Assembly (NCBI GenBank): GCA_016234445.1
Contig: JACRBT010000001.1
Coordinates: 248,001-312,000 of the forward strand
Source of the DNA: Chloroflexota bacterium
GTDB lineage: Bacteria; Chloroflexota; Dehalococcoidia; Tepidiformales; Tepidiformaceae
Length of the DNA: 64,000 nucleotides
Reading direction: 5' to 3'
Shown here in pieces: positions 1 through 64,000 of this stretch (position 1 is its first letter; the number at the start of each line of letters is the position of its first letter). Made by a program: the position numbers and the translations under genes. The notes beneath the pieces are model-generated. The model had not been told where the DNA came from. It was given only the letters and a program-made list of their open reading frames with translations, and made no database searches.

Positions 1-246
1 CTGGCCGAAGGTGATGGTGTGCGGCTCGGGCCAGGGGAAGGCGAAGCGGACGGTGTCGCCCTTCGCGATGGTGGCGGCCGCCGGGAGGAATTCGTTGACG
101 GCGTAGCCGCTCTGGCCGTCGCCAGCGCGGACGGTGAGGGTGCCGGCAGCGTCGGCGGGACGCGCTCCCATGAGGGCGCCGGGGATCACGACGCAGAGGG
201 CGAGCGCGGCGATGACCGCGATTCTCCGGAAGGCGATGCGGGGCAT
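1..246 (-). CDS. Cupredoxin-like secreted protein, N-terminal part (cut by window edge)
   Basis: The gene starts at the ATG at 246 on the minus strand and runs off the left edge, so only 82 codons are visible. Residues 1-30 form a signal peptide: a basic start (MPRIAFRR), then a hydrophobic stretch ending near a GARPADA cleavage region. The mature part begins with a beta-rich segment (TLTVRAGD...) and reaches a PEPHTITFG motif. That placement of His is typical of the first copper ligand in plastocyanin/azurin-like domains. The remaining ligands (Cys, His, Met) would lie outside the window, so copper binding is inferred. A second cupredoxin domain occurs at the end of the bc operon at 18.4 kb. 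Confidence 0.6.
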   Translation of the reverse strand, partial: MPRIAFRRIAVIAALALCVVIPGALMGARPADAAGTLTVRAGDGQSGYAVNEFLPAAATIAKGDTVRFAFPWPEPHTITFGQ

Positions 247-359
247 GGGTCGAGCAAGCAAGATACGGCTCCAGGACAAGAAGTTCGAAGCGCGATGCGC
301 TCCGAATGGGAGATTCTACGCCGGAGTTCGTTGGGGTATAGCGAACGACTTCACACTGG

Positions 360-1379
360 CTAAGGCGGGCGGGAAGGCGCGGCATTCCACTCGCCGGCAG
401 ACGGGACCCCGTGGGAACCCGTCGCCAGCCGGACACTCGTGAGGATGGCGCGCTCGACCGCGCGCACGGCGAGGATGCCCACGGTGAGGGCGTCGTCCGC
501 GCTGACCTCGAGGTGTCCCATCGAAATCGCGAAGGCGATGTCGCCGTCGGCGAAGGTGTGGACGGGCATGATGGCGCGCGCGAACCCGTCGTGGGCCTGC
601 ACCGCGACCCGCTGGAGCTGGTGGTGGTCGATGGCGGCGTTGGTCGCGACGACGGCGAGGGTGGTGTTCTGGAGGAGCATGGCTTCCATCTGGGCGGTGC
701 GCCGGGACATCGCCTCCGGGAGGCCGATGAACCCGCCGCCGCCGGCCCGGGGGCCAGCGACGAGGGCGCCCGTGGCGGGGTCGAAAACATGCCCGGCGGC
801 GTTGGTGGCGACGATCGCCCCAACGGTGATCCCCCGGGGACCGACAAGGCTTGCCGTCCCGATGCCGCTCTTGAGGCAGCGTTCGGGGCCCAGCATCTTC
901 GCGACCGTCGCTCCCGTCCCCGCGCCGACGCTCCCCTGGGCGACGGTACCGGCGGTCGCCCGCGAGGCCGCGCGGTAGCCGGCGTCCGCGTCCGGGAAGG
1001 CGACGGCGCGGCCGATGCCAAGGTCGAAGAGGACCGCGCTGGAGACGATCGGGACCTTCCTGACCGTGGTGGGGAAGCCGATCTCGTGTTCGGCGCACCA
1101 GCGCATCACGCCGTCGGCGGCTGCCAGGCCGAAGGCGCTGCCCCCGGCGAGGACAACCGCGTGGCACTTCCGCACCGCGTTCGCCGCGCCAAGGACATCT
1201 GTTTCGCGGCTCCCGGGGGCGCCCCCGCGGATGTCGACGGCGGCAGCGGTGCTCCCTTCGCAGAGGACCACCGTGCAGCCGGTCGCCCCGCGGCGGTTGG
1301 TCCAGTGGCCCACGCGGATGCCCGCGACGTCGGTGATGGCGTCGCGCTTGCCCGGCCGCCAGTCGGCGGGGTGCTCCAT
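360..1379 (-). CDS. P1 family (S58) peptidase, DmpA/NylC-like
   Basis: 339 residues matching the DmpA/NylC family of N-terminal nucleophile hydrolases (L-aminopeptidase/D-esterase, 6-aminohexanoate-oligomer hydrolase). The N-terminus ITDVAGIRVGHWT and the glycine-rich LAGGSAFGLAAADGV segment (about residues 77-91) are family hallmarks. Near residue 238 an NTTLAVVATNA motif matches the autocleavage site; in NylC cleavage lies between Asn and Thr and exposes the Thr nucleophile. The predicted nucleophile here is Thr239, by analogy. The gene lies 9 nt downstream of mutM on the same strand and is probably co-transcribed with it. The natural substrate cannot be read from sequence. No signal peptide is visible, so it is probably cytoplasmic. 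Confidence 0.85.
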   Translation of the reverse strand: MEHPADWRPGKRDAITDVAGIRVGHWTNRRGATGCTVVLCEGSTAAAVDIRGGAPGSRETDVLGAANAVRKCHAVVLAGGSAFGLAAADGVMRWCAEHEIGFPTTVRKVPIVSSAVLFDLGIGRAVAFPDADAGYRAASRATAGTVAQGSVGAGTGATVAKMLGPERCLKSGIGTASLVGPRGITVGAIVATNAAGHVFDPATGALVAGPRAGGGGFIGLPEAMSRRTAQMEAMLLQNTTLAVVATNAAIDHHQLQRVAVQAHDGFARAIMPVHTFADGDIAFAISMGHLEVSADDALTVGILAVRAVERAILTSVRLATGSHGVPSAGEWNAAPSRPP

Positions 1380-1388
1380 GGCGTGATT

Positions 1389-2228
1389 CTACGACGGCCG
1401 GCGGCGGGCGCGCGGCTGGCACCCGGGGCAGTAGTGGGTCGCCCGGCCGCCGATGACAGTGCGGGCGATCGCGGTGCCGCAGGCGTAGCAGGGCTTGCCC
1501 GTGCGCCGGAAGACCTGGACGTACATGTGCTGGGACCCCTGTTGGCCCATCGCGTCCACGTAATCCTTGAAGCTGGCGCCGCGGTTGGCGATGCCGCGTT
1601 CGAGGACGGCCCTGCAGGCGGCATGCAGCCTCGCGGTCGCGGCTGTCCCGACGGCACCTGCGGGTGTGTCCGGGCGGATGCGGGCTTCGAAGAGGGCCTC
1701 GTCGACGTAGATGTTCCCGAGCCCGGACATGCGACGCTGATCGAGCAGGACCGACTTCACCGGGGCCGACCTCCCGGAAAGCGCCGCCCGGAAATCGCGG
1801 AGGGTGAAGGCCGCGTCGATGGGCTCAGGGCCGAGCTTCCCCACGACCTCGCTGACGTCCTCGACGATGCGCCACGTACCGAACTTGCGGAGGTCGCTCC
1901 AGCGCAGGTCGTGGCCGTCGTCGAGCATGAGTCTCGCCCGCTCATACTGCTCTACCGGCGCGGTGGATTCGCGCCACAGCAGGCGGCCGGTCATCCGCAG
2001 GTGGGCGACGAAGGTGCGGCCGTCGTCGAGGCCGAAGAGGAGGTACTTCCCGCGGCGGCCGAGGGAGACAAAGGTCCGGCCGGCGAGCTGCGCCCGGAGC
2101 GCCTCTATCGGACCCGGGAAGAGGAGGTGGAGGGTGCCCGGGTCGACGTCGAGGGCGACGACGCGGCGGCCGACGACCAGCGGTTCGAGGTCGCTGCGGA
2201 TGGTCTCGACTTCGGGGAGTTCGGGCAT
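1389..2228 (-). CDS. mutM: Formamidopyrimidine-DNA glycosylase (Fpg/MutM)
   Basis: 279 residues, the usual Fpg length. It excises oxidised purines such as 8-oxoguanine and nicks the abasic site. The start MPELPEVET gives the catalytic Pro2 and Glu3 after Met removal; a GRRGKYLLF segment carries the conserved Lys of the N-terminal domain. The C-terminus has the four-cysteine zinc finger (CYACGTAI...HYCPGC). It is divergent from ruvA, with a 50-bp shared upstream region, and is followed closely by the P1 peptidase gene. With mutY (26.5 kb) and nth (40.9 kb) it completes a set of base-excision glycosylases in this window. Identification is firm. Confidence 0.96.
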   Translation of the reverse strand: MPELPEVETIRSDLEPLVVGRRVVALDVDPGTLHLLFPGPIEALRAQLAGRTFVSLGRRGKYLLFGLDDGRTFVAHLRMTGRLLWRESTAPVEQYERARLMLDDGHDLRWSDLRKFGTWRIVEDVSEVVGKLGPEPIDAAFTLRDFRAALSGRSAPVKSVLLDQRRMSGLGNIYVDEALFEARIRPDTPAGAVGTAATARLHAACRAVLERGIANRGASFKDYVDAMGQQGSQHMYVQVFRRTGKPCYACGTAIARTVIGGRATHYCPGCQPRARRRPS

Positions 2229-2278
2229 CGGTTCAGGGTACAGGGGACACTCGCGAGGTTACAGGCGATACTGCGGGC

Positions 2279-2941
2279 GTGATTACCCACCTCCAGGGCC
2301 AGCTGGCGCGGATGGACCTCGCGGGGCCGGTCGTCGAGATCGACGTCAGCGGCGTCCGGTACGAAGTGCTCGTGCCGCTCTTCCTCTGGCCGGAACTCCA
2401 GGCGCTTGCGGGCGAAGCTGACCTCTCCGGGGAAGGAGCACGCCCGGCGGTGGGCCTCCACATCTACTACTGGGCGACGGCCAACCAGCCGGTGCCGGTG
2501 CTTGTCGGGTTCATGCGGCGCGCCGAACGGGACTTCTTCCGCAAGTTCACGACGGTGGAGGGGATTGGCCCGACGAAGGCGGCGAAGGCGATGAACGTCT
2601 CCGTCAGCACCATCGCCCGGGCGATCGAACAGGAAGACCGGGCGACGCTGACCCGGCTCCCTGGGATCGGCGCCCGCGGGGCCGACAAGATCATCGCCAG
2701 CCTGCGCGGGAAGGTCGCCGCCGAGGCTGCCATGCACGACAGCGGCATCGCTCAGCCGGTGGACACGAAGCGGCTGGAGCACGGCCGGGTGGTCGCTGAC
2801 GCGGTCGAAGCGGTCTCGGCGCTGGGCTACAACCGCGCCGAGGCGAAGCGCTGGGTCGACGAGGTGATGGAGGCGGACGCGGCCCTCGACACGGTGGAGA
2901 CGGTTACGCTGGCGGTCCTGCGGCGGCGGGGGGCGGGGTGA
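2279..2941 (+). CDS. ruvA: Holliday junction branch migration protein RuvA
   Basis: 220 residues starting at GTG 2279. The N-terminal OB-fold begins MITHLQGQLARMD and contains GVRYEVLVP, as in RuvA. Two helix-hairpin-helix motifs follow: VEGIGPTKAAKAM (about 99-111) and LPGIGARGADKI. A C-terminal helical region (about 165-212) fits domain III, which contacts RuvB. RuvA tetramers bind four-way junctions and load the RuvB motor. It is slightly longer than the usual 190-205 residues because of an insert after the OB fold (EADLSGEGARPAVG). Neither ruvB nor ruvC is adjacent, so it stands alone here, divergent from mutM. Confidence 0.88.
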   Translation: MITHLQGQLARMDLAGPVVEIDVSGVRYEVLVPLFLWPELQALAGEADLSGEGARPAVGLHIYYWATANQPVPVLVGFMRRAERDFFRKFTTVEGIGPTKAAKAMNVSVSTIARAIEQEDRATLTRLPGIGARGADKIIASLRGKVAAEAAMHDSGIAQPVDTKRLEHGRVVADAVEAVSALGYNRAEAKRWVDEVMEADAALDTVETVTLAVLRRRGAG

Positions 2942-2993
2942 GGGCGGGAAGCCGGAGACTACGGCCGTGCCCGGGACAGACGGCGACGAATGT

Positions 2994-3425
2994 CTAGGGC
3001 CGGGCGGCCATCCAAATCATCCCTGTGTCACACGACTCCGCTGGAGGGATCGCCCACCCGATCGACCCGGCGGGGACTCCGCTTTCGCCACCCCCGACCC
3101 GGGCTTCGGCCCCGACCCGGTACGTTGCACCCGGGATGCTCACGGCACGCTCATCCTCATCCCACGACGTGCCCTCGACGCCAAAGGCCACAAACCACCG
3201 CCCGGGCGCGTTAGTCGAGTCCACGTACAGGCAGGGACCATCCTGGACGAACGTGCCGTCCAGCCTCGCGTCGTCTTCGTTCCACTCGCCGGCATAGAGG
3301 GCGAGGGGCACGGGCGGCTCTTTGCCTCCGCACGCGCTCTCTGCCCAGAGAGCGACCACCGCAATGACCGCGAGGGCGGACACGACCGTCGTCGAAAGGA
3401 GGGGTGTGTGGACGTGCTTCTTCAC
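2994..3425 (-). CDS. Hypothetical lipoprotein
   Basis: 143 residues. The N-terminus is a lipoprotein signal: MKKH, a hydrophobic stretch (residues 13-28), then AESAC as a probable lipobox with Cys32, followed by GGKEPP. The mature domain is about 110 residues, rich in Gly, Asp and Trp, with two further cysteines (in DGPCLYVD and ESCDTGM) that could form a disulphide. I do not recognise the family. It is convergent with ruvA and divergent from the DsbA-like gene across a 429-bp gap. Surface location is inferred from the lipobox; no function is proposed. Confidence 0.6.
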   Translation of the reverse strand: MKKHVHTPLLSTTVVSALAVIAVVALWAESACGGKEPPVPLALYAGEWNEDDARLDGTFVQDGPCLYVDSTNAPGRWFVAFGVEGTSWDEDERAVSIPGATYRVGAEARVGGGESGVPAGSIGWAIPPAESCDTGMIWMAARP

Positions 3426-3854
3426 TTCCGTGCGCGCGCGATCGTGAGCCGCTCGTATGCTTCAGCCACTCTGGACTCCTCGCGGCGACGCGCTCCGGAC
3501 CTTCGTGCACCCGCCCGCCGGTGCCGGGAGTATGGCCCCCTCGGCCCGGCTTGACGAGATCCTGTTTACCCCTGCCTGAACCACTCCCGGGGGCCACCGA
3601 GTTTCCGGTCCTCGCGCTCCGTGGGTTCCGGGCGTCTCCCGACCGTTGGCTCGTGACGCCATGCGCCCGGCTGGCTCAGAGAGTGCCGCGGGAAGCCTTC
3701 GGATCACTACCTGGGGCGCGTCACGCCGCCCCGGTCCGGCGCGGAGAAGCCTCTCGCGACCCACAACCCGGCGTTCACCAAAACCGGGAAGGCGGCGGTC
3801 AAGCCAGGAGGTGAGCGGTTCGCCCCATGCCTCGCCCGACCCTACGATGGACGG
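3426..3854. other. 429-bp intergenic region without a supported gene
   Basis: This gap lies between the divergent lipoprotein and DsbA-like genes. Open frames cross it on both strands but give low-complexity Arg/Pro/Ser peptides with no recognisable motif. A strong Shine-Dalgarno-like AGGAGGTGAG sits near 3806 with an ATG at 3827, but that frame yields only a short peptide unrelated to the downstream protein. No tRNA or clear hairpin was found. It probably holds promoters for both flanking genes. Confidence 0.4.
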
Positions 3855-4781
3855 GTGGAGAACACGGACCCTCTTTCGGACGGCGACATCCCCGCCGAAG
3901 CATCACCTGAGACGGAGCTTGCGCCTGAACCCGTTGCGGCCCAGCCGGCGACTCTTCGTCGTCAGCCGGCGTGGAGCTACTTCCTCACGCCGATCGCGGT
4001 GGTGATCGGGTCGGTCATCATTGCCGGGGCCATCTGGTACACCGACGACGACCCGCCCGCCAGCGCCGCTGACACCCACGCGGCGTCCATGGCCGGGGAC
4101 GAGAGCGGCGCCGGGATGTCCGTGGCGCCGACCGTCGCCCCATCGTCCTCGGGGGCGACGACGATGCTGGCGACCCTGCTCGCGTATGCGAAGCAACTGG
4201 GGCTGGACCAGGCCAAGTTCCAGCAGTGTCTCGGCAAGCAGGAGACCTCCCAGGCGATCTCGCGCCAGCTGCAACGGGGACAGGCGCTCGGGGTGAACGG
4301 CACACCCACCTTCTTCATCAACAACAAGCGCATCGTCGGCTCGCAACCGGCAGCGATCTTCGACGAAGTCATCGCCGCCGAGCTGAGGGGGAGCCCGACG
4401 ACGCTCGACGGCTACTCGGACGGGATCAGGCAGCTCGCGGCCACGAGCCCGCCACGGTTCGTTATCGAGGCCCAGAAGGTCGATGTCTCGGACGCGGCCA
4501 TCGAAGGGAACCCGGCGGCGCGGGTGATGATCGCGGAGTTCAGCGACTTCCAGTGCCCGTTTTGCCGCCGCTGGACGCAGGATTACCTGAGCAAGATTCG
4601 CGCCAACCTGGGGAACGACGTCGCGCTCGCGTTTCTCCACTTCCCGATCATCTCGATTCACCCGAACGCGGGGAACGCCTCCGCGGGCGCGGTGTGTGCC
4701 GGGGAGCAGGGGAAGTTCTGGCAGATGCACGACCTGCTGTTTTCGAACCAGGACACGTGGGCGAGCCTGAAGGCGAACTGA
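3855..4781 (+). CDS. Membrane-anchored DsbA-like thioredoxin-fold protein with circularly permuted domain order
   Basis: 308 residues from GTG 3855; the start is uncertain because the best ribosome site lies some 45 nt upstream. Residues 41-61 form one transmembrane segment after a Pro/Glu-rich cytoplasmic tail, followed by a low-complexity linker. Residues about 105-178 match the C-terminal half of DsbA-like domains: YAKQLGLD helix, FQQCL, then GVNGTPTFFINNKRIVG with cis-Pro151, and a final helix. Residues about 202-305 match the N-terminal half: AEFSDFQCPFCRRW with active-site Cys234 and Cys237, HFPI, and GKFWQMHDLLFSNQDTWASL. The protein then stops where a normal DsbA would continue into the half that is here placed first. 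The redox role is inferred from CPFC plus the cis-Pro loop. It could be a working permutant or a degraded tandem duplication. Confidence 0.75.
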   Translation: MENTDPLSDGDIPAEASPETELAPEPVAAQPATLRRQPAWSYFLTPIAVVIGSVIIAGAIWYTDDDPPASAADTHAASMAGDESGAGMSVAPTVAPSSSGATTMLATLLAYAKQLGLDQAKFQQCLGKQETSQAISRQLQRGQALGVNGTPTFFINNKRIVGSQPAAIFDEVIAAELRGSPTTLDGYSDGIRQLAATSPPRFVIEAQKVDVSDAAIEGNPAARVMIAEFSDFQCPFCRRWTQDYLSKIRANLGNDVALAFLHFPIISIHPNAGNASAGAVCAGEQGKFWQMHDLLFSNQDTWASLKAN

Positions 4782-4787
4782 GAGGGA

Positions 4788-5189
4788 CTAGTCCGAGAGG
4801 CGGCTGAGGATGTGGTCGACGATGCGGCCGGTGCGGTCGAAGCCGGCGCTGCAGTGGACGAGGACCGGCTTGGGGAGCCGGAGAAACGCCTCCCATGCCT
4901 CTTCATACTGCTCGGGCGTGTAGGGCGTTGTCATGCCGTCGAAGGTCGGCACGTGGGCGACCGCGAACCCGGACTCCCGGTAGTGCAAGAGGAGGCCGCC
5001 GGGCAGCGCCTTCGCGTAGAGCGGCAGCTGGTCGTCGGAGATGAGGCAGATGATGGAGGCGACGCCGAAGTCGCGGGTCTGTTGCACCCAGGCGTCGACT
5101 TCCTCGCGGGGGACGATGAATTCGGGGCCGGGCCGGTAACCCGGCCGTGGGCTGATGGCGAGCAGTCCCTCGCGGATCCAGTACGGCAT
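4788..5189 (-). CDS. Dual-specificity/tyrosine phosphatase-like protein
   Basis: 133 residues with the Cys-based phosphatase loop HCSAGFDRTG (about 112-121), which fits the HCX5R signature with Cys nucleophile and Arg. A likely general acid Asp lies upstream in the PTFDGMTTP segment. Small size and overall layout (WIREGLLAIS start, central VASIICLISDD strand) fit the dual-specificity/cyclin-dependent-kinase-inhibitor-3-like phosphatases found as single domains in bacteria. The substrate could be phosphoprotein or a small molecule. It converges on the DsbA-like gene with a 6-nt gap between stop codons. Confidence 0.75.
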   Translation of the reverse strand: MPYWIREGLLAISPRPGYRPGPEFIVPREEVDAWVQQTRDFGVASIICLISDDQLPLYAKALPGGLLLHYRESGFAVAHVPTFDGMTTPYTPEQYEEAWEAFLRLPKPVLVHCSAGFDRTGRIVDHILSRLSD

Positions 5190-5231
5190 GTGAAAAGTGT
5201 AGCAAGCGGCTCGCCAGCGCTCACGCGGGCG

Positions 5232-6203
5232 TCAGTCGAAGAGCGCCAGCGCCTGCAACAGGGCATCGGCGGCGGCCTGTTCGTGGCGGGCAGCGCGGCG
5301 CAAGGCCATCGCCGCGGCCCGGCGAAGCCCTGGGTTCGCGACGTTGCCGTGGCCGCCGCTGGGAAAGGGGAACAGGGTCAGGAGGGGAGAGAGGGCCGTC
5401 GCCTCTTCCCTGAGGGCGGAGACCGCGGCGGCCAGTGGTCCCGCGAGATCGGGAAGCGCTTCGGCGACGTCGGCGAGGAAGGCGGCGCCGTCGACGCGGG
5501 CCGCCACGAGCACGGCGAGGGTGTAGGCGTTCCCGGCGCGGTCCACTTCCGTGTCGCCATCCATCGCCTCGGCCCAGGCGAGGAGCCCGGCGGTCCCACG
5601 CGGCTGGCCATCGGCGGGCCCATCGCGCCCGGCGAAACACTCGACTGCGGCGCAGAGGGCGCCAGCCACGGTGTCCACGGGGTCGAGCTCGAGCACACCG
5701 GCGGGAGCGAGGAGTTCGATGTCGCCCAGGCCGGAGGGCCAGTCGGCCCATGGCACGGCCGGGCCAAGGTCGCCGGTCAGCAGGTCGTCAACGAGGAATG
5801 CCGCGGCGCCAGCGTCATACCCGTAGACGACGGCGTGTTCGTGGAGGTGGAAGTCCCAGCCAATGAGGGGGCGGCCGGCGTCGAGGTGGGCGGTGGCCCA
5901 GGAAACGGCCTCGCCGCGCGCGGATTCGCCTTGGGGGCCTGGGACGGCGCGGGCCGAGAAGCGCTCCCAGTCGAGCCCGGTGCGGCCGTACCAGCGGGCC
6001 AGGGTCGCGCGGTCATAGTCGGTGGGGCCGCCCGGGAGCGCGGTGACCCCCTCGCGCGTCTGGAGGCAGAAGTGCCAGGCGTGGCCGCTGAGTCCCATGA
6101 CCGCGTGACGGGGAAGCGGCAGCCCCATGAGCCGGAGGACGCCTTCGAGGGCACCCGCGGCGCTGGTCCAGTTTGGGGCAATCCGGGCGCCTTCGATCTC
6201 CAT
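5232..6203 (-). CDS. Uncharacterised protein, possible BtrH/C39-like papain fold
   Basis: 323 residues without signal peptide or membrane segments. The N-terminal half has weak resemblance to BtrH-N/C39-type papain-fold proteins: a start helix (APNWTSAAGALEGVLRLMG), a GLSGHAWHFCL strand, and a His-containing LHEHAVVYGYDAG segment followed by LVDD. The position where the nucleophilic Cys is expected reads NWTSAAG, so catalysis by Cys looks lost or the resemblance is only structural. The C-terminal half is Ala-rich and helical. It sits upstream of the phosphatase on the same strand with a 42-nt gap. Function is unknown; the fold assignment is tentative. Confidence 0.5.
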   Translation of the reverse strand: MEIEGARIAPNWTSAAGALEGVLRLMGLPLPRHAVMGLSGHAWHFCLQTREGVTALPGGPTDYDRATLARWYGRTGLDWERFSARAVPGPQGESARGEAVSWATAHLDAGRPLIGWDFHLHEHAVVYGYDAGAAAFLVDDLLTGDLGPAVPWADWPSGLGDIELLAPAGVLELDPVDTVAGALCAAVECFAGRDGPADGQPRGTAGLLAWAEAMDGDTEVDRAGNAYTLAVLVAARVDGAAFLADVAEALPDLAGPLAAAVSALREEATALSPLLTLFPFPSGGHGNVANPGLRRAAAMALRRAARHEQAAADALLQALALFD

Positions 6204-6309
6204 GGATCGAGTGTAGGGTGCGGGTAATCACGAAGGGAAAGACACCCTGCCTTTCGGCTGGGACAAAGACCCGTAGAATACGGCCTCACACCCCCGGCGG
6301 AGGCGCTTC

Positions 6310-7584
6310 TTGGCAATCACGTGGGAACAGACCACGCTGCCCAACGGCCTGCGCATCGTCACGACGCCGATGCCGACGACGCAGGCCGTCTCGATCAACG
6401 TCTTCGTTGGCGTGGGCTCACGCTCCGAGTCGCAGCACCTGAACGGCATTACGCATTTCCTCGAGCACATGGTGTTCAAGGGGACCGAACGGCGGCCCGA
6501 CGCGATCATGATCGCCCAGGCCATCGAAGGCGCCGGCGGGACGCTGAACGCCTACACGAACAAGGAGTTCACCTGCTACTGGAACATCGTCCCCTATGAC
6601 CGCTTCGAAACGGCGCTGGACGTGGCCGCCGACATGCTCCTCCATTCGAAGCTCGAACAGGAGGAGATCGACCGGGAGCGCACCGTTGTCCAGCAGGAAC
6701 TGAAGCGGAACCACGACAACCCGGGAGCGTGGGCCGGGCGGCTCATCGGGACGGCGATCTACGGCGAACAGCCCCCCGGCTGGGACGTCGGCGGCACGGT
6801 GGAACTGGTCGACCAGTGGCAGCGGCCGGACTTCATCGCGCACATCGAGGAGTGGTACCGGCCCTCGAACGTTGTCCTTTCGGTGGCGGGGAACGTCACC
6901 CACGAACAGGTCGTCCAGCTGGCTGAGCCGCTCTTCCGGGAGATGGAGCCGGGTCCGCTGCCCGGGGTGGTGCCCTTTGACGCGACGATCAGCGGGCTGC
7001 GAGTGGCAACCGACAGCCGCGACATCGACCAGTGCAGCCTCTACCTTGGCCTGCCCATCTTCGGCCGCGACGACCCGGACCGGTTTTCGCTGCGGGTGAT
7101 GAACGACGTGCTCGGGGCCGGGATGTCCTCGCGACTGTTCAAGGAGGTGCGCGAACGCCGTGGCCTGGCCTATTCCGTGGGGTCCGGGTACGGCTTCCTG
7201 AGCGACGCCGGCACCTTCACCATCTCCGCGGGCGTCAACCGCGAGAAACTGAGCGAGACGATCTCGGTGTGCATCCACGAAGCGGAGCGGATGGCGAACG
7301 AGACGGTGCCGGACGAGGAACTTCGCAAGGCGAAGGACCACACGATCGGGCGCTTCCGGCTCTCGCTCGAAACGGCCTATTCGCTTGGCCAGCGCCACGG
7401 CGAACTGCTTATCACGAAGGGCGAGATCGAGTCTGTCGAAGAGGTGGTGGCGAAGGTCGAAGCGGTGACGGCCGGCGATGTCCAGGCGGTGGCGCGGCGC
7501 ATCCTCTCGCGGGACCTGCTGCACGTGTCGGCGGTGGGGCCGAAGCTGGACGAAGACGAGATCGCGGCGGCGCTGGGGGCGTAG
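6310..7584 (+). CDS. M16 family zinc peptidase (processing-peptidase/insulinase-like)
   Basis: 424 residues from a TTG start at 6310 with GGAGG about 8 nt upstream. The inverted zinc motif HXXEH is HFLEH at residues 49-53, and the distal Glu ligand is expected in the ERTVVQQEL helix about 75 residues later. A second, catalytically inactive M16 half follows, with the family RERRGLAYSVGSGYG and LRKAKDHTIGRF segments. Length fits the bacterial single-chain M16B peptidases (YmxG-like), which form homodimeric clamshells and degrade peptides. No signal peptide is seen. It is followed by the toxin-antitoxin pair on the same strand. Confidence 0.9.
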   Translation: MAITWEQTTLPNGLRIVTTPMPTTQAVSINVFVGVGSRSESQHLNGITHFLEHMVFKGTERRPDAIMIAQAIEGAGGTLNAYTNKEFTCYWNIVPYDRFETALDVAADMLLHSKLEQEEIDRERTVVQQELKRNHDNPGAWAGRLIGTAIYGEQPPGWDVGGTVELVDQWQRPDFIAHIEEWYRPSNVVLSVAGNVTHEQVVQLAEPLFREMEPGPLPGVVPFDATISGLRVATDSRDIDQCSLYLGLPIFGRDDPDRFSLRVMNDVLGAGMSSRLFKEVRERRGLAYSVGSGYGFLSDAGTFTISAGVNREKLSETISVCIHEAERMANETVPDEELRKAKDHTIGRFRLSLETAYSLGQRHGELLITKGEIESVEEVVAKVEAVTAGDVQAVARRILSRDLLHVSAVGPKLDEDEIAAALGA

Positions 7585-7636
7585 GCGGGCAGCACGCCGC
7601 TATACTGAGGGAGCGGTCACCCGCGCGGAGGGCAAG

Positions 7637-7867
7637 GTGGAGTTGCGCGAACGGATCACGCACGACGCGGAAGTCATGGGCGGGAAGCCGTGCATTCGCG
7701 GCATGCGCGTGACGGTCGGGACCATCCTCGGCTTGCTGGCGGCCGGGCGACCAGCCACCGAGATCCTCGCCTCATACCCGTACCTTGAGGACGATGACAT
7801 TCGCGCGGCGCTCGCCTACGCCGCCTGGCGGACCGAGGAGAGCGAGCTCCCAGCGTCGTTCGCGTGA
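7637..7867 (+). CDS. DUF433 family antitoxin-like protein
   Basis: 76 residues from GTG 7637, chosen because a GGAGGG ribosome site lies just upstream and the family N-terminus (ITHDAEVMGGKPCIRGMRV) begins soon after; the open frame itself extends further upstream into M16 coding sequence. DUF433 proteins contain a small winged-helix-like DNA-binding fold. The GKPCIRGMRVTV and YPYLEDDDIRAALAYAA motifs are diagnostic. Its stop overlaps the start of the DUF5615 gene by 4 nt. That is the usual arrangement of this toxin-antitoxin type, in which the DUF433 partner neutralises and autoregulates. Confidence 0.88.
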   Translation: MELRERITHDAEVMGGKPCIRGMRVTVGTILGLLAAGRPATEILASYPYLEDDDIRAALAYAAWRTEESELPASFA

Positions 7868-8232
7868 AGCTACTCCTCGACATGAATCTCTCGCCACGAC
7901 TGGCGGTCTACCTCGGCGCCCGGGGTTGGGACGCGGTTCACTGGTCGGACGTCGGTGACCCCCGCGCAACCGACAGGACGATCTTCGACTGGGCGGCGGC
8001 GGAACAGCGTACGATCTTGACACATGACCTCGACTTCGGGGCGATGCTCGCCGCCGGTCAGGCGACCGGTCCCAGCGTCATCCAGATCCGCTGCCAGGAC
8101 GTCTTGCCGCCCGCGCTGGGGCCTCGCCTCGTCGGGCTTCTTACGCGGTTTGAAGCCCAACTGGAGTCCGGAGCCCTGATCGTGGTCGATGAAGGCCGGG
8201 ACCGGGTGCGGGTGTTGCCGCTCCGGCGCTGA
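7864..8232 (+). CDS. DUF5615 family PIN-like toxin
   Basis: 122 residues from GTG 7864, overlapping the DUF433 stop by 4 nt. The start MKLLLDMNLSPRLAVYLGARGWDAVHWSDVG carries the first acidic PIN-like residue (Asp6). RTILTHDLDFGAML carries the later acidic pair. These mark the DUF5615/Mut7-C-type PIN-like nucleases. Translational coupling with DUF433 supports a type II toxin-antitoxin pair. RNA cleavage is inferred from the fold. The next gene, purL, is convergent. Confidence 0.88.
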   Translation: MKLLLDMNLSPRLAVYLGARGWDAVHWSDVGDPRATDRTIFDWAAAEQRTILTHDLDFGAMLAAGQATGPSVIQIRCQDVLPPALGPRLVGLLTRFEAQLESGALIVVDEGRDRVRVLPLRR

Positions 8233-8282
8233 CTCGGGACGCGCAACCGCGACCGATGTGGGAGCGGTGAGTGCGGGCCGGC

Positions 8283-10505
8283 CTACAACAGCGCTTCGTA
8301 GGCCTCGCGCAGGGGGTCGATGGAAGTCGCGATCGGGCCGAAGCTGAAGGCGGCCCCGGGCACGACCTTCCCCAGCCGGGTGAGGGGCACGCCGATCTCG
8401 GCGGCGAGGTCCTGGAGGCGGGCGGCGCCACCACCCTGGCGGAAGACGTCGGGCGCGATCGTGACGATGATCCGGCCCTGGGCCTCGCCGAAGAGCGCAG
8501 CATCGAGCCGGCCCGCGACCTCCGCGGAGCCTTCGAAGCCTAGCCCGCCGAGGATCGCCTTCTCGGCCAACGCGACGGCGAGGCCGCCCTCGGCGCAGTC
8601 ATGGGCGCTGAGCAGAAGGCCTTCCGCGTGGGCGCGGAGGACGAGGTCGTGGAGGCGCTTCTCCGCCGAGAGATCCACCGTCGGCAGCCCGGCGACCTGG
8701 CCGTGGACCGCCTCCAGGTATTCGCTGCCGCCGAGCGTGGCCGCCGGCTGGCGGAGAGGCTGGCCGAGGAGCCACGCCGTCGCGTCGGGGGTGGAAAAGG
8801 CCGACTTGAGGTGTTTCGAGACGTCGTCCATGAGTCCGAGCATGCCGATGACCGGGGTGGGGTAGATCGGGCGGCCTGCGGTTTCGTTGTAGAGGCTGAC
8901 GTTGCCGCTGACGACGGGTGTGGCGAAGGCGGCGCAGGCGTCCGCGATGCCGCGGATGGCGTGTTCGAGCGTGTAGTAGACCTCGAGCTTCTCAGGGTTG
9001 CCGAAGTTCAGGCAGTCGGTGACGGCGACGGGGGTGGCGCCGGTGCAGACGACGTTCCGGGCCGCTTCGGCGACGGCCACTGCGCCGCCGGTGTAAGGGT
9101 CGAGGTAACAGAGGCGCGGGTTGCAATCGGTGGTGATGGCGATGCCGCGCCCGGTGCCGGGGACGCGAAGGACGGCCGCATCGCCGCCGGGCCCGACCAC
9201 CGTGTTGTTCAGCACCTGGTGGTCGTATTGGCGAAAGACCCCGCGTTTGCTGGCGATGTTCGGGCGGGCGAGGAGTCGGAGCAGGGTCGCGGTTGCGTCG
9301 GCCGGCGCGAGGTCGGGAAGGGATGCGGGGTTGAACTGGTTCAGCTCCAGGAGCTCGGCCGGGCGAACGCCGCGGCGGCGGTATTGGGGCGGGTCGGTGG
9401 CGATCTGGACAGGAACCCGCGCGACCTCGTGGCCAGAGTCGAGGATCACGACCTCGTCGCCGCCGGTGACCTGGCCGATCTCCTCGCAGTGGAGCTCCCA
9501 GCGGCGGAAGAGGGCGGCGACGTCGTCCACATGCTCGCGCTTCGCGATGACCAGCATCCGCTCCTGGCTTTCGCTGAGCATGATCTCGTACGGGCGCATC
9601 CCCTCTTCGCGGCGGGGCACCTTCGCGAGTTCGAGCACGGCGCCGGAGTCGCCTTTCGCGCAGCATTCGACGACGGAGCTGGTGAGGCCGGCGGCGCCGA
9701 GGTCCTGGAGGCCGACGATCCAGTCGCGGTGCTCGGAGGCGAGTTCGAAACAGGCCTCCATCAGGAGCTTTTCCATGAAGGGGTTGCCAACCTGGACGGC
9801 CGGGCGCATCTCTTCGAAGCGGGCCTCGGGGTCGGTCCGGCTGGCGAGGCCGCTGGCGCCGTGGATGCCGTCGCGGCCGGTGTCGGCGCCGACGAGGAGG
9901 AGCGGATTGCCTTCGCCGGTGGCGCGGGCACTGAGGAGCTTCGCGGTCTCGGCAATCCCGACGCACATCGCGTTCACGAGGGGGTTTCCGTTGTAGGCTT
10001 CGGCGAAAAAGATCTCGCCGCCGACGGTGGGGATGCCCAGGCAGTTCCCGTAGCCGCCGATGCCGCCGACGACGCCGTCGAAGAGGTAGCGATTCTGGGG
10101 GTCGTCCGGGGGGCCGAAGCGGAGCGAGTCGAGGATGGCGACGGGGTAGGCGCCCATTGCGAAGATGTCGCGGACGATGCCGCCGACGCCGGTCGCGGCG
10201 CCTTCGTGCGGTTCGATGGCCGAAGGGTGGTTGTGCGACTCGACCTTCATGACGACGCAACGGCCGTCGCCGATGTCGATGGCGCCGGCGTTTTCGGCGC
10301 CCACCTTCGTCAGGATCTGGTCGCCGCCGGTGGGGAAGTAGCTGAAGAGCGGGCGGCTGTTCTTGTAGCCGCAGTGCTCGCTCCAGAGGGAGCCGAACAT
10401 GCCGAGTTCGACCTCGAGGGGTTCGCGGCCAAGGCGCTGGACGAGGACCGCGTATTCCTCGCGGCTGAGGGCGACGGCGTCGAGGGCTTCCTGGTCAACT
10501 GGCAT
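8283..10505 (-). CDS. purL: Phosphoribosylformylglycinamidine synthase subunit PurL
   Basis: 740 residues from the ATG at 10505; another in-frame ATG at 10523 would add six residues. This is the small-type PurL, which with PurQ and PurS converts FGAR to FGAM using ATP and glutamine-derived ammonia. The N-terminus LSREEYAVLVQRLGREP and the SLWSEHCGYKNS motif (substrate/ATP region) are diagnostic. Later segments include VKVESHNHPSAIEPHEGAATGVGG-type sequence, LQDLGAAGL and SAHDCAEGGLAVALAE. PurQ is encoded 2.3 kb upstream on the same strand but separated by two DUF4389 genes. purS is not recognisable in the window. Confidence 0.96.
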   Translation of the reverse strand: MPVDQEALDAVALSREEYAVLVQRLGREPLEVELGMFGSLWSEHCGYKNSRPLFSYFPTGGDQILTKVGAENAGAIDIGDGRCVVMKVESHNHPSAIEPHEGAATGVGGIVRDIFAMGAYPVAILDSLRFGPPDDPQNRYLFDGVVGGIGGYGNCLGIPTVGGEIFFAEAYNGNPLVNAMCVGIAETAKLLSARATGEGNPLLLVGADTGRDGIHGASGLASRTDPEARFEEMRPAVQVGNPFMEKLLMEACFELASEHRDWIVGLQDLGAAGLTSSVVECCAKGDSGAVLELAKVPRREEGMRPYEIMLSESQERMLVIAKREHVDDVAALFRRWELHCEEIGQVTGGDEVVILDSGHEVARVPVQIATDPPQYRRRGVRPAELLELNQFNPASLPDLAPADATATLLRLLARPNIASKRGVFRQYDHQVLNNTVVGPGGDAAVLRVPGTGRGIAITTDCNPRLCYLDPYTGGAVAVAEAARNVVCTGATPVAVTDCLNFGNPEKLEVYYTLEHAIRGIADACAAFATPVVSGNVSLYNETAGRPIYPTPVIGMLGLMDDVSKHLKSAFSTPDATAWLLGQPLRQPAATLGGSEYLEAVHGQVAGLPTVDLSAEKRLHDLVLRAHAEGLLLSAHDCAEGGLAVALAEKAILGGLGFEGSAEVAGRLDAALFGEAQGRIIVTIAPDVFRQGGGAARLQDLAAEIGVPLTRLGKVVPGAAFSFGPIATSIDPLREAYEALL

Positions 10506-10545
10506 GGCAACAGCGTAAGCCATTCCCCGCTTGCGATTGAGCTCG

Positions 10546-10593
10546 CCCCCTCACCCCCCAGCCCCCTCCCCCGCTGAAGCGGTGGAGGGGGAG
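10546..10593. repeat. Intergenic palindromic repeat, copy A
   Basis: A C-rich left arm (CCCTCACCCCCCAGCCCC, then CTCCCCCGC), a TGAA loop and a G-rich right arm (GCGGTGGAGGGGGAG) fold into a hairpin. It lies between the DUF4389/DUF4352 gene and purL. A close relative is at 41535-41580, with the same CCCTCACCCCCC lead and GAGGGGGAG end. Two copies in unrelated spacers suggest a dispersed family rather than a local terminator. Confidence 0.6.
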
Positions 10594-10641
10594 TGGGCCG
10601 GTTCCCTTGAATTCGCCGGCGTTGACCTCGCCTCTGAAGTG

Positions 10642-11997
10642 CTAGTCGAGGGTGAACCTGGCGCCCCCCGCGGCGCTGAAGGGCAGCTTGAGCCGCACCT
10701 CGACCGGTGTCGCGCCGTCGGGGACGGCGAAGACGGCGCGCAGCGTCACCGTCGCGTGGTCTTCGACCTTGGCCGGGGCCGCGATGCCGCCGACGACGAA
10801 CAGTTCCGCGCTCGTGCTGTGGGTCTCGCCGTCCTCTTGGTACTTCAGCTTGAGCCCGTCGGGGTCAATGGTGACGGTCCGATCGCTGGAGTTGCGCAGG
10901 GTCCATTCGAAGACGACGAGGTGCTGGCCGCGGCCACCGGTGAGGATGGGAGCGAGGTTGTCGCCGGGGTCATAGGCGCGAGCGAGGGTGAGCGTGAAGG
11001 TCAGTCCCTCAGCGAACCCGTGGTAGTCGATCGTTGCGGTGGCGCGCCCGGCGACGAGACGGTCGTAGTCGACGCTGGCATCGTCGGTTTCGAAGCTCAG
11101 CGCAATGGCGAAGCCTATGAAGACCGCGAACAGCGCGGCCGCGAGCCAGCCGATAATGCCGCAGATCACGGTGGTGGTGTGCGACGCGGGGCCGGCGTCC
11201 TCGGAGAGCGAGAAGGGCGGGAAGCGGTCGTTGAAGGAGGCGAAGTAGCCAAGGACGCGGAACTGCCATCGGGCCGCGCCGACCACGAACGCGAACATCC
11301 CCCGGGGGTACGTCCCGGTGAAGAGGATGGCGAACCACGACAGGACGACCACGACGACGACGGCAATCGCGAGGAGCGAGAGCACGACCATGTGGGGGAT
11401 AAGGAGCGCGGCCTTCCAGAAGAACACGCGCCAGCGGCTGAGATGGCCATCGGGAGGGTCGTCGTACTCGAGGGTGACGGGGCTCCGGTCGCGGTCGAAG
11501 CTGGGGTAGCGATCGGTGAGGAGGGCGCCGTAGGCCCAGGCCCGGGCGTTGAAGGCGAGGCCCCCGGAGGTCGCGGCGAAGAGCCAGCGTGGGTAGCGCC
11601 GCCGGAGGAAGACGGTGAGCCAGCCAGCGGTCAGCGCCGCCGATATCACGCCATTGACGAGGTAGAGGAAGACCCAGACCGGGATCAGGAGCGGGAGACG
11701 GAGGAGCGTCTTCCAGCGGCTGAGGCGTTCGGGGTAGTCGACCTCGAACCGCATGGGGTAGGGGACAGGCGGCGGGGCCGGTGGAGGTGGTGGGGGCCAG
11801 CTTGCAGGCGCCACGGGTGTTTCTTGAGCAGGGCCGGAGGGCGTGTCGGCGTCCGGAAGCGGCGGGCTATCCCCGGCGGGGGGAGTTACCTCGCCGCCGG
11901 GCGTGAGGCTCTCTGACGTGCGCTGGGGCTTGTCCCGGCCGGGAACGTCGGGCAGGCGGGCCCCACCGTAGTCGGGCGAGAAGGGGTCGTTGCTCAA
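10642..11997 (-). CDS. DUF4389 double-domain membrane protein with C-terminal DUF4352-like domain
   Basis: 451 residues from TTG 11997 with AGGTGA just upstream. Residues 1-75 are a disordered Pro-rich cytoplasmic tail (SWPPPPPPAPPPVPYP). Two DUF4389 modules follow (about 76-170 and 175-265), each with paired transmembrane helices and the family pattern ...DYPERLSRWKTLLRLPLLIPVW..., RRRYPRWLF..., YGALLTDRYPSF. A further transmembrane helix (about 280-300) leads to a beta-rich extracytoplasmic domain (FAEGLTFTLTLARAY..., LVVFEWTLRNSSDRTVTIDP) resembling DUF4352, often seen on bacterial surface lipoproteins. The function of DUF4389 is unknown. It lies between purQ and purL with a smaller DUF4389 gene upstream. 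Confidence 0.78.
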   Translation of the reverse strand: MSNDPFSPDYGGARLPDVPGRDKPQRTSESLTPGGEVTPPAGDSPPLPDADTPSGPAQETPVAPASWPPPPPPAPPPVPYPMRFEVDYPERLSRWKTLLRLPLLIPVWVFLYLVNGVISAALTAGWLTVFLRRRYPRWLFAATSGGLAFNARAWAYGALLTDRYPSFDRDRSPVTLEYDDPPDGHLSRWRVFFWKAALLIPHMVVLSLLAIAVVVVVVLSWFAILFTGTYPRGMFAFVVGAARWQFRVLGYFASFNDRFPPFSLSEDAGPASHTTTVICGIIGWLAAALFAVFIGFAIALSFETDDASVDYDRLVAGRATATIDYHGFAEGLTFTLTLARAYDPGDNLAPILTGGRGQHLVVFEWTLRNSSDRTVTIDPDGLKLKYQEDGETHSTSAELFVVGGIAAPAKVEDHATVTLRAVFAVPDGATPVEVRLKLPFSAAGGARFTLD

Positions 11998-12051
11998 CGT
12001 TCACCTGCCTGGTTGGCGGCGATCCTTGCCGCGGTCGCCGCCACCCTGCCG

Positions 12052-12639
12052 CTAACCCATCTGGAAGGGCGGGTATTGGTCCGTCATGAGCAGGCCGTAG
12101 CCCTGGACGCGAGCGCCCCACTTCATCACGTTGGCGACGAAGTCGTGGAGCCCGGCCGGCGCGGTGCCGGTGATCAGCGCCACGATCCACATGATGACCA
12201 CGCACACGTACGCCACGATGCCGAGGAGGGCGAGCACGATCACGTGGGGGATGAGCATGATGATGCGGAAGAAGACCGTCAGCCGGTTGCGCCCGGAGAG
12301 CTGCGGGTCAACGTTGAGCCGGATGGGGTAGTCGCGAACGTCTTCCAACGAGAACGGCGGGTATTTGTCGGTGAGAAGCGCGTAGTAGCCGAAGGCCCGG
12401 ACTTGCCAGCGGAGTACGCCGACCGCGAAGTTCATCAATCCCTGGGGATAGTTGCCGGTGATGAGGATCACGATCCAGGCGATCAGCGTGACCACTTCGA
12501 GGGCGATGTTCAGCAGGTAGATGACGATGTAGTGCGGGATCGCATAAAGGATGCGGAGGAGGACGCTCAGGCGGTTTTGCGCGGCCGCCGGGTCAACCTC
12601 CAGGCTGATTGGATAGGACGCTGCCATGCCCGAACTCAT
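12052..12639 (-). CDS. DUF4389 double-domain membrane protein
   Basis: 195 residues from ATG 12639, with GGAG about 10 nt upstream; a second ATG four codons on is possible. It consists of two tandem DUF4389 units. Each starts with a YPI.L.VDP beta strand, then RLSVLLRILYAIPHYIVIYLL-type amphipathic and hydrophobic helices, and ends YYALLTDKYPPF or YGLLMTDQYPPF. About four membrane helices are predicted. It lacks the Pro-rich tail and DUF4352 domain of its downstream paralogue, which starts 54 nt away. No biochemical role is established for this domain. Confidence 0.78.
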   Translation of the reverse strand: MSSGMAASYPISLEVDPAAAQNRLSVLLRILYAIPHYIVIYLLNIALEVVTLIAWIVILITGNYPQGLMNFAVGVLRWQVRAFGYYALLTDKYPPFSLEDVRDYPIRLNVDPQLSGRNRLTVFFRIIMLIPHVIVLALLGIVAYVCVVIMWIVALITGTAPAGLHDFVANVMKWGARVQGYGLLMTDQYPPFQMG

Positions 12640-12813
12640 CCTGGGACGTCTCCGAGGCCGGGCGTCTGCTGCGCCCCGCGCCAGCTTTCCCTCGGTCAGG
12701 TTCCCCCTGACGGGCGGACTATAGCGCGGTCAGGTCCACAATGCGAGACCTTCACGGATAGGAGATTCCCTGATCTTCCCGGCGCCTGCTGGCCCGGGGA
12801 CGTGCGAGGCGCC

Positions 12814-13518
12814 CTATCCTACCAGTAGCCCGAGGCCTTCACGGATGAGCGACTCCCAGATGCGGTTGCCGTCGGTGCCGCCGACGAGGTCTTCGCCGGC
12901 GCGCTCCGGGTGCGGCATCATCCCGAGGACGTTGCCGCGGCGGTTGATGATCCCGGCGATGTTGCGGGCACTGCCGTTCGGATTCGACTCCGGGGTCACC
13001 TGGCCTGCGGCGTCGCAGTAGCGGAAAACGACGCGGCCGTCCGCCTCGAGCTGGTCGAGGGTGGCGTCGTCGGCATAGTAGTTGCCGTCACCGTGGCTGA
13101 TGGGGATGTGGATGACGGAACCTGCGGAAATGCCTGCCGCCCAGGGGGTCTCGCCGCCTTCGCGCCGCAAGTAGGTCCATTGGCAGCGGAACTGGAGGCT
13201 CTGGTTTCGAATCAGGGCGCCGGGGAGCAGGTGGCTTTCGCAGAGGACCTGAAAACCGTTGCAGATGCCGATGACCGGACCGCCGGCCTCGGCGAAGGTC
13301 GCGACCGCCTCCATCACGGGCGAAAAGCGGGCGATCGCGCCGCAGCGGAGGTAGTCGCCGTAGGAGAACCCGCCGGGGAGGACGACGGCGTCGTAGCCGC
13401 TGAGGTCGGTCTCGCGGTGCCAGAGGATCTCGGCCTGTTGTTCGAGGACGTTGTGAAGGACGTGGTAGGTGTCGCGGTCGCTCCAGGTGCCGGGGAAACG
13501 GATGATGGCGAAGCGCAT
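12814..13518 (-). CDS. purQ: Phosphoribosylformylglycinamidine synthase subunit PurQ
   Basis: 234 residues. PurQ is the glutaminase subunit that feeds ammonia to PurL. The class I amidotransferase nucleophile lies in GVIGICNGFQVL-like sequence (Cys86 region), and the His-Glu pair lies in MMPHPERAGED near the C-terminus. The N-terminus FAIIRFPGTWSDRD and the VLPGGFSYGDYLRCGAIA segment are typical. The start codon is ATG 13518. It is the first pur gene of the cluster, followed 175 nt downstream by the two DUF4389 genes and then purL. The upstream neighbour is the PgpH-like gene on the same strand, 61 nt away. Confidence 0.96.
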   Translation of the reverse strand: MRFAIIRFPGTWSDRDTYHVLHNVLEQQAEILWHRETDLSGYDAVVLPGGFSYGDYLRCGAIARFSPVMEAVATFAEAGGPVIGICNGFQVLCESHLLPGALIRNQSLQFRCQWTYLRREGGETPWAAGISAGSVIHIPISHGDGNYYADDATLDQLEADGRVVFRYCDAAGQVTPESNPNGSARNIAGIINRRGNVLGMMPHPERAGEDLVGGTDGNRIWESLIREGLGLLVG

Positions 13519-13579
13519 GGGCTCTCGGGTCCCCCTTGGAGCCAGTATGCCAACGCGAATGCGCAGATGTCTATGCGAA

Positions 13580-15769
13580 TTAGCCGGGTGGGCTGGTCCG
13601 GCCTAGGCGGTCGCGCTGGCCGATCTCGGCCAACTCGGCGGGGACCGGGTCCGGGTAGGGGATGCGGGGGTGGTAGACGGCCTTGAGGGTCGCCTTGAAA
13701 CTCGCGGCCACCTCCTGGAGCTCGCGCATGGTGATGTCGCATTCGTCGAGCTGGCCCTCGGCGAGGCGCTCGGCGAAGACACCGTCGACCGTCTCGTCGA
13801 TCCGCGAGCGGCCGGGCTCGCCGCTGGCGCGGACCACGGCCTCACAGGAGTCGCCGAGCATGACGATCGCCGCCTCCTTGGTTTGGGGCCGGGGGCCGGC
13901 GTAGCGGAAGAGCGCGGGGTCGACGTCGCCCCCGGCCTGGACGGCGCGGCGGTAGAAGAAGGTCACGAGCCGGGTCCCGTGGTGTTCGGGGATGAAGTCA
14001 CGGACGAGGAGGGGGAGGCGGTGCTTCCTTGCCAGTTCGACGCCCGCGGTCACGTGCTCGCGGATGGTTGCGGCGCTGGCGGCGGGGGCGAGGGCGTCAT
14101 GGGGGCTGGGCGCGCCTTCGAGCATGTTCTCGATGTAGAAGCCTGGCTGCGAGAGCTTCCCGATGTCGTGGTAGTAGGCCCCGACGCGGGCGGCGAGGGC
14201 GTCGGCGCCGATCCGGTTGGCGGCACGTTCGGCGAGGGCGCCGACCATCATGCTGTGGTGGTAGGTGCCGGGAGCCTCTTCCTGGAGGCGCCGGAGAAGC
14301 GGGTGGCCGCCGTGGGCAAGCTCCAGGAGTTGGAGCCGGGTCGTGACGCCGAGGGGTATCGAGAGCACAACGTGGGCCCCGACGGTGACCACTGCCGCCC
14401 CGAGCCCATTGATCCCGGCGGCGAGCGAGAGCCACCCGAAGCTTTCGCGCGTCTGGGTTTCGTCGAGGAGCCAGAAGATGGAGAGGACCGACCAGGTGGC
14501 AAACGCGACGGCCACCGCCGAGACGGCGTAACGGCTGAGCCGTTCGGCGCGGTGGACGGAGAGCGCTCCGGCCAGGCCCCCGGCGATGTAGGCCACTGCC
14601 AGCTGGTGCGCGTGGGTCGTACCGGAAAACGAGGCGCCGGCCAGGCCGGGTTCGGTGATCCCGATGAAGGTGGCGAAGATCCCGACGGCGACGGCCGTGA
14701 CGACGGCGAACGGCAGCCCCGCAAACGACGCAGTCACCATCGCGGCGGCGGCGACGGGGACCGCAAAGGCGAGGTAGCGGCCTTCGCGGTCAGGGAGGAC
14801 TTCGGGGAGGACGAACCGCACTGCGACAAGCACCCCGGCGATGGCCAGCCCCACGAGGAGCGCCCTGCGCGCGGCCGGGCGTTCGAACGGCTGGAACTGG
14901 TAGAGGAAGATGCCCAGGAAGATGGCGAAGCCGAGCGACATTGCTGCCCCGGCGGCATCATCGGCGACATTAAAGCCGTCGTCGATGACGCCGGTGCGGT
15001 GGAGAGCTTCGATGTCCTCGGGCTGGAGCCGTTCGCCTTCGCGGACCACGACCTGCCCCCGGGTATACGTGACAATGACGGGCGAGACGTTGTCGCGGGC
15101 CTCCTGGCGGGCGCGTTCGGTCGCGGCGTCGTTGACCGGGCTGTTGGGTGCAACGAAGAGCGTGATGAGGCCGGTGAGCGCGGTGCGGGCGGCCAGTTCG
15201 GCCGCGGTCCCGGCGGCAGGCTCCTTCTTCAGGTACTCATCGATCTTTGCCTGGGCGCCGTCCTCGGTGTGGAGTTCGGCGTCCATGATGTCGCGGAGGG
15301 CGTTGCGGGACTTCAGGGCGACGGCGTCGAAGGCCGCTGGGTCGAGGAGCAGGAGGCTCGGGCCGAGGGAGGATGCGGGCTGGAGCTTCTCGGCGGCGAA
15401 GTAGGCATTGAGCTCCGCGAGGCGTTGCTCCGTCGCCGGGAGGTCGGCTCGCTGGCGGATGATCCGGACACGTTCGACGAGGCGATCGAAAGACACGAGC
15501 TGGGCCTGCTTCACCGCCGGGTCGGGCGGCAGGTAGGAAAGTGGGACCGCCCTCGCGGCGTCTGCCCGGGCCTGTTCGGTGAGCTCGGTCGATTCGTACT
15601 GGGCGCCGTGCGCCGCCTGGATCGTCTGGGGAGCGGATTCGCCTTCGCGGAGGGCAGCCCCCGAGGGGACAAGCGGCACCACCAGGAGCGCGGCCACGCC
15701 CGCCATCGCCAGCGTGAAGACCACGGCGGCAAGGCGCGAGAACCTGGGCTGCGGCCGGCGGCGAAGCAT
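13580..15769 (-). CDS. 7TM-HD family cyclic-di-AMP phosphodiesterase (PgpH/YqfF-like)
   Basis: 729 residues from ATG 15769; the frame stays open further upstream, but that part overlaps the HAD gene and is non-homologous. Domain order: one N-terminal membrane helix (MLRRRPQPRFSRLAAVVFTLAMAG...), a large extracytoplasmic 7TMR-HDED region (about 30-260), seven membrane helices (about 270-470), then a cytoplasmic HD domain. The HD motifs are TYHHSMMVGALAERAANRIG and AYYHDIGKL, with later EHHGT. Proteins of this layout hydrolyse c-di-AMP in Firmicutes (PgpH). It lies in the rpsU-yqeY-HAD-pgpH string, all on one strand. Confidence 0.88.
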   Translation of the reverse strand: MLRRRPQPRFSRLAAVVFTLAMAGVAALLVVPLVPSGAALREGESAPQTIQAAHGAQYESTELTEQARADAARAVPLSYLPPDPAVKQAQLVSFDRLVERVRIIRQRADLPATEQRLAELNAYFAAEKLQPASSLGPSLLLLDPAAFDAVALKSRNALRDIMDAELHTEDGAQAKIDEYLKKEPAAGTAAELAARTALTGLITLFVAPNSPVNDAATERARQEARDNVSPVIVTYTRGQVVVREGERLQPEDIEALHRTGVIDDGFNVADDAAGAAMSLGFAIFLGIFLYQFQPFERPAARRALLVGLAIAGVLVAVRFVLPEVLPDREGRYLAFAVPVAAAAMVTASFAGLPFAVVTAVAVGIFATFIGITEPGLAGASFSGTTHAHQLAVAYIAGGLAGALSVHRAERLSRYAVSAVAVAFATWSVLSIFWLLDETQTRESFGWLSLAAGINGLGAAVVTVGAHVVLSIPLGVTTRLQLLELAHGGHPLLRRLQEEAPGTYHHSMMVGALAERAANRIGADALAARVGAYYHDIGKLSQPGFYIENMLEGAPSPHDALAPAASAATIREHVTAGVELARKHRLPLLVRDFIPEHHGTRLVTFFYRRAVQAGGDVDPALFRYAGPRPQTKEAAIVMLGDSCEAVVRASGEPGRSRIDETVDGVFAERLAEGQLDECDITMRELQEVAASFKATLKAVYHPRIPYPDPVPAELAEIGQRDRLGRTSPPG

Positions 15770-15815
15770 GCCTGCCGATACTACCAGAGCGCCGCCCGAG
15801 GGCCGGGAAAGCGGC

Positions 15816-16520
15816 CTACGGCGGGGTGATTGAACCCTCGCCGAGGATGCCGGCGAGGGCCGTGAGCCGTTCGATGACCAGGTAGCCGGAGCGGTCGCGG
15901 GCCTTCGCCGAGCGCTGGAGGAGGACCGCCCGCATCCCGGCCTCGCGGGCGCCGACAACGTCGGTTTCGAGCGAGTCCCCGACGAAGAGGGCCTCGTGGG
16001 CTTCGACGCCGACGGCGTCAAGCGCCTGGACGAACGGCGCCGACCCGGGCTTCGCCACGCCGACGCCGGCGGAGGTGACGATGGCGTCGAGGTGGCCGGC
16101 AAGGCCGAGCGCGTTCGCCTGCTCCTGGAGAAACCGTGCCGGGAAGAGGCTGTTGGCGACGACGGCCGTGCGATAGCCGCGGTATTTCAGCGAGGGAAGC
16201 AGCGCCCGGGCGTCGTCGAAGACGGTTTCGTGGGCGGTCGCTTCGTCGAAGAAGAGGCGGGCGCAGGCGTCGACGTCGGAGGAGCCAACCGCCCAGCCGA
16301 GCCACGTAAACGCGGCGGCGATGACGCCTTCAATCGAGGCGGCCCCCGACGCGGGTGGGAGGACGGCCTCGAAGGCGCGGTCGACTGCTTCGTCGCGGAC
16401 GGCCAGTGAGAGGACGCGGCGGGCGTAGGCGGCGACGGCAAAGGTAGGCGCGCGGCGGGCGAGGAAGTCCTGGCGGACGAGGGTCCCGTCCCAGTCGAAG
16501 AGCACGGCCCGGATGGCCAT
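15816..16520 (-). CDS. HAD family hydrolase
   Basis: 234 residues with HAD motif I LFDWDGTLV (residues about 6-14; Asp nucleophile and Asp acid/base), motif II VVANS, motif III Lys in VAKPG, and motif IV FVGDSLETDVVGAREAG. The all-alpha cap between motifs I and II makes it subfamily IA, like phosphoglycolate phosphatases or dehalogenases. The substrate is unknown. Its ATG overlaps the yqeY stop by one base (TGATG), so translation is probably coupled. Confidence 0.88.
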   Translation of the reverse strand: MAIRAVLFDWDGTLVRQDFLARRAPTFAVAAYARRVLSLAVRDEAVDRAFEAVLPPASGAASIEGVIAAAFTWLGWAVGSSDVDACARLFFDEATAHETVFDDARALLPSLKYRGYRTAVVANSLFPARFLQEQANALGLAGHLDAIVTSAGVGVAKPGSAPFVQALDAVGVEAHEALFVGDSLETDVVGAREAGMRAVLLQRSAKARDRSGYLVIERLTALAGILGEGSITPP

Positions 16521-16969
16521 CAGCTACCGAGGAGTTCGCGCACGACTTCGTTGATCAGGCGGCCGTCGGCGCGGCCGGCGAACTGCTTCACGAGCGGTGG
16601 CATCACCTTGCCGATGTCGCGCGGGCCGGAAGCGCCCGTTTCGGCGACGAGCTTGCGGGCGGCAGCTTCGACCTCGTCGCGGCCGGCCTGGGCGGGCAGG
16701 TAGGCTTCGAGGATGACGAGCTCCGCTTCTTCCTTCGCGACGAGGTCTTCGCGATTGCCCTTGCGGAATTCGAGGATGCTTTCGCGGCGCTGCTTGGCCT
16801 GCTTCTGGATGACCTGGGCCACGCCGGCATCGTCGAGTTCGCCGCGAGTCTCGATCTCGGCGTTCTTGACGGCGGCGGTGAGCATGCGGAGGGCGCTCTT
16901 GCGGGTTTCCTCGCGGGCCCGCATTGCGGCGTGCAGGTCTTCCTGGATGCGCTCCTTGAGGGTGGCCAT
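16520..16969 (-). CDS. yqeY: GatB/YqeY domain protein
   Basis: 149 residues, the standard YqeY length. It resembles the tRNA-contacting tail domain of GatB but lacks the kinase core. Typical segments are MATLKERIQEDLHAAMRA, ALRMLTAAVKNAEIE, EEAELVILEAYLP and IGKVMPPLVKQFAGRADGR. The role is undefined, though amidotransferase accessory function has been suggested for the family. It lies immediately downstream of rpsU, a widely conserved linkage, and overlaps the HAD gene by one base. A true gatB is at 34.2 kb. Confidence 0.93.
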   Translation of the reverse strand: MATLKERIQEDLHAAMRAREETRKSALRMLTAAVKNAEIETRGELDDAGVAQVIQKQAKQRRESILEFRKGNREDLVAKEEAELVILEAYLPAQAGRDEVEAAARKLVAETGASGPRDIGKVMPPLVKQFAGRADGRLINEVVRELLGS

Positions 16970-16988
16970 GGTTGCCTCCAGATCACCA

Positions 16989-17011
16989 CAGGCCCGGGAG
17001 ACCCGGGCCTG
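16989..17011 (-). terminator. Perfect GC hairpin between rpsU and yqeY
   Basis: A 10-bp perfect stem (CAGGCCCGGG / CCCGGGCCTG) with an AGA loop sits between the rpsU stop and the yqeY start. No U-run follows on the minus strand, so it may attenuate, punctuate processing, or protect the rpsU mRNA rather than terminate fully. It shares its GGCCCGGG core with the hairpins at 18352 and 44546. Confidence 0.5.
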
Positions 17012-17044
17012 CAGGGGGTTGTGCGTTGGTCCCTGGGGCGGCTC

Positions 17045-17260
17045 TTAGCGCCGGGTCAGGGCTCGGGCTTCGCTACGAAGCTGCTTCTTGCGGAGCTTCC
17101 GCAGGCGGGCTGCTTCCTTCTTCTTGCGCTTCACGCTCGGCTTTTCGTAGTGTTCGCGGCGTCGCGCTTCGGCCAGGATGCCATCCTGCTGGACGCGCTT
17201 GTTGAAGCGCTTGAGGGCGCCTTCGAACGACTCGTTGTCGCCGATGATGACTTCTGCCAA
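17045..17260 (-). CDS. rpsU: 30S ribosomal protein S21
   Basis: 71 residues, highly basic. The sequence begins [24 protein letters not shown] and has [23 protein letters not shown], the normal S21 profile. S21 binds the 30S platform near the anti-Shine-Dalgarno region. It is followed by yqeY after a strong hairpin. The upstream 80 bp contains no gene and probably its promoter. Confidence 0.96.
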
Positions 17261-17339
17261 CTGAGGGGATCACCCGCTTTCCGGACCAGAATGCCGCAGC
17301 AGAAGCGGCAGGACCGTTCCACATTACCAGCACGCATAC

Positions 17340-17828
17340 CTAAACGGAAGCAGGAGGGGGAAGCGTGTCCGGTGCCCCGGCGGCGACAAGGCGCTGGTCG
17401 AGGCGTGCGAGGTGGTGTTCGACCCAGATGCCGGGGCGTTCGGCAACGAGTGCGGGGGCGTCGAGGTTGTGGCGGTCCTGCTTGCGGCGGATGGCCCGGG
17501 CCATGCGCTCATAGGCGTCGCGGGCGTGACGGATGGAGGCGGCATAGCCTTCCCATGCCCCGGAAGCAGCAGCGGCAGCGACAAGACGCGCGTGCTCGCT
17601 GTCGAGGCGGGCAAGCCTCTCCAGGTCGCGTTCGATCTCCTTCGCCAGCTCCAGCCACTCGGGGAGCATGCCGCCATTCTGGAGGACCTTGAAGCCCAGC
17701 CAGTTCGTCCCGGCGAACTGCTCGTCGCGGGGGTCCCGGAGCGGCTTACCGGCGCCGGCGAGGTTGTCGAAGGCGCCAGCTTCGATCGCGTCCCGGATGC
17801 GGGATTCGACGACTTCTTCCCAGCCCAT
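17340..17828 (-). CDS. DUF1992 (DnaJ-homologue subfamily C member 28-like) protein
   Basis: 162 residues. The N-terminal block (VESRIRDAIEAGAFDNLAGAGKPL, then NWLGFKVLQNGGMLPEWLELAKEI) is the conserved DUF1992 domain, also found in eukaryotic DNAJC28 but without a J domain here. The rest is a charged helical region, probably coiled coil. Function is unknown. It is encoded upstream of rpsU on the same strand with an 80-bp gap. Confidence 0.85.
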   Translation of the reverse strand: MGWEEVVESRIRDAIEAGAFDNLAGAGKPLRDPRDEQFAGTNWLGFKVLQNGGMLPEWLELAKEIERDLERLARLDSEHARLVAAAAASGAWEGYAASIRHARDAYERMARAIRRKQDRHNLDAPALVAERPGIWVEHHLARLDQRLVAAGAPDTLPPPASV

Positions 17829-17854
17829 GGGGATAGTGTAGCGAGTGCTGAGGG

Positions 17855-17885
17855 CTGGGGACTGGGGACTGGGGACTGGGGACTG
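17855..17885. repeat. Short tandem heptamer repeat (CTGGGGA)n
   Basis: About 4.5 direct copies of a 7-bp unit (CTGGGGA) lie just upstream of the DUF1992 start, between it and the terminator hairpin at 17907. Such arrays expand or contract by slippage and could alter promoter spacing for the DUF1992 gene; that is inference. Confidence 0.7.
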
Positions 17886-17906
17886 AGTGGATACGGCGGC
17901 AAAGAA

Positions 17907-17930
17907 AAGCGGGGCGATGATGCCCCGCTT
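17907..17930 (-). terminator. Rho-independent terminator after the small zinc-ribbon genes
   Basis: The stem AAGCGGGGC / GCCCCGCTT has 9 bp and a GATGAT loop. Read on the minus strand it is followed by a U-rich tail (GCTTTTCTTTGC overlapping the stem base). It lies 29 nt past the stop of the 47-residue gene and should end that two-gene transcript. Confidence 0.7.
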
Positions 17931-17958
17931 CGTTCGAGATGGTGCCGGGTGGGCCGCC

Positions 17959-18102
17959 TCAGTCGGCGGAGGGGAGGACCTTGGGCTGCATGAGCTCCAT
18001 CTCGCGGCCGCTGACCTTGAGTTCGCAGTTGCCGGGCTTGATGACGAGGAGCTCGATGCCCGTCGATTCGTCCTTGTAGCGCTTGCCGAGTTGCACTGCC
18101 AT
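17959..18102 (-). CDS. Small desulforedoxin/zinc-ribbon-like paralogue that has lost its cysteines
   Basis: 47 residues from ATG 18102. The sequence opens MAVQLGKRY and closes with MELMQPKVLPSAD, as in small desulfoferrodoxin-N-like proteins. In that family metal-binding cysteines follow the GKRY motif in a CXXC pattern and recur as CC or CG near the end. Here the first pair reads D..T (Asp11, Thr14) and the second VS, leaving only one unrelated Cys (GNCEL). It lies 14 nt downstream of an intact paralogue, so it looks like a duplicated copy with a dismantled metal site. Whether it still folds or pairs with its neighbour is unknown. Confidence 0.7.
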   Translation of the reverse strand: MAVQLGKRYKDESTGIELLVIKPGNCELKVSGREMELMQPKVLPSAD

Positions 18103-18116
18103 GTCTGGTCCGTCCC

Positions 18117-18236
18117 TTATTTTTTCAGTTCGAGCGGCGTGTCGCCGCACATGATGTCGCCGTCGCCACCCTTGGTGACAATGAACTCCGACCCGCACTT
18201 CGGGCAGATGTAGCGTTTTCCGGTCTGTGCTGCCAT
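18117..18236 (-). CDS. Small desulforedoxin/zinc-ribbon-like protein
   Basis: 39 residues from ATG 18236, too short for usual gene-length cutoffs. The sequence begins MAAQTGKRYICPKCGSEF, with Cys11 and Cys14 in CPKC, and has a third Cys in IMCGDTP (Cys30). This fits a minimal rubredoxin-knuckle or zinc-ribbon site, possibly completed by dimerisation as in desulforedoxin. A ribosome site (GGGGAGG) lies just upstream on the minus strand. The downstream gene is a paralogue lacking these cysteines. The function may be metal or redox related; only the metal-knuckle motif is seen directly. Confidence 0.75.
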   Translation of the reverse strand: MAAQTGKRYICPKCGSEFIVTKGGDGDIMCGDTPLELKK

Positions 18237-18351
18237 CCGGTAGACCTCCCCTTCCTCTTCTTCGCGGCACGCGCTGCGGCGTGCCTTACGGCTGTTGCCG
18301 GATCGTAGCCAGCGCCACGGGGAGCGTCAAACCGGAACGGCCCGGAAACGG

Positions 18352-18376
18352 CGAAGCCCGGGTGTCCCGGGCTTCG
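18352..18376 (-). terminator. GC-rich hairpin at the end of the bc operon
   Basis: An 11-bp perfect stem (CGAAGCCCGGG / CCCGGGCTTCG) with a TGT loop lies 27 nt beyond the stop of the cytochrome c-LysM-cupredoxin gene and upstream of the zinc-ribbon genes. No clear U-run follows on the minus strand. It is the likely end of the bc operon transcript. The core is shared with the hairpins at 16989 and 44546. Confidence 0.6.
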
Positions 18377-18402
18377 GTTGTTGCCTTTGGCGGGCGATCC
18401 GG

Positions 18403-20289
18403 CTATTCGACGAAGATCGTCGCCTTCATGTCCGGGTGGTAGTCGCAGGTGATCTTGAACTCGCCCGCGGTGCCGAAGGTGATGGTACGTTCGTCGCCCT
18501 GCTTCAGGTCAGCACCGTCCTTCTTGCCGCCGATGGTGATGGTGTGCACGCCAGTCTTGCTGAGGAACTTCACGGCGGTGCCCTTGGCGATGAGGGCAAC
18601 GCCCTGGTTGGCGGCCTGTGCCGTGCCGTCGGCGGTCAGCGTCCAGTCGTTGGCGTTGGCTACAACGTCGACGGCCTTGGACACGGTGGTGGGCTTCGTG
18701 ACGGGCTTCACGGCGCCCGTGATCTGGTCGTACATGCTCTTGCCGACGGCGTGCTGGACGCAGGCCGTGCCGGAGTTCGGCGTGGTCGGCGGGGCGGTGC
18801 CCCAGGCGTCGTGGGGAAGCGAGAGCACGGTCCCGACACGGACGATGCTGTCCTTGGTCAGGTTCGGGTTCTTGTCCTTGTTCGCCTCGGCGAGGCTGCT
18901 CGCAGTGACGTTTGAATAGCCCTTCGCGACGTCTTCGAGGGTCTGGCCCTGGACGATGTAGCCGTCGATCTTGGGGAGCTTCAGGAGCACGCGGGAGTCC
19001 AGCGGCGTCGAACCGTCGAGGTTGTTCAGCTTGAGGAGCTCGTCGACGGTCATCCCGTGGGCAGCGGCAACGGAGTCATAGCTGTCGCCGCCCTGGACCA
19101 GGACGACGGCGTTGTCGGGCAGCTTCAGCTTCGTGCCGGGGACCATGATGCCGTCGGCGGAGACACCGGACGAAGCGGTGAGTTGGGCGGAGGTGAGCTT
19201 GTGCTCGGTGGCCAGCGCGGCGAAGGAGTCGCCCTTGGCGATGATGACGGAAGCTCCGGCCGGGAGCTTCAGGGTGCGCTCGAACGGCAGCTCCGTGTCC
19301 GCGGTTGCGCTAGAGGGGATGATGCCCGCGTTGAGGGAGGTCAGGGCGGCGACGGTTGTCCCGTGGATGGTCGCGACGAACCCGACGGTGTCACCAGCAC
19401 GGACGGCGTAGACCGCGCCGTCAATCAGCCGGAGCTTGTCCAGGCCCGGGAAGAGGCCGTAGACAGGATTGCCTTCGGCGTTGAGCAGGACGAAGTCGCC
19501 CGACTTCTTGTCGATTCGGTACTTGAGGCCGTTGTCGTCGGCGATGAGAACCGCGCCTACGTGCGTACTCGCGGCCACCTTGGCGATCGTCTCGTTGTCC
19601 TTCTTGACCTCATAGGTGCGGCTGGGGAAGGTCAGGCTGGCCGGGATCTTCAGTTTCGTGCCCTTCTTGAGGAGGGCGTTCGGGTCTGACACCCCGTTGA
19701 GGGCCGCAAGCTGGGCGGGGCCGACGTTGTGGGCGGCGGCGATGGAATCGAGGGTGTCGCCACTGATGATGGCGGTCGACTCGTGGTTGAGGTTCTCGGC
19801 GAAGTGGACCGCCTCTTCCCAGCCTGGGGCCACCGGGTTGCCCTCGGCGTCCAGGACGCTGGGGTCGATAGGGGCAGTGATCAGGTCCACGAGGTGGTCG
19901 ATTTGGCGGAGGTTGAGGGCGCCACCGACCGCGCGTTCGTTTGGATAGACCCCCAGCGTGTTGGCCCAGGCGGGCATCAGGGTGCCGGCGCGGCCGCACA
20001 TGATGGTGGTGCGAAGGAGTTCCTGGTTGGCCTTGAGAACGAGCGGGTCCTGGTTCTTGAAGGCGGCCGTGTTCAGGGGCAGGCCGATGCCGCCTTCTCC
20101 CTTGATCCCGTGGCAGGTGCGGCAGTTGTTGGCGAAGAGGAGGGCGCCGCGTTCGACGGACTCGTCCATCGACCACTGGGTCTGGTTTTCGGCGCGGTAA
20201 GGGAGGTCGATGACGGTGTAGGCGGCACAGCCGCCCACGAAGATGAAGAAGAGGGCGACGATCAGGACGATCTGCTTCTGAGTGTTCAA
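18403..20289 (-). CDS. Cytochrome c-LysM-cupredoxin fusion protein of the bc operon
   Basis: 628 residues in one frame. Residues 7-27 are a membrane anchor; Cys21 after VGG could alternatively be a lipobox. A monohaem cytochrome c domain follows (about 42-138): haem motif CRTCH at 56-60 and probable axial Met105 in GTLMPAW. About five LysM modules come next (approximately 173-216, 293-343, 348-391, 395-439, 444-493), each with an I..GDT/S..IA..H pattern and ending LKLP-like, plus a diverged segment at 225-290. The C-terminus (about 535-628) is a type-1 copper domain with likely ligands His582, Cys615, His618 and Met621 (CDYHPDM). It is the last gene of the bc operon, so it probably takes electrons from the Rieske centre. 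LysM modules usually bind peptidoglycan; wall tethering is inferred. No fusion of this exact order is known to me. Confidence 0.9.
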   Translation of the reverse strand: MNTQKQIVLIVALFFIFVGGCAAYTVIDLPYRAENQTQWSMDESVERGALLFANNCRTCHGIKGEGGIGLPLNTAAFKNQDPLVLKANQELLRTTIMCGRAGTLMPAWANTLGVYPNERAVGGALNLRQIDHLVDLITAPIDPSVLDAEGNPVAPGWEEAVHFAENLNHESTAIISGDTLDSIAAAHNVGPAQLAALNGVSDPNALLKKGTKLKIPASLTFPSRTYEVKKDNETIAKVAASTHVGAVLIADDNGLKYRIDKKSGDFVLLNAEGNPVYGLFPGLDKLRLIDGAVYAVRAGDTVGFVATIHGTTVAALTSLNAGIIPSSATADTELPFERTLKLPAGASVIIAKGDSFAALATEHKLTSAQLTASSGVSADGIMVPGTKLKLPDNAVVLVQGGDSYDSVAAAHGMTVDELLKLNNLDGSTPLDSRVLLKLPKIDGYIVQGQTLEDVAKGYSNVTASSLAEANKDKNPNLTKDSIVRVGTVLSLPHDAWGTAPPTTPNSGTACVQHAVGKSMYDQITGAVKPVTKPTTVSKAVDVVANANDWTLTADGTAQAANQGVALIAKGTAVKFLSKTGVHTITIGGKKDGADLKQGDERTITFGTAGEFKITCDYHPDMKATIFVE

Positions 20290-20301
20290 TCGAGTCCCTG
20301 C

Positions 20302-20916
20302 CTAACCGGAATAGGGCTTCGCGCGAAGCGGATTGTCGGGGCCACCCGACGTGATGACGCCGGTGTTGACGTTGAGCGACTTATCGCTGTTGACGGAGAC
20401 AGCCATGGTGTCCATGGGACGCGGGGCAGGACCATAGACTCGAATCCCGGCCCGGGAATAGGTGGAGCCGTGGCAAGGGCAGCGGAACCAGCCAACAATG
20501 CCGGGGAAGTTCACGGCGGCGCCGTTGAAGGCCGGGTTCCAGGGCACGGTGCACCCAAGGTGGGGGCACTTCCAGTAAAGGGCGAGGATGCCGCCGGTGC
20601 CGCCCACCCCGGCCACGTCGCCCTGGGCTCCAGCCAGGTTGGACAGCCAGAATTTGCCTTCGGAGATGCGGGAAGGCTCTTCGCCAGCCTTGGGGACGCG
20701 GGCGGGGACGACGGTGATGACGCCACCGAAGCCTGTGGGCTTTCGGAGGTTGAAGAACCCGAGGAAGCCGGCCGCCATTGCCCCAACCGAGAGCGTGAGC
20801 CCGGCGAAGACGCTGACCCTGAGGAACGAACGGCGCGACAGCTTCCGGGCCTCGGCCTGGCGCGCGTGTTCGATTCGGCGGGCGGCGGCGCCGGCTGATG
20901 GTTGCATCTGCGTCAT
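20302..20916 (-). CDS. Rieske iron-sulphur protein of the bc complex
   Basis: 204 residues. A twin-arginine signal/anchor is visible (KLSRRSFLRVSVFAGLTLSVG, residues about 23-43). The 2Fe-2S ligands are in CPHLGC (box 1) and CPCHGS (box 2), each giving one Cys and one His, with the extra Cys pair that forms the stabilising disulphide. The protein moves electrons from quinol at cytochrome b to the cytochrome c domain encoded next. It lies 9 nt from the subunit IV-like gene and 12 nt from the fusion gene, in one operon. Confidence 0.95.
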   Translation of the reverse strand: MTQMQPSAGAAARRIEHARQAEARKLSRRSFLRVSVFAGLTLSVGAMAAGFLGFFNLRKPTGFGGVITVVPARVPKAGEEPSRISEGKFWLSNLAGAQGDVAGVGGTGGILALYWKCPHLGCTVPWNPAFNGAAVNFPGIVGWFRCPCHGSTYSRAGIRVYGPAPRPMDTMAVSVNSDKSLNVNTGVITSGGPDNPLRAKPYSG

Positions 20917-20924
20917 CGAATTAT

Positions 20925-21788
20925 CTACTCCTGCCCCGGTATGCCTTCACTGACTTTCAGTTCCCACGGGAAGACGAGTTCCTGGCCCTGTCCGCGGAAG
21001 GCTGTGCCGGTGAGCGTCAGAACGCCATAGGCTGCGACGAAGGCCGAAAACAGCACGATCAGCGCGTCGCGCCGGGTTACCACCCAGCCAACCCTCCAGA
21101 GACTGAAGATGAGCATCGCGCTCATCCCGACCATTGCCATGGTTGGGATGCCCTGCTCGACGAGCCACGCCGGGAAGTCAAGGTGCTGGAAGTCTTCGCC
21201 GATGATGACGATGTTCACCGGGGAGTACGTTATGTTGCGCGACCATTCCGGCCACGGGAGCTGCGTCTGGACGGAGCGGACGTTTTCCAGGAACCGGAGG
21301 CTGTCGCCGCCGGAAAGCCCGAACCAGCCGTGGAGGAAGAAGGCGATCTTGCCCGAGTCCCAGAGGATGAGGAACCAGGTGCCTACGAACCCGACGACGG
21401 CCGAGACGATGGTGAGCCGGACTGCTTTTTCGGTGCCGAACCACACTCCCTGGCCGTGCTGTTCGCGGTCGAAGTAGGGGAAGGCGCCCATGATGACGAG
21501 CCAGATGGTGGGGATGATTACCCCGGCCATGGCCGCGTTCATGTGAAGGAGCAGTTCCTGGAGGTTGAGAAGGTACCACGGCGCCTTGGACGGGTTCGGG
21601 GTGACGTCCGCGTTCGCCTGGTCGAGCAAGGGAGCGTTGACCAGGAAAGAGAGCAGGAACAGCGTGATCGTGAAGAGCATCGCGGCGATGAACTCGATGA
21701 AGACGAGGTCGGGCCAGACGAGGACTTCTTCCTCACGCGAACGGGTCTGCGTGCGGGAGACGGGACGGGCGACGACAGCGGTGGCCAT
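20925..21788 (-). CDS. Cytochrome b C-terminal domain protein (subunit IV-like)
   Basis: 287 residues with an extended N-terminal tail, then VWPDLVFIEFIAAMLFTITLFLLS as the first helix. PWYLLNLQELLLHMN resembles the PEWY-type Qo-site motif region of subunit IV/cytochrome b C-terminal domains, with the motif changed to PWY. About six hydrophobic helices are present, more than the three of chloroplast subunit IV, as in other bacterial split complexes. It follows the b6-like gene by 29 nt and precedes the Rieske gene. Together they form the quinol-oxidising core. Confidence 0.88.
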   Translation of the reverse strand: MATAVVARPVSRTQTRSREEEVLVWPDLVFIEFIAAMLFTITLFLLSFLVNAPLLDQANADVTPNPSKAPWYLLNLQELLLHMNAAMAGVIIPTIWLVIMGAFPYFDREQHGQGVWFGTEKAVRLTIVSAVVGFVGTWFLILWDSGKIAFFLHGWFGLSGGDSLRFLENVRSVQTQLPWPEWSRNITYSPVNIVIIGEDFQHLDFPAWLVEQGIPTMAMVGMSAMLIFSLWRVGWVVTRRDALIVLFSAFVAAYGVLTLTGTAFRGQGQELVFPWELKVSEGIPGQE

Positions 21789-21817
21789 TGCGTTCCTATT
21801 CCTGCGGGGTGTGCGGC

Positions 21818-22570
21818 CTAAAGCGGCCGGGCGAGGCCGCCGTCGCGGCGGATTCGCCAGAAATGGACTGCCATGAAGATGGCCGCCAGGAGGGGCAGGC
21901 CAATCACGTGCAGCGTGTAGAAGCGGATGAGGGCCTGGGGACCAACTTCAAAGCCGCCGAGCAGCCAGAAGCGGGTCTTGGGGCCCAGGACCGGCGCCGA
22001 GCCGGCGATGTTCGTACCGACGGTGATGGCCCAGAACGCGAGCTGGTCCCAGGGCAGCAGGTAGCCGGTGAAGGAGAGGAGGAAGGTGAGGACGAGGAGG
22101 ATGACCCCGACCACCCAGTTGAATTCGCGGGGCGGCTTGTAAGCCCCGGTGTAGAAGACCCGCATCATGTGCATGAAGACGAGGATGACCATGGCGTGGG
22201 CCATCCAGCGGTGCATGTTCCGCATCAGCTGGCCGAACTCGACGGTGTTCTGGATGGTCTGGATGTCCAGGTAGGCCCGTTCGACGCTGGGGACGTAGTA
22301 GAACATCAGGAGGATGCCGGTGACCGTGAGGCCGAGGAACATGAAGAAGGAGAGCCCACCGAGGCAGTAGGTGTGGGTGATCTTCACGTGGGTGCGGTGG
22401 ATGCGGGTGGGGTGGAGGTGGAGGAAGAGGTTCGTCGCCACCACGAGCATCTGGTTACGGGGGGTGTTCGGGTAACCGGTGCGGAAGATGGACTTCCACA
22501 CGTAGTTATGGAACATCATGTCGTAGAGCTTGTCGCCGACGGTTGGCTTGGTGGGTTGCTCGACTGCCAT
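21818..22570 (-). CDS. Cytochrome b6-type N-terminal subunit of a bc complex
   Basis: 250 residues from ATG 22570, chosen because AGGAG lies 7-8 nt upstream; the frame could extend nine codons more. Four membrane helices carry two b-haems. The likely ligands are His120 and His134 in one helix and His221 and His236 in the other. The 15-residue spacing of the second pair is the b6-type pattern, unlike the 14 of mitochondrial cytochrome b. [16 protein letters not shown] matches the family Qo-side segment. It is preceded by a 39-residue membrane peptide and followed by the subunit IV-like gene. Confidence 0.93.
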
Positions 22571-22584
22571 TGTCGCTCCTGGCC

Positions 22585-22704
22585 TTACTTCTGCCACCAG
22601 TGGCCAAAGGCCACCATGATGGCGAGTGAGACAACGATGGTGATACCAACGAAGACGAGTTCGAGCGTCTCCGCGAAGTCATGAGGCAGGTTGGAAAACT
22701 CCAC
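22585..22704 (-). CDS. 39-residue single-helix membrane protein heading the bc operon
   Basis: Starts at GTG 22704 with GGGGAGG about 11 nt upstream, giving [19 protein letters not shown]..., a hydrophobic helix at about residues 15-34 and a GHWWQK end. It stops 14 nt before the cytochrome b6-like start. Small one-helix subunits (PetG, PetL, PetM, PetN) belong to b6f complexes, so by position this may be an analogous small subunit. Sequence homology to those peptides is not evident. It is probably real because of the ribosome site, spacing and membrane helix. Confidence 0.65.
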
Positions 22705-22906
22705 GGGCGGTCGACCTCCCCTCAACGGTCCGCAGGCGCAGCATTGCCGCCCGGCGCCCGGACGACATTGTGAATCCTGTAGCAAGGCTGATTTATACCA
22801 CCGGCCCCCCGGGGGGTCAAAGCTGGTAAACCCGCCATCGAAGGCTCCTATTCGTGGTTTCGAAGGCACCCGTGGCCCGGCGGCCCGGCAACCGCCACGG
22901 TCGGTG

Positions 22907-23638
22907 TCACAAACGGCGGAAGCGCATCCTCAGGAGGCCGCGGATGTCTTCGGCCGCGGTCTTGAGGATGTTGACCTTGCTGTCGCGGTCTTCGTCCCAG
23001 CGCACCGGCAGTTCGCAGATCCTCATGCCCCGCCGGTGGGCGAGGATGAGCAGTTCCGTGTCGAAGAACCACATCCGGTTTTCGACGAGCGGGACGATTT
23101 CGTCCACGACCCGGCGGTTCAGGGCCTTGAACCCGCACTGGGCGTCGGTGATGCGCATCCGGGGGAAGGTGGCCCGGATGAGGAAGATGTAGCCACGGGA
23201 GGTGATCTCGCGCTTCAGCGAGCGCTTAGTCTGGGAACCACGCGCCCGGCGGCTGCCGATGGCCACGTCGCAGCCCTCCTTCGCCACCATCGTGACGAGG
23301 CGGGGGAGGTGTTCGATGTCGGTGCTGAGGTCGACGTCCATGTAGGCGACGACGGCGGCGTCGCTGTTCTTCCAGGCCTGTTTGAGGGCGAGCCCCCGGC
23401 CCTTGATGGTGAGGAGCTCCGCCTTCATGCGGCCGGGGTAGGCGGCTTCGAGTTCCTGCGCGAGCTGCCCGGTACCGTCGGTCGAACCGTTGTCGGCGAC
23501 GACGATGCGCCAGGCATATTCCGGGTGGCGGTCGAAGAGGGCCAGCGTCTTCTCGACGCTGCCGCGGAGGACCGTGACCTCGTTGTAGCAGGGGATAACG
23601 ACGTCGACGCGGATTGGGCTCTCGGCGGGCGCGGCCAT
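22907..23638 (-). CDS. Glycosyltransferase family 2, dolichyl/polyprenyl-phosphate hexosyltransferase-like
   Basis: 243 residues. It starts VDVVIPCYNEVTVLRGSV (GT2 nucleotide-binding strand), has VVADNGSTDGT and the metal-binding YMDVDLSTD motif (DXD), and QCGFKALNR further on, typical of dolichyl-phosphate beta-glucosyltransferase/DPM1-type enzymes without membrane helices. Likely role: transfer of a sugar from a nucleotide donor to polyprenyl phosphate for cell-surface glycosylation. A compatible polyprenyl-sugar-using GT39 enzyme and a GtrA protein are encoded at 35.8-38.5 kb. Separated from the bc operon by about 200 bp. Confidence 0.88.
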   Translation of the reverse strand: MAAPAESPIRVDVVIPCYNEVTVLRGSVEKTLALFDRHPEYAWRIVVADNGSTDGTGQLAQELEAAYPGRMKAELLTIKGRGLALKQAWKNSDAAVVAYMDVDLSTDIEHLPRLVTMVAKEGCDVAIGSRRARGSQTKRSLKREITSRGYIFLIRATFPRMRITDAQCGFKALNRRVVDEIVPLVENRMWFFDTELLILAHRRGMRICELPVRWDEDRDSKVNILKTAAEDIRGLLRMRFRRL

Positions 23639-23695
23639 ACCCGGTCATTGTAGTCCGGGGTTTTCTACCGGCCACGCCCGCGGGGACGCTGTGGG

Positions 23696-24199
23696 TCAGC
23701 TTTCGCTAATCGTTACCGACTTCATCGCGACGGGCTGGGTGGGGCGGTCCTGGGCGCCAGTCTGGGCGGTGGCGATGGCATCGAGGACGTCTTCGCCGGC
23801 CGTGAGCTTGCCGAAGATGGTGTAGTTCGGGGGCAGCGGGTAGTCGGCGTGCATGATGAAGAACTGGCTGCCGTTGGTGTTGGGGCCGGCGTTCGCCATC
23901 GCGAGGGTGCCGCGGAGGTACTTGCGGGTGACCTTTTCGTCGGCGAAGCGATAGCCGGGGCCGCCGCTGCCCTGGCCCTTGGGGTCGCCGCCCTGGATCA
24001 TGAAACCCTTGATTACGCGGTGGAAGATGACGTCGGTGTAGAACCCGTCGCGGGCGAGGAAGACGAAGTTGTTGACGGTCATCGGGGCATCGCCGGGGAA
24101 GAGCTCGGCGGTCATGGTGCCGGCGGTGGTCTCGATGGTCGCCGTGTAGGTCTTTGCGGGGTCGATGGTGAGTTCAGGCGCGCTGGAGTACTGCTTCAT
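23696..24199 (-). CDS. Cyclophilin-type peptidyl-prolyl isomerase
   Basis: 167 residues with the cyclophilin core. FHRVIKGFMIQGGDP carries the catalytic Arg, and GSQFFI and GKLTAGEDVLDAI are also present. The opening TYTATIETTAGTMTAELFPGDAPMTVNNFV is characteristic of bacterial cytoplasmic cyclophilins. No signal peptide. It assists folding by isomerising Xaa-Pro bonds. A monocistronic arrangement is likely, 57 nt upstream of the glycosyltransferase gene on the same strand. Confidence 0.94.
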   Translation of the reverse strand: MKQYSSAPELTIDPAKTYTATIETTAGTMTAELFPGDAPMTVNNFVFLARDGFYTDVIFHRVIKGFMIQGGDPKGQGSGGPGYRFADEKVTRKYLRGTLAMANAGPNTNGSQFFIMHADYPLPPNYTIFGKLTAGEDVLDAIATAQTGAQDRPTQPVAMKSVTISES

Positions 24200-24273
24200 G
24201 GTGTCAGCGTAGCGCAGGTGCGCGAATCAGACCCGCCGGGCTGCGACTCGCGCCGGGGTCGGTTCTCGGCTGC

Positions 24274-24963
24274 CTACCGGCTGAGCCCGAGGATCGCGGG
24301 GAGATCAGCAAGGAGTCGGGTACGGTGTCGCGGCGGAGGCCGGTCTTCGGGCCATGGGTGAACCCCCTCGAACCAGACCGCGCTCAACCCGGCCTCGGCA
24401 GCGCCGATGACGTCGTTCAGGGGGTGGTCTCCAACGAACCAGGACCGCCCCGCAGCCACTTCAAGCCGCGCCAGGGCAAGTTCGAAGATCGCCCGGTCAG
24501 GCTTGTGTACTCCCACGGCTCCAGAGATCACCACGTCGTCAACCAGCGCCCCGAGGCCGCTGGCAGCGACCTTCCTCGACTGGAATGGCGCCCCACCATT
24601 GGTGACGATCCCGAGCTTCAGCCCCGCGCGGCGGAGGGCTCGCAGGGTGCCGGTCGCGCCTTCAGTGAGATCCGCAAGGTCGGCGAAGGTCTCGAAGAAG
24701 TGCTCACGCAACGACTCGCGTCCGGGTGGCTGGGTCCAAATCGAGGAGGACAGGATGTCGGAGAGGAACCCCTCCCGATCCCGGTAGCCGTCGCCGTCGG
24801 CCGCGCGCACCACCCGGACGGCGTCGTCGAGAGCGACGGGCGCCGTGTGGGCGGTGAAATCAGAGACCAGCATGCCGGCGTAGCGGGCCAGGGAGGCCGC
24901 CCGATCGATCAGGGTGGCGTCGAGGTCGAAGAAGACAGCTTCGACTTCCGAAGCGGGCGTCAC
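24274..24963 (-). CDS. HAD family hydrolase (subfamily IA)
   Basis: 229 residues. Motif I FFDLDATLID, motif II VTNGG, motif III Lys in GVHKPD, and motif IV FVGDHPLNDVIGAAEAG are all present, with a helical cap between motifs I and II. It resembles YjjG/phosphoglycolate phosphatase-like enzymes; the substrate is unknown. It starts at GTG 24963, 3 nt after the DinB-like stop, so the two genes probably form an operon. Confidence 0.87.
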   Translation of the reverse strand: MTPASEVEAVFFDLDATLIDRAASLARYAGMLVSDFTAHTAPVALDDAVRVVRAADGDGYRDREGFLSDILSSSIWTQPPGRESLREHFFETFADLADLTEGATGTLRALRRAGLKLGIVTNGGAPFQSRKVAASGLGALVDDVVISGAVGVHKPDRAIFELALARLEVAAGRSWFVGDHPLNDVIGAAEAGLSAVWFEGVHPWPEDRPPPRHRTRLLADLPAILGLSR

Positions 24964-24966
24964 CGT

Positions 24967-25560
24967 TTACACTCGCTGCTCTTTGACCCCGGCGGGGACA
25001 AGCGAGTCGTTCACACTGCCGAGCCAGTCAGTGAGCCACGCCTCCTCCCGCCGGTGAGGGAGGGCCCGGAGGATGTCCTGGGTGTGGGTCGGGTCGTGGA
25101 TGGCGATGCCCCAGAGAAGGCCGCCGAAGCGCACCCGGGTGGGCGCCAGGCCCAGGGTCTTGCGGTCGCCGCCGTAGGGGATGATCCGGTCGAGGTCGGC
25201 GTCGGTCATGCGTTCGATGGCGGCGGCCATCCGCCCGCGGTGGGTGGCGGCTTCGGCCAGCAGCTCGTCCATGGTCTTCGACTCCCGCGCCCGCACCGCC
25301 GCCTCGTTCCACTCGTCGATGTCGAACGGGGTCGGCAGCGGCGGCTCCGGAGGCGGAGCACTGAGACCGACCATCGTCGAGAAGCCCGGTGCGATGAGCC
25401 CGTCGATGGTCGCGAGGTGGGCGATGTAGTCGCGGACGGTCCAGTGCGAGCCGGGGATGACGGCCCGGAGTTCGTCCGCGTCGAGGGAGCGGCAGAGGTG
25501 CTCAAATTGGACGCGGTGCCGGGCGAGTTCGTCGACGACGAGGCTGCAGCGGATGTTCAC
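24967..25560 (-). CDS. DinB-like / mycothiol-maleylpyruvate isomerase-type protein
   Basis: 197 residues from GTG 25560; the much longer open frame upstream is antisense to the 25.8-kb gene and is rejected. A four-helix-bundle pattern is visible, with SHWTVRDYIAHLATIDG supplying a first His near residue 39-48 and GIAIHDPTHTQDIL supplying His residues near the end of helix 3-4. These fit the three-His metal site of DinB/MDMPI proteins, which are thiol-dependent S-transferase-like enzymes. The specific reaction is unknown. It is divergent from the 25813 gene. Confidence 0.75.
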   Translation of the reverse strand: MNIRCSLVVDELARHRVQFEHLCRSLDADELRAVIPGSHWTVRDYIAHLATIDGLIAPGFSTMVGLSAPPPEPPLPTPFDIDEWNEAAVRARESKTMDELLAEAATHRGRMAAAIERMTDADLDRIIPYGGDRKTLGLAPTRVRFGGLLWGIAIHDPTHTQDILRALPHRREEAWLTDWLGSVNDSLVPAGVKEQRV

Positions 25561-25777
25561 AGGGATGGCTCCGGAAGGGTGTGGGGGCACTCTACTCCGG
25601 GCGCCCGCGCTCCGCAGGTTGGCGCACCGGCGTCCGCCCGGCGACAATGGACGCCCGTGAACCACGAACCCGGGCATCGCCCGTGACTCTTGAGAGCCCT
25701 CCGAGGGTGCCGCCACCGGGAGCGGCGCCCTCGCGGAGTTCTCGCGCAACGACGATACCTTTTCCGTGCTATTTGGA

Positions 25778-25800
25778 GGCCGGGTGGTTCGCCACCGGCC
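25778..25800 (+). promoter_or_regulatory. UUCG-capped leader hairpin abutting the Shine-Dalgarno
   Basis: A stem of 9 bp with one bulged G (GGCCGGGTGG / CCACCGGCC) closed by a TTCG tetraloop ends one base before AGGAGG at 25801-25806; the start ATG is 13 nt past the stem. UUCG loops are exceptionally stable. It could stabilise the 5' end of the mRNA or keep the ribosome site exposed; no ligand is implied. Confidence 0.5.
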
Positions 25801-25812
25801 AGGAGGAAACGA

Positions 25813-26577
25813 ATGAGCCAGCTTCAGAAAGCGATCAGCCGCATCCAGCGCCGGGAGGGGCCGCGCTTCATCGGATTCGGCGCCGCCAGCCGGGAACAAC
25901 CCCGGGCACTGCTCGCCGGGGCGCTCGCTTCGGACGCGGCGGGTGTTACCGCCGCGATCGAGGGGGGAGCAGACTTCGTCGTCGTCCACGCCGGGACCGC
26001 GGCTTCGGCGGCGGCGGTGATCAAAGCCGCCGCAGGGAAGGATCGCTGCCTTGGGGCGCTCGTGGACAAACTGGATGACGCCGGCGCGCAGGCACTGAAG
26101 GACGCAGGCGCCGACTTCGCCGTTTCGTCGCTCGAGGGCACCGCCGCGGCGGCGATGGATTCGGACCGCCTCGGCCACGTCATCACCGCCCACGCGGGCA
26201 TGGAAGACAACACCCTCCGGGCGCTTGGACCGCTTGGCCTCGACGCGATCTACGTGGAACTCACGGGCCAGTTGATGTCCGTTGCGGACCAGCTTCACCT
26301 CGTCCGGCTGGCGTCGTTCTCGGGGAACCCGCTCCTCGTCACGGTCGACGCAGCGGCCGCGGTGGCCGACCTCCGGGTGCTGCGGGATTCGGGCGCGGCC
26401 GGCGTGGTCGCGCCCGCGGGGACGTCGAAGGCGGCGATGGAAGCGCTCATCGCCTCGCTAAAGGCGGTGCCGGCGCCGAAGAAGGGCCGTCGCGAGGGTG
26501 GGGACATCGCCCTCGTGCCCGCTGCCCCGGCCCGGCGCGACGAAGAGCATGAGCACGAGGAAGAGGACGACGACTGA
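25813..26577 (+). CDS. Uncharacterised Ala-rich alpha/beta protein with acidic C-terminal tail
   Basis: 254 residues from ATG 25813 behind an ideal AGGAGG. The body alternates short strands and helices (FIGFGAAS, GADFVVVHAG, LGALVDKLDD, GADFAVSSLEG, GLDAIYVELTG, PLLVTVDA, GAAGVVAPAG), suggestive of a TIM-barrel-like alpha/beta fold. I recognise no catalytic signature. The last 15 residues are almost entirely Asp/Glu/His (DEEHEHEEEDDD), which may bind metal or be disordered. The mutY start lies within its 3' end. Function is unknown. Confidence 0.6.
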   Translation: MSQLQKAISRIQRREGPRFIGFGAASREQPRALLAGALASDAAGVTAAIEGGADFVVVHAGTAASAAAVIKAAAGKDRCLGALVDKLDDAGAQALKDAGADFAVSSLEGTAAAAMDSDRLGHVITAHAGMEDNTLRALGPLGLDAIYVELTGQLMSVADQLHLVRLASFSGNPLLVTVDAAAAVADLRVLRDSGAAGVVAPAGTSKAAMEALIASLKAVPAPKKGRREGGDIALVPAAPARRDEEHEHEEEDDD

Positions 26578-27460
26578 GGCGCCTGCCGCCCGGATCCGGG
26601 AACTGCTCGACGGCTGGTACCGGGAACACGGCCGCCACACCCTCCCCTGGCGGCTGACGCGCGACACCTACGCGGTGCTCGTCTCCGAAGTGATGCTTCA
26701 GCAGACACAGGTGGAGCGCGTTACGCCGCGATATGCCCGCTGGCTTGAACGCTGGCCAACCGCTGCCGCGCTCGCCGCGGAGTCCCCGTCGGAGGTGATC
26801 CGGGAGTGGGGCGGGCTCGGGTACAACCGGCGGGCACTCCACCTCCACGGCGCCGCTCGGGGCCTCGCGTCCATGAACGGGGCGGGCCGCCCGGGAATCG
26901 CGGACCTGCGCACGCTCCCCGGGGTCGGCGCCTACACTGCTGCCGCCGTGGCCTGCTTCGCCGGGGAGGAACGCGTCGCCGTCGTCGACACCAACATCGG
27001 CCGGGTGATCGCGAGGGCCATGCTCGGGAAGGCGTCAGGGCGCCAGGTCCCGCCACGGAACCTCACGAACGCCGCCGAGGCGCTCTTGCCGGCCGCCCGA
27101 GCGCGCGACCACAACCTGGCGTTGATGGACCTGGGGGCGATGGTCTGCGTGGCCCGAAGCCCCGCCTGCGAGGCCTGCCCGCTCGCACGGGAGTGCGCCT
27201 GGCTGGCCGCCGGGAAGCCCGCGGATGAGGCGTGGATCGCAACGACGCCGCCCTTCGAGACGACGGCGAGGTTCGCCCGCGGCCGCATCGTCGACGCTCT
27301 CCGCGAAGTCCGCGCGCTCTCCGAGGCCGAAGTCCGGGCACTGCTGCCCGCCGGACACCGGGTCTCGGCCGCCGGCTACCTTCAGGGCCTCGAACGCGAT
27401 GGACTGGTGGAACACCGGGACGGCCGCTGGGGGCTCGCCGGGACGTTCACGGCAGGATGA
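26549..27460 (+). CDS. mutY: A/G-specific adenine glycosylase MutY (actinobacterial-type, no NUDIX domain)
   Basis: 303 residues from ATG 26549, overlapping the upstream gene by 29 nt; earlier starts are possible. Motifs: HTLPWR, VMLQQTQVERV with the catalytic Glu region, LPGVGAYTAAAVACFA (helix-hairpin-helix), VVDTNIGRV with catalytic Asp, and the 4Fe-4S site C-X6-C-X2-C-X5-C (CVARSPACEACPLAREC). It removes A opposite 8-oxoG. Instead of the C-terminal NUDIX-like 8-oxoG recognition domain of E. coli MutY (350 residues) it has a short winged-helix-like tail (RGRIVDALREVRALSEAEVR...GLVEHRDGRW), as in many actinobacterial MutY proteins. Confidence 0.9.
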   Translation: MSTRKRTTTEAPAARIRELLDGWYREHGRHTLPWRLTRDTYAVLVSEVMLQQTQVERVTPRYARWLERWPTAAALAAESPSEVIREWGGLGYNRRALHLHGAARGLASMNGAGRPGIADLRTLPGVGAYTAAAVACFAGEERVAVVDTNIGRVIARAMLGKASGRQVPPRNLTNAAEALLPAARARDHNLALMDLGAMVCVARSPACEACPLARECAWLAAGKPADEAWIATTPPFETTARFARGRIVDALREVRALSEAEVRALLPAGHRVSAAGYLQGLERDGLVEHRDGRWGLAGTFTAG

Positions 27461-28466
27461 GCATCGCGTCGCCGAAGCTGTAGAAGCGATACCGCTCGGC
27501 CACCGCGGCCCGGTAGGCGGCCATCACATGCTCCGTCCCGGCGAAGGCGCAGACCAGCATCAGCAAGGTCGACTTCGGGAGGTGGAAGTTCGTCACGAGG
27601 ACGTCGACGACGTGGAAAGAGTCGCCGGGCAGGATCTTGAGCGACGTCCAGCCGTCGTAGGGGACGACCGAACCACGCTCCCGGGCAACGTGCTCGAGCG
27701 TGCGGACGACAGTGGTGCCGACCGCGACGACGCGGCGGCCTTCTCCCCTCGCCCTGGCGATAGCGGCGGCCGTTTCGGCGGGCACCGTCACATGCTCGGC
27801 GTGGAGGACGTGGTCGCGGGGGTCGTCCGCGGTAACGGGCCTGAAGGTCCCGGGGCCTACCTCGAGGGTGACCTCGACCCGCTCGATCCCGCGCGCGTCG
27901 AGGGCGTCGAGCAGGGCCGGGGTGAAGTGGAGCCCCGCGGTGGGGGCCGCGGCGCTACGTGCCTCCCGGCTGTAGACGGTCTGGTAGCGCTCAGGGTCGC
28001 CGCGGTAGTCGCGGATGTAGGGCGGGAGGGGCACAGCGCCTACGGCGGCGGGGTCGAACGGGCGCGCGAAGGTGAGTTCGACGACTTCGGGCGTGCGGCC
28101 GCTCACGGTGGCGGTGAGGGGGCCATCCGAGGCTTCGAAGACGAATTCGCGGCCGGGGACCGCCTGCCGGGCGGGCCGGAAGAGCACCTCCCAGCGAAGG
28201 TCGGTGAGAGGCCGGATGAGAAGGGCTTCGACCCGCCCGCCGGTGCCGGGGCGTTCACCGAAGAGCCGGGCGGCCATCACCCGGGTGTCGTTCACCACCA
28301 GGAGGTCGCCGGGTTCGAGCAGCTCCGGGAGGTCGCGGAAGTGGCGATGGTCGAGCCCGCCGCCGCCGCGGTGGAGCACCATCAGCCGGGCCGAATCCCG
28401 TGGATCGGCGGGGGCCTGGGCGATGAGTTCGGCGGGGAGGGAGAAGTCGAAGTCGGCCGTGCGCAT
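27447..28466 (-). CDS. queA: S-adenosylmethionine:tRNA ribosyltransferase-isomerase QueA
   Basis: 339 residues. QueA transfers and isomerises the ribosyl moiety of SAM onto preQ1-tRNA to make epoxyqueuosine. The start DFDFSLPAELIAQAPADPRDSARLMVL and segments DLLVVNDTRVMAARLFGER, PTAGLHFTP and STLLMLVCAFAG are diagnostic. No other queuosine gene is in the window. It converges with mutY, with a 14-bp overlap of the 3' ends. Confidence 0.96.
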   Translation of the reverse strand: MRTADFDFSLPAELIAQAPADPRDSARLMVLHRGGGGLDHRHFRDLPELLEPGDLLVVNDTRVMAARLFGERPGTGGRVEALLIRPLTDLRWEVLFRPARQAVPGREFVFEASDGPLTATVSGRTPEVVELTFARPFDPAAVGAVPLPPYIRDYRGDPERYQTVYSREARSAAAPTAGLHFTPALLDALDARGIERVEVTLEVGPGTFRPVTADDPRDHVLHAEHVTVPAETAAAIARARGEGRRVVAVGTTVVRTLEHVARERGSVVPYDGWTSLKILPGDSFHVVDVLVTNFHLPKSTLLMLVCAFAGTEHVMAAYRAAVAERYRFYSFGDAMLILP

Positions 28467-28529
28467 GCGTGCTATGAGGATTGCGCGCCGGTGGCCTGAG
28501 GGTCTACGTTTGTCCCCTCGGAGGCTCCC

Positions 28530-28949
28530 ATGGCGGAAGGCAACGGCTCATCGACTTCGTGGATTTCGGGCGACCGGCTGGATCGGCTGACGGCCACCAC
28601 GGTCAACGTCGACCGCAGCGCCGTCCGCTCGCTGGAGTCCGACCAGGCCCGGCTCGAACGCTCCGCGGTGATGCGTATGCGGGCGACCCAGGCATCGATC
28701 GACGGTTCGACCGTTGGACTCGGGCAGTTCGAGCAGGGCACCGTCAGCAAGAGCACGGTCGGGGTGGTGGTGGCGCGGTCGGTCGCCTGTGACGAGGTCC
28801 GGACAACGATCCTCGCGGCGCCGGTGGTGCGCGGCGAAGTGCACACATGGCTGGACCTGCGGACGGCGGTCGCTATCGGGTTCGGGATGGTGCTCGGGAA
28901 GGCGCTCCTCAGCGCGCTGCGGTCGATCGGTGGGCGGCCTGGGCAGTAG
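28530..28949 (+). CDS. Uncharacterised repetitive protein with possible C-terminal membrane helix
   Basis: 139 residues from ATG 28530 with GGAGG about 7 nt upstream. The central part (about 20-105) is built of short strands of Ser, Val, Ala and Thr (TVNVDRSAVRSLESDQARLERSAVM..., STVGLGQFEQGTVSKSTVGVVVARSV), suggestive of a solenoid with short rungs. It ends VVRGEVHTWLDLRTAVAIGFGMVLGKALL, a probable membrane-interacting helix. I recognise no named family. Its 3' end overlaps the end of rlmN by 41 bp in convergent orientation. Confidence 0.6.
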   Translation: MAEGNGSSTSWISGDRLDRLTATTVNVDRSAVRSLESDQARLERSAVMRMRATQASIDGSTVGLGQFEQGTVSKSTVGVVVARSVACDEVRTTILAAPVVRGEVHTWLDLRTAVAIGFGMVLGKALLSALRSIGGRPGQ

Positions 28950-30012
28950 CCTGGAGCGCGCCCGCGCGGGCGGCCTCGGTGCGAAGCTGGCCACAGGCGG
29001 CCGCGATTTCGCTCCCTTTTTCGACGCGGACCGTGCAATTCACGCCGTTCTCACGGAGCACGCGTTCGAAGGCGAGCGTCCTGGCGCGGGCGGGGCGGCG
29101 GAAGCCCCCGGCGGTTGGATTCACAGGGATCAGGTTCACATGGGCGCCGGTCTTCGCGACGAGGGCCGCCAGTTCGCGGGCGGTTTCCACGGAGTCGTTC
29201 ACGCCCTCGAGGAGCGCGTATTCGAAGGTGACGCGCCGCCCGGTTCTGTGGAAGTAGTCCGCGGCCGCTTCCATGATCCTGCCGACGGAACCGGGCCCGG
29301 CGGTTGGGACGAGTCTGCGGCGGAGGTCGTCGTCAGGGGAGTGGAGGGAGATCGCGAGACCGACCTGGAGGCCTTCCTCCGCGAGCCGTTGAATCCCGCG
29401 GATGACGCCGACGGTGGAGATGGTGATGCTCCGCTGGGCGAGGCCGAAGGCGCGCGGGTCAACGAGGAGGCGGACGGCGCGGATGGTTTCCGCGTAGTTC
29501 GCGAGGGGCTCGCCCATGCCCATGAAGACGACGTTGGTAACGTGCTGACCGCGCTCCCGGAGCAGGTTCGCGAAGTGCATGATCTGGGCGACGATCTCTT
29601 CGGCCCGGAGGTTGCGCTTGAAGCCCATCTGCCCGGTGGCGCAGAAGACGCAGCCCATGGCACAGCCGGCCTGGGTGGACACGCAGCCGGTCGAGCGGGG
29701 GTGATGGCCCTCTTCGGGGTACTGCATCATGACCGACTCGATGAGGGTGCCGTCGGCCATCTTCAGGAGCACCTTCGCCGTCTCGCCGTCGTCGCTGGCC
29801 GAGCGCAGGGTTTCGGTGGTGGCGCCGATCGTGTAGCCCTGGGCGGCGAGGTGTTCGCGGAGCGCGGCGGGGAGCACCCGGATGTCGCTGAGTGAGGTCT
29901 TGCCTTCCTTCCAGAGCGCGTGGAGCAACTGGTCGGAGCGGTAGCGCGGGAAGCCGGCGCCGGTCACGAGTTCGTCCATTTCGGCGGGGAGAAGGCGGCG
30001 AAGGTCGGTCAT
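28909..30012 (-). CDS. rlmN: Dual-specificity 23S rRNA/tRNA methyltransferase RlmN
   Basis: 367 residues from ATG 30012, overlapping the fmt stop by 4 nt (ATGA). Radical-SAM cluster Cys117, Cys121 and Cys124 lie in CAMGCVFC, after STGCVSTQAGC. GMGEPLANY and the later ISTVGVIRGI are typical. The second catalytic Cys is in the C-terminal MEVEKG-like region (VRVEKGSEIAAACGQL). RlmN methylates C2 of A2503 in 23S rRNA and A37 of tRNAs. The Ala-rich C-terminal tail runs into the neighbouring convergent gene. Confidence 0.94.
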   Translation of the reverse strand: MTDLRRLLPAEMDELVTGAGFPRYRSDQLLHALWKEGKTSLSDIRVLPAALREHLAAQGYTIGATTETLRSASDDGETAKVLLKMADGTLIESVMMQYPEEGHHPRSTGCVSTQAGCAMGCVFCATGQMGFKRNLRAEEIVAQIMHFANLLRERGQHVTNVVFMGMGEPLANYAETIRAVRLLVDPRAFGLAQRSITISTVGVIRGIQRLAEEGLQVGLAISLHSPDDDLRRRLVPTAGPGSVGRIMEAAADYFHRTGRRVTFEYALLEGVNDSVETARELAALVAKTGAHVNLIPVNPTAGGFRRPARARTLAFERVLRENGVNCTVRVEKGSEIAAACGQLRTEAARAGALQATAQAAHRSTAAR

Positions 30013-30956
30013 GCGAGACCCACTGCGGCGGGAAGGTTGCCGCGTTCGCCGTTCACGAAAGCCGCGCCCGGCATCCGCTTTGAGCCGCCGCGCTGGACCT
30101 CTTCGAGGACGAGGAGGGCATCCTTGAACGCCACCGCGGGCTCGCGGCCGGAGAGGACCAGCGCCCCGGGGTCGTGCGGCGAAGCACTCGGGACGACGCG
30201 CGCGCGCCAGATCGCCAGCCGGCCGCCGCGGTATTCGACGGAGGCGCCGGGCCAGGGGTTGTAGGCGCGGACAGCGCGCTCCGCTTCGGCGGCGGTCATG
30301 GAGGCGCGGAGGTGGCCGTCGGACTTGGCCAGGAGCGGGCAGTAGGTGACAAGGGTTTCGTCCTGTGGCTCTGCTTTGAGGTCGCCGTCGTACCACCGGG
30401 GGAGGGTTTCGACGAGCGTCCGGGCGCCGAGGGCAGCGAGGTCGCGTTCCGCCTCGCCGGCGGTGACGTCCGCCCGGAGGGGATAGGGGGTGCGGGCGAT
30501 GGTGGGGCCGGCGTCCATTTTCGCGCTCATCTCCATTATGGTAACCCCTGTCCCGGCGTCGCCGGCAAGGATGGCGGCGTTGATCGGCGAAGGACCACGC
30601 CAGCGGGGGAGGAGCGAAGCGTGGACATTGACGCAGCCACGCGACGGGAGGGCGAGCACGGCGCCGGGGAGGATCTTCCCGTAGGCGGCGACGACGAACA
30701 GGTCGGGGCGGAGGGCAGCGAGGTGCTGGCGCACCCCTTCGTCACGGAACGACTCCGGCTGGAAGACCGCGAGGCCGCGTGCGAGGGCGGCGACTTTCAC
30801 CGCGGGTGGCTTCGTGGCCCCACCGCGGCCCGCCGGCCGGTCGGGCTGGGAGACGGCGGAGACGACGTTGTAGCCGGCATCGAGGAGCGCGTTCAAGGAC
30901 GGGACGGCGAACTCCGGCGATCCCATGAAGACAACGCGGACATCCCCCGGATTCAT
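30009..30956 (-). CDS. fmt: Methionyl-tRNA formyltransferase
   Basis: 315 residues. It formylates initiator Met-tRNA using 10-formyl-tetrahydrofolate. Key segments are VVFMGSPEFAVPSL, CVNVHASLLPRWRGPSPINAAILAGD (the formyl-transfer Asn-His region, HASLLP in place of the commoner HPSLLP) and GVTIMEMSAKMDAGP with the catalytic Asp. The C-terminal OB-like domain binds tRNA. It is 13 nt from the SBP gene and overlaps rlmN; with yvcK and secG this forms one operon. Confidence 0.95.
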   Translation of the reverse strand: MNPGDVRVVFMGSPEFAVPSLNALLDAGYNVVSAVSQPDRPAGRGGATKPPAVKVAALARGLAVFQPESFRDEGVRQHLAALRPDLFVVAAYGKILPGAVLALPSRGCVNVHASLLPRWRGPSPINAAILAGDAGTGVTIMEMSAKMDAGPTIARTPYPLRADVTAGEAERDLAALGARTLVETLPRWYDGDLKAEPQDETLVTYCPLLAKSDGHLRASMTAAEAERAVRAYNPWPGASVEYRGGRLAIWRARVVPSASPHDPGALVLSGREPAVAFKDALLVLEEVQRGGSKRMPGAAFVNGERGNLPAAVGLA

Positions 30957-30969
30957 GGCGCCCCCGGTG

Positions 30970-32610
30970 CTATTGCTTCCATTTGAGCACTTCGGAGAAC
31001 CGGAGGGAGGGCGCGAAGAGCACCTCGGGCGAGAGCCCCTTGATCCGGGTGGTGTGGACGTAGGTGTAGCGCGGATAGGCGATCACGACGCTGGGGGCCT
31101 TCTCCTGCCAGACGTCCTGGAGCTGCCCGTAGAAGTCGGCGCGGACTTCGACGTCGCTGGTGGTTCGGCCCTTTTCGATGAGGCCGTCGGCCACCTGGTC
31201 GGCGAAGTTGGCGATGTTGAGCCCGGCGGCGCCCATCTGGGAGCTATGCCACCCGGAGTAGAGGTCGGGGTCGGGGCCCTGGTCCCAGCCGGCGATGGCG
31301 GCCTCGTACTTGCGCTCCTGGAGGAAGTCGCGCCAGAGGACGGAGAAGGTCGTGCTCGCGACGGTGGCCCGGATGCCCAACGGCTCAAGTTGCCTGGCGA
31401 TCTCGTTCGCGACGGCCATCCGGAGGGGGTCGCTGTCGGTCCGGATGGTGAAGCGGAACTCCTGGCCGTTGCGGATGAGGATGCCGGTGGTGGGGTGCGC
31501 CTTCCAGCCGGCGTCGTCGAGCAATTTCGCGGCGGTCTTGCGGTCGGCGGCGATGGCGTCGAATTGCTTTGCATAGGCCCAGGTGCCCGGTGCGATTGCC
31601 GAACTGGAAGGCGTGGCCAGCCCACGGAAGGACTTGTCGACGATCGCCTGGCGGTCGATGGCAAGCGACACGGCGCGGCGGACGCGCTCGTCCTGGAACG
31701 TGTCGGCCAGGTCGTTGTTGAGGTAGAGGAGGAGGTAGGCGGCGCGCTGGGGCTGGTCGATCACCGTGCCTTTGAGCCGCTTCAGCTCCGTCAGCTGGGC
31801 TTCGCTGAGGGCGTCCCGGATGAGGATGCCGTCGATGGCGCCGTCCTCGATCGCACGGATGGCGGCGGGGTAGTCGGTATAGAACCGGAGCCGGAGCGAG
31901 GACACTCCCGGCTGCCCGAGATAGTAGTTCGAGGACGCCTTGAGGACGGCTTCGGTCGAATCCAGCGACTCAAGGATGTAGGGTCCGCTGCCGACCGGGG
32001 CGGCGTTGAAGGGAGCGTCGAACAGCTCGGCCGCCGTCTTACTGCCCAGGAGGTGCTCCGGGAGGATGCCGATGGTGGTGTTGCGGGCGAGGAAGGGGGC
32101 CGACGGCTGCTTCAGGGTGAAGACGACCGTCTGGGGGTCGGGCGTGGCGACTTCGATGCCAAGCCAGCCTTCCGCGAGGGTGGGGTCGCCCTTGAAGTTC
32201 GGGTCGGTGAGGGCGGCGATGGTGAAGGCGACGTCGCGGGAGGTGAGCGGCTGGCCGTCGTGCCACTTGAGGTTCTTTCGGAGGCGGAAGGTGTAGACGC
32301 GGCCGTCGCTGGAGATCTCGGGCGCTTCGGCGAGGTCGGGGAGGACGCGGCCGTCGGGTCCAAGACGGCTGAGCCCGGAGAAGACGAGTTGGGAAAGGTC
32401 GGCGTCGACAGCGTTGGACGCGGCGAAGAGCGGGTTCACGCGCTGCCAGGTGCCGGCGACGCCCTCGACGTAGCCGCGGTCGAGGTTCAGGACGGTGTTC
32501 TCGGAGTCGTTTGCCCAGAGGAGCAGGACTCCGGCCGCTGCGGCAAGAGCGACCAGGAAGAAGCCGCCGAGGAGAAGCGGGACAGGGGGTCGCGAAGACT
32601 CGCGGGCCAT
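30970..32610 (-). CDS. Family-5 extracellular solute-binding protein (peptide/nickel type), membrane-anchored
   Basis: 546 residues. An N-terminal hydrophobic anchor (residues about 10-32, LLLGGFFLVALAAAAGVLLLWA) lacks a lipobox Cys. The body matches DppA/OppA-like proteins: NPLFAASNAVDADLSQLVFSGL, YTFRLRKNLKWHDGQPLTSRDV and VGSGPYILESLDSTEAV. It captures oligopeptides or similar solutes for ABC import. No permease or ATPase gene is adjacent. It sits between secG and fmt, an odd place for an SBP, and its cognate transporter may be encoded elsewhere, for example the dppBC at 60-61 kb. Confidence 0.9.
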   Translation of the reverse strand: MARESSRPPVPLLLGGFFLVALAAAAGVLLLWANDSENTVLNLDRGYVEGVAGTWQRVNPLFAASNAVDADLSQLVFSGLSRLGPDGRVLPDLAEAPEISSDGRVYTFRLRKNLKWHDGQPLTSRDVAFTIAALTDPNFKGDPTLAEGWLGIEVATPDPQTVVFTLKQPSAPFLARNTTIGILPEHLLGSKTAAELFDAPFNAAPVGSGPYILESLDSTEAVLKASSNYYLGQPGVSSLRLRFYTDYPAAIRAIEDGAIDGILIRDALSEAQLTELKRLKGTVIDQPQRAAYLLLYLNNDLADTFQDERVRRAVSLAIDRQAIVDKSFRGLATPSSSAIAPGTWAYAKQFDAIAADRKTAAKLLDDAGWKAHPTTGILIRNGQEFRFTIRTDSDPLRMAVANEIARQLEPLGIRATVASTTFSVLWRDFLQERKYEAAIAGWDQGPDPDLYSGWHSSQMGAAGLNIANFADQVADGLIEKGRTTSDVEVRADFYGQLQDVWQEKAPSVVIAYPRYTYVHTTRIKGLSPEVLFAPSLRFSEVLKWKQ

Positions 32611-32618
32611 GGGCGGGG

Positions 32619-32840
32619 TTACTTTTGCGACTGGACGCTCAGGAAGGATACGAAGATGAAGACGATGGTGAGGAGGATCGTGGCCTGGAACAGCGTCTTT
32701 TCGAGGCCACGCTTGGTGCGATAGACCGAACCGCCAGACATCCCGCCGAGGGCAGCGCCGAAGCCGGAGCCCTTCACCTGGAGGAGGATGATCACAATGA
32801 GGATGACGGAGATGACAATCTGGAGAAGGTTGAGAAACAT
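32619..32840 (-). CDS. secG: Preprotein translocase subunit SecG
   Basis: 73 residues with two membrane helices (about 4-24 and 50-69) around the conserved KGSGFGAALGGMSGGSVYRTKRGLEK loop, as in SecG. It assists SecYE-driven export. It starts 3 nt after the yvcK stop and ends 8 nt before the SBP gene, implying an operon. Confidence 0.93.
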   Translation of the reverse strand: MFLNLLQIVISVILIVIILLQVKGSGFGAALGGMSGGSVYRTKRGLEKTLFQATILLTIVFIFVSFLSVQSQK

Positions 32841-32843
32841 TGG

Positions 32844-34193
32844 CTACCGTGTCGCCACAAGCACCTCGTCCTCGATGGGACGGGGGGCGGGGCTGGAAAT
32901 CGAATCCCGGCCATCGTACATGCGCAGGACCGTAGCGGCGAGCTTCACAGGGTCGTGGCGGTAGCGGTTCGAATCGGAGACGACGTCGGCTTCGATGAGG
33001 CGGACCGGGGCGAGGGCGGCGGCCTGCCCTTCGTTGACGGTCACGGGGTCCGAGTGCCAGGCCTCGGGGAGGGGCGCGGGCGGGATGTTGTTGTTGGCGA
33101 TGACCGCGTGGATGACGCCCTTGAAGGTGTGGCCTTCGACCGCGGCCAGGTGGTCGGCGACGGAGAAGCCGTCGGTTTCGCCGTGCTGAGTGGCGACGTT
33201 GCAGACGAAGACACGGGTGGCCGTGGTGGCCAGCAGCGCCTTCTGTATGCCCGGGACGAGGAGGTTCGGGAGCACGCTCGTGTAGAGGCTTCCCGGGCCG
33301 ATGACGATGATGTCCGCGTCGAGGATGGCGCGGACGGCATCGGGGTGGGCTTCGGCGTCGGGCGGGTTGAGGAAGAGTTCGTGGATGGCGGCGCCGTGCT
33401 CGGTGATGTTGTGCTCGCCGTGGACCATCTCGTCCTCATGGGTGCGAGCGCTGAGGGTGACGTCCTCAAGGGTCGAGGGGAGGATGCTGCCGCGGACGTT
33501 GAGGATCTGGCTGGTTTCGTAGACCGCGGTTTCGAAGTTCCCGGTGACCTCCGCCATCGCGACGATGAAGAGGTTGCCGAAGGAGTGCCCTTCGAGGCCG
33601 GTGCCTTCCTTGAAGCGGTACTGGAAGAGGCGCGACATCAGGGGTTCGGCCTCGGCGAGGGCGGCGATGCACTGCCGGATGTCCCCGGGGGCGACGACGC
33701 CGAACTCCTGGCGGAGACGGCCGGTGCTGCCCCCGTCGTCGGCGACGGTGACGATGGCCGTGAGGTTGCTCGTGTGGGCTTTGAGGCCGCGGAGGAGCAT
33801 CGAGAGCCCGGTCCCACCGCCGATGGCGACGATCTTGGGGCCGCGGGCGAGGATTCGGCGCCGGTAGATGGTGTCGGCCATGTCGTGGTCGCGGTCCGGG
33901 CGGACGAACGCCCAGAGCAGCGATTCGTTCAGCTTCCAGATGGCGAGGCCGACGGTGGTAAGCGAGAGCCCGATGAAGAGCAGGCCCCTGGCCCAGCGAG
34001 GGATGAACTGAAGGGTCAGATAGTAGAACTCGCCGGGAAATTCGTAGACGAGGTAGGCCTCGCGGAGGACGTAGGCGATGCCGAGGCCCATGAGGCAGAT
34101 GCCGAGGAGGAGGAGGCCCAGCCAGCGCTTGATGTGCATGCCCGGGTAAAGCCACTTGAAAACGCTGTGCTCGCGGATCTGCTGGATGGTCAT
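32844..34193 (-). CDS. YvcK/CofD-like UDP-sugar-binding regulatory protein with N-terminal membrane anchor
   Basis: 449 residues. Residues about 20-90 contain two membrane helices (WLGLLLLGICLMGLGIAYV and GLLFIGLSLTTVGLAIW), then the cytoplasmic YvcK domain from IVAIGGGTGLSMLLRGLK. Conserved elements are IVTVADDGGSTGRLRQEFGV, PGDIRQCIAALAE and IVIGPGSLYTSVLPNLLVPGI. YvcK proteins bind UDP-GlcNAc and adjust carbon flow to cell-wall precursors in Firmicutes. The membrane anchor is common in Chloroflexota and actinobacterial versions. It heads the yvcK-secG-SBP-fmt-rlmN operon. Confidence 0.9.
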   Translation of the reverse strand: MTIQQIREHSVFKWLYPGMHIKRWLGLLLLGICLMGLGIAYVLREAYLVYEFPGEFYYLTLQFIPRWARGLLFIGLSLTTVGLAIWKLNESLLWAFVRPDRDHDMADTIYRRRILARGPKIVAIGGGTGLSMLLRGLKAHTSNLTAIVTVADDGGSTGRLRQEFGVVAPGDIRQCIAALAEAEPLMSRLFQYRFKEGTGLEGHSFGNLFIVAMAEVTGNFETAVYETSQILNVRGSILPSTLEDVTLSARTHEDEMVHGEHNITEHGAAIHELFLNPPDAEAHPDAVRAILDADIIVIGPGSLYTSVLPNLLVPGIQKALLATTATRVFVCNVATQHGETDGFSVADHLAAVEGHTFKGVIHAVIANNNIPPAPLPEAWHSDPVTVNEGQAAALAPVRLIEADVVSDSNRYRHDPVKLAATVLRMYDGRDSISSPAPRPIEDEVLVATR

Positions 34194-34245
34194 TGGCGGT
34201 CAGTATACCAGTCGCGGTCGATACCGCTAGGAAAAGTAAACAATT

Positions 34246-35715
34246 TCATCCGAGTTCCTGCTTCAACAGGTCCTGGATGACCTGGGGATTGGCCCGGCCG
34301 CGGGTTTCGCGCATGGCCTGGCCGGTGAGGAACTTCACCGCCGCTTCCTTGCCGGCACGGTAGTCGTCGACAGCCTTGTCGTTCGCGGCGATAACCTTGC
34401 GGACGACGTCGCGCAGTTCGTCGGAGCCGCTGATCTGGCCCATGCCCCCGGATTCGACGATCTCTTGCGCCGCGCGGCCGCTGGCGACCATCTCCTCGAA
34501 GACTTCCTTGCCGACGGCGGAAGTGACCTTGCCGTCCTCGACCATGCGGATCAGGCCCGCGAGCGCTTCGGCGGTCACGGGGAAGGCGGCGAGCTCCTTG
34601 CCGGTGGTGTTCGACCAGCGGCCAACTTCGCCGAGCACCCAGTTCGCCGCGAGCTTGGCCGAACGCTGAGGGTCGAGCGCGAGGGCACGGCTGACGTCCT
34701 CGAAGTAGTCGGCGCGGTCGCGGCTTTCGGTCAGGGTGGCGGCTTCGGCCTCGGACAGCCCGAGGCTGGCGAAGCGCCGGCGGCGAGCGTCGGGCAGCTC
34801 CGGCAGCAGCGCCCGCTGTTCGGCGACGTACTCCGGGGCGAATCGCAGCGAGGGCAAGTCCGGTTCGGGGAAATAACGGTAGTCGTGGGCGCTTTCTTTC
34901 GAACGCTGGCTGACCGTCTCGCCTCGCTCGTCGACCCACCCGCGCGTCTGCTGGGGGATACTGCCGCCGGCGTCGAGAATGGCCGCCTGGCGCTTCTGTT
35001 CGAAGACGAGGGCGTCGTGGACAGCGCGGAAGCTGTTCATGTTCTTGACTTCGACCTTGCTGCCGAAGGCCGTGATCCCGCGGGGGCGGAGGCTGATGTT
35101 GGCGTCGCAGCGGAAGTTGCCGTCTTCCATGTTCGCTTCGCTGACGCCGATGTAGCGGAGGATCTGGCGGAGGCGGACGAGGTATTCGCGCGCCTCCGCG
35201 GGCGTCCGCATGTCTGGCTCGCTCACGATCTCCATGAGCGGCGTCCCGGAGCGGTTCACGTCGAGGAGGCTGTAGCCCTCGCCCGTCACCGGGTCGGTGC
35301 GATGGAGGAGGCGGGCGGTGTCTTCTTCCATGTGGACGCGGGTGATGCCGATCCGGCGGGTGGCGCCATCGACTTCGATGTCGAGCCAGCCGTCGTGGCA
35401 GACAGGGAGGTCGTACTGGGAGATCTGGTAGCCCTTCATCAGGTCGGGGTAGGGGTAGTTCTTGCGGTCGAACTTGCTGAAGGGGGAGATTTCGCAGTTG
35501 AGGGCGAGGCCCGTCTTGACGATGAAGGCGATGGCCTGCTCGTTGATGACGGGGAGGACGCCAGGCATGCCAAGGCAGACGGGGCAAACGTGCGTGTTCG
35601 GCTCGGCGCCAGAATAGTCGGCGCTGCACCCGCAGAACATCTTGCTCTTCGTGACCAGCTGGCAATGCACCTCGAGACCGATGACTGTCTCGAAATCGGT
35701 GGCTACAGCGACCAA
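34246..35715 (-). CDS. gatB: Aspartyl/glutamyl-tRNA amidotransferase subunit B
   Basis: 489 residues from TTG 35715 with GGAGG six nt upstream. GatB is the kinase subunit of GatCAB, which converts Glu-tRNA-Gln (and Asp-tRNA-Asn) to the amidated form. Diagnostic segments include DFETVIGLEVHCQL, CPVCLGMPGVLPV, the YFPEPDLPSL region, and the C-terminal YqeY-like helical tail. Zinc-binding Cys residues are in MFCGCSADY and HVCPVC. gatA and gatC are not adjacent. The tRNA-Gln and GluRS genes at 44.6-46.2 kb supply its substrate. Confidence 0.96.
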   Translation of the reverse strand: MVAVATDFETVIGLEVHCQLVTKSKMFCGCSADYSGAEPNTHVCPVCLGMPGVLPVINEQAIAFIVKTGLALNCEISPFSKFDRKNYPYPDLMKGYQISQYDLPVCHDGWLDIEVDGATRRIGITRVHMEEDTARLLHRTDPVTGEGYSLLDVNRSGTPLMEIVSEPDMRTPAEAREYLVRLRQILRYIGVSEANMEDGNFRCDANISLRPRGITAFGSKVEVKNMNSFRAVHDALVFEQKRQAAILDAGGSIPQQTRGWVDERGETVSQRSKESAHDYRYFPEPDLPSLRFAPEYVAEQRALLPELPDARRRRFASLGLSEAEAATLTESRDRADYFEDVSRALALDPQRSAKLAANWVLGEVGRWSNTTGKELAAFPVTAEALAGLIRMVEDGKVTSAVGKEVFEEMVASGRAAQEIVESGGMGQISGSDELRDVVRKVIAANDKAVDDYRAGKEAAVKFLTGQAMRETRGRANPQVIQDLLKQELG

Positions 35716-35826
35716 ACCAATCCTCCGCGTCCCGGGGGGCGAGTTCGAGTATAGGCAGCGTGGAAGGTGACGAACAATCCGCGGCGCCTCTGATGATCCA
35801 GACGCCGCGGGCCGCCGGGAAGTTCC

Positions 35827-36261
35827 CTACCGGTGGCGGGTGGGCCGCGCGGCGAAGACCCAGCGGTCGCCGATGACAAAGTTGAAGCTGGCGCCGGCCA
35901 CGATCCCGAGCATGCTCGCGACCAGGTAGTGCACCGCGGGATCGGCGAGGAGGAAGACCGATTCGTTGATGACCGCGCCTATCGCGACCGCCAGGTTGAA
36001 CCGGGCCAGGCGCCGCGGCCACCCGTAGCGGACGTGGAGGTGGGGGCGGTCAGGCCACGTGACCATGGCGCTGAGGGCGAAGTTGGCCTGGGCGGAGGCG
36101 ACGAAGGCAATGCCGTTTGCAAGGGCGCTCTCCATGCCCGACTGGACGAGGAGGTGGAGCAGGAGCAGTTGGAAGCCGGCGCAGGCCGCCCCAACGACCG
36201 CGAACCGGGCCGGGCGGGGGATGGGGGCGACGTACCCGGTGGCGACGAGGTGAGAAGTCAA
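35827..36261 (-). CDS. GtrA family membrane protein
   Basis: 144 residues with four membrane helices, starting at TTG 36261 and overlapping the GT39 stop by 4 nt. RFAVVGAACAGFQLLLLHLLVQSG, FVASAQANFALSAMVTW and ASFNFVIGDRWVF are typical of GtrA proteins, which are proposed flippases or carriers of polyprenyl-linked sugars. Translational coupling with GT39 supports a joint role in surface glycosylation. Confidence 0.87.
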   Translation of the reverse strand: MTSHLVATGYVAPIPRPARFAVVGAACAGFQLLLLHLLVQSGMESALANGIAFVASAQANFALSAMVTWPDRPHLHVRYGWPRRLARFNLAVAIGAVINESVFLLADPAVHYLVASMLGIVAGASFNFVIGDRWVFAARPTRHR

Positions 36262-38501
36262 TGCCGCGCCCCTTCGCCGCAGTCGAAGAGCGTGGCACCC
36301 GCGTTCGGGCCCTGGTTGGGGGCGGCGCCGGGCGCTCCCGGCTGCCCCTGCTGGGGACGAGCCACCTGCCCGGCGATCGGGACGCCCTGTTGGGGCGGGT
36401 TAACACCGCCGGGAACGGGCTGGTTCACGGCCGCGGGCTGGGCGCCCCGCCAGAGCGCGACGGGGACAGCCGAACAGTGGGCGCTGACCCATGCGGCATT
36501 CGCGCCCTGTTGTCCCCCGCCCGGGCCTGCAACAGGTTGCCGCTGGACGGGCGCGTCGCCGGACGCCGGTGCGCCCTGGCTGGCGCCCACGGGGGCTGGA
36601 CCCACCGGCGTCCCCGTGCCCTGGAGGAGGAAATAACGCACCCTCCCCGCGACGACGGCCTGTTCGAGTTCCTGCGGCGTGAGGATGGGGTCGCCGCCGC
36701 TGAAGCCGCCGAGCGCCATCACCGGCTCGCCGGTCGCGAGGATGATGCTGGAGCCCTGCTGGGTGCTGGCGGTGGCGAGGATGAACTCGGTCGTCCCGCG
36801 GTTAGCGGTGAGGAAAGTGACGAGAGGGTCGGCGGTGGCACCGGCGCCGTTGCCGGCGGGCGGCCCGAAACGGCCACCGGCTGCCGGCCCGGCCGCGGGA
36901 AGGCCCGAACTGGTCTGTCCATCCCAGACGGTGACGGCGGCCCAGGCGGTAGGGGCAGCGAGAAGCGACAGGAACCCCACTGACATGATCCCGGCGAGGA
37001 CAGGGCCGGGGACCCGCCGGCGGGAGAGGCGGCCGGCCACGGGCGCGAGCAGGAGCAGGGCCGACGACGCGCCCGCGACCACGAGCGCGGCAAGCAGGCG
37101 GCGGCGCCAGTCCGGGTAGTCGCCGAGGATGACGAACTCGACCGCGGCCGAGCCCGCGATCGCCAGGGGGAGGAGGAGCGTCCGCCAGTCGCCGTGGCGG
37201 TACTGCCGCCAGAGCGCGGCGATCCCGGCGGCGGCGAGCGCGGCGATCGGCGGGCCGAGCATCACCAGGTAGTAGCGGTGGAAGAGGTTGGCGACGCTGA
37301 AGAAGGCGACATTGGTCAGGAGCCATACGCCCCAGAGCACGAGGGCCTGGTGCTTGCGGTCGAGCGGCCAGCGGGGACGGTGCTGGGCCGCGGCGACGAC
37401 GAGGCCGACGAACGCCAGCGGCAGGAGCCAGGAAGCCTGACCGGCGAGTTGCCGGTTGAAGAGCCTGAAGGCGCCGCGCGTACCCGTTTCGCCGCCACCG
37501 GCACCCCCGGGAGCGCCCTGGGCCGGCTGGGCAGGGCCGCCGGGCTGTTGGCCCTGTTGGGGTTGCTGCCCCTGCAACTGTTGTCCCTGGGCCGGTTGGT
37601 CGGCCGGCTGTTGGTCAGCTGGCTGCGCCGCCGGGCGGGCGTTGTTCCGGCCGAAGGGGCCCCAGCCGGGCAGGAGCCGTTCGAGGCCGTTGTGGTTCCA
37701 CATCAGGCCGAAGACCGAGTTGTCGTCTGTCGAACCGACGTAGGGACGCTGGCCCGCCGGGGTCAGTTCGACCGTGATCGCCCATGACATCGAGACTGCG
37801 AGCATGACCGCGAAGGCCGCGACAAGGTGGCCGAACCGGGCTTTCCAGCTGCCGGTCATCCCGAGGAAGTAGACGGCGGCGAGCGCGGGGACGACGAGAT
37901 AGGCCTGCATCATCTTGACGTTGAAACCGACCCCGACAAGCGCCGCGCCCGCCAACAACCACCGCAGGCTGGCGCGCTCGGTCGCGATCGTCACCGCCCA
38001 GGCGGCGAGCAGGAGCGTGAAGACGAGGACGACGTCGGAGGTGTTGTTGCGGCTGGCGGAGACGGTGACGGGCATGACGGCGAGGACGAGGGCCGCCGCC
38101 ACTCCCGGCCATCGCCCGAAGACGCGGGCGACGAGATGGTAGAGGACCGCGACGGAGGCGACGGCAGCGGCAGCCTGAGGCGCGAGAAGGCTCCAGCCGT
38201 GGAACCCGAAGAGCTTTGCGCTGGCCACCTGGAGCCAGAGGCCGGCGGGTGGCTTGTCGACCGAGACGAAGCCGCCGGAATCGTAGGAGACGAAGTAGAA
38301 GTCGTGCCAGCTTGTGCCCATGCTCTTGGCGGCGGCAGCGTAGTAGAGGTTGGCGAAGCCTTCGCGGTCGAGCCGGAAGAATTCGAAGAAGAGGCTCAGG
38401 GCAATGACGCCGGCCAGCGCGGCGTGGTGCGCGGCGATCCGGCGGGGGAAAGCGATGGCCCGGACCCGGGACACGGGGTTTGCGGCGGTCACGTCGAGCA
38501 C
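36258..38501 (-). CDS. Glycosyltransferase family 39 membrane enzyme (ArnT/YkcB-like) with low-complexity inserts
   Basis: 747 residues from GTG 38501. About 11-13 membrane helices. The conserved GT39 start includes RLDREGFANLYYAAAAKSM, then SVDKPPAGLWLQVASAKLFGFHGWSLL, with the acidic-Lys-Pro-Pro motif of the catalytic loop. An insert of about 40 residues rich in Gln, Pro and Gly (near 295-345, QPADQQPADQPAQGQQ...) lies in an extracytoplasmic loop, and a second Gln/Pro/Gly-rich stretch fills the C-terminal tail (about 625-735). It probably transfers a sugar from polyprenyl phosphate to a lipid or surface acceptor. The gene is coupled to gtrA. Confidence 0.85.
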   Translation of the reverse strand: MLDVTAANPVSRVRAIAFPRRIAAHHAALAGVIALSLFFEFFRLDREGFANLYYAAAAKSMGTSWHDFYFVSYDSGGFVSVDKPPAGLWLQVASAKLFGFHGWSLLAPQAAAAVASVAVLYHLVARVFGRWPGVAAALVLAVMPVTVSASRNNTSDVVLVFTLLLAAWAVTIATERASLRWLLAGAALVGVGFNVKMMQAYLVVPALAAVYFLGMTGSWKARFGHLVAAFAVMLAVSMSWAITVELTPAGQRPYVGSTDDNSVFGLMWNHNGLERLLPGWGPFGRNNARPAAQPADQQPADQPAQGQQLQGQQPQQGQQPGGPAQPAQGAPGGAGGGETGTRGAFRLFNRQLAGQASWLLPLAFVGLVVAAAQHRPRWPLDRKHQALVLWGVWLLTNVAFFSVANLFHRYYLVMLGPPIAALAAAGIAALWRQYRHGDWRTLLLPLAIAGSAAVEFVILGDYPDWRRRLLAALVVAGASSALLLLAPVAGRLSRRRVPGPVLAGIMSVGFLSLLAAPTAWAAVTVWDGQTSSGLPAAGPAAGGRFGPPAGNGAGATADPLVTFLTANRGTTEFILATASTQQGSSIILATGEPVMALGGFSGGDPILTPQELEQAVVAGRVRYFLLQGTGTPVGPAPVGASQGAPASGDAPVQRQPVAGPGGGQQGANAAWVSAHCSAVPVALWRGAQPAAVNQPVPGGVNPPQQGVPIAGQVARPQQGQPGAPGAAPNQGPNAGATLFDCGEGARH

Positions 38502-38606
38502 GCTGGATGGCTCCGATCGAAGACGCGCAAGGATGGGCCATGCGCGCCTGCCGGGACACCATCGGCGATCGGGCCGGGCGTTTGCGTTGCGAAACTGTAA
38601 AACACG

Positions 38607-39656
38607 TTAGCGAAGATTGAGGTGTGCCTCGCCGGCGCGGGCGCGCCCGATGCGCCAGAACGGGTGGTGGGACGCCGCGGCGGCGGCTTCGAGCGCGGCG
38701 GCCTTCCGGGGGGAGACCGCGATCAGCAGGCCGCCCGATGTCTGGGGATCGAAGACGAGGTCGCGCAGTTCCCCGGGGCGGCCGGCTGCAAAGGTGGCGT
38801 TCGCGCCCACCCATTCGCGATTGCGGCCTGCCCCGCCAGTCATGATCCCGGCCGCGGCACATTCGCGCGCCCCCGGGAGGAGGGGGACGGCGGCGAGGTC
38901 GACGTCCACGGCCACGCCGGAGCGCTCGGCCATCTCCCAGAGGTGGCCGCCGAGGCCGAAGCCGGTGATGTCGGTTGCGGCGCGGACGCCGGCGGCCCGG
39001 GCGATGTGCGCCGAGTGGCGGTTCAGCCGGAGCATCGACTCGATCGCGGCTTCGAGCCAGCCCGGTTCGGCGCGGCGGCTCTTCACGGCCGAGAGCACGA
39101 CGCCGGTGCCGAGCGGCTTCGAGAGGTAGAGGACGTCGCCCGGGCGGAGGCCGTCCTTCCGGAAGATGCGCCTGGGGTGGACCAGCCCGAGCACGCTCAG
39201 GCCGAACTTCGGCTCTTCGTCCCAGATGGTGTGTCCCCCGGCGATAACGGCGCCGGCCTCCGCGACTTTCGCCGCGGCCCCGCGGAGGATTTCGGTCTGG
39301 GTGGACGGCGGCAGGCCCTGGGGGAAGGCGGCGATGTTGAGTGCCAGTGCGACTTCGCCACCCATGGCGTAGACGTCGGACATCGCGTTCGCGGCGGCGA
39401 TAGCCCCGTACGTCCAGGGGTCGTCCACAAGGGGGGCGAAAAAGTCGAGCGTCGCCACCACCGCCGTCTTCGCGTTGATGCGATAGACGGCAGCGTCGTC
39501 CGCGACCCCGAGCCCGACCAGGAGATCAGGCTGGTTCGCGGGGTCCCAGAGACCGGCCAGCGGCGACAGCACCTGCGCCAGGGCACCAGGCCCCGCCTTG
39601 GATGCTCAGCCGCCGCATTCGGTCAGTTCGGTCAGGCGCACTTCCTCTCGCGTCAT
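38607..39656 (-). CDS. selD: Selenophosphate synthetase SelD, selenocysteine-containing (in-frame UGA)
   Basis: 349 residues if the UGA at 39608-39606 is read as Sec. ATG 39656 gives MTREEVRLTELTECGG-U-ASK. The motif CGGUASK matches the SelD catalytic loop: Cys14, Sec17, Lys20. Reading continues in frame through ALAQVLSPL into LGVADDAAVYRI and LDFFAPLVDDPWTYGAIAAANAMSDVYAMGG, the AIR-synthase-like ATP-binding core, and FGLGGHLWEMAE. SelD makes selenophosphate for Sec and selenouridine synthesis. Simple gene callers would start at GTG 39572 and drop the active site. A SECIS-like hairpin lies just after the UGA. selA, selB and selC are not in the window. The neighbour GT39 gene is downstream on the same strand. 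Confidence 0.93.
39579..39608 (-). promoter_or_regulatory. Candidate bacterial SECIS element in selD
   Basis: Read on the minus strand, the UGA (39608-39606) is followed after 10 nt by stem CGGGGC / GCCCUG (one G-U pair) closing a CUGGU loop at 39589-39585. A small apical loop containing GGU at about 17-21 nt after the UGA fits the bacterial SelB-binding hairpin. It has not been tested by folding. Confidence 0.6.
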
Positions 39657-39730
39657 GCGGGAATCGTAGCAGCCTTCAATGCGGGGGGCCGGGGGCGTGG
39701 ACAGAGGGGCCGCGTTGGTACAATCACCGG

Positions 39731-40882
39731 ATGCCACGTTTCGATGTGATCGTCGTCGGCGCCGGGCCGGCCGGGAGCACCGCCGCGCGCGAACTCGCCG
39801 GGTCCGGGGCCAGGGTGCTGGTGGTCGACCGCGCCCAATTCCCGCGCTACAAAGCCTGCGGTGGCGGCATCCCCCAGCGGACGGAGCGGATGCTCCCCTT
39901 CCCCATCGACAGCGTCGTCGAGGACTCCGTGCACCTCCTGGACGTGGCTTATCGCGGGGGGATGCGGTTCCAGCGCGACTCGGAGGCCCCATTCGCGCAC
40001 ATGGTCATGCGCGACCGTTTCGACGACCTCCTGCTCTCCCACGCGAAGGCCGCGGGCGCGGAGTTTCGCCCGGGGACGACGGTGCGCGCACTTGAGCAAC
40101 GGGGCGACGGTGTCCGCGTGACGGCCGACGGGTTCAAGGCGGAAGCGAGCTTCCTGGTCTGTGCCGACGGAGCCCACTCGCCCGTGGGAAAGATGGCGGG
40201 GCTGGGCGCGGGGATCGCCGAGTGCGCGGCCTGGGAGGTGGAGGTGAGCGCGCCACCGGCAGCGTTACGCCGCTACCGCTCGACGGCGCTGATAGAACTG
40301 GGCTACCGCCCGTGGGGCTATGCCTGGCTCTTCCCGAAGGCGAACAACCTGTCGATCGGCATCGTCGTTCCGCCCGGGCAGGCGGGCCGGATGAAAGACT
40401 ACGTGCGCGCCTACCTGAGGCGGCTCGGGCTGGAGAACGCGCCCACCGAGATCGCGAGGGGCCACAAGATCCGCTTCCGGCGCGGGAGCGAGCCGATCGC
40501 CGGGGGCCGCGCGCTCCTCGCCGGCGACGCGGCCGGGCTGGCTGACGAATTCACGGAGGAAGGGATCGGCTACGCGGTGCAGTCGGGGCGGCTCGCGGCC
40601 CGGAACGTCCTCCGCGCGCTCCACGGAGACGGCGGCCTGGCACGGTACGAACGCGACATCGACGCCGAGATCATGCCGGAACTTCGGGCTGCGCGGCTGA
40701 CCGGCTTCATGTTCTACGGGATGCTGCGGCACGTACCGCGGCCCTGGATGTTCGCCGCCGGGCACTTCCCGCCGCTCTGGGATGCCTTCTTCGCGGTCCA
40801 GCGGGGTGAGTCGACCTACGCCCGGGAAGTGGCACGGGTCCCGCTGCTCCCCGCCCTGGCCGCGAAGATGGTGCACGACTGA
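39731..40882 (+). CDS. Geranylgeranyl reductase family FAD-dependent oxidoreductase
   Basis: 383 residues from ATG 39731. FAD dinucleotide motif VIVVGAGPAGSTAARELAGSG at the start, then KACGGGIPQRT (the conserved PXXYXXCGGG-like block), and the GDAAGLADEFTEEGIGYAVQSGRLAA flavin/C-terminal motif. These define the geranylgeranyl reductase family, which saturates isoprenoid chains of quinones, carotenoids or lipids. The substrate here is not determined. Its stop overlaps the nth start by one base. Divergent from selD across 74 bp. Confidence 0.88.
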   Translation: MPRFDVIVVGAGPAGSTAARELAGSGARVLVVDRAQFPRYKACGGGIPQRTERMLPFPIDSVVEDSVHLLDVAYRGGMRFQRDSEAPFAHMVMRDRFDDLLLSHAKAAGAEFRPGTTVRALEQRGDGVRVTADGFKAEASFLVCADGAHSPVGKMAGLGAGIAECAAWEVEVSAPPAALRRYRSTALIELGYRPWGYAWLFPKANNLSIGIVVPPGQAGRMKDYVRAYLRRLGLENAPTEIARGHKIRFRRGSEPIAGGRALLAGDAAGLADEFTEEGIGYAVQSGRLAARNVLRALHGDGGLARYERDIDAEIMPELRAARLTGFMFYGMLRHVPRPWMFAAGHFPPLWDAFFAVQRGESTYAREVARVPLLPALAAKMVHD

Positions 40883-41532
40883 TGCCGCTCGACCCGGCGG
40901 CCATCATCGAACGGCTCGCCGCCCTCTATGGGATGCCGGTCCACCGCCCCCACGGGGACGCCGTCGCGGAACTGATCCTGACGGTGCTTTCGCAGAACAC
41001 CGCTGACACCAACAGCGGGCGCGCCTTCACGGCGATGCTGGCGAAGTACCCGGACTGGGACGCGATCGCCTCCGCCCCGCAAGAGGAGCTAATCGAGACA
41101 ATCCGGGGCGGCGGGCTTGCCCAGCAGAAGGCGCCGCGCATCCAGGCCATTCTCCGGGCGGTCCGGGAACGTTCGCCGGTGTGGGACCTCGAGTTCCTCC
41201 GGGAAGTGCCACTCGAAGACGCGCGGGGGTGGCTTCGCTCGCTGCCCGGGGTTGGCCCGAAGACCGCGGCCTGCGTGCTCCTCTTCGCGCTCGGGCGCCC
41301 GGCGATGCCCGTGGACACCCACGTCGAGCGGGTGGCGAAGCGGCTCGGGCTCATCCCGGCGAACCTGACCGCGGAGAAAGCCCACGACGCCCTGGAGGCA
41401 CTCGTCCCGCCGGAGGACTACTACCGCTTCCACATGCTGCTGATCAAGCACGGCCGCCGGACCTGCGACGCTCGCCGGCCCCGGTGCGGCGACTGCCCGC
41501 TCGCGCCGGACTGTCCGGCAGCGGTGGAGTAG
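40882..41532 (+). CDS. nth: Endonuclease III
   Basis: 216 residues, the usual length. The helix-hairpin-helix LPGVGPKTAACVLLFALG carries the catalytic Lys, and PVDTHVERVAKRLGL carries the catalytic Asp. The 4Fe-4S site C-X6-C-X2-C-X5-C is CDARRPRCGDCPLAPDC. It cleaves DNA at oxidised pyrimidines. The ATG overlaps the flavoprotein stop (TGATG). A palindromic repeat lies just after the stop. Confidence 0.95.
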   Translation: MPLDPAAIIERLAALYGMPVHRPHGDAVAELILTVLSQNTADTNSGRAFTAMLAKYPDWDAIASAPQEELIETIRGGGLAQQKAPRIQAILRAVRERSPVWDLEFLREVPLEDARGWLRSLPGVGPKTAACVLLFALGRPAMPVDTHVERVAKRLGLIPANLTAEKAHDALEALVPPEDYYRFHMLLIKHGRRTCDARRPRCGDCPLAPDCPAAVE

Positions 41533-41534
41533 GG

Positions 41535-41580
41535 CCCTCACCCCCCGGCCCCCTGCTCCCGCTTCGCGGGCGAGGGGGAG
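41535..41580. repeat. Intergenic palindromic repeat, copy B
   Basis: CCCTCACCCCCCGGCCCCC, then a hairpin with arms CTCCCGC / GCGGGCGAG around TTCG and ending GAGGGGGAG. It matches copy A at 10546-10593 in lead and ending. Lying between convergent genes it may also act as a bidirectional terminator. Confidence 0.6.
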
Positions 41581-41641
41581 GTAAACGCTGCGATGCGGGC
41601 GGTCGCCCGGCGCTGGCGTGCTTGGCGGACTGGCGGCTTGC

Positions 41642-42556
41642 CTACTGGTCGGAGCCCGCGTCCCACTCATCATTCGCGGCAAAGGGGAGGCCATCGGGGC
41701 CTACCGGGAAGAGGTCGGGTTCGGGGGGTGTCATCCGCTGTTCGAGGCGGGAGAGCACGGTTGCCGCGACGACGATGGCCACGCCGGCCAGGAGCACGAT
41801 GATGCTGTTCCGAAGGGGGACGACGACGATGGCGCGGAGGAGGTCGCCGAGGTCGCTGGCGTACGGATCGCCGCCGATCGACCCGGCAGAGAGGTAGAGC
41901 AGACCGGAAGCGGCGAAGGCGACGAACGCCCCGAGGGCGACGGCGATGCCGGTGTTCCGCATGCGCGCCCAGCCTTCGGAGAGGAGGACGACCCCGCAGG
42001 CCGCGGCGGCGAACAGCACCGTGAGCACCACCGCCACCGGCTCGGCCCGATCGTGGGCGCCCCGGTCGATCCGCGCGAGCATGAAGTCGATGGCGCCCTC
42101 GGTCGACAGCAAGTCGACCGACTGCTTGCCAGTCTGGTCGAAGGCATCCAGGCCATGGTCGTACACGGCGGCGGCGGAGCGGTCGAGGATGATCTCGCGG
42201 AGCGCGGCCGGGGCCAGCGTCGTTGCCTCCTGGCGGGTGAGGTAGACGGCGACGGGGAAGCCCGGGAGCGGGATCGCGTCGTCCTTCGACGCCTCGGCGA
42301 GCGAGCGGATCGCCTCGATGTTTTCGGCCAGGTAGACGTCGACTTCGGTGGTGGATTCGATCCCGGCGGCGATCACGTGCCTGGCCTCGCCCGGGTCGGC
42401 CACCTGCCGGGCGCTGACCGCGCCGATGAGCAGCAGGGTGAGGACGGCGACGGCAGCGGTGAGGAGGAGCCGGCTCCCGCCGGTGGAAGAACGCGCCTCG
42501 GTGTAGGCCTCGGAGTGGGCGCGCAGTTCCCGGTGGCGGCGTTCGAGGCGCGTCAC
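41642..42556 (-). CDS. Uncharacterised membrane protein with extracytoplasmic domain
   Basis: 304 residues from GTG 42556, 7 nt after the RDD gene. An N-terminal helix (about 29-48), a roughly 120-residue extracytoplasmic region (EARHVIAAGIESTTEVDVYLAENIEAIRSL...), then three helices (about 174-194, 203-225, 246-268) and an acidic Pro-rich C-terminal tail. No named family is recognised. The operon with an RDD-domain gene suggests a joint membrane function. Confidence 0.6.
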   Translation of the reverse strand: MTRLERRHRELRAHSEAYTEARSSTGGSRLLLTAAVAVLTLLLIGAVSARQVADPGEARHVIAAGIESTTEVDVYLAENIEAIRSLAEASKDDAIPLPGFPVAVYLTRQEATTLAPAALREIILDRSAAAVYDHGLDAFDQTGKQSVDLLSTEGAIDFMLARIDRGAHDRAEPVAVVLTVLFAAAACGVVLLSEGWARMRNTGIAVALGAFVAFAASGLLYLSAGSIGGDPYASDLGDLLRAIVVVPLRNSIIVLLAGVAIVVAATVLSRLEQRMTPPEPDLFPVGPDGLPFAANDEWDAGSDQ

Positions 42557-42563
42557 GCGGGGT

Positions 42564-43145
42564 TCAGCCGACGCGGACGACGATGGTGCCGGCCAGGCGG
42601 TCGTGGAGGCAGCGGCGATGCTTGTCGAAGGCAGCCCAGAGGACGCCCATCGTCGCGAGGAAGAGGGGGACACCGATCGACACGGCAGCCTGCAGTCCCG
42701 AGTCGCGGAAGGCATACGCCCCGAGGGCGCCGGCGCCGGCGAGGACGACGTAGACCAGCAGGCCAATGACGCGCGCGACCGAACCGAGGACCCCGAGCGG
42801 CCGGCCGTCGGAGCGGAGGACCATGATCTGCATGACCGAGTGGCCGATCGTCTGGCCCTTCCAGGCGAGGCCGACGAAGAAGTAGAGGAGTGTCGCCGGG
42901 AGGATGGCGCCGGCGCAGATCCAGAAGGCGTCGATCGCGGTGCCGGAGGGGTCCACCTTCTCGAATTCGGAGGAGACAAGGATGATCATGGCGCCGGCGG
43001 TGATGAAGAGCGCGGCGATGATGAAGACGACCAGCAGATCGAGCACCGCTGCCACCAGGCGCGATTCGAAGGACGCGTAGCGAAGCGCGTAGGCGGGGCG
43101 ACGCCCTGGCTGGGCCGAATCGGATGCCGCGGAACGCACGGTCAT
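42564..43145 (-). CDS. RDD family membrane protein
   Basis: 193 residues. The RDD pattern is visible: YASFESRLVAAVLDLLVVFIIAALF (first helix with Arg and Asp), YFFVGLAWKGQTIGHSVMQIMVLR (the conserved GQTIGK-like motif, here GQTIGH) and DKHRRCLHDRLAGTIVV at the end. About five membrane helices including a mid-protein pair. Family function is loosely linked to ion transport. It is upstream of the uncharacterised membrane gene in one operon and divergent from the zincin gene. Confidence 0.87.
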   Translation of the reverse strand: MTVRSAASDSAQPGRRPAYALRYASFESRLVAAVLDLLVVFIIAALFITAGAMIILVSSEFEKVDPSGTAIDAFWICAGAILPATLLYFFVGLAWKGQTIGHSVMQIMVLRSDGRPLGVLGSVARVIGLLVYVVLAGAGALGAYAFRDSGLQAAVSIGVPLFLATMGVLWAAFDKHRRCLHDRLAGTIVVRVG

Positions 43146-43261
43146 GGCTGGTCAAGGGTACTCCGGAGAGGGTAATGGTCACCTTGCAGGGAGAAGGGAG
43201 GTTGACCCGCCGGGTGCGCTTGACGGCCGCTTTGGGGGTGGCGGCGTATCCTGACGGCGAC

Positions 43262-44518
43262 ATGTCGATTCCCAGGCCCGTTGGCGCGGGCGCCGTCGAA
43301 TTCTCCCCCTGGCGCCCGCAGTCATGGCTGCTGGTCGTGGTCGCGGCGGGGCTCCTGGGCGCCATCCTCGGGGTTTCGGCGACAGCATTGCTCGCCCGGG
43401 GCCCCCTGGCCGGCTACGAATACGCGCTCTGGAAGTGGGAAGCGAGCACGCTCACGACCAACGCCTTCGCCCGGCTTGGCGTCGGGCCGGACCCCGCGGA
43501 CGACGACGGTGAGGCCGCTCTCCGCGCCTACTTCGGCCTCACGAGCCAGATCCGGGCGCAACTGGAGGCGGTGACCCCCAACACCGCCCTGATCGACACG
43601 CTGACCAGCGAACGCGCGGCCTACGAGAACACCGTCGAGCGTCTCGTCGAGCGGTTCATCGACGAGGCGATCGCATCGGCCGGGCTCCAGGAATCGCTGC
43701 CGCTCTTCAGCGACGTGAGGGTGACCTGGCCGCCCGTCGACTTTGAGATGACGAGCCCGCCGCGGCTGCTCGTGCGTTCCCCACGGGACCGGATTGAGCG
43801 GGCGGGCGACACGCTGCTGAAGAACGACCTCACCCTGGCCGACATCCTCCGGATCGAGGCGCGGACAACCGACGAGGACACGGTCTCGCTGGTGCTTTCG
43901 ATCGGCGGGCTCGCGGCCTACCCCGCGATCGTCCGCGACGACCGTTCATACGACGCGCTGCTGGACACGGCCGCACACGAATGGGTGCACCACTACCTCG
44001 CCTTCTACCCGCTCGGCCGGCAGTGGGGCCACGGCGGTGACTCCGAAACCCTCAACGAAACGACGGCCGACCTTGCCGGGCGGGAGATCGCGAACCTGGT
44101 CCGGCGGCGCCATGCCATCCAGCTCCCGGCCGACGCCGACGGGCGGGCGCCTGCCGCCCCGGCCCCGACCGTCGACTTCAACGAGGAGATGCGCGGGCTC
44201 CGGCTTGAGGTCGACGCGCTCCTGGCAGCCGGGCAAGTGGCGGAAGCAGAGGCGACGATGGAGGCGCGGCGGCTGTACCTCGCCGACCACGGGATCACGA
44301 TTCGCAAGATCAACCAGGCGTACTTCGCCTTCTACGGCACCTACGCCGCCGGGCCTGCGTCGTCCAACCCAATCGGCCCGAAGATCGACCGCGTCTGGGA
44401 GCTGACGGGCGACGTCGGTGACTTCTTGCGAGCGATGCGGGGGGTGGAAACAGCGGCGGAACTCGACCGGCTGCTGGCCGATCTCGAATCCAGGCCAGGG
44501 TCCGGGACCGGCCGGTAG
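43262..44518 (+). CDS. Membrane-anchored zinc-metallopeptidase-like protein
   Basis: 418 residues from ATG 43262; the frame extends upstream but overlaps the divergent RDD gene. Residues about 21-46 are a membrane helix. The zinc motif is AAHEWVHHYLAFYPL with His239, Glu240 and His243 (HEXXH); a probable third ligand is Glu266 in LNETTADLAG, 23 residues further. Together they make a gluzincin-like site. The rest is helical and faces outside. I do not recognise the subfamily or substrate. A terminator hairpin follows. Confidence 0.75.
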   Translation: MSIPRPVGAGAVEFSPWRPQSWLLVVVAAGLLGAILGVSATALLARGPLAGYEYALWKWEASTLTTNAFARLGVGPDPADDDGEAALRAYFGLTSQIRAQLEAVTPNTALIDTLTSERAAYENTVERLVERFIDEAIASAGLQESLPLFSDVRVTWPPVDFEMTSPPRLLVRSPRDRIERAGDTLLKNDLTLADILRIEARTTDEDTVSLVLSIGGLAAYPAIVRDDRSYDALLDTAAHEWVHHYLAFYPLGRQWGHGGDSETLNETTADLAGREIANLVRRRHAIQLPADADGRAPAAPAPTVDFNEEMRGLRLEVDALLAAGQVAEAEATMEARRLYLADHGITIRKINQAYFAFYGTYAAGPASSNPIGPKIDRVWELTGDVGDFLRAMRGVETAAELDRLLADLESRPGSGTGR

Positions 44519-44545
44519 GCACTCCTGGCGGCCCCCGGAAACGCG

Positions 44546-44574
44546 GAAGGCCCGGGCTGGGCGTCCGGGCCTTC
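44546..44574 (+). terminator. GC hairpin terminator after the zincin gene
   Basis: A 10-bp stem (GAAGGCCCGG / CCGGGCCTTC) with a nine-base loop, followed by GTTCTCTG on the plus strand. It sits between the zincin stop and the tRNA-Gln gene on the opposite strand and may serve both directions. Confidence 0.6.
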
Positions 44575-44606
44575 GTTCTCTGCTTCGGTGAGCCTCAGCG
44601 GGAGGC

Positions 44607-44680
44607 TGGCTGGGGACGGAGGAGTCGAACCCCCACATACACATCCAGAGTGTGCTGTCCTACCATTAGACGAGTCCCCA
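44607..44680 (-). tRNA. tRNA-Gln (anticodon CTG)
   Basis: A complete cloverleaf on the minus strand: acceptor TGGGGAC / GTCCCCA starting with the U1-A72 pair usual in tRNA-Gln, D-arm GTCT-AATGGTA-GGAC, anticodon arm GCACA-CTCTGGA-TGTGT with CTG at 34-36, a 4-nt variable loop, T-arm GGGGG-TTCGACT-CCTCC, and G73 followed by an encoded CCA. It lies 52 nt downstream of gltX on the same strand. Confidence 0.95.
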
Positions 44681-44732
44681 GCGTCCGTTCAATCTACCAC
44701 GCGCGGCGGGGTCGCTCCACCCGGGCGAACCC

Positions 44733-46217
44733 CTAGCGGTGATGGTGTTCGAGCAACGCCCTTGCCCGCCGCAGCCGCACCAGGGTCCGTTCGCGCCCAA
44801 GGAGGGCGAGGGAGTCGAAGAGCGGGATGCCCTGGGCACGGCCCATCTCGGCAACGTAGAGCACCGGGACGAACTTCCGGAGCTTCATTCCCAGCGACGC
44901 TTCCATGCCGCGGATGGCCGCCTCGACGCTTTCGCGGCCCCAGGCGGCGGCCCCGACGCCATCCAGCGCGAGGAGGGCGGCGTCGACGATCCCGAGCGCC
45001 TCTTCGACGCCCGCGGTCCGCTCGGTGAGCAGGTCCGGCGCGTATTCGGGGGCCTCGTAGCCGAAGAGAAACTCCACCATCGGGGCGATTTCGTCGAGGC
45101 GGGCGACCCGCTCCCGCAGCAGGGGAGCCACAGCTTCGACCAGCGCGCCGTCAATGGGCCGCGGGATCGACGCCGGGAGCTGGCGTTCGCACCACTCGGC
45201 GATCGTGTCGCACCAGCGGTCTTCGCCCATGTCGCGGATGTAGTGGCCGTTCAGGTAGTTCAGCCGGTCGATGTCGAAGACGGCCGGGTTCGGGACCACG
45301 CGGTCGAGGCTGAAGTAGAGCCGGAGGTCCGTGATAGAAACGAGGCTGGTGTGGTCGTCCAGCGACCAGCCGAGGAAGGCGAGGAAGTTGATCATCGCCT
45401 CGGGGAGGTAGCCGTTGCGGAGATAGTCGAGGACGGCCGTGTCGCCGGAGCGCTTGCTCAGCTTCTTATGGTCGGGCCCGAGGATAAGCGGGAGGTGGAC
45501 CCAGAGGGGCGGTTCCCAGCCGAGGGCCTCGTAGAGTTGGATGTGCTTGGGGGCGCTGGAGATCCATTCGTCGCCGCGGATGGCGTGGGTGATCTCCATC
45601 TCCGTATCGTCCACGACCACGCCCAGGTGGTACGTCGGGAAGCCGTCGGACTTCAGGGCCACGAAGTCGTCCTGGAGTGCGTTTTCGAAAACGACCCGGC
45701 CGCGGACGACGTCGTCGAGCACGGTCTCGCCTTCGCGGCGCATCTTGAAGCGGACGACGAAGCGCTCGCTCCGCGCCCGGCGCTCTGACTCCGCCGGGGC
45801 AATGTCGCGGCAGAGGCCGTCGTAGCCGGGCGGGCGTTTGGCGGCGGCCTGGGCGGCGCGCATCTGGTCGAGCCGCTCGGCCGTGCAGAAGCAACGATAG
45901 GCACGGCCCGCGTCGATCAAGGACCGGGCGGCCTTCTGGTACAGCGGCAGCCGCTGCGACTGGAAGTAGGGCGCGTGGGGACCTCCGACGTCGGGGCCTT
46001 CGTCCCAGTCGATGCCGAGCCAACGAAGGCTGTCCATGATCGCCTGCACCGAGGTTTCGACCAGGCGGTTGCGATCGGTGTCCTCGATGCGGAGGAGGAA
46101 CTGGCCGCCGTTGGCGCGAGCGAAGGCCCAGCTGAACAGCGCCGAACGGATGTTGCCGATGTGGGGGTCGCCCGTGGGGCTGGGCGCATAGCGGGTCCGG
46201 ATGGGGGCCAAGGTCAC
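44733..46217 (-). CDS. gltX: Glutamyl-tRNA synthetase
   Basis: 494 residues. Class I signatures: PSPTGDPHIGNIRSALF (HIGH-type) and KKLSKRSGD (KMSKS-type). VRFKMRREGETVLDDVVRG and the GDEWISSAPKHIQLYEALGW segment are typical GluRS. The C-terminal anticodon-binding domain is present. With GatB in the window and no GlnRS seen, it is probably non-discriminating and also charges tRNA-Gln with Glu. It overlaps rluD by 4 nt (ATGA). Confidence 0.95.
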   Translation of the reverse strand: MTLAPIRTRYAPSPTGDPHIGNIRSALFSWAFARANGGQFLLRIEDTDRNRLVETSVQAIMDSLRWLGIDWDEGPDVGGPHAPYFQSQRLPLYQKAARSLIDAGRAYRCFCTAERLDQMRAAQAAAKRPPGYDGLCRDIAPAESERRARSERFVVRFKMRREGETVLDDVVRGRVVFENALQDDFVALKSDGFPTYHLGVVVDDTEMEITHAIRGDEWISSAPKHIQLYEALGWEPPLWVHLPLILGPDHKKLSKRSGDTAVLDYLRNGYLPEAMINFLAFLGWSLDDHTSLVSITDLRLYFSLDRVVPNPAVFDIDRLNYLNGHYIRDMGEDRWCDTIAEWCERQLPASIPRPIDGALVEAVAPLLRERVARLDEIAPMVEFLFGYEAPEYAPDLLTERTAGVEEALGIVDAALLALDGVGAAAWGRESVEAAIRGMEASLGMKLRKFVPVLYVAEMGRAQGIPLFDSLALLGRERTLVRLRRARALLEHHHR

Positions 46218-47194
46218 GCTTCCGGGTGTTCGGACTCCGGTTCCAGCCTGGGGGGCGTGGCGACCGTGAAGGAAAAGGCTACGTCCTCGAAGCCGAGCGC
46301 GCGAACCTCGCCCACCATGTCAGGGGGCAGGGGAGCCGTGACCGTCAGCCGTCCGCCCGCCGGGTGGGGGACGCGGATCTGCCAGGCGTGCAGCATCTGG
46401 CGGCCCGGCCCGGCGGCGCCGTAGACGCGGTCATAGCGGACGGGAGCGTGGACCGCCGCGAGATGGACGCGAATCTGGTGCGTCCGGCCCGTGAGCGGGT
46501 GGGCGGCAACGAGCGCCGCGTCCCGGGTGGCGGCGAGGACCTCATATTCGGTCCGGGCATCGCGGCCGCCCTTGCCGATGGCCATGCGCGTGCGATCGCC
46601 CGGGTGCCGGGCGATGGCGGCTTCGATCGCGGCTTTTTCCCGGGCGGGGACGCCCTCGGTGATGGCGATGTAGGTCTTGTACACTTCGCGCGACTCGAAT
46701 GCGTGGCTGAGGGCGGCCTGGGCAGCGGGCGTTTTCGCGAGGAGGAGGACGCCGCTCGTGTCCTTGTCCAGCCGGTGGACGACGCCGGGGCGCTCGGCTT
46801 CGAACACGGCCGCGGCGGCAGGGTAGTGTTCGACGAACCAGGCCGCGACAGTGGGCCCGGTGTCGCCGGGAGCGCCGTGGACGGACACGCCGGGCGGCTT
46901 GGCTATCGCGAGAAGGTGGTCGTCTTCGAAGAGGATCTCGAAGTGGAGGCCGGTCTGAGTGGCGGCCTTGGGGGTTTCGGGGATGGTCAACGTGACCTGG
47001 TCGCCAGGCTGCACCTGCCCCGACTTCCGCACCGGGCCGTCATTGACCGTGGCGTTCCCGGCTGCGATGAGGCGCTGGAGGCGGGCGCGGCTGAGGTCGG
47101 GGTAGGAGGCGGCAAGGACGGCGTCGATGCGGCCCGGGGTCTCTACGACGAGTTGGCGGATGTCGCCTCGCCCGTCTCGAAGGTGATTGTCCAT
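46214..47194 (-). CDS. RluD-type pseudouridine synthase
   Basis: 326 residues if started at ATG 47194, which overlaps lspA by 52 nt; a later start near the S4 domain is possible. N-terminal S4 RNA-binding domain (RIDAVLAASYPDLSRARLQRLIAAGNATVNDGPV), then the catalytic GVVHRLDKDTSGVLLLAKT motif with the Asp that attacks uridine, and GRTHQIRVHLA. It makes pseudouridines in 23S rRNA, as RluD does at 1911/1915/1917; the exact sites are not known here. It lies between lspA and gltX. Confidence 0.92.
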   Translation of the reverse strand: MDNHLRDGRGDIRQLVVETPGRIDAVLAASYPDLSRARLQRLIAAGNATVNDGPVRKSGQVQPGDQVTLTIPETPKAATQTGLHFEILFEDDHLLAIAKPPGVSVHGAPGDTGPTVAAWFVEHYPAAAAVFEAERPGVVHRLDKDTSGVLLLAKTPAAQAALSHAFESREVYKTYIAITEGVPAREKAAIEAAIARHPGDRTRMAIGKGGRDARTEYEVLAATRDAALVAAHPLTGRTHQIRVHLAAVHAPVRYDRVYGAAGPGRQMLHAWQIRVPHPAGGRLTVTAPLPPDMVGEVRALGFEDVAFSFTVATPPRLEPESEHPEA

Positions 47195-47676
47195 ACAAGC
47201 AGTATTACACCGATCGTGATAGCAGAGTCGGCAAGGTTGAATGCCGGCCAGTGCGGGAACTTCACGAAGTCCACGACTTCGCCGTTCGCGACGCGGTCGA
47301 TGAGGTTGCCGATCGCCCCGCCGAGCATCATCGCCAGGCCAAGGCGGAGGAGCGGGTGGGCGAATCCAGGGTTGAAGAGGTAGACCAGGATCGCGGCCAT
47401 CCCGAAGACAGAGGTGACGGCGAGGAGTGGCCCCGAGTCCTGGAGGATGCCGAAAGCGGCGCCGCTGTTGGTCACGTGGACGAAGTGGACCGGCCAGCCG
47501 TCCGGCCAGCGTTCCCCGAGGCCGAGACGCCCGCTCGCGAACCACTTGGTCAGCTGATCGAGCCCGACCACCAGCGCGGCGACGGCCAGGAACCAGGCGT
47601 CGCGAGGACGGGCTGCCAGTTTGGGCGGGGTGAAGCCGGGGACACGGCGGGCCGATGCGTCTTCCATTGCCACCAT
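47143..47676 (-). CDS. lspA: Lipoprotein signal peptidase
   Basis: 177 residues with four membrane helices. The catalytic Asp pair is in GGAIGNLIDRVANGEVVDF and FNLADSAITIG; VTNSGAAFGIL is the conserved first box. It removes signal peptides from diacylated prolipoproteins such as the 3.4-kb lipoprotein. It is first in lspA-rluD-gltX-tRNA-Gln. A Pro/Arg-rich N-terminal tail precedes the first helix. Confidence 0.95.
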   Translation of the reverse strand: MVAMEDASARRVPGFTPPKLAARPRDAWFLAVAALVVGLDQLTKWFASGRLGLGERWPDGWPVHFVHVTNSGAAFGILQDSGPLLAVTSVFGMAAILVYLFNPGFAHPLLRLGLAMMLGGAIGNLIDRVANGEVVDFVKFPHWPAFNLADSAITIGVILLVWTITFETGEATSANSS

Positions 47677-47799
47677 CTTACGGAATCGAGGCGTCCCGGG
47701 CGTTGGGGAACACGTTAAGCTGGCTTTCTTGGCACGCTGAAACGCAACCGGCTACGCTGATACTCCACAGGTATGAGACTTCCGAGGAGACCCGCACCG

Positions 47800-48396
47800 A
47801 TGATCACCGGCCCCGCAACGAAGGAGATGCGACCCGACGGCAAGTTGCGCCTGCCACCCGGCCAGCACCTCACCACCGGCTGGCCCGTGCTCCACTACGG
47901 CAGCGTCCCCCGCATCGACCTTGCCACCTGGAAGCTCCACGTCTGGGGCCTCGTCGAGGAAGAGAAGACGTTCACCTGGGAGCAGTTCAACGCCCTCGGC
48001 CAGACCAGGGAAGTTAGCGACATCCACTGCGTCACCACCTGGAGCAAATATGACAACCAATGGGAAGGGATCCCGTTCTCGGCCTTCCTCGACGCGATCA
48101 AGCTGAAGCCGGAAGCGAAGTACGCGATGCTCCACAGCTACGGCGGCTACACGACGAACGTCCCGCTGGAAGACCTGAGGCGCGAAGGCGTCCTCTTCGC
48201 CCACACCCACAACGGCGAGACGCTGACGAAGGAGCACGGCTGGCCGCTGCGCCTGGTCATCCCCCACCTCTACTTCTGGAAGAGCGCGAAGTGGGTGGGC
48301 GGCATCCAGTTCCTGGAGAGCGACCGCCCCGGCTTCTGGGAGACCTACGGCTACCACATCTACGGCGACCCGTGGCGGGAAGAGCGCTACAGCTGA
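47800..48396 (+). CDS. Sulfite oxidase-like molybdopterin enzyme (YedY/MsrP-type single domain)
   Basis: 198 residues from ATG 47800, favoured by a GAGGAG site about 10 nt upstream over the ATG at 47773. The molybdenum-ligating Cys77 is in VSDIHCVTTWSKYDNQWEGIPF. SYGGYTTNVPLEDL, HGWPLRLVIPHLYFWKSAKWVGGIQFLE and the final YHIYGDPWREERY are typical of stand-alone SuoX-like domains in Chloroflexota and actinobacteria. No Tat signal is seen, so it is probably cytoplasmic. The substrate (sulfite, oxidised Met or other) is unknown. Divergent from lspA. Confidence 0.88.
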   Translation: MITGPATKEMRPDGKLRLPPGQHLTTGWPVLHYGSVPRIDLATWKLHVWGLVEEEKTFTWEQFNALGQTREVSDIHCVTTWSKYDNQWEGIPFSAFLDAIKLKPEAKYAMLHSYGGYTTNVPLEDLRREGVLFAHTHNGETLTKEHGWPLRLVIPHLYFWKSAKWVGGIQFLESDRPGFWETYGYHIYGDPWREERYS

Positions 48397-48442
48397 GGCA
48401 GGGTGTAGCCTGAGTGGCTCCAATCTCACCGAGGAGCCTCCC

Positions 48443-48832
48443 ATGTCGAAGCAGATCATCCGCCCCGCCGGCGTCGTCAATTCGCCCGCGTACTCCCACG
48501 CCGTCAAGAAGACCGGCACCCCCGTCTTCATCTCGGGCCAGATCGCGCTCGACGCCAGCGGCAACCTCGTGGGCGAAGGCGATGCCGCCCGGCAGGCGGA
48601 CCAGGTCTTCCGTAACCTCCAGACCGTCGTCGAAGCCTGCGGCGGCTCGCTCGCGGACGTCGTCAAGCTGACTGTCTTCACCACGGACCTAGCCTATCGC
48701 CCGGCCATTGGCGAGGCGCGGGGGCGCTACTTCACCGCCGGCGAAATGCCCGGGAGCACTTTCGTCGTCGTGTCGTCGCTGGCGGAGCCGCGGTTCCTGG
48801 TCGAAGTCGAAGCGGTGGCGATGATCGACTGA
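48443..48832 (+). CDS. RidA family protein
   Basis: 129 residues. AYSHAVKKTGTPVFISGQIALDASGNLVGEGDAARQADQVFRNLQTVVEA and the LADVVKLTVFTTDL segment are RidA hallmarks; the final block contains VEVEAVAMID. The substrate-contacting Arg of RidA (near RGRYF) is present. RidA trimers hydrolyse reactive enamine/imine intermediates. It has GAGGAG upstream and sits 46 nt after the molybdoenzyme gene. Confidence 0.9.
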   Translation: MSKQIIRPAGVVNSPAYSHAVKKTGTPVFISGQIALDASGNLVGEGDAARQADQVFRNLQTVVEACGGSLADVVKLTVFTTDLAYRPAIGEARGRYFTAGEMPGSTFVVVSSLAEPRFLVEVEAVAMID

Positions 48833-48838
48833 CGCCGG

Positions 48839-50533
48839 TCACCGCGTGGCGGTGACGCTCGCACCGGAGAGGAGTTCGCGGGCGGCCTCGCGGGTCGCGC
48901 TGGTGACCCCGCCGAGCATGGAGGCGAGTTCGTCCAGGCGCGCCTCACCCTCGACCGCGGAGACCTCCGACCAGGTACGCCCGCCGCTGCTCTGCTTCGT
49001 CACCACGTAGTGCTGGCCGCCGTAGGCAGCAACCTGGGGCAGGTGAGTCACGCAGAGGACCTGGTGCCGGGCGGCGAGACGTCCCAGCGCCTCCCCGACG
49101 AGCGAGCCGGCCCTGCCGCCGACTCCTTCGTCGACCTCGTCGAGGACAACGATCCTCGGACCGGCGGCGGCGCCGAGGACGGCCGTGAGCGCGAGGAGGA
49201 ACCGCGACGTCTCGCCCCCGCTCGCGACGGAAGCAAGCGGGCGGGGCGACTCGCCGGCGTTGAACGAGGCGAGGAACTCGACGCGGTCGACCCCGGCCTC
49301 CGTGAAGGCGCGCGGCAGTGGTTCCCCGGCCGCGGCCTCGGGCGATTCCGCCGAGATCAGCTCGTAGTCGGGTGAGGGCACGGGCGGACCGGCAGGGTCG
49401 TCCTCGCAGGCGAACCCGACGGCGAGGGCGGCGCCGCCCATCCCGAGGCGGCGGAGTTCCTCAGCGAGGCGGGCAACCAGGGTCGATGCCGCCTCGCGCC
49501 GCCCGCGGGAGAGCAGCGTGGCCTCGGCAGAGAGTTGGTGGAGGAGCGCCGATTCGCGCGCGCGGAGGTCTTCCGCCGAAGCCTCGACGCGTTCGAGAGA
49601 GGCCAGGCGGGCTTCTGCTTCGCGCCCGTAGGCGACGATCTCGGCGACCGTGTCCCCGTACTTGCGGCGGAGGCGGGCGATCAGGTCGAGGCGCTCGGCG
49701 ACAGCCGCAAGGCGAGCGGGATCGTCCTCGACCGCGTCGCGGTACCGGCGCAGCGCCCGCCCGAGGTCGCCGGCGGCGGCTTCGAACAGCGCCCCCTGAT
49801 CGGCCACTTCGGCGGCGGTCGAGTCGCGCCCGGCGAGGTCGGTGACCGCCCTGATGACCTCGGCGACGTCGGAGGAGTCGAGCGCTGCCAGGGCCGAGAC
49901 AGCGTCCTCGATGAGGCGGGAGGCGTTCGCCAGGCGGGCGTGTTCCATCCGGAGCACCTCGTCCTCTCCCGGCATGAGGCCGGCCGCGGCGATCTCCTCC
50001 GATTCGAAGCGGAGCTGGCCGACGAGGCGCTCCCGCTCACGGACGTCGGTCGCGAGGGAGACGAGGTCGCGCCGGACGTCGCGGAGAGCGCGCACAGTCG
50101 TGGCGACGGCGTTCCTCGCGGGCTGCAGGCCGGCGAAGGCGTCGAGGGCGCCAAGCTGGACCGCGGGGCGCAGGATCGCCAGCTGCTCGGATTGGCCGTG
50201 GATGTCGACCAGGCGCGAGCCAAGCTCCTGGAGGGTTTCGAGCGTGGCCGGCTGGCCGTCGACTTTCGCCGACGAGCGGCCGGAGGCGCCGACCGAGCGC
50301 TCGACCGTCAGCGGGTGGCCTTCGATCGAGAGCACGGCTTCGACCGTCGCGCGCTCGGCCCCGGCGGCGATGACCTCGCGGCCGCGCCGGGCGCCAAAGA
50401 CGAAGGCAAGGGCATCGACGATCAGAGACTTCCCGGCGCCGGTCTCGCCGGTGAAGACGTTGAGCCCCGCCCCGGGCGTCACGACGACGGAGCGGGCGAC
50501 CGCGAAATTCGTGATGCTCAGGCGCTCAAGCAC
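48839..50533 (-). CDS. recN: DNA repair protein RecN
   Basis: 564 residues from GTG 50533, overlapping nadK by 8 nt; the longer frame upstream is antisense-like. SMC-type ATPase: Walker A FTGETGAGKSLIVDALAFVFG near residue 33, Walker B IVVLDEVDEGVGG, and coiled-coil arms rich in Arg/Glu/Ala between them. The DIHGQSEQLAIL segment is RecN-specific. It acts early at double-strand breaks. The tlyA-nadK-recN order is conserved in many bacteria. Confidence 0.94.
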   Translation of the reverse strand: MLERLSITNFAVARSVVVTPGAGLNVFTGETGAGKSLIVDALAFVFGARRGREVIAAGAERATVEAVLSIEGHPLTVERSVGASGRSSAKVDGQPATLETLQELGSRLVDIHGQSEQLAILRPAVQLGALDAFAGLQPARNAVATTVRALRDVRRDLVSLATDVRERERLVGQLRFESEEIAAAGLMPGEDEVLRMEHARLANASRLIEDAVSALAALDSSDVAEVIRAVTDLAGRDSTAAEVADQGALFEAAAGDLGRALRRYRDAVEDDPARLAAVAERLDLIARLRRKYGDTVAEIVAYGREAEARLASLERVEASAEDLRARESALLHQLSAEATLLSRGRREAASTLVARLAEELRRLGMGGAALAVGFACEDDPAGPPVPSPDYELISAESPEAAAGEPLPRAFTEAGVDRVEFLASFNAGESPRPLASVASGGETSRFLLALTAVLGAAAGPRIVVLDEVDEGVGGRAGSLVGEALGRLAARHQVLCVTHLPQVAAYGGQHYVVTKQSSGGRTWSEVSAVEGEARLDELASMLGGVTSATREAARELLSGASVTATR

Positions 50534-51377
50534 GTCCGACCGGGCTGGAGAGCTGGAATTCGAGCCGCTCGGCGAGGTCCGCGTAGAACGACGACGGGTC
50601 GCGGAAGCGAGCGAACCGCGTGATGTACTCGCTGATCTGGACCTGGAGAGAGATGCCGCTGTTGATCGGCAGGTCCAGCTGGCCGTCGACGCTGAGGATC
50701 GCGCCGTGGTCGGAGGTGACGCGCAACTCGACTTCGGAGTCGGGCTGGAGGACGAGGGAGCGGCCAAGGGCGAGGTGGGCCGAGACGGGCGTGACGACGA
50801 GGTGGTGTTCGGCCGGCGCAAGGATGGGGCCGCCCGCGCTCAACGAGTAGCCTGTGCTGCCCGTCGGGGTCGCGACGATCATCCCGTCGCAGCGGTAGAC
50901 GGCGACGCGGGCGCGGTCGATGTGGAGGTCGACGTAGATGGGGCGTCCCGGCGAGCGGCGGCTGATGACGATGTCGTTGAGGCCGTGGTAGGTGGACTTG
51001 CCGTGCTCCGGGTCGTCGAGGTCGGCGCGCACCATGATCCGCTCTTCGATGCGCCAGTCCTCGGCGACGATTCGTTCGACCAGGTTGAAGAGGTCACGCG
51101 GGCTCATGTCAGTCAGGAAGCCGAGGCGGCCCATGTTGACGCCGAGGATGGGGGCGCCGTGGCGCATGGCAACGCTGGCCGCGCGAAGGACCGTGCCATC
51201 GCCCCCGACACAGACGATGAGCCCCGCCGCGGCGATGATCGCGTCGTCGACGTCGACCCAGGCGTCGGAGACGTGCGCGGCGACTCCCCTGCGTTCCAGT
51301 TCGCGGCCAATCTGGCCGGCGAAGGAGGCGGCGCCTTCGCTGGCGGGGTGGTGCAGGATGAGTGCCCGCTTCAGCAC
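50526..51377 (-). CDS. nadK: NAD kinase
   Basis: 283 residues. Conserved VCVGGDGTVLRAASVA (GGDG nucleotide loop), GRLGFLTDMSP and the NE/D-type region (NDIVISRRSPGRPIYVDLHIDR), plus DGMIVATPTGSTGYSLSAGGPIL. It phosphorylates NAD to NADP. It overlaps tlyA by 7 nt and recN by 8 nt, so the three are translationally coupled. Confidence 0.95.
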   Translation of the reverse strand: MLKRALILHHPASEGAASFAGQIGRELERRGVAAHVSDAWVDVDDAIIAAAGLIVCVGGDGTVLRAASVAMRHGAPILGVNMGRLGFLTDMSPRDLFNLVERIVAEDWRIEERIMVRADLDDPEHGKSTYHGLNDIVISRRSPGRPIYVDLHIDRARVAVYRCDGMIVATPTGSTGYSLSAGGPILAPAEHHLVVTPVSAHLALGRSLVLQPDSEVELRVTSDHGAILSVDGQLDLPINSGISLQVQISEYITRFARFRDPSSFYADLAERLEFQLSSPVGRA

Positions 51378-52114
51378 GCTGATTCCTCCGGCCGCGGACT
51401 TCGGAGCGCAACCAGGAACTCAAGGTTCCCATCGCCACCACGGACGGGGCACTCTACCACACCATCGACGCTCCAGCCTTCCGAGGTGGCCCATTCCCGG
51501 AACTCCTGAACGACGCGCGCGTGCACGGCGGGGTCCCGGATCACTCCCCCGCGGGGCACTTTCGCCTGCCCGGCTTCGAACTGCGGCTTCAGGAGGACGA
51601 CGCCCGGCGTCCTTGCGGGGAGCCGCGCCGCCACGGATGGCAGCACCTTCCGCAGCGAGATGAAGGAAAGGTCTGCGACGAAGAAGTCGATTGGCGGCAG
51701 TTCCGGGAGGTCGCGGGCGTTCGTGCCTTCGACGAGCGTGACTCTGGGGTCTTCGCGCAACTTCTGGTGGAGCTGTGCCCGGCCGACGTCGACGCAGAGC
51801 ACCGAGGCGGCGCCGTGCTGGAGGAGGCAGTCGGTGAACCCACCGGTGGAGGCTCCGAGGTCGAGGCAGCGCAGACCGGCGACGTCGACGGAGAAGGCGG
51901 AGAGCGCGGCTTCGAGCTTCCTGCCGCCGCGGCTTACGTACCGTTCGGACTCCGTCAGTTCGATGAGGGCGTCGGCGGGGAGCATCGTCGCGGGCTTGAC
52001 CAGCGTGAGCGTGCCGACGCGGGCGCGGCCGGCCATGATCAGGCGCTGGGCGCCCTCGCGGCTCTCGGCAAGGCCGCGTTCGACCAGGAGGACATCGGCG
52101 CGGACGCGTGACAT
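51371..52114 (-). CDS. tlyA: TlyA family rRNA 2'-O-methyltransferase
   Basis: 247 residues. N-terminal S4 domain (RADVLLVERGLAESREGAQRLIMAGRARV) then a Rossmann methyltransferase with LRCLDLGASTGGFTDCLLQHGA and LLKPQFEAG containing the catalytic Lys of the K-D-K-E set. TlyA methylates 16S C1409 and in mycobacteria 23S C1920, influencing capreomycin sensitivity. First gene of the tlyA-nadK-recN operon. Confidence 0.93.
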   Translation of the reverse strand: MSRVRADVLLVERGLAESREGAQRLIMAGRARVGTLTLVKPATMLPADALIELTESERYVSRGGRKLEAALSAFSVDVAGLRCLDLGASTGGFTDCLLQHGAASVLCVDVGRAQLHQKLREDPRVTLVEGTNARDLPELPPIDFFVADLSFISLRKVLPSVAARLPARTPGVVLLKPQFEAGQAKVPRGGVIRDPAVHARVVQEFREWATSEGWSVDGVVECPVRGGDGNLEFLVALRSPRPEESAC

Positions 52115-52192
52115 GGGTCGATTGTCGATTGCCTCCCTCCGGTTGTCGACCCGGCCCGTGAACCCAACACCCGGCGGCGCTACGCTATCGAG

Positions 52193-52672
52193 GTGAAGCC
52201 CACCGAGCGCGTTGCTGCCGCCCTGGAGGCCCTCGGGCTGCCGGCGAAGGTCGTCGAGTTCGACGCCAGCACCGCGACGGCGGAGGCCGCGGCGGCGGCG
52301 GTTGGCTGCGAACTCGGCCAGATCGTGAAGACGCTCTTCTTCATGGCCGAAGGCCGGCCGACGATGGTGCTCGTTGCGGGCGACCAGCAGGTCGACACGG
52401 CGAAGCTGGCGGAGCTACTCGGCGTCTCCCGGAAACGCCTGAAGATGGGGTCGGCGGATGAGGTGCTGGCGATGACCGGTTACCCGGTGGGCGGCGTTTC
52501 GCCCGTTGGAGGATTGACCCGCTGCGACGTCGTCGCCGACGCGAGCCTGGGGCGCTTCGAGCGCGTCTGGGCGGCGGCGGGGGGGCCGCACGCGGTGTTC
52601 CCGATTGGGCGCGAGGAGCTCGTTTCGGCGACGGGGGCGCAATGGGGCGCCATCACCCGGGAGGCGCCGTGA
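52193..52672 (+). CDS. YbaK/EbsC-type aminoacyl-tRNA editing protein
   Basis: 159 residues from GTG 52193. ELGQIVKTLFFMAEGRPTMVLVAGDQQVDTAKLAELLGVSRKRLKMGSADEV and GYPVGGVSPVG are the YbaK/ProX core; the catalytic Lys is in GQIVKTL. These proteins hydrolyse misacylated tRNAs (Cys-tRNA-Pro, Ala-tRNA-Pro). Its stop overlaps the GTG of the prenyltransferase gene by 4 nt. Confidence 0.9.
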   Translation: MKPTERVAAALEALGLPAKVVEFDASTATAEAAAAAVGCELGQIVKTLFFMAEGRPTMVLVAGDQQVDTAKLAELLGVSRKRLKMGSADEVLAMTGYPVGGVSPVGGLTRCDVVADASLGRFERVWAAAGGPHAVFPIGREELVSATGAQWGAITREAP

Positions 52673-53601
52673 CGGCCGAAGCCCGGGCTTCCGCGGCGGG
52701 TTCGTCCTGGCCGGCGCTGCTCCGGGCGATGCGCCCCTACCAGTGGCCCAAGAACGTGGTCGTCTTCGCTGCCTTCACCTTCAGCGCGGGCGACGCCTGG
52801 CTGCCGCGAGAGCCAGACACCTGGTGGCCGCTCCTTTGGCGGACGGCGGCGCTCATGGCCCTCTGGTCGATGGCCGCCAGCGCAACGTACCTGGTGAACG
52901 ACATCCGCGACCGCGAACTCGACCGTCTTCACCCCCGCAAGCGGTTCCGCCCCATCGCCAGCGGGGCGCTGCCCGTGCACGTTGCCTGGACGGCCGCGGC
53001 GGTCCTGGCGGCGGTGGCGTTGCCCGTCACCTTCGTCCTCGAGACGGGCGCCGGGGGCATCCTCCTGGGCTATTGCGCGCTCATGATGGCCTACTCGTTC
53101 GGCCTCAAACAGGTCGCCATCCTGGACATCATCATCCTCTGCAGCGGCGTCATCGGGCGGGCGGTGGCCGGGGGGGCGGCGATCGGCGTCGAGATCAGCC
53201 CATGGCTCTACGTCTGTACGAGCTTCGCCGCGTTCTTCTTCGCCGCGAGCAAGCGCTGGGCCGAGTTCCGGCAGCTGGGAGCCGAGGCGCCCGCCCACCG
53301 CCCGGCCCTGGCTGCGTACAGCGGCGAAATCCTGTCCCAGATGGTCGTCATCAGCGCCGCCACCGCGCTCCTGGCCTACGCCCTCTACACCATCGAGTCG
53401 GTGAATGTGCCTTCGAACGGCGCCATGGCGCTCACGATCCCGTTCGTCGGTTTCGCACTCTTCCGCTACCTGCTGCTCCTGAACGGGGCGCGAAAGACCG
53501 ACGCGCCCGACCAGATCCTCTTCACCGACGGCCAGATCCTCGCGGCCGTGGCGGGGTTCGTGGCTACTGCCGTCACCGTGATGGTCGCCCACCACTCGTA
53601 A
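52669..53601 (+). CDS. UbiA family prenyltransferase, decaprenyl-phosphate phosphoribosyltransferase-like
   Basis: 310 residues from GTG 52669, overlapping ybaK by 4 nt. About nine membrane helices. RPYQWPKNVVVFAA and the first Asp-rich motif YLVNDIRDRELDRLHPRKRFRPIASG match the DPPR-synthase branch of UbiA enzymes, which joins phosphoribosyl pyrophosphate to decaprenyl phosphate for arabinose-containing wall polymers. The second Asp-rich motif is weaker (SKRWAEF region). The DprE partners are not in the window. Confidence 0.85.
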   Translation: MTAEARASAAGSSWPALLRAMRPYQWPKNVVVFAAFTFSAGDAWLPREPDTWWPLLWRTAALMALWSMAASATYLVNDIRDRELDRLHPRKRFRPIASGALPVHVAWTAAAVLAAVALPVTFVLETGAGGILLGYCALMMAYSFGLKQVAILDIIILCSGVIGRAVAGGAAIGVEISPWLYVCTSFAAFFFAASKRWAEFRQLGAEAPAHRPALAAYSGEILSQMVVISAATALLAYALYTIESVNVPSNGAMALTIPFVGFALFRYLLLLNGARKTDAPDQILFTDGQILAAVAGFVATAVTVMVAHHS

Positions 53602-53613
53602 GGGCGGCCCCGG

Positions 53614-54480
53614 TCAGTCGTTGGGGTGGATCTCCGCCGCCCCCGGGCCCGCGAGTCCGGGCCGGCCGCTCCAGACCCAGGCGAAGTCGGTCCGGCTCAC
53701 GCCCATTAGCATCCCGCAGAGGGCGCTGGGGTGGATGAAGTGCCCCACTTCCGGGTGGCCGTCGTCGCTGTTGGCGTAGCGAGCCTTGTTCGCCTCAAGC
53801 CGGGCGGCGAGGCCGAGGACGTCGTCCGTTTCGACGTAGCACATGTAAAGCGACGGCCCCCGGCGCTGGAAGAAGCGGTGCATGGCGCCGTCGCCCCAGG
53901 TCTGCGTGATCTCGACGCGGTCGAGCCTCGCCGGCGGGTCGAAGAGGGTCAAGGTCCCCTTGTAGCCGAAGCGCTGGCTCTCGATGGGGGAGTAGCGGGT
54001 GGGGTCGAGGTCGAAGATGCGGGTGTAGAGGGCCGCCGTCTCCTGCCAGTCGCGGACAGGGTTGGTCACCTCGTAGACGTGGCTGATGGCCCCCACGGGC
54101 TCGCGTTCGACGGCAGGGGCGATGGTGGTGGGCATGCCGTGCGTCTCGGCAGCGCCGAGCACGAGGCGGCCCTTTTCCTCGGTGTAGGCCACGCGCTGAG
54201 AGTCGAAGTGGCGGGCCATTCTGCCGGCATCCGTGGTTGCAAAGCCGACGCCGTAGAGCCCCTGCCCCCAGCGGCTGGCGAAGTCCTGGACGGGGCCGGG
54301 ACCGGCGGGCTGAAGAAAGTCGAATTCGCTGACGCCGGCCTGGACCGTTGTCACGTGGGCGTTGAGGACGCGGGAGCCGCCTTCGCCGACCTTCTCGGCG
54401 CCGAAGATGGCCTCCCAGGTCTGAACGGCGGCTTCGCGGTCCGGGACCACCAGTTGGATGCGGTCGACGTGGGAAAGCAT
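53614..54480 (-). CDS. Glyoxalase/bleomycin-resistance (VOC) family protein
   Basis: 288 residues from ATG 54480, the start of the family domain (MLSHVDRIQLVVPDREAAVQTWEAIFGAE); upstream ATG codons extend into a basic non-homologous tail. Two VOC modules are recognisable: the first about 1-120, the second about 125-260 starting VGAISHVYEVTNPVRDWQETAALYTRIFDLD. VOC proteins use paired beta-alpha-beta-beta-beta units and often a His/Glu metal site. The substrate is unknown. Convergent with the UbiA-like gene. Confidence 0.78.
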   Translation of the reverse strand: MLSHVDRIQLVVPDREAAVQTWEAIFGAEKVGEGGSRVLNAHVTTVQAGVSEFDFLQPAGPGPVQDFASRWGQGLYGVGFATTDAGRMARHFDSQRVAYTEEKGRLVLGAAETHGMPTTIAPAVEREPVGAISHVYEVTNPVRDWQETAALYTRIFDLDPTRYSPIESQRFGYKGTLTLFDPPARLDRVEITQTWGDGAMHRFFQRRGPSLYMCYVETDDVLGLAARLEANKARYANSDDGHPEVGHFIHPSALCGMLMGVSRTDFAWVWSGRPGLAGPGAAEIHPND

Positions 54481-54594
54481 GGCGTCCTCCGGGCGTTTGC
54501 GGGGACATTCTGGCACGAACGCGCGGCGAGCCAAAGCGGAAGGGGCGGTCGCTGTGAATGGCGGCGAGCGGACCGGCCCAGCCCGGTCAGTCCC

Positions 54595-55605
54595 TCACAA
54601 CGTGATCACGATCTTCCCTTTCGCGTGTCCCTCGCCCAGGTACCGGAGGGCGCCGGAGACCTGGCTCAAGGGAAAGGTCCTCTCGACCTCCGGTCTCACT
54701 TGCCCGGCGTCGAGAAGATCTCGCAGTGCCGCCATGTCGGCCTTGTTCAGGTTCGTGACGGAGAAGATGAACTTCTGGCTGCTGGGCACGGACCGCAGCC
54801 GCATCCTGACGATGTGGCCGAGTGGGCCGAGCAGCCGACTTCCCTTCGCCGCACCCACGAGAACCAGGCGCGCTTGCGGCTTCAGCACGCGCTTGCACTC
54901 CGACCATCCCCGGCTCCCCGCGTTGTCGAAGATCAGGTCGTACCGCAGGTCGCTGCGTGTGAAGTCTTCCCGGTTGTAGTCGACGACCCGATCGGCGCCG
55001 AGCGAGCGGGCCATCTCGACGTTCCCCGTACTGCAGACCGCGGTCACCTCTCCTCCGAGGGCTTTGGCTATCTGCACGGCGAAGGTGCCGACGCCCCCGG
55101 AGGCGCCGTTTATCAGGACCTTCTGGCCCGGCTGGAGCTGCCCCTTGTCGCGAAGTCCCTGGAGTGCCGTGAGCGCCGCCAGGGGGACCGCTGCGGCCGC
55201 CTCGAACGTCAACGTGGCGGGCTTGAGGGCCACCGCGCCGCTGGCGGGGATGGAGACATACTCGGCGAGGGTTCCCGCAGCCGCGCCAAATACCTCGTCA
55301 CCCGGCCGGAACCCGGTGACATCCTTGCCGGCCGCCTCCACCGTGCCTGCGAAGTCGGTGCCAAGCACCAGCCGCGACCTGGGCCTCCGCAAGTCGAATG
55401 GGAGGCGCAGCAAGAAGGGGACGCCCGACATCCGGTACCAGTCGACACGGTTGACCGAGGCTGCCCGGACCCGCACCAGGATACCGTCGGCGGTGAGTCC
55501 CGGCCTGTCGACCTCCTTCAGCTCCAGGGCGACTTCAGGGGACCCGTATCTCTTGACGACGACCGCCCTCATCGTCGTTGGCCGGTCAGAGACTGTGCCC
55601 GGCAT
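54595..55605 (-). CDS. Zinc-independent alcohol dehydrogenase/quinone reductase (MDR family)
   Basis: 336 residues. MDR-family organisation: GroES-like N-terminus (MRAVVVKRYGSPEVALELKEVDRPGL), KVLINGASGGVGTFAVQIAKALGGEVTAVCS (nucleotide motif) and LGADRVVDYNREDF. The Cys/His set for structural zinc is absent, as in quinone-reductase-like members. It reduces activated carbonyls or quinones with NADPH; the exact substrate is unknown. It is divergent from a TetR gene, with palindromic sites between them, so it is probably repressed by that regulator. Confidence 0.88.
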   Translation of the reverse strand: MPGTVSDRPTTMRAVVVKRYGSPEVALELKEVDRPGLTADGILVRVRAASVNRVDWYRMSGVPFLLRLPFDLRRPRSRLVLGTDFAGTVEAAGKDVTGFRPGDEVFGAAAGTLAEYVSIPASGAVALKPATLTFEAAAAVPLAALTALQGLRDKGQLQPGQKVLINGASGGVGTFAVQIAKALGGEVTAVCSTGNVEMARSLGADRVVDYNREDFTRSDLRYDLIFDNAGSRGWSECKRVLKPQARLVLVGAAKGSRLLGPLGHIVRMRLRSVPSSQKFIFSVTNLNKADMAALRDLLDAGQVRPEVERTFPLSQVSGALRYLGEGHAKGKIVITL

Positions 55606-55625
55606 CGTCCTCTCCTTCGTTCAAT

Positions 55626-55651
55626 CTTACGCAGTAAGCTTACGACGTAAG
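55626..55651. promoter_or_regulatory. Paired palindromic operator between the dehydrogenase and TetR genes
   Basis: Two abutting 13-bp inverted repeats, CTTACGCAGTAAG (55626-55638) and CTTACGACGTAAG (55639-55651), lie in the 72-bp divergent spacer. The shared half-site is CTTAC. A further GTAAG half-site is at 55665. This is the expected binding site for the adjacent TetR protein, controlling both promoters. Confidence 0.75.
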
Positions 55652-55677
55652 ATATGCGGAGAATGTAAGATGCGTCA

Positions 55678-56355
55678 ATGGCCACGCAAACTGGGCCTCG
55701 ACTTCCCCTTACCCGCGACCGGATCCTTCAAGCAGCCCTTGACCTGGCTGACGAAAACGGGATCGAGTCGCTCACGATGCGGACGCTCGGCCGGGCCCTC
55801 GGGTTCGAAGCCATGTCGCTGTACAAGTACATCGCCAACAAGGATGACCTCCTCGGCGGCATCCTGGACCTCGTCCTCGCTGAGAGCGAAGCACCTTCGC
55901 CGGCGAAACCGTGGGACACGGCCATACGCGAAAGCGCCATCTCCGTTCACGATGCGCTCCAGCGGCATCCCTGGGCGTGCGCGTTGCTCATGTCGCCCCA
56001 TGGCTTTCGCCCCGAGCGGGTGCAGTACATGGACTCGCTCCTCGGGCGCCTGCGTGGCGCCGGGTTCACAGCGGAGGCGACCTACTACGTCTACCACGTC
56101 CTCGACGGCCACATCTTCGGCTTCTCGCTCTGGGAGACCAGCCACTCTTACACGCCTGCGCAGATCTCAGTCCTGAGTGCGAGGCTCGGCGCGGCCATCG
56201 CAGCCGGCGAACATCCCCATCTTCACGAACACGCGCAACAGCACGGCCTCAAAGGCCCTCATCACGAGGTCAGCGCGTTCGAGTTCGGCCTCGACCTGAT
56301 CCTCGCCGGCCTCAAGACGCAGCTGGCGGCGGGCGGAGCGAAGAGGCACAGGTGA
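55678..56355 (+). CDS. TetR/AcrR family transcriptional regulator (TetR-C-like)
   Basis: 225 residues. N-terminal helix-turn-helix: LTRDRILQAALDLADENGIESLTMRTLGRALGFEAMSLYKYIANKDDLL, the canonical TetR layout. The C-terminal ligand domain (AISVHDALQRHPWACALLM... and HVLDGHIFGFSLWE) resembles the TetR_C subclass with a GFxLxE pattern. It has a His-rich loop (HPHLHEHAQQHGLKGPHHE, about 179-197) that could bind a metal or ligand. Probable repressor of the divergent dehydrogenase and of itself. Confidence 0.9.
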   Translation: MATQTGPRLPLTRDRILQAALDLADENGIESLTMRTLGRALGFEAMSLYKYIANKDDLLGGILDLVLAESEAPSPAKPWDTAIRESAISVHDALQRHPWACALLMSPHGFRPERVQYMDSLLGRLRGAGFTAEATYYVYHVLDGHIFGFSLWETSHSYTPAQISVLSARLGAAIAAGEHPHLHEHAQQHGLKGPHHEVSAFEFGLDLILAGLKTQLAAGGAKRHR

Positions 56356-56404
56356 CCTTCGAGTGGCCCCGGGCCGTCCGGTCGTCGCCATCGCCTGCTG
56401 GCGG

Positions 56405-57730
<1,326 letters not shown>

Positions 57731-57750
57731 GGCGTGTTCCCCTTCCCCGT

Positions 57751-58377
57751 TTAGCGGCCGTCGGCCGGACGCGCGAGCAATTCGTCGACCATGCCGTATT
57801 CCTTCGCGCCCTGGGCATCCAGGTAGAAGTCGCGGTCAAAGTCCTTGGTTATCCGCTCGACGGGCTGACCCGTGTGGCTGGCGATGATATTCCGGATGAT
57901 CTCGTTGTTGCGAAGAATCTCCTTCGCGGCAATTTCAATATCGGTCGCCTGGCCGCGCGCACCACCCAGGGCCTGGTGCATGTGGACGGTGGCGTTGGGG
58001 AGGGCGAAGCGCTTGCCCTTGGCCCCGGCGCAAAGGAGCACGGTCGCCATGGACGCGGTCTGGCCGACGGCGATGGTCGACACGGCGGGCTCGATCAGCT
58101 GCATCGTGTCGTAGATCGCCAGGCCGGCGGTGATGACGCCGCCGGGGGAATGGATGTACATCGAGATGTCCCGCTCCGGGTCTTCGCGCTGGAGGAAGAG
58201 CAGCTGCGCGACGATGAGGTTTGCCACATGATCATCGATCGGAGTCCCGAGGAAGACGATACGCTCTTTGAGCAAGAGCGAAAAAATGTCGAAGGCGCGC
58301 TCCGAACGGGGGCCGCTTTCAATGACCGTGGGGATGATGGCCCGCACCAGCGGGTGGACCGTGTTGGCCTCGTTCAA
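57751..58377 (-). CDS. clpP: ATP-dependent Clp protease proteolytic subunit
   Basis: 208 residues. Catalytic Ser109 in [11 protein letters not shown], His134 in HMHQALGG, and the probable Asp183 in [10 protein letters not shown]. Tetradecamers degrade proteins fed by ClpX. It overlaps the trigger factor stop by 4 nt. Confidence 0.97.
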
Positions 58378-59699
58378 GCGGTTGCCTCCTCTGCCTCTGC
58401 CTCAGCCTCGCCCGCGGCGATGGCGGAAATGCGGTCGAATGTCTTCTGGGTGACCAGGTTCCGGCGGATGGTCGCGCGGCCCTCGGGGCCGGCGAAGAGC
58501 GCCCGGAAGCGCTCCCCATCTTCGCCCATCGGGCCGATGAGCTTGTCCACTTCGGCCTCGACCTCCTCTTCGGTGGGCTCGATCTTCTCAAGCTCGGCCA
58601 CCTGGTTGAGGACGAGGGAGCGGCGGACGCGGGTCTCCGCGGTTTCGCGGAAGGTCTCGCGGTATTCGGCCTCCGAGCGGCCGATGCGCTGGAGATAGGT
58701 CATGTAGCCCTGGCGGTCGTTGCCCACCTGGTCGTTGATGATGTGCTCGATCTCGCGGTCGACGACGACCTTCGGGTAGTCCAGGGTGGCGCCTTCGAGG
58801 ATCTTGTCGAGCGCCTCCTGGTGGTGCTTGGCCTTGTTTTGTTCGGTGAGGCTGCGTTCGAGGTCTTCGCGGATCCTGGTGCGCAGCGCTTCCATGGTCT
58901 GAAACTCGTCAGCATTGACCGAATTCGCCAGCTCATCGTCCTCGTCGGGGAGCTGTTCTTCCTTCACTTCCTTGACTTCGATCGCGAAAGTCAGGGGTTT
59001 CCCCTGGGCCCGATCGAGCCGGAAGTCCTCGGGGGCGGTGAGTTCGACCGTCTTCGTGTCGCCCTTCGACATGCCGAGGAACGCTTCGGCCAGCCCCGGG
59101 AGGAGGATCTCGACGCCTTCGCGGAGCGGGAACTCCGCGTCCTTGTCGTCGACGAAGGGGACCTCGTCGCCCGTCACCGTGCCCGCGACGTTCGCGGTGA
59201 GGACGTCGTTCCACTGCACCGGGCGCTCGACCGGGACGATGGTCGCGTGGCGGCGGCGGAGCAGCATGACCTGCTCGGCGACCATCTCATCGGTCACCTC
59301 GACCGGGTCGCGGGGGACGCGGACGGAGCGGTAGTCGTTGAGCTCAACTGTTGGCCGGACGGGGACCGTCGCCTTGAAGCGGACGGGCTCGACCTCCACG
59401 ATTTCGAGTTCGGGCTGGGCGATGGCGTCGACGTCCTGCGTCTCGATGACTTCGTTGTAGACGTCGGGGACGAGGCGCTTGATGGCGTCGTCCATGAGGC
59501 CGGCGCGAAGCTGCGTCGGGCCGCCCATGGCCCGTTCGATGGCGGCGCGGGGAGCCTTGCCGGGGCGGAAGCCGGGGACGCGGGCCTTGCTGGCAAAACG
59601 CCGGTATTCGGCGTCGAGTGACTTCTCAAGACGTTCGGGTTCGACTTCGATATCAAGCAATACGCGGCTCTCTGGGAGCCGCTCGAGAGTTACCTTCAC
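58374..59699 (-). CDS. tig: Trigger factor
   Basis: 441 residues from GTG 59699, where the conserved N-terminus ([19 protein letters not shown]) starts; an upstream TTG-like start would add 12 residues. Ribosome-binding signature FRPGKAPRA, a central FKBP-type PPIase domain (about 155-240), and a helical C-terminal chaperone domain. It folds nascent chains at the ribosome exit. The C-terminus is Ala/Glu-rich. It is upstream of clpP, overlapping it by 4 nt. Confidence 0.95.
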
Positions 59700-59774
59700 C
59701 TGGCGATCTGTGCCTCCACGATCCGAGTATAGCAAACGTGCCCGGAAGCGAAGGCGAAGGCGCCGAGCGCTGCC

Positions 59775-60752
59775 TTAGCGGGGGGTCATGCGCGGGTCGA
59801 GGATGTCCACCAGGGCGTCGCCGAGCAGATTCCAGGCGAAGAAGAAGAGGATGACGGGGACGGACGCGGCGAGGAGGAGATGGGGGCTGGCCTGGAACGT
59901 GCGGACGCCGGCGCCGTCGCCGATGAGGGTCCCGAAACTGGCGGTCGGCGGCGAGATGCCGAGGCCGAGAAAGCTCAGTGCCACCTCGGCCCCGGCGATG
60001 CCGGCCATGCCGGCGGTCAGCCCGACGATGAAGAGCGGCATGACGCCGGGGAGGATATGGCGGGTGATGACGCGCCATGTGGAGGCGCCCATCAGTTCGG
60101 CGGCCACGACGAAGTCGGCTTCGCGGAGATAGAGCGCCTGGCTGCGGACGACCCGGGAGGAGCCGATCCAGGCGAAGGGCACGCTCGCACCCACGATGAT
60201 CGTGAACTGGAGCAGCGTCTTCGCGTCGTCCCCGAGCCAGGTGTCGCGGAGGTCCTGGGAGAGGCTGTCGATGCGCGTCCTGAAGGCGGCCGTGAGCGCC
60301 AGCATGATGAAGAGCGTCGGCAACCCGGACAAGACTTCGCCCACGCGCATGATGAGAGTGTCGATCCAGCCGCCACGATACCCGGCGAGCAGCCCAAGCC
60401 CGAGGCCAAGGAAGAGGCCGCCGGTGATACTCACCGCGACCGTGAAGAGGATGGTCGTCCGGGCGGCGTAGATGACGCGCGAGAGCAGGTCGCGGCCAAG
60501 GCGGTCGGTCCCGAACCAGTGGTCCGCGGAGGGCCCCTGGAGGCGCGCTTCGATGGCCCGGTCCTGCTGGTTCGGGTCGTGCGGGGCGACAAGCGGGGCG
60601 AAGATGCCGGCCGTGTAGAAGACGACCAGGTAGGCGACGGCCAGCATCGCCAGCTTCTTTCTCACCACCTGGCGCATCACCCGGCGCGTGAGCGACTGGG
60701 AGGGCCGCATCACGGCGGCGGCATCGGCTTCGAGGGCGGCTTCCTGGGCCAC
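59775..60752 (-). CDS. ABC transporter permease, DppC/OppC type
   Basis: 325 residues. Six membrane helices with a long extracytoplasmic N-terminal loop (VAPHDPNQQDRAIEARLQGPSADHWFGTDRLGRDLLSRVIYAARTT), the hallmark of OppC/DppC. The EAA-type coupling loop includes AAELMGASTWRVITRHILPGVMP. It forms the pore with the upstream DppB, from which it is one nt apart. No ATPase gene is adjacent. Confidence 0.93.
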   Translation of the reverse strand: MAQEAALEADAAAVMRPSQSLTRRVMRQVVRKKLAMLAVAYLVVFYTAGIFAPLVAPHDPNQQDRAIEARLQGPSADHWFGTDRLGRDLLSRVIYAARTTILFTVAVSITGGLFLGLGLGLLAGYRGGWIDTLIMRVGEVLSGLPTLFIMLALTAAFRTRIDSLSQDLRDTWLGDDAKTLLQFTIIVGASVPFAWIGSSRVVRSQALYLREADFVVAAELMGASTWRVITRHILPGVMPLFIVGLTAGMAGIAGAEVALSFLGLGISPPTASFGTLIGDGAGVRTFQASPHLLLAASVPVILFFFAWNLLGDALVDILDPRMTPR

Positions 60753-60753
60753 G

Positions 60754-61704
60754 TTACCCTCTCCTCGTCCCGACCCGGACGCGGGGGTCGATGATGGCGT
60801 AGGAGACGTCGATGACGATGTTGGCGATGACGAAAAGGGTGGAGCCGAAGAGGACCAGGGCGAGGACCACGTCGAAGTCGGGGGCGGTGACCGCGGCGAG
60901 GGATTCGCGGGCGATGCCGGGGATGCCGAAGTACTGCTCCGTGAAGAGCGCGCCGGCCGTGATCCCGGGGAGGGAGAGTCCGATGACCGTGATCATCGGG
61001 AGGAGGGCGTTGCGGGTGATGTGGGTGATCACGATAGTCCGCTCTCGCAGGCCCTTGGCACGCGCCGTCCGCACGTAGTCCTCGGCCATGACGCTGATGA
61101 CGGAAGCGCGCATGAAGCGGGCGACCCCTGCCACGCCCGGGAGGGACATGATCACCACCGGGAGAATGGCGTTCGGGCTCCAGACGCCCTCCCAGCCGAG
61201 CCCGACCCAGCCCATCTTCACAGCCAGGTAGTACTGGGCGATGGGGATGACGACGAAGGCAGGGACGGCGTCGAGCGCCAGCCAGAAGCTGATCGTCAGG
61301 GGGTCGAGGAAGGTCCCCCGGGCGAGGGCGGCGTAGACCCCGATGGGGATGCCGAGGGCGAACGTGATGACGAGGGCCATGGCCCCAAGCTGGCTCGACA
61401 CCTTGATCTTCGGCCAGATGACTTCCGAGACGGTGAAGCCCTGGTGGCGGGTGGAGACGCCAAGGTCGCCGTGGGAGAGGTTCTGCATGTACTTGACGTA
61501 CTGGATGTAGACGGGCTCGTCGTAGCCGTACTTCTTGCGCACGGCCGCTGCCGTCTCGTCGTTGTAGCGCGTGCCCATGAGGCTATCGACCGGGTCCCCG
61601 GGGGCGAGCCGGAGGACCCAGAAGACGATGATCGAGATGGCGAAGAGGACAGGGATCGCCCAGAGCACACGCCGGATGGTGTAGGCCAGCAGCCCCGGTC
61701 CCAT
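60754..61704 (-). CDS. ABC transporter permease, DppB/OppB type
   Basis: 316 residues with six membrane helices. The start LLAYTIRRVLWAIPVLFAISIIVF and LAPGDPVDSLM are typical of DppB/OppB. The cytoplasmic EAA-like loop is DYVRTARAKGLRERTIVITHITRNALLP. It pairs with DppC to move peptides or related solutes. It lies 9 nt from the SBP stop. Confidence 0.93.
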   Translation of the reverse strand: MGPGLLAYTIRRVLWAIPVLFAISIIVFWVLRLAPGDPVDSLMGTRYNDETAAAVRKKYGYDEPVYIQYVKYMQNLSHGDLGVSTRHQGFTVSEVIWPKIKVSSQLGAMALVITFALGIPIGVYAALARGTFLDPLTISFWLALDAVPAFVVIPIAQYYLAVKMGWVGLGWEGVWSPNAILPVVIMSLPGVAGVARFMRASVISVMAEDYVRTARAKGLRERTIVITHITRNALLPMITVIGLSLPGITAGALFTEQYFGIPGIARESLAAVTAPDFDVVLALVLFGSTLFVIANIVIDVSYAIIDPRVRVGTRRG

Positions 61705-61713
61705 GCGCGAACC

Positions 61714-63384
61714 TTACTTCTTTGTCGTGTCGATTTCGACGTACCGGTACTTGGGGATCGGGATGGGCGCGCTCGGCCAGTTCTTCACGCAGTCCTTGAC
61801 CAGGTAGTGCGCGACTCCCCAGAACTGGGGGATGACCACGGCGTCGTCCAGGATCTTCTGCTCGGCGTCGTTGTACATCGCCAGCCGCTTCGTCCGGTCG
61901 CGCTCGCTCCGGGCCTGGTCGAGGAGCCGGTCGACATCGGGGTTGGCATAGTTGAGGACGTTGAGGTCGCTCGATCCGCTGAAGAGCTTGCCGATGAAGT
62001 TCTCGGGGTCAGGGTAGTCAGCGATCCAGCCGTCCGCGAGCACCTGGAAGGTCTTCTTCTTGCGCTCGCGAAGGTAGGCTGAGGGGTCGATGCCCTGGAG
62101 GTCGACTGTGACGCCGAGGACATCCTGCCAGTCGGCCTGGAGCGCTTCGAGGAGGTCGCCGCCGCCACCGGCGGCGCCGGAGTACTTCAGGGTGATGGCC
62201 GGCATCTTGCCCGCGTACTTCGACTCGGCGATGAGTTGCTTCGCCTTCACCGGGTCGTACTTGTAGCCCGCGATGCTCTCCTTGTAGCCGGGCATCTCAG
62301 GGGGAAGGACCCCGTCGGCCACGCGGAGGGCGTTGAAGAAGAGGTTCTCGTTGATGTTCTTGTAGTCGACGGCCATGGCGAAGGCCTGGCGGACCTTGGG
62401 GTCGTCGAAGGGCGCCTGTTTCACGTTGAAAGCGATGTAGGAGAGGCTCATCTCCGGCTGGGGCTTGTAGAACTGGCTGAGCGGGCTGTTGCCAGCCTTC
62501 ACCGCGTCCAGCTGGAGGAGCGGGACGCCGGCAACGTGGATTTCGTCGTTTTCGAAGCGGGTGGAGACGGAGCCACCACCAAGCTCGAAGATGACCTCGT
62601 CGACTTTCGCGACGCCGAGGTGGTAACGGTCGTTCCGGACCAGGCGGATGCGCTCGGCGGCCTTGAATTCGGCGACGCGGAAGGGACCGGTGCCGTTCGG
62701 CTTCTGGGTCCAGTTGCGGGGGCTGGTCTTGATCTGCTCCTTGTCGACCACGTAGGCGACGGGGTAGGTCAGCTCGGCGAGGAAGAAGTCCTCCGGCTCT
62801 TCGAGCTCGATCTGGAGCGTCTTCTCGTCGATGACGCGGACGCCCTTGACCTCCGTGGCCTTGTTGGCGAAGCGCTCCTTCACGCCGACGATGCCGCCAA
62901 GGTAGGGGAGAACCTGGAGCGAAGCGTTCGCGGGGTCGGCGGCGCGTTCGAGGCTGTACTTGAAGTCGTCGGCCGTCACCCGGCGGCCGTTGTGGAAGAC
63001 GACGTCCTGGCGGAGGTGGAAGGTGTAGGTCTTGCCGTCCGGGGAGATGTCCCACTTTTCGGCGATGTCGGGCTTGACGTTCAGCTGGAGGTCGAGGGTG
63101 ACGAGCCCGCCGAAGATCTCGGCGACGTATTCGGCCGTCGACACGTCGCCGACCTGGATGGGATCGAGGACGGTGTTCGGTTCGTCGCCCGGGATGATGA
63201 GGACGTTGCCCCCACAGATCCCGCCGGCGGTCTTCCTGGTGGGGGTCGGCTTGTCGTCAGTGGCGCCGGAGCTGTCGTCGCCGCCGGAGCTGGCGAGGAC
63301 AACAACGAAGACTACCCCCACCGCGAGGATGAGGACGGCAACGAAGCCCATCATGAGCGTTAGGGTTCGGTTCGACATGGTCAC
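61714..63384 (-). CDS. Family-5 extracellular solute-binding protein
   Basis: 556 residues. A membrane anchor at about 8-31 (LMMGFVAVLILAVGVVFVVVLA) without a lipobox, a Ser/Asp/Gly/Thr linker, then the SBP fold: EPNTVLDPIQVGDVSTAEYVAEIFGGLV, YTFHLRQDVVFHNGRRVTADDFKYSLERA, GTGPFRVAEF. It supplies substrate to the adjacent DppB-DppC pair. A second SBP of the same family is at 31 kb. Specificity is unknown. Confidence 0.92.
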   Translation of the reverse strand: MTMSNRTLTLMMGFVAVLILAVGVVFVVVLASSGGDDSSGATDDKPTPTRKTAGGICGGNVLIIPGDEPNTVLDPIQVGDVSTAEYVAEIFGGLVTLDLQLNVKPDIAEKWDISPDGKTYTFHLRQDVVFHNGRRVTADDFKYSLERAADPANASLQVLPYLGGIVGVKERFANKATEVKGVRVIDEKTLQIELEEPEDFFLAELTYPVAYVVDKEQIKTSPRNWTQKPNGTGPFRVAEFKAAERIRLVRNDRYHLGVAKVDEVIFELGGGSVSTRFENDEIHVAGVPLLQLDAVKAGNSPLSQFYKPQPEMSLSYIAFNVKQAPFDDPKVRQAFAMAVDYKNINENLFFNALRVADGVLPPEMPGYKESIAGYKYDPVKAKQLIAESKYAGKMPAITLKYSGAAGGGGDLLEALQADWQDVLGVTVDLQGIDPSAYLRERKKKTFQVLADGWIADYPDPENFIGKLFSGSSDLNVLNYANPDVDRLLDQARSERDRTKRLAMYNDAEQKILDDAVVIPQFWGVAHYLVKDCVKNWPSAPIPIPKYRYVEIDTTKK

Positions 63385-63531
63385 CTGCCGGGCGGCGAAT
63401 CAGTTTGTGAAGGATACGCTGGAGACGCCGTCCCCGATGGCTGCCATGGGGGCGCGGCGAAGCTTCAGGGAAAGATAACGCTTCCGGGCGTCGCACGGGA
63501 ATCGGGCAACGCCCGGAGCGGCAAGGACGGT

Positions 63532-64000
63532 TTACCGCGACGGCTCTTCGGCGAGCCGCAGCCCCAGTTCCGCCAGCTGGGCCGCATCCACGGGAGTGGG
63601 CGAGCCCATCAGCGGATCCCCGCCCGAAGACGCCTTGGGGAAGGCGATGACGTCGCGGATGTTGTCGGTCCCGGCGAGGGTCATGATCAGGCGGTCGATC
63701 CCGGCGCCGACTCCGCCCTCGGGCGGGGTACCGTATTCGAGTGCGTCGAGGACAACCCCGAAGCGGTCCTGCTGCTCCTCTTTCGTATAGCCCATGAGCC
63801 CGAAGACCCGCTCCTGGTCGGAGCGGTTATTGATCCGGATGGAGCCGCCGCCAACCTCGGCGCCGTTGCAGACGAGGTCGTACTGGTAGGAGGCGGCGCG
63901 CCCGGGATCGGTGTCGAGGAGCGCCCGCTCCGATTCGGGGAAGCCGCAGAAGGGGTTGTGGGTGGCATCCCAGCGCTCTTCTTCCGGCCGCCATTCCAGG
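63532..64000 (-). CDS. aspS: Aspartyl-tRNA synthetase, C-terminal part (cut by window edge)
   Basis: 156 codons of the C-terminal end are visible. Class II motif 3 is in [17 protein letters not shown], and earlier [20 protein letters not shown] and [17 protein letters not shown] are the usual AspRS active-site blocks. The end [32 protein letters not shown] is typical. The N-terminal anticodon domain lies outside. The Asn-linked role with GatCAB is possible but not shown. Confidence 0.93.

Follow-up and report, generated by a model that had tools for sequence, protein, structure and literature searches.

Why should the last gene of a respiratory bc operon encode a haem c domain, a run of LysM modules and a copper domain within a single chain, and between which partners would such a protein pass electrons? 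The question is raised by one gene in the window, by which we mean the whole 64,000-nucleotide stretch of Chloroflexota DNA that was analyzed. A preliminary description of the sequence had read the product as an electron carrier tethered to the cell wall, with transfer from haem to copper across the peptidoglycan. As set out below, the carrier part of that reading stands: the protein belongs to a b6-type bc complex and has a haem end, a copper end and LysM modules between the two. Tethering to the wall is plausible, and transfer across the peptidoglycan is not supported.

A conserved gene closes a b6-type bc operon

The open reading frame has a TTG start and encodes 628 amino acids without an internal stop. 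It and its neighbors are arranged as follows:

18403..20289, minus strand: whole gene, 628 aa (anchor, cytochrome c, LysM array, type-1 copper domain)
20302..20916, minus strand: Rieske iron-sulfur subunit (Pfam PF00355, 2.7e-6; syntenic at all loci examined)
20925..21788, minus strand: PetD-like subunit IV of a split cytochrome b (Pfam PF00032, 4.4e-4; synteny)
21818..22597, minus strand: PetB-like cytochrome b6 (Pfam PF00033, 9.6e-48; NF040969, 2e-89)
22585..22704, minus strand: single-helix membrane ORF of 39 codons (C-terminal sequence conservation)

The gene had been described as ending a b6-type bc operon, and it does: the order is PetB-PetD-Rieske-gene, all on the minus strand, with cytochrome b split in the b6 fashion. 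A cytochrome c gene closes the PetB-PetD-Rieske operon in 21/21 loci checked, inside and outside the source family. This conserved last place, co-operonic with cytochrome b and the Rieske protein, identifies the gene as the cytochrome c subunit of a b6-type bc complex. The 39-codon ORF overlaps the start of petB. Directly upstream of petB, the family and two loci from other families of Dehalococcoidia (L042 and L044) retain the sequence of its C-terminal part; the ORF probably encodes a small, unannotated membrane subunit of the complex.

Identically ordered homologues, 37-64% identical to the window's protein, are found in most genomes of the source family (Dehalococcoidia, Chloroflexota), and the domain order is kept throughout our alignment of 22 full-length family sequences, in which the window's protein is included. 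A frameshift or an assembly join, either of which would have undone the single-protein reading, is ruled out by the recurrence of the identical frame in more than 20 independent genomes, single-contig ones included. The union of cytochrome c, about five LysM modules and a type-1 copper domain in one frame is likewise borne out by the ORF, by Pfam and by a homologue profile, and the residues originally named (CRTCH at 56-60, H582, C615, H618 and M621) are correctly placed and nearly invariant in the alignment. The product of 18403-20289 is a real, conserved and unusual protein.

Anchor and redox domains

20218..20289, minus strand: N-terminal membrane anchor, residues 1-24, with lipobox-like VGGC (C21) (alignment and hydropathy)
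19870..20166, minus strand: class-I cytochrome c domain, residues ~42-140 (Pfam PF13442, PF00034)
20110..20124, minus strand: haem c motif CRTCH, residues 56-60 (sequence)
18406..18681, minus strand: type-1 copper (cupredoxin) domain, residues 537-628, ligands H582, C615, H618 and M621

Hydropathy is maximal (2.48) at residues 7-27, C21 is invariant in a lipobox-like context in all 22 family sequences, and an SPase II gene is found within the window at 47143-47676; the anchor may be either a lipid or an uncleaved helix. The domain that follows has the CxxCH motif and the downstream axial methionine of a class-I cytochrome c. It scores above cut-off with Pfam Cytochrome_CBB3 (PF13442, E=1.1e-6) and matches PF00034 at E=1.3e-4, and a search with the whole-family profile recovers CcoP haem-domain structures. 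C56, C59 and H60 are invariant across the 22 homologues, and the axial M105, in an MPxW-type loop, is methionine in 21 of them, with glutamine in L029.

At the other end of the chain, the ligand set is His-Cys-His-Met with Cys-x2-His-x2-Met spacing, as in type-1 copper proteins; H582, C615 and H618 are invariant in the 22 homologues and M621 is kept in 21. The profile searches suggested in the preliminary description gave a divided answer for this domain. Pfam Cupredoxin_1 reaches only 19.1 bits (E=0.0013) in the 628-aa protein, below its 27-bit gathering cut-off, but relatives pass the same model (e.g. L041, at 106 bits), and a profile built from 15 homologous C-terminal domains matches type-1 copper proteins among solved structures: copper nitrite reductase (1.2e-11; best PDB match 9cck), amicyanin (2.2e-6) and plastocyanin (3.4e-6). 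As to the Greek-key beta fold of cupredoxins, a low-confidence model of the copper domain, made from minimal sequence input, had top fold-search matches without a cupredoxin; an AlphaFold model of the whole protein, made from two sequences only, had a pLDDT of 43, and the two models weigh neither for nor against. We infer that both the haem and the copper site are loaded with metal.

Exchange of the second redox unit among relatives

Homologous cytochrome c domains are found in other Dehalococcoidia families and in other classes of Chloroflexota, followed by a copper domain, a second haem c or nothing. Across 108 related proteins, the C-terminal domain is a CxxH-type copper domain in 65, a Cx4H-type copper domain in 13, a haem c in 26 and absent in 4; the first copper type carries CxxHPxxM and the second resembles sulfocyanin (Pfam SoxE). 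A quick tree of the 108 cytochrome domains requires at least 10 changes between these states; counting only those that well-supported branches make unavoidable leaves 3 to 4 per main type. Such repeated swapping, with the domain missing from so few proteins, indicates that a second redox unit is usually kept but is interchangeable. In many relatives the second domain is flanked by low-complexity Pro/Thr/Ala linkers.

A pair of extra cysteines

19996..19998, minus strand: Cys98, extra cysteine in TxxCGRxGTxMPxW, beside axial Met105 (alignment, cysteine co-occurrence)
18760..18762, minus strand: Cys510, second extra cysteine (GTACVQHA; CGQ in relatives) (cysteine co-occurrence)

Apart from the cysteines of the haem and copper sites and C21 of the anchor, the protein has only these two. 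Cys98 is seven residues upstream of the axial methionine, and Cys510 precedes the copper domain by ~25 residues. In 111 homologues both are present in 93, neither in 17 and the first alone in 1 (a protein cut by a contig end); the 93:17 count does not amount to 110 independent tests, the pair having been gained or lost in about two events on the tree. The further cysteines of L093, L097, L103 and L130 are likewise paired. In four proteins (L044, L099, L114 and L122) the chain ends soon after the second cysteine, with no second redox domain, and both cysteines are retained, which ties the pair to the loop and not to the copper. For these four forms, the link to the oxidase must be another carrier.

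The simplest reading of this co-occurrence is a Cys98-Cys510 disulfide. Should it form, the LysM modules would sit in a closed loop projecting from the chain, with the copper domain held near the haem. A DsbA/thioredoxin-like protein is encoded at 3855-4781 of the window (plus strand), consistent with disulfide formation outside the membrane.

The segment between the two cysteines ranges from 65 to 511 residues in homologues, and its content varies. Long 'VERGxxGTxxxxHxxGT' repeats, with weak likeness to phage tail and virion proteins, occupy the loop in other Dehalococcoidia families:

Repeat-filled loop proteins: L107:2030-4303; L121:1546-3576; L128:1949-4027; L129:1042-3135; L143:1253-3343; L115:1432-3051

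A similar repeat occurs in L130:554-1861 and L145:1477-2793 inside the cytochrome c domain itself, between the haem and axial Met motifs.

The LysM array and possible attachment to the wall

18814..19773, minus strand: LysM array, residues 173-492 (Pfam, family HMM, LysM structure matches)
LysM modules, by residue: 173-216, (225-290 degenerate), 293-343, 348-391, 396-439, 444-492

For LysM, the profile search was unequivocal: Pfam finds five stretches (E=2.4e-37, 127.1 bits against a gathering score of 20.9), and the LysM structures 4uz2, 4xcm and 4s3j are matched by the whole-family profile. A degenerate sixth module (~225-290) scores in some homologues only. All 22 family members carry LysM (best Pfam E=6.9e-44) in three to six modules, some of them degenerate. 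Outside the family, Pfam detects LysM in 0 of 41 other subunits and the family HMM finds none in a wider set of relatives' subunits. Its presence is a single change on the tree. This restriction to one family is most simply explained by a late insertion of LysM into an older protein that already had a haem and a second carrier. That the LysM or copper motifs arose by chance resemblance is ruled out by the Pfam scores, the family-wide conservation and the copper-protein profile matches.

Do the modules hold the wall? The murG gene is present in 19/19 family genomes tested and absent from two genomes of another family (f14: G049 and G102). Cultured Tepidiforma, of the same class, is monoderm, with a 40-nm periplasm that holds a confirmed peptidoglycan layer of ~20 nm (PMC10284905). 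Relatives with murG and without LysM also exist, which rules out that LysM is simply due to the presence of peptidoglycan, and makes wall attachment an added feature that such a complex does not need. The strongest competing reading is that the repeats are a non-binding structural spacer, a loop filler that was swapped in and makes no wall contact. The varying number and partial decay of the modules would suit a filler, as would the unrelated repeats that occupy the corresponding loop in other families and the murG-positive relatives that do without LysM; good-scoring LysM in every family member and murG in every family genome tested speak against it, and we regard it as rather unlikely. Wall attachment via LysM is a plausible prediction.

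Electron partners and the proposed relay

In the source genome, two Pfam models detect a cytochrome c domain in just two genes: the gene described here and a fusion of CopC, CopD and cytochrome c (726 aa; L157:4665-6845, on G000:C2) next to a gene that also has a CopC domain. Neither is a multihaem cytochrome. No small cytochrome c was found by these two models in the genome, nor by one Pfam model in eight relatives, although divergent ones could escape; the eight relatives have one or two cytochrome c domain genes each, and the single-contig G011 has only that of the bc operon. A search of the genome for the COX1 family gives one gene above cut-off. It lies in a CoxB-CoxA-CoxC run, and the CoxB there contains a CuA-type domain and lacks any CxxCH motif. 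The membrane aa3-type oxidase is the obvious acceptor that the genome offers. Two small lipoprotein-like cupredoxins are also encoded and could be additional electron shuttles. Elsewhere in the genome, L004:538-2892 (G000:C5) encodes 784 aa with at least four cupredoxin-like repeats, CxxHPxM motifs and Pro/Thr-rich linkers between them. On the minus strand of the window, 32844-34193 encodes a member of the CofD-like 2-phospho-L-lactate transferase family (2.6e-104) that begins with a membrane segment at its N-terminus.

We infer a disulfide, an electron path and peptidoglycan binding, with the 628-aa protein as the main relay between the bc complex and the aa3-type oxidase. Electrons would pass from quinol to the Rieske cluster, to haem c (42-140), to the type-1 copper (537-628) and on to CuA of oxidase subunit II, with the copper domain taking the role that the second haem has in actinobacterial QcrC. 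A bond between Cys98, beside the axial-Met loop, and Cys510 would loop out the intervening segment and keep the copper domain near the haem. From that loop, the three to six LysM modules would project outward and bind peptidoglycan, carrying no electrons themselves and pinning the bc complex, with its N-terminal anchor, to the wall. We put the probability of this reading – a tethered bc-to-oxidase relay, with copper kept near haem by a disulfide and the LysM loop as a wall hook – at roughly two in three.

The copper domain may instead be a flexible tethered carrier that, with no disulfide, swings between haem c and the oxidase on an arm of LysM and linker, wall contact being optional. The Pro/Thr/Ala linkers around the second domain in many relatives would allow such movement, and even with the disulfide a stretch of some 25 residues would lie between Cys510 and the copper domain; the strict pairing of the extra cysteines, even in forms without a second domain, makes this version improbable.

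Transfer across the peptidoglycan, as originally proposed, fares worse. It would have LysM span the wall, with electrons leaving haem near the membrane and reaching copper at the outer face or outside it, as an extracellular conduit. A long array, a copper domain C-terminal to it and a LysM family that binds peptidoglycan all fit. Electron tunnelling is limited to ~1.4 nm between cofactors, however, and an array of many nanometres with no redox centre of its own exceeds that distance. The loop is probably closed by Cys98-Cys510, relatives place a haem-copper or haem-haem pair at the identical operon position without LysM, and a membrane aa3 oxidase is present as acceptor. Two Pfam models recovered no multihaem cytochrome, and the open-access literature yielded no precedent for a LysM cytochrome; we reject the conduit as very improbable. 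Least credible of all is a C-terminal domain that donates copper to the oxidase in the manner of a chaperone and carries no electrons: Met and His ligands and a copper-dependent oxidase would fit, but the type-1 ligand set is complete, Cys included, the domain shares its chain with a haem domain and is encoded in a bc operon, and relatives replace it with a second haem c, which cannot deliver copper.

Returning to the tethered relay, its fullest form would have the bc complex stapled to the peptidoglycan by a disulfide-closed LysM hook, with a blue-copper head as the main link to aa3 and the whole chain thereby fixed to the wall. We offer this form tentatively, as somewhat more apt to fail than to hold. 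If true, the LysM loop would, as far as we have found, make this the first predicted case of a respiratory complex secured to the wall. Within a single phylum, a common cytochrome c base has come to bear either of two copper types, haem or nothing as its second carrier, and this exchange is a natural experiment on how a link between bc complex and oxidase may be built. Tepidiforma, which can be cultured and has confirmed peptidoglycan, could allow testing if the gene is present there.

Comparison with known systems

The preliminary description knew of no protein with this domain order, and none was found in the open-access literature. Close relatives are other Chloroflexota cytochrome c-cupredoxin proteins (L041, L042, L043, L091 and others), which have the same anchor region, cytochrome c, cysteine pair and C-terminal copper domain, and L041-L043 share the operon where this was checked. 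They differ in having no LysM, the loop being 65-511 residues of linker or other repeats.

Other known systems resemble parts of the protein. LysM wall-binding proteins such as LytE and the NlpC/P60 endopeptidases have tandem LysM modules, but the 628-aa protein has no hydrolase domain and joins its modules to respiratory domains. Copper nitrite reductases that carry a tethered cytochrome c or cupredoxin domain, Chloroflexota forms included (PMC8756737, PMC13324648), are likewise natural fusions of redox partners, haem c and copper; they are catalytic enzymes, whereas the protein described here has no catalytic site and is encoded in a bc operon. Cytochrome f of b6f and cytochrome c1 of bc1 occupy the corresponding place, next after the Rieske protein, and do the corresponding work of a high-potential c-type subunit. 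The 628-aa protein differs from them in its class-I cytochrome c domain and its extra domains, and neither the cytochrome c1 nor the cytochrome f family appears among its Pfam matches to E 1.

In function, the nearest parallel is QcrC of the actinobacterial bcc-aa3 supercomplex, which links complexes III and IV where free cytochrome c is absent (PMC8361435). Both are c-type subunits of a bc complex with two electron-carrying units per chain, the source organism here too is apparently short of free cytochrome c, and for both a direct link to an aa3 oxidase is proposed. The protein falls outside the QcrC family model (25.1 bits against a cut-off of 200) and has one CxxCH motif where QcrC has two. 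Its second unit is a type-1 copper domain rather than a haem, its anchor is N-terminal rather than C-terminal, and it carries the LysM insert. As read from its sequence, it belongs with the known bc-complex cytochrome c subunits that tether a second carrier, and adds to them a LysM loop of putative function.

Follow-up and report, generated by a model that had tools for sequence, protein, structure and literature searches.

An in-frame UGA at the active-site position of a Chloroflexota selD gene and candidate SECIS hairpins downstream of it

The window analysed here, a 64,000-nucleotide stretch from a Chloroflexota bacterium (contig JACRBT010000001.1, positions 248,001 to 312,000), carries a selD gene on its minus strand. 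The reading frame begins with ATG 39656 (minus strand) and runs through MTREEVRLTELTECGG, the TGA at 39608-39606 and ASKAGPGALAQVL, after which it stays open to the TAA at 38607. The features of the locus are as follows.

38607..39656, minus strand: selD, 349 codons if the UGA is counted as Sec, ending in TAA (translation, TIGR00476, PF00586 and PF02769)
39606..39608, minus strand: in-frame UGA, selD codon 17, where the catalytic Cys or Sec stands (GG-U-ASK)
39597..39599, minus strand: AAG, Lys20 of the UxxK motif, invariant among 19 aligned sequences (alignment A1)
39579..39595, minus strand: hairpin H1, the hairpin of the earlier note, stem CGGGGC/GCCCUG, its CUGGU loop 17-21 nt past the UGA
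39562..39579, minus strand: hairpin H2, GGCGCAG-GUG-CUG-U-CGCC, with its apex 34-36 nt past the UGA; the strongest candidate for the SECIS
39570..39572, minus strand: GUG, at once the apical loop of H2 and the start codon of a 321-aa open reading frame in the standard code

A gene for an FAD-dependent oxidoreductase (window 39731-40882, plus strand) lies divergent from selD. By tblastn the same gene stands beside selD in 9 of 29 other relatives' loci and in locus L060, a count from which short loci can hide further cases.

With the UGA counted as a residue, the 349-aa product scored 367 bits against the TIGR00476 selD profile (cut-off 125) and matched both Pfam AIRS and AIRS_C (PF00586 and PF02769). 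The UGA lies in the context ECGG-U-ASK, at the site where other SelDs hold the catalytic Cys or Sec, and the N-terminal loop carries the (C/U)xxK motif as U17-A-S-K20. In the alignment the Cys residues of the solved SelD structures 3u0o and 2yye stand opposite the UGA residue, and Cys14, Gly16 and Lys20 are kept in 19 of 19 aligned SelDs. The earlier note had placed an in-frame UGA at the SelD active site; translation, profile score, the N-terminal alignment and the codon counts given below all bear out its coordinates and its description.

The genome itself (3.54 Mb, 20 contigs, 97% complete) holds the genes of Sec decoding.

C16:107551-107644: tRNA-Sec, 66.9 bits (gathering score 47), anticodon tca (UCA) by ARAGORN
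C10:153355: selA, 540.8 bits
C2:504516: selB, 317.5 bits

SECIS RNA is bound by the C-terminal winged-helix part of SelB, and the C-terminus of this SelB is a winged helix (SelB-wing_3, residues 566-611). That the organism decodes Sec, as the note had supposed, is supported by this gene content: selA, selB and selC, whose absence it had named as the evidence that would speak against it, are all there. The tRNA-Sec gene (locus L140, 8552-8645) is adjoined by a phage-type integrase gene (8728-9945, minus strand) and then by a cas3-like gene (10753-13452, plus strand); an integrated element may use it as its attachment site.

The UGA was followed through 61 genomes, this one and 60 others. Of these, 44 gave a strong SelD match: in 42 it holds a single internal TGA, in G016 none, and in the last it is a fragment lacking the region. 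Among 30 codon-aligned selD genes the codon reads TGA in 29 and TGC in one (G016). selA exceeded its cut-off in 36 of the 42 UGA-SelD genomes and also in G016, and in none of the 17 that lack SelD. Six genomes combine a UGA-SelD with no selA above cut-off (G018, G023, G045, G051, G054 and G059), a point against the Sec-SelD reading. Five of them are 72-85% complete; G054, at 95% completeness, has a SelD match with one TGA and no selA match, and is unexplained. In a wider collection of genome contigs, the best 80 of 581 confirmed SelD loci were examined, and TGA was present in 64, Cys in 15, while one locus ends short of the site. Among the matches listed, MAGs of Chloroflexota and Dehalococcoidia are the closest named SelD relatives. 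Both selD and selA are present in most of the family; all six genomes of genus g13 (G012, G021, G026, G029, G032 and G034) are without the two genes, and have probably lost the Sec trait as a whole.

These counts bear directly on the idea that the UGA arose by a sequencing error, or that selD is decaying and has acquired a nonsense mutation there. Since the UGA is common to many separately assembled relatives (29 of 30 genes, 42 of 61 genomes), an error is not credible, and the remainder of the reading frame is both uninterrupted and conserved; we consider this explanation extremely improbable. The note had likewise held that reads giving a Cys codon would overturn its claim, and the evidence of the relatives points the other way. 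A second explanation takes the UGA as a true stop and lets a functional protein of 321 aa, without the N-terminal loop, start at GTG 39572. This open reading frame does exist, and a gene caller stopping at the UGA would begin there, as had been predicted. However, the codons upstream of it include the invariant Cys14, Gly16 and Lys20, the shortened form would be deprived of the Lys of the UxxK motif, the GTG doubles as the loop of H2, and the Sec machinery of the genome is complete. A start at GTG 39572 is therefore hardly to be believed. On the sequence evidence, selD is predicted with near certainty to encode a Sec-containing selenophosphate synthetase (Sec-SelD).

The RNA downstream of the UGA is constrained beyond its coding function. 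In the codon alignment, synonymous sites just past the UGA are much more conserved than elsewhere in selD. Codons 17-31 of the aligned slice lie on average 0.281 above expectation, a value reached by 0 of 100000 random column sets, and the maximum for 15-codon windows past codon 40 is 0.119. When selD of this genome was recoded synonymously, only 4 of 1000 recodings of nt 25-48, the segment that holds H2, folded at least as well as the native sequence, as compared with 314 of 1000 for nt 1-27 and 206 of 1000 for nt 7-48. By the value for nt 1-27, H1 taken by itself is nothing out of the ordinary for this protein sequence. Row by row over nt 7-48, no more than 50 of 1000 recodings reached the native stability in 16 of 29 Sec rows; in the Cys row 302 did. 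A point against is that covariation is not clear in the narrow family alignment, where 62 of 500 shuffles reach it.

Two hairpins follow the UGA. The stem CGGGGC/GCCCUG with its CUGGU loop, reported earlier as lying 10 nt past the UGA, is indeed found at 39595-39579 (H1). According to the consulted part of PMC13188914, a bacterial SECIS has a small apical loop with a G within its first two positions, and its apex lies 16-37 nt past the UGA. H2, with the loop GUG at 34-36 nt, agrees with this model in both respects; H1 agrees in distance, and its CUGGU loop in this sequence has no G in the first two positions. We scored H2 as present when, at the fixed position, 6 or more of its 7 pairs could form and the apex read GU. 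Among the best 80 of 581 loci, it was present in 38 of 64 Sec-selD and 0 of 15 Cys-selD genes; elsewhere in these genes, 35 of 14061 in-frame control positions had it, and either hairpin occurred at 881 of the 14061. When the search was loosened to any hairpin with a GU apex, 43 of the 64 Sec and 3 of the 15 Cys genes had one. Over the 64 Sec-selD genes, H2 showed 56 cells in which both sides had changed with pairing kept, against a shuffled mean of 24.9 (0 of 500 shuffles reached it). Its covariation score was 0.343, and no slid register exceeded 0.176. The corresponding values for H1 were 18 cells, a shuffled mean of 7.9 (0 of 500) and a score of 0.152, and its register is ambiguous, as sliding by one also gave 18 cells with a score of 0.166. 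The two hairpins are distributed over these 64 genes as H2 alone in 24, both in 15, H1 alone in 14 and neither in 11. That 25 of the 64 are without H2 and 11 without either, by the definitions used here, is a further point against the Sec-SelD reading.

The SECIS might thus be H1 rather than H2, or SelB might need both. The apex of H1 falls within the distance given in the consulted part of PMC13188914, its compensatory changes exceed those of shuffled alignments, and 14 Sec-selD genes have it without H2. Moreover, in five of the six other UGA genes of this genome, described below, a GU-apex hairpin has its loop starting 20-23 nt past the UGA. Against this stand the missing G in the H1 loop, the recoding test, the weaker covariation and the 24 genes with H2 but no H1. 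We regard this alternative as unlikely, though a serious contender. Because the loop of H2 agrees with the model and that of H1 in distance only, and because recoding and covariation favour H2, we infer that H2 is the better SECIS candidate and H1 accessory or alternative to it. The earlier claim of a SECIS-like hairpin after the UGA holds in that a SECIS candidate exists; the hairpin it named, H1, is probably not the main one. For the specialist, the value lies in the comparison across genes, in which the candidate SECIS of selD occupies two hairpin positions, singly or together, the distal one missing from the 15 Cys forms examined.

A further and more speculative idea, which we would rather doubt than adopt, is that the SECIS of many selD genes is two-part, with a proximal H1 and a distal H2 bearing a GUN apex at a fixed place. 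If so, folding of H1 would take up about 15 nt, and the apex of H2 would then in effect stand about 19 nt from the UGA, near the 20-23 nt of the single-hairpin SECIS candidates in five of the six other UGA genes of this genome.

Taking H2 as the SECIS candidate, we propose that the ribosome at UGA 39608 would meet a hairpin just downstream, most likely H2 (39579-39562), and that SelB carrying Sec-tRNA-Sec would bind this putative SECIS, so that Sec would be inserted and termination avoided. The Sec in the N-terminal loop of the enzyme would then serve the predicted making of selenophosphate from selenide and ATP. Since selenophosphate is the selenium donor of SelA, SelD may supply the selenium for its own synthesis as well as for at least six other predicted selenoproteins.

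These are at least six other genes of this genome in which family searches and translation show a single in-frame UGA, each at a redox position. The first bases of the six UGAs, all in this genome (G000), are as follows.

L151: 314
L152: 1336
L153: 1036
L165: 1095 and 4652
L166: 872

Their contexts are FTGG-U, W-U-PFC, CVP-U, CEF-U and, twice, V-U-PWC. By family, one in-frame TGA is found in at least two AhpC/TSA (peroxiredoxin-like) genes (10 matches in this genome, 6 listed), in the single SelW-like match, in one of 8 AhpD-like matches and in two of 6 DsbA-like matches. In one frame of the window (3855-4781, plus strand) two partial DsbA-like domains stand in reversed order, the C-terminal part of one preceding the N-terminal part of another; they may come from two genes that were damaged or fused. 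As none of the 12 PF00384 matches in this genome has an internal stop, no Sec formate dehydrogenase was found. In the consulted part of Zhang et al. 2006 (PMC1794560), all Sec-decoding organisms without FdhA have a Sec-containing SelD, and the present genome fits this rule as far as PF00384 tells. Selenouridine synthase (ybbB) exceeded its cut-off in 0 of 61 genomes. The notion of SelD as the sole selenoprotein, in a self-serving Sec system without selenouridine synthase, was rejected because of the six further UGA genes.

Other searches for selenoprotein genes were less productive. None was evident among the open reading frames beside selA, selB and tRNA-Sec. Codon statistics flanking every TGA of the window gave 416 candidates. 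The top one, at 63402, is situated ahead of the point where a transporter binding protein apparently begins; another, at 5234, is an ordinary stop with the next gene behind it. selD itself ranked only second, and the method is therefore weak in this GC-rich genome. An Rfam scan of the window returned one tRNA and nothing else. An annotation that takes every UGA as a stop would truncate or overlook at least seven genes of this genome, selD among them.

A UGA or Sec at the SelD active site is already well known from many bacteria, and Sec-SelD with a UxxK motif occurs, for example, in Haemophilus influenzae and Aquifex aeolicus. The present gene resembles these in family, active-site motif, position of the UGA, genome-wide Sec machinery and a SECIS-like RNA within the coding region. 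It differs in nothing essential. Two consecutive hairpins follow its UGA; these tandem hairpins are the mildly interesting part, for which we make no claim of novelty. The evolution of Sec-SelD is a subject of PMC4561486, in the part consulted. The Cys forms, such as Escherichia coli SelD (3u0o), share family and, by sequence, fold, but have Cys in place of Sec, and H2 was absent from the 15 Cys-selD loci among the best 80 of 581. The SECIS of E. coli fdhF is a stem-loop past the UGA with GU in the apex and a bulged U on the 5' side. H2 is likewise a stem-loop past the UGA with a GU apex, but its apex lies 34-36 nt past the UGA with another hairpin between, and the bulged U of H2 sits on the 3' side.
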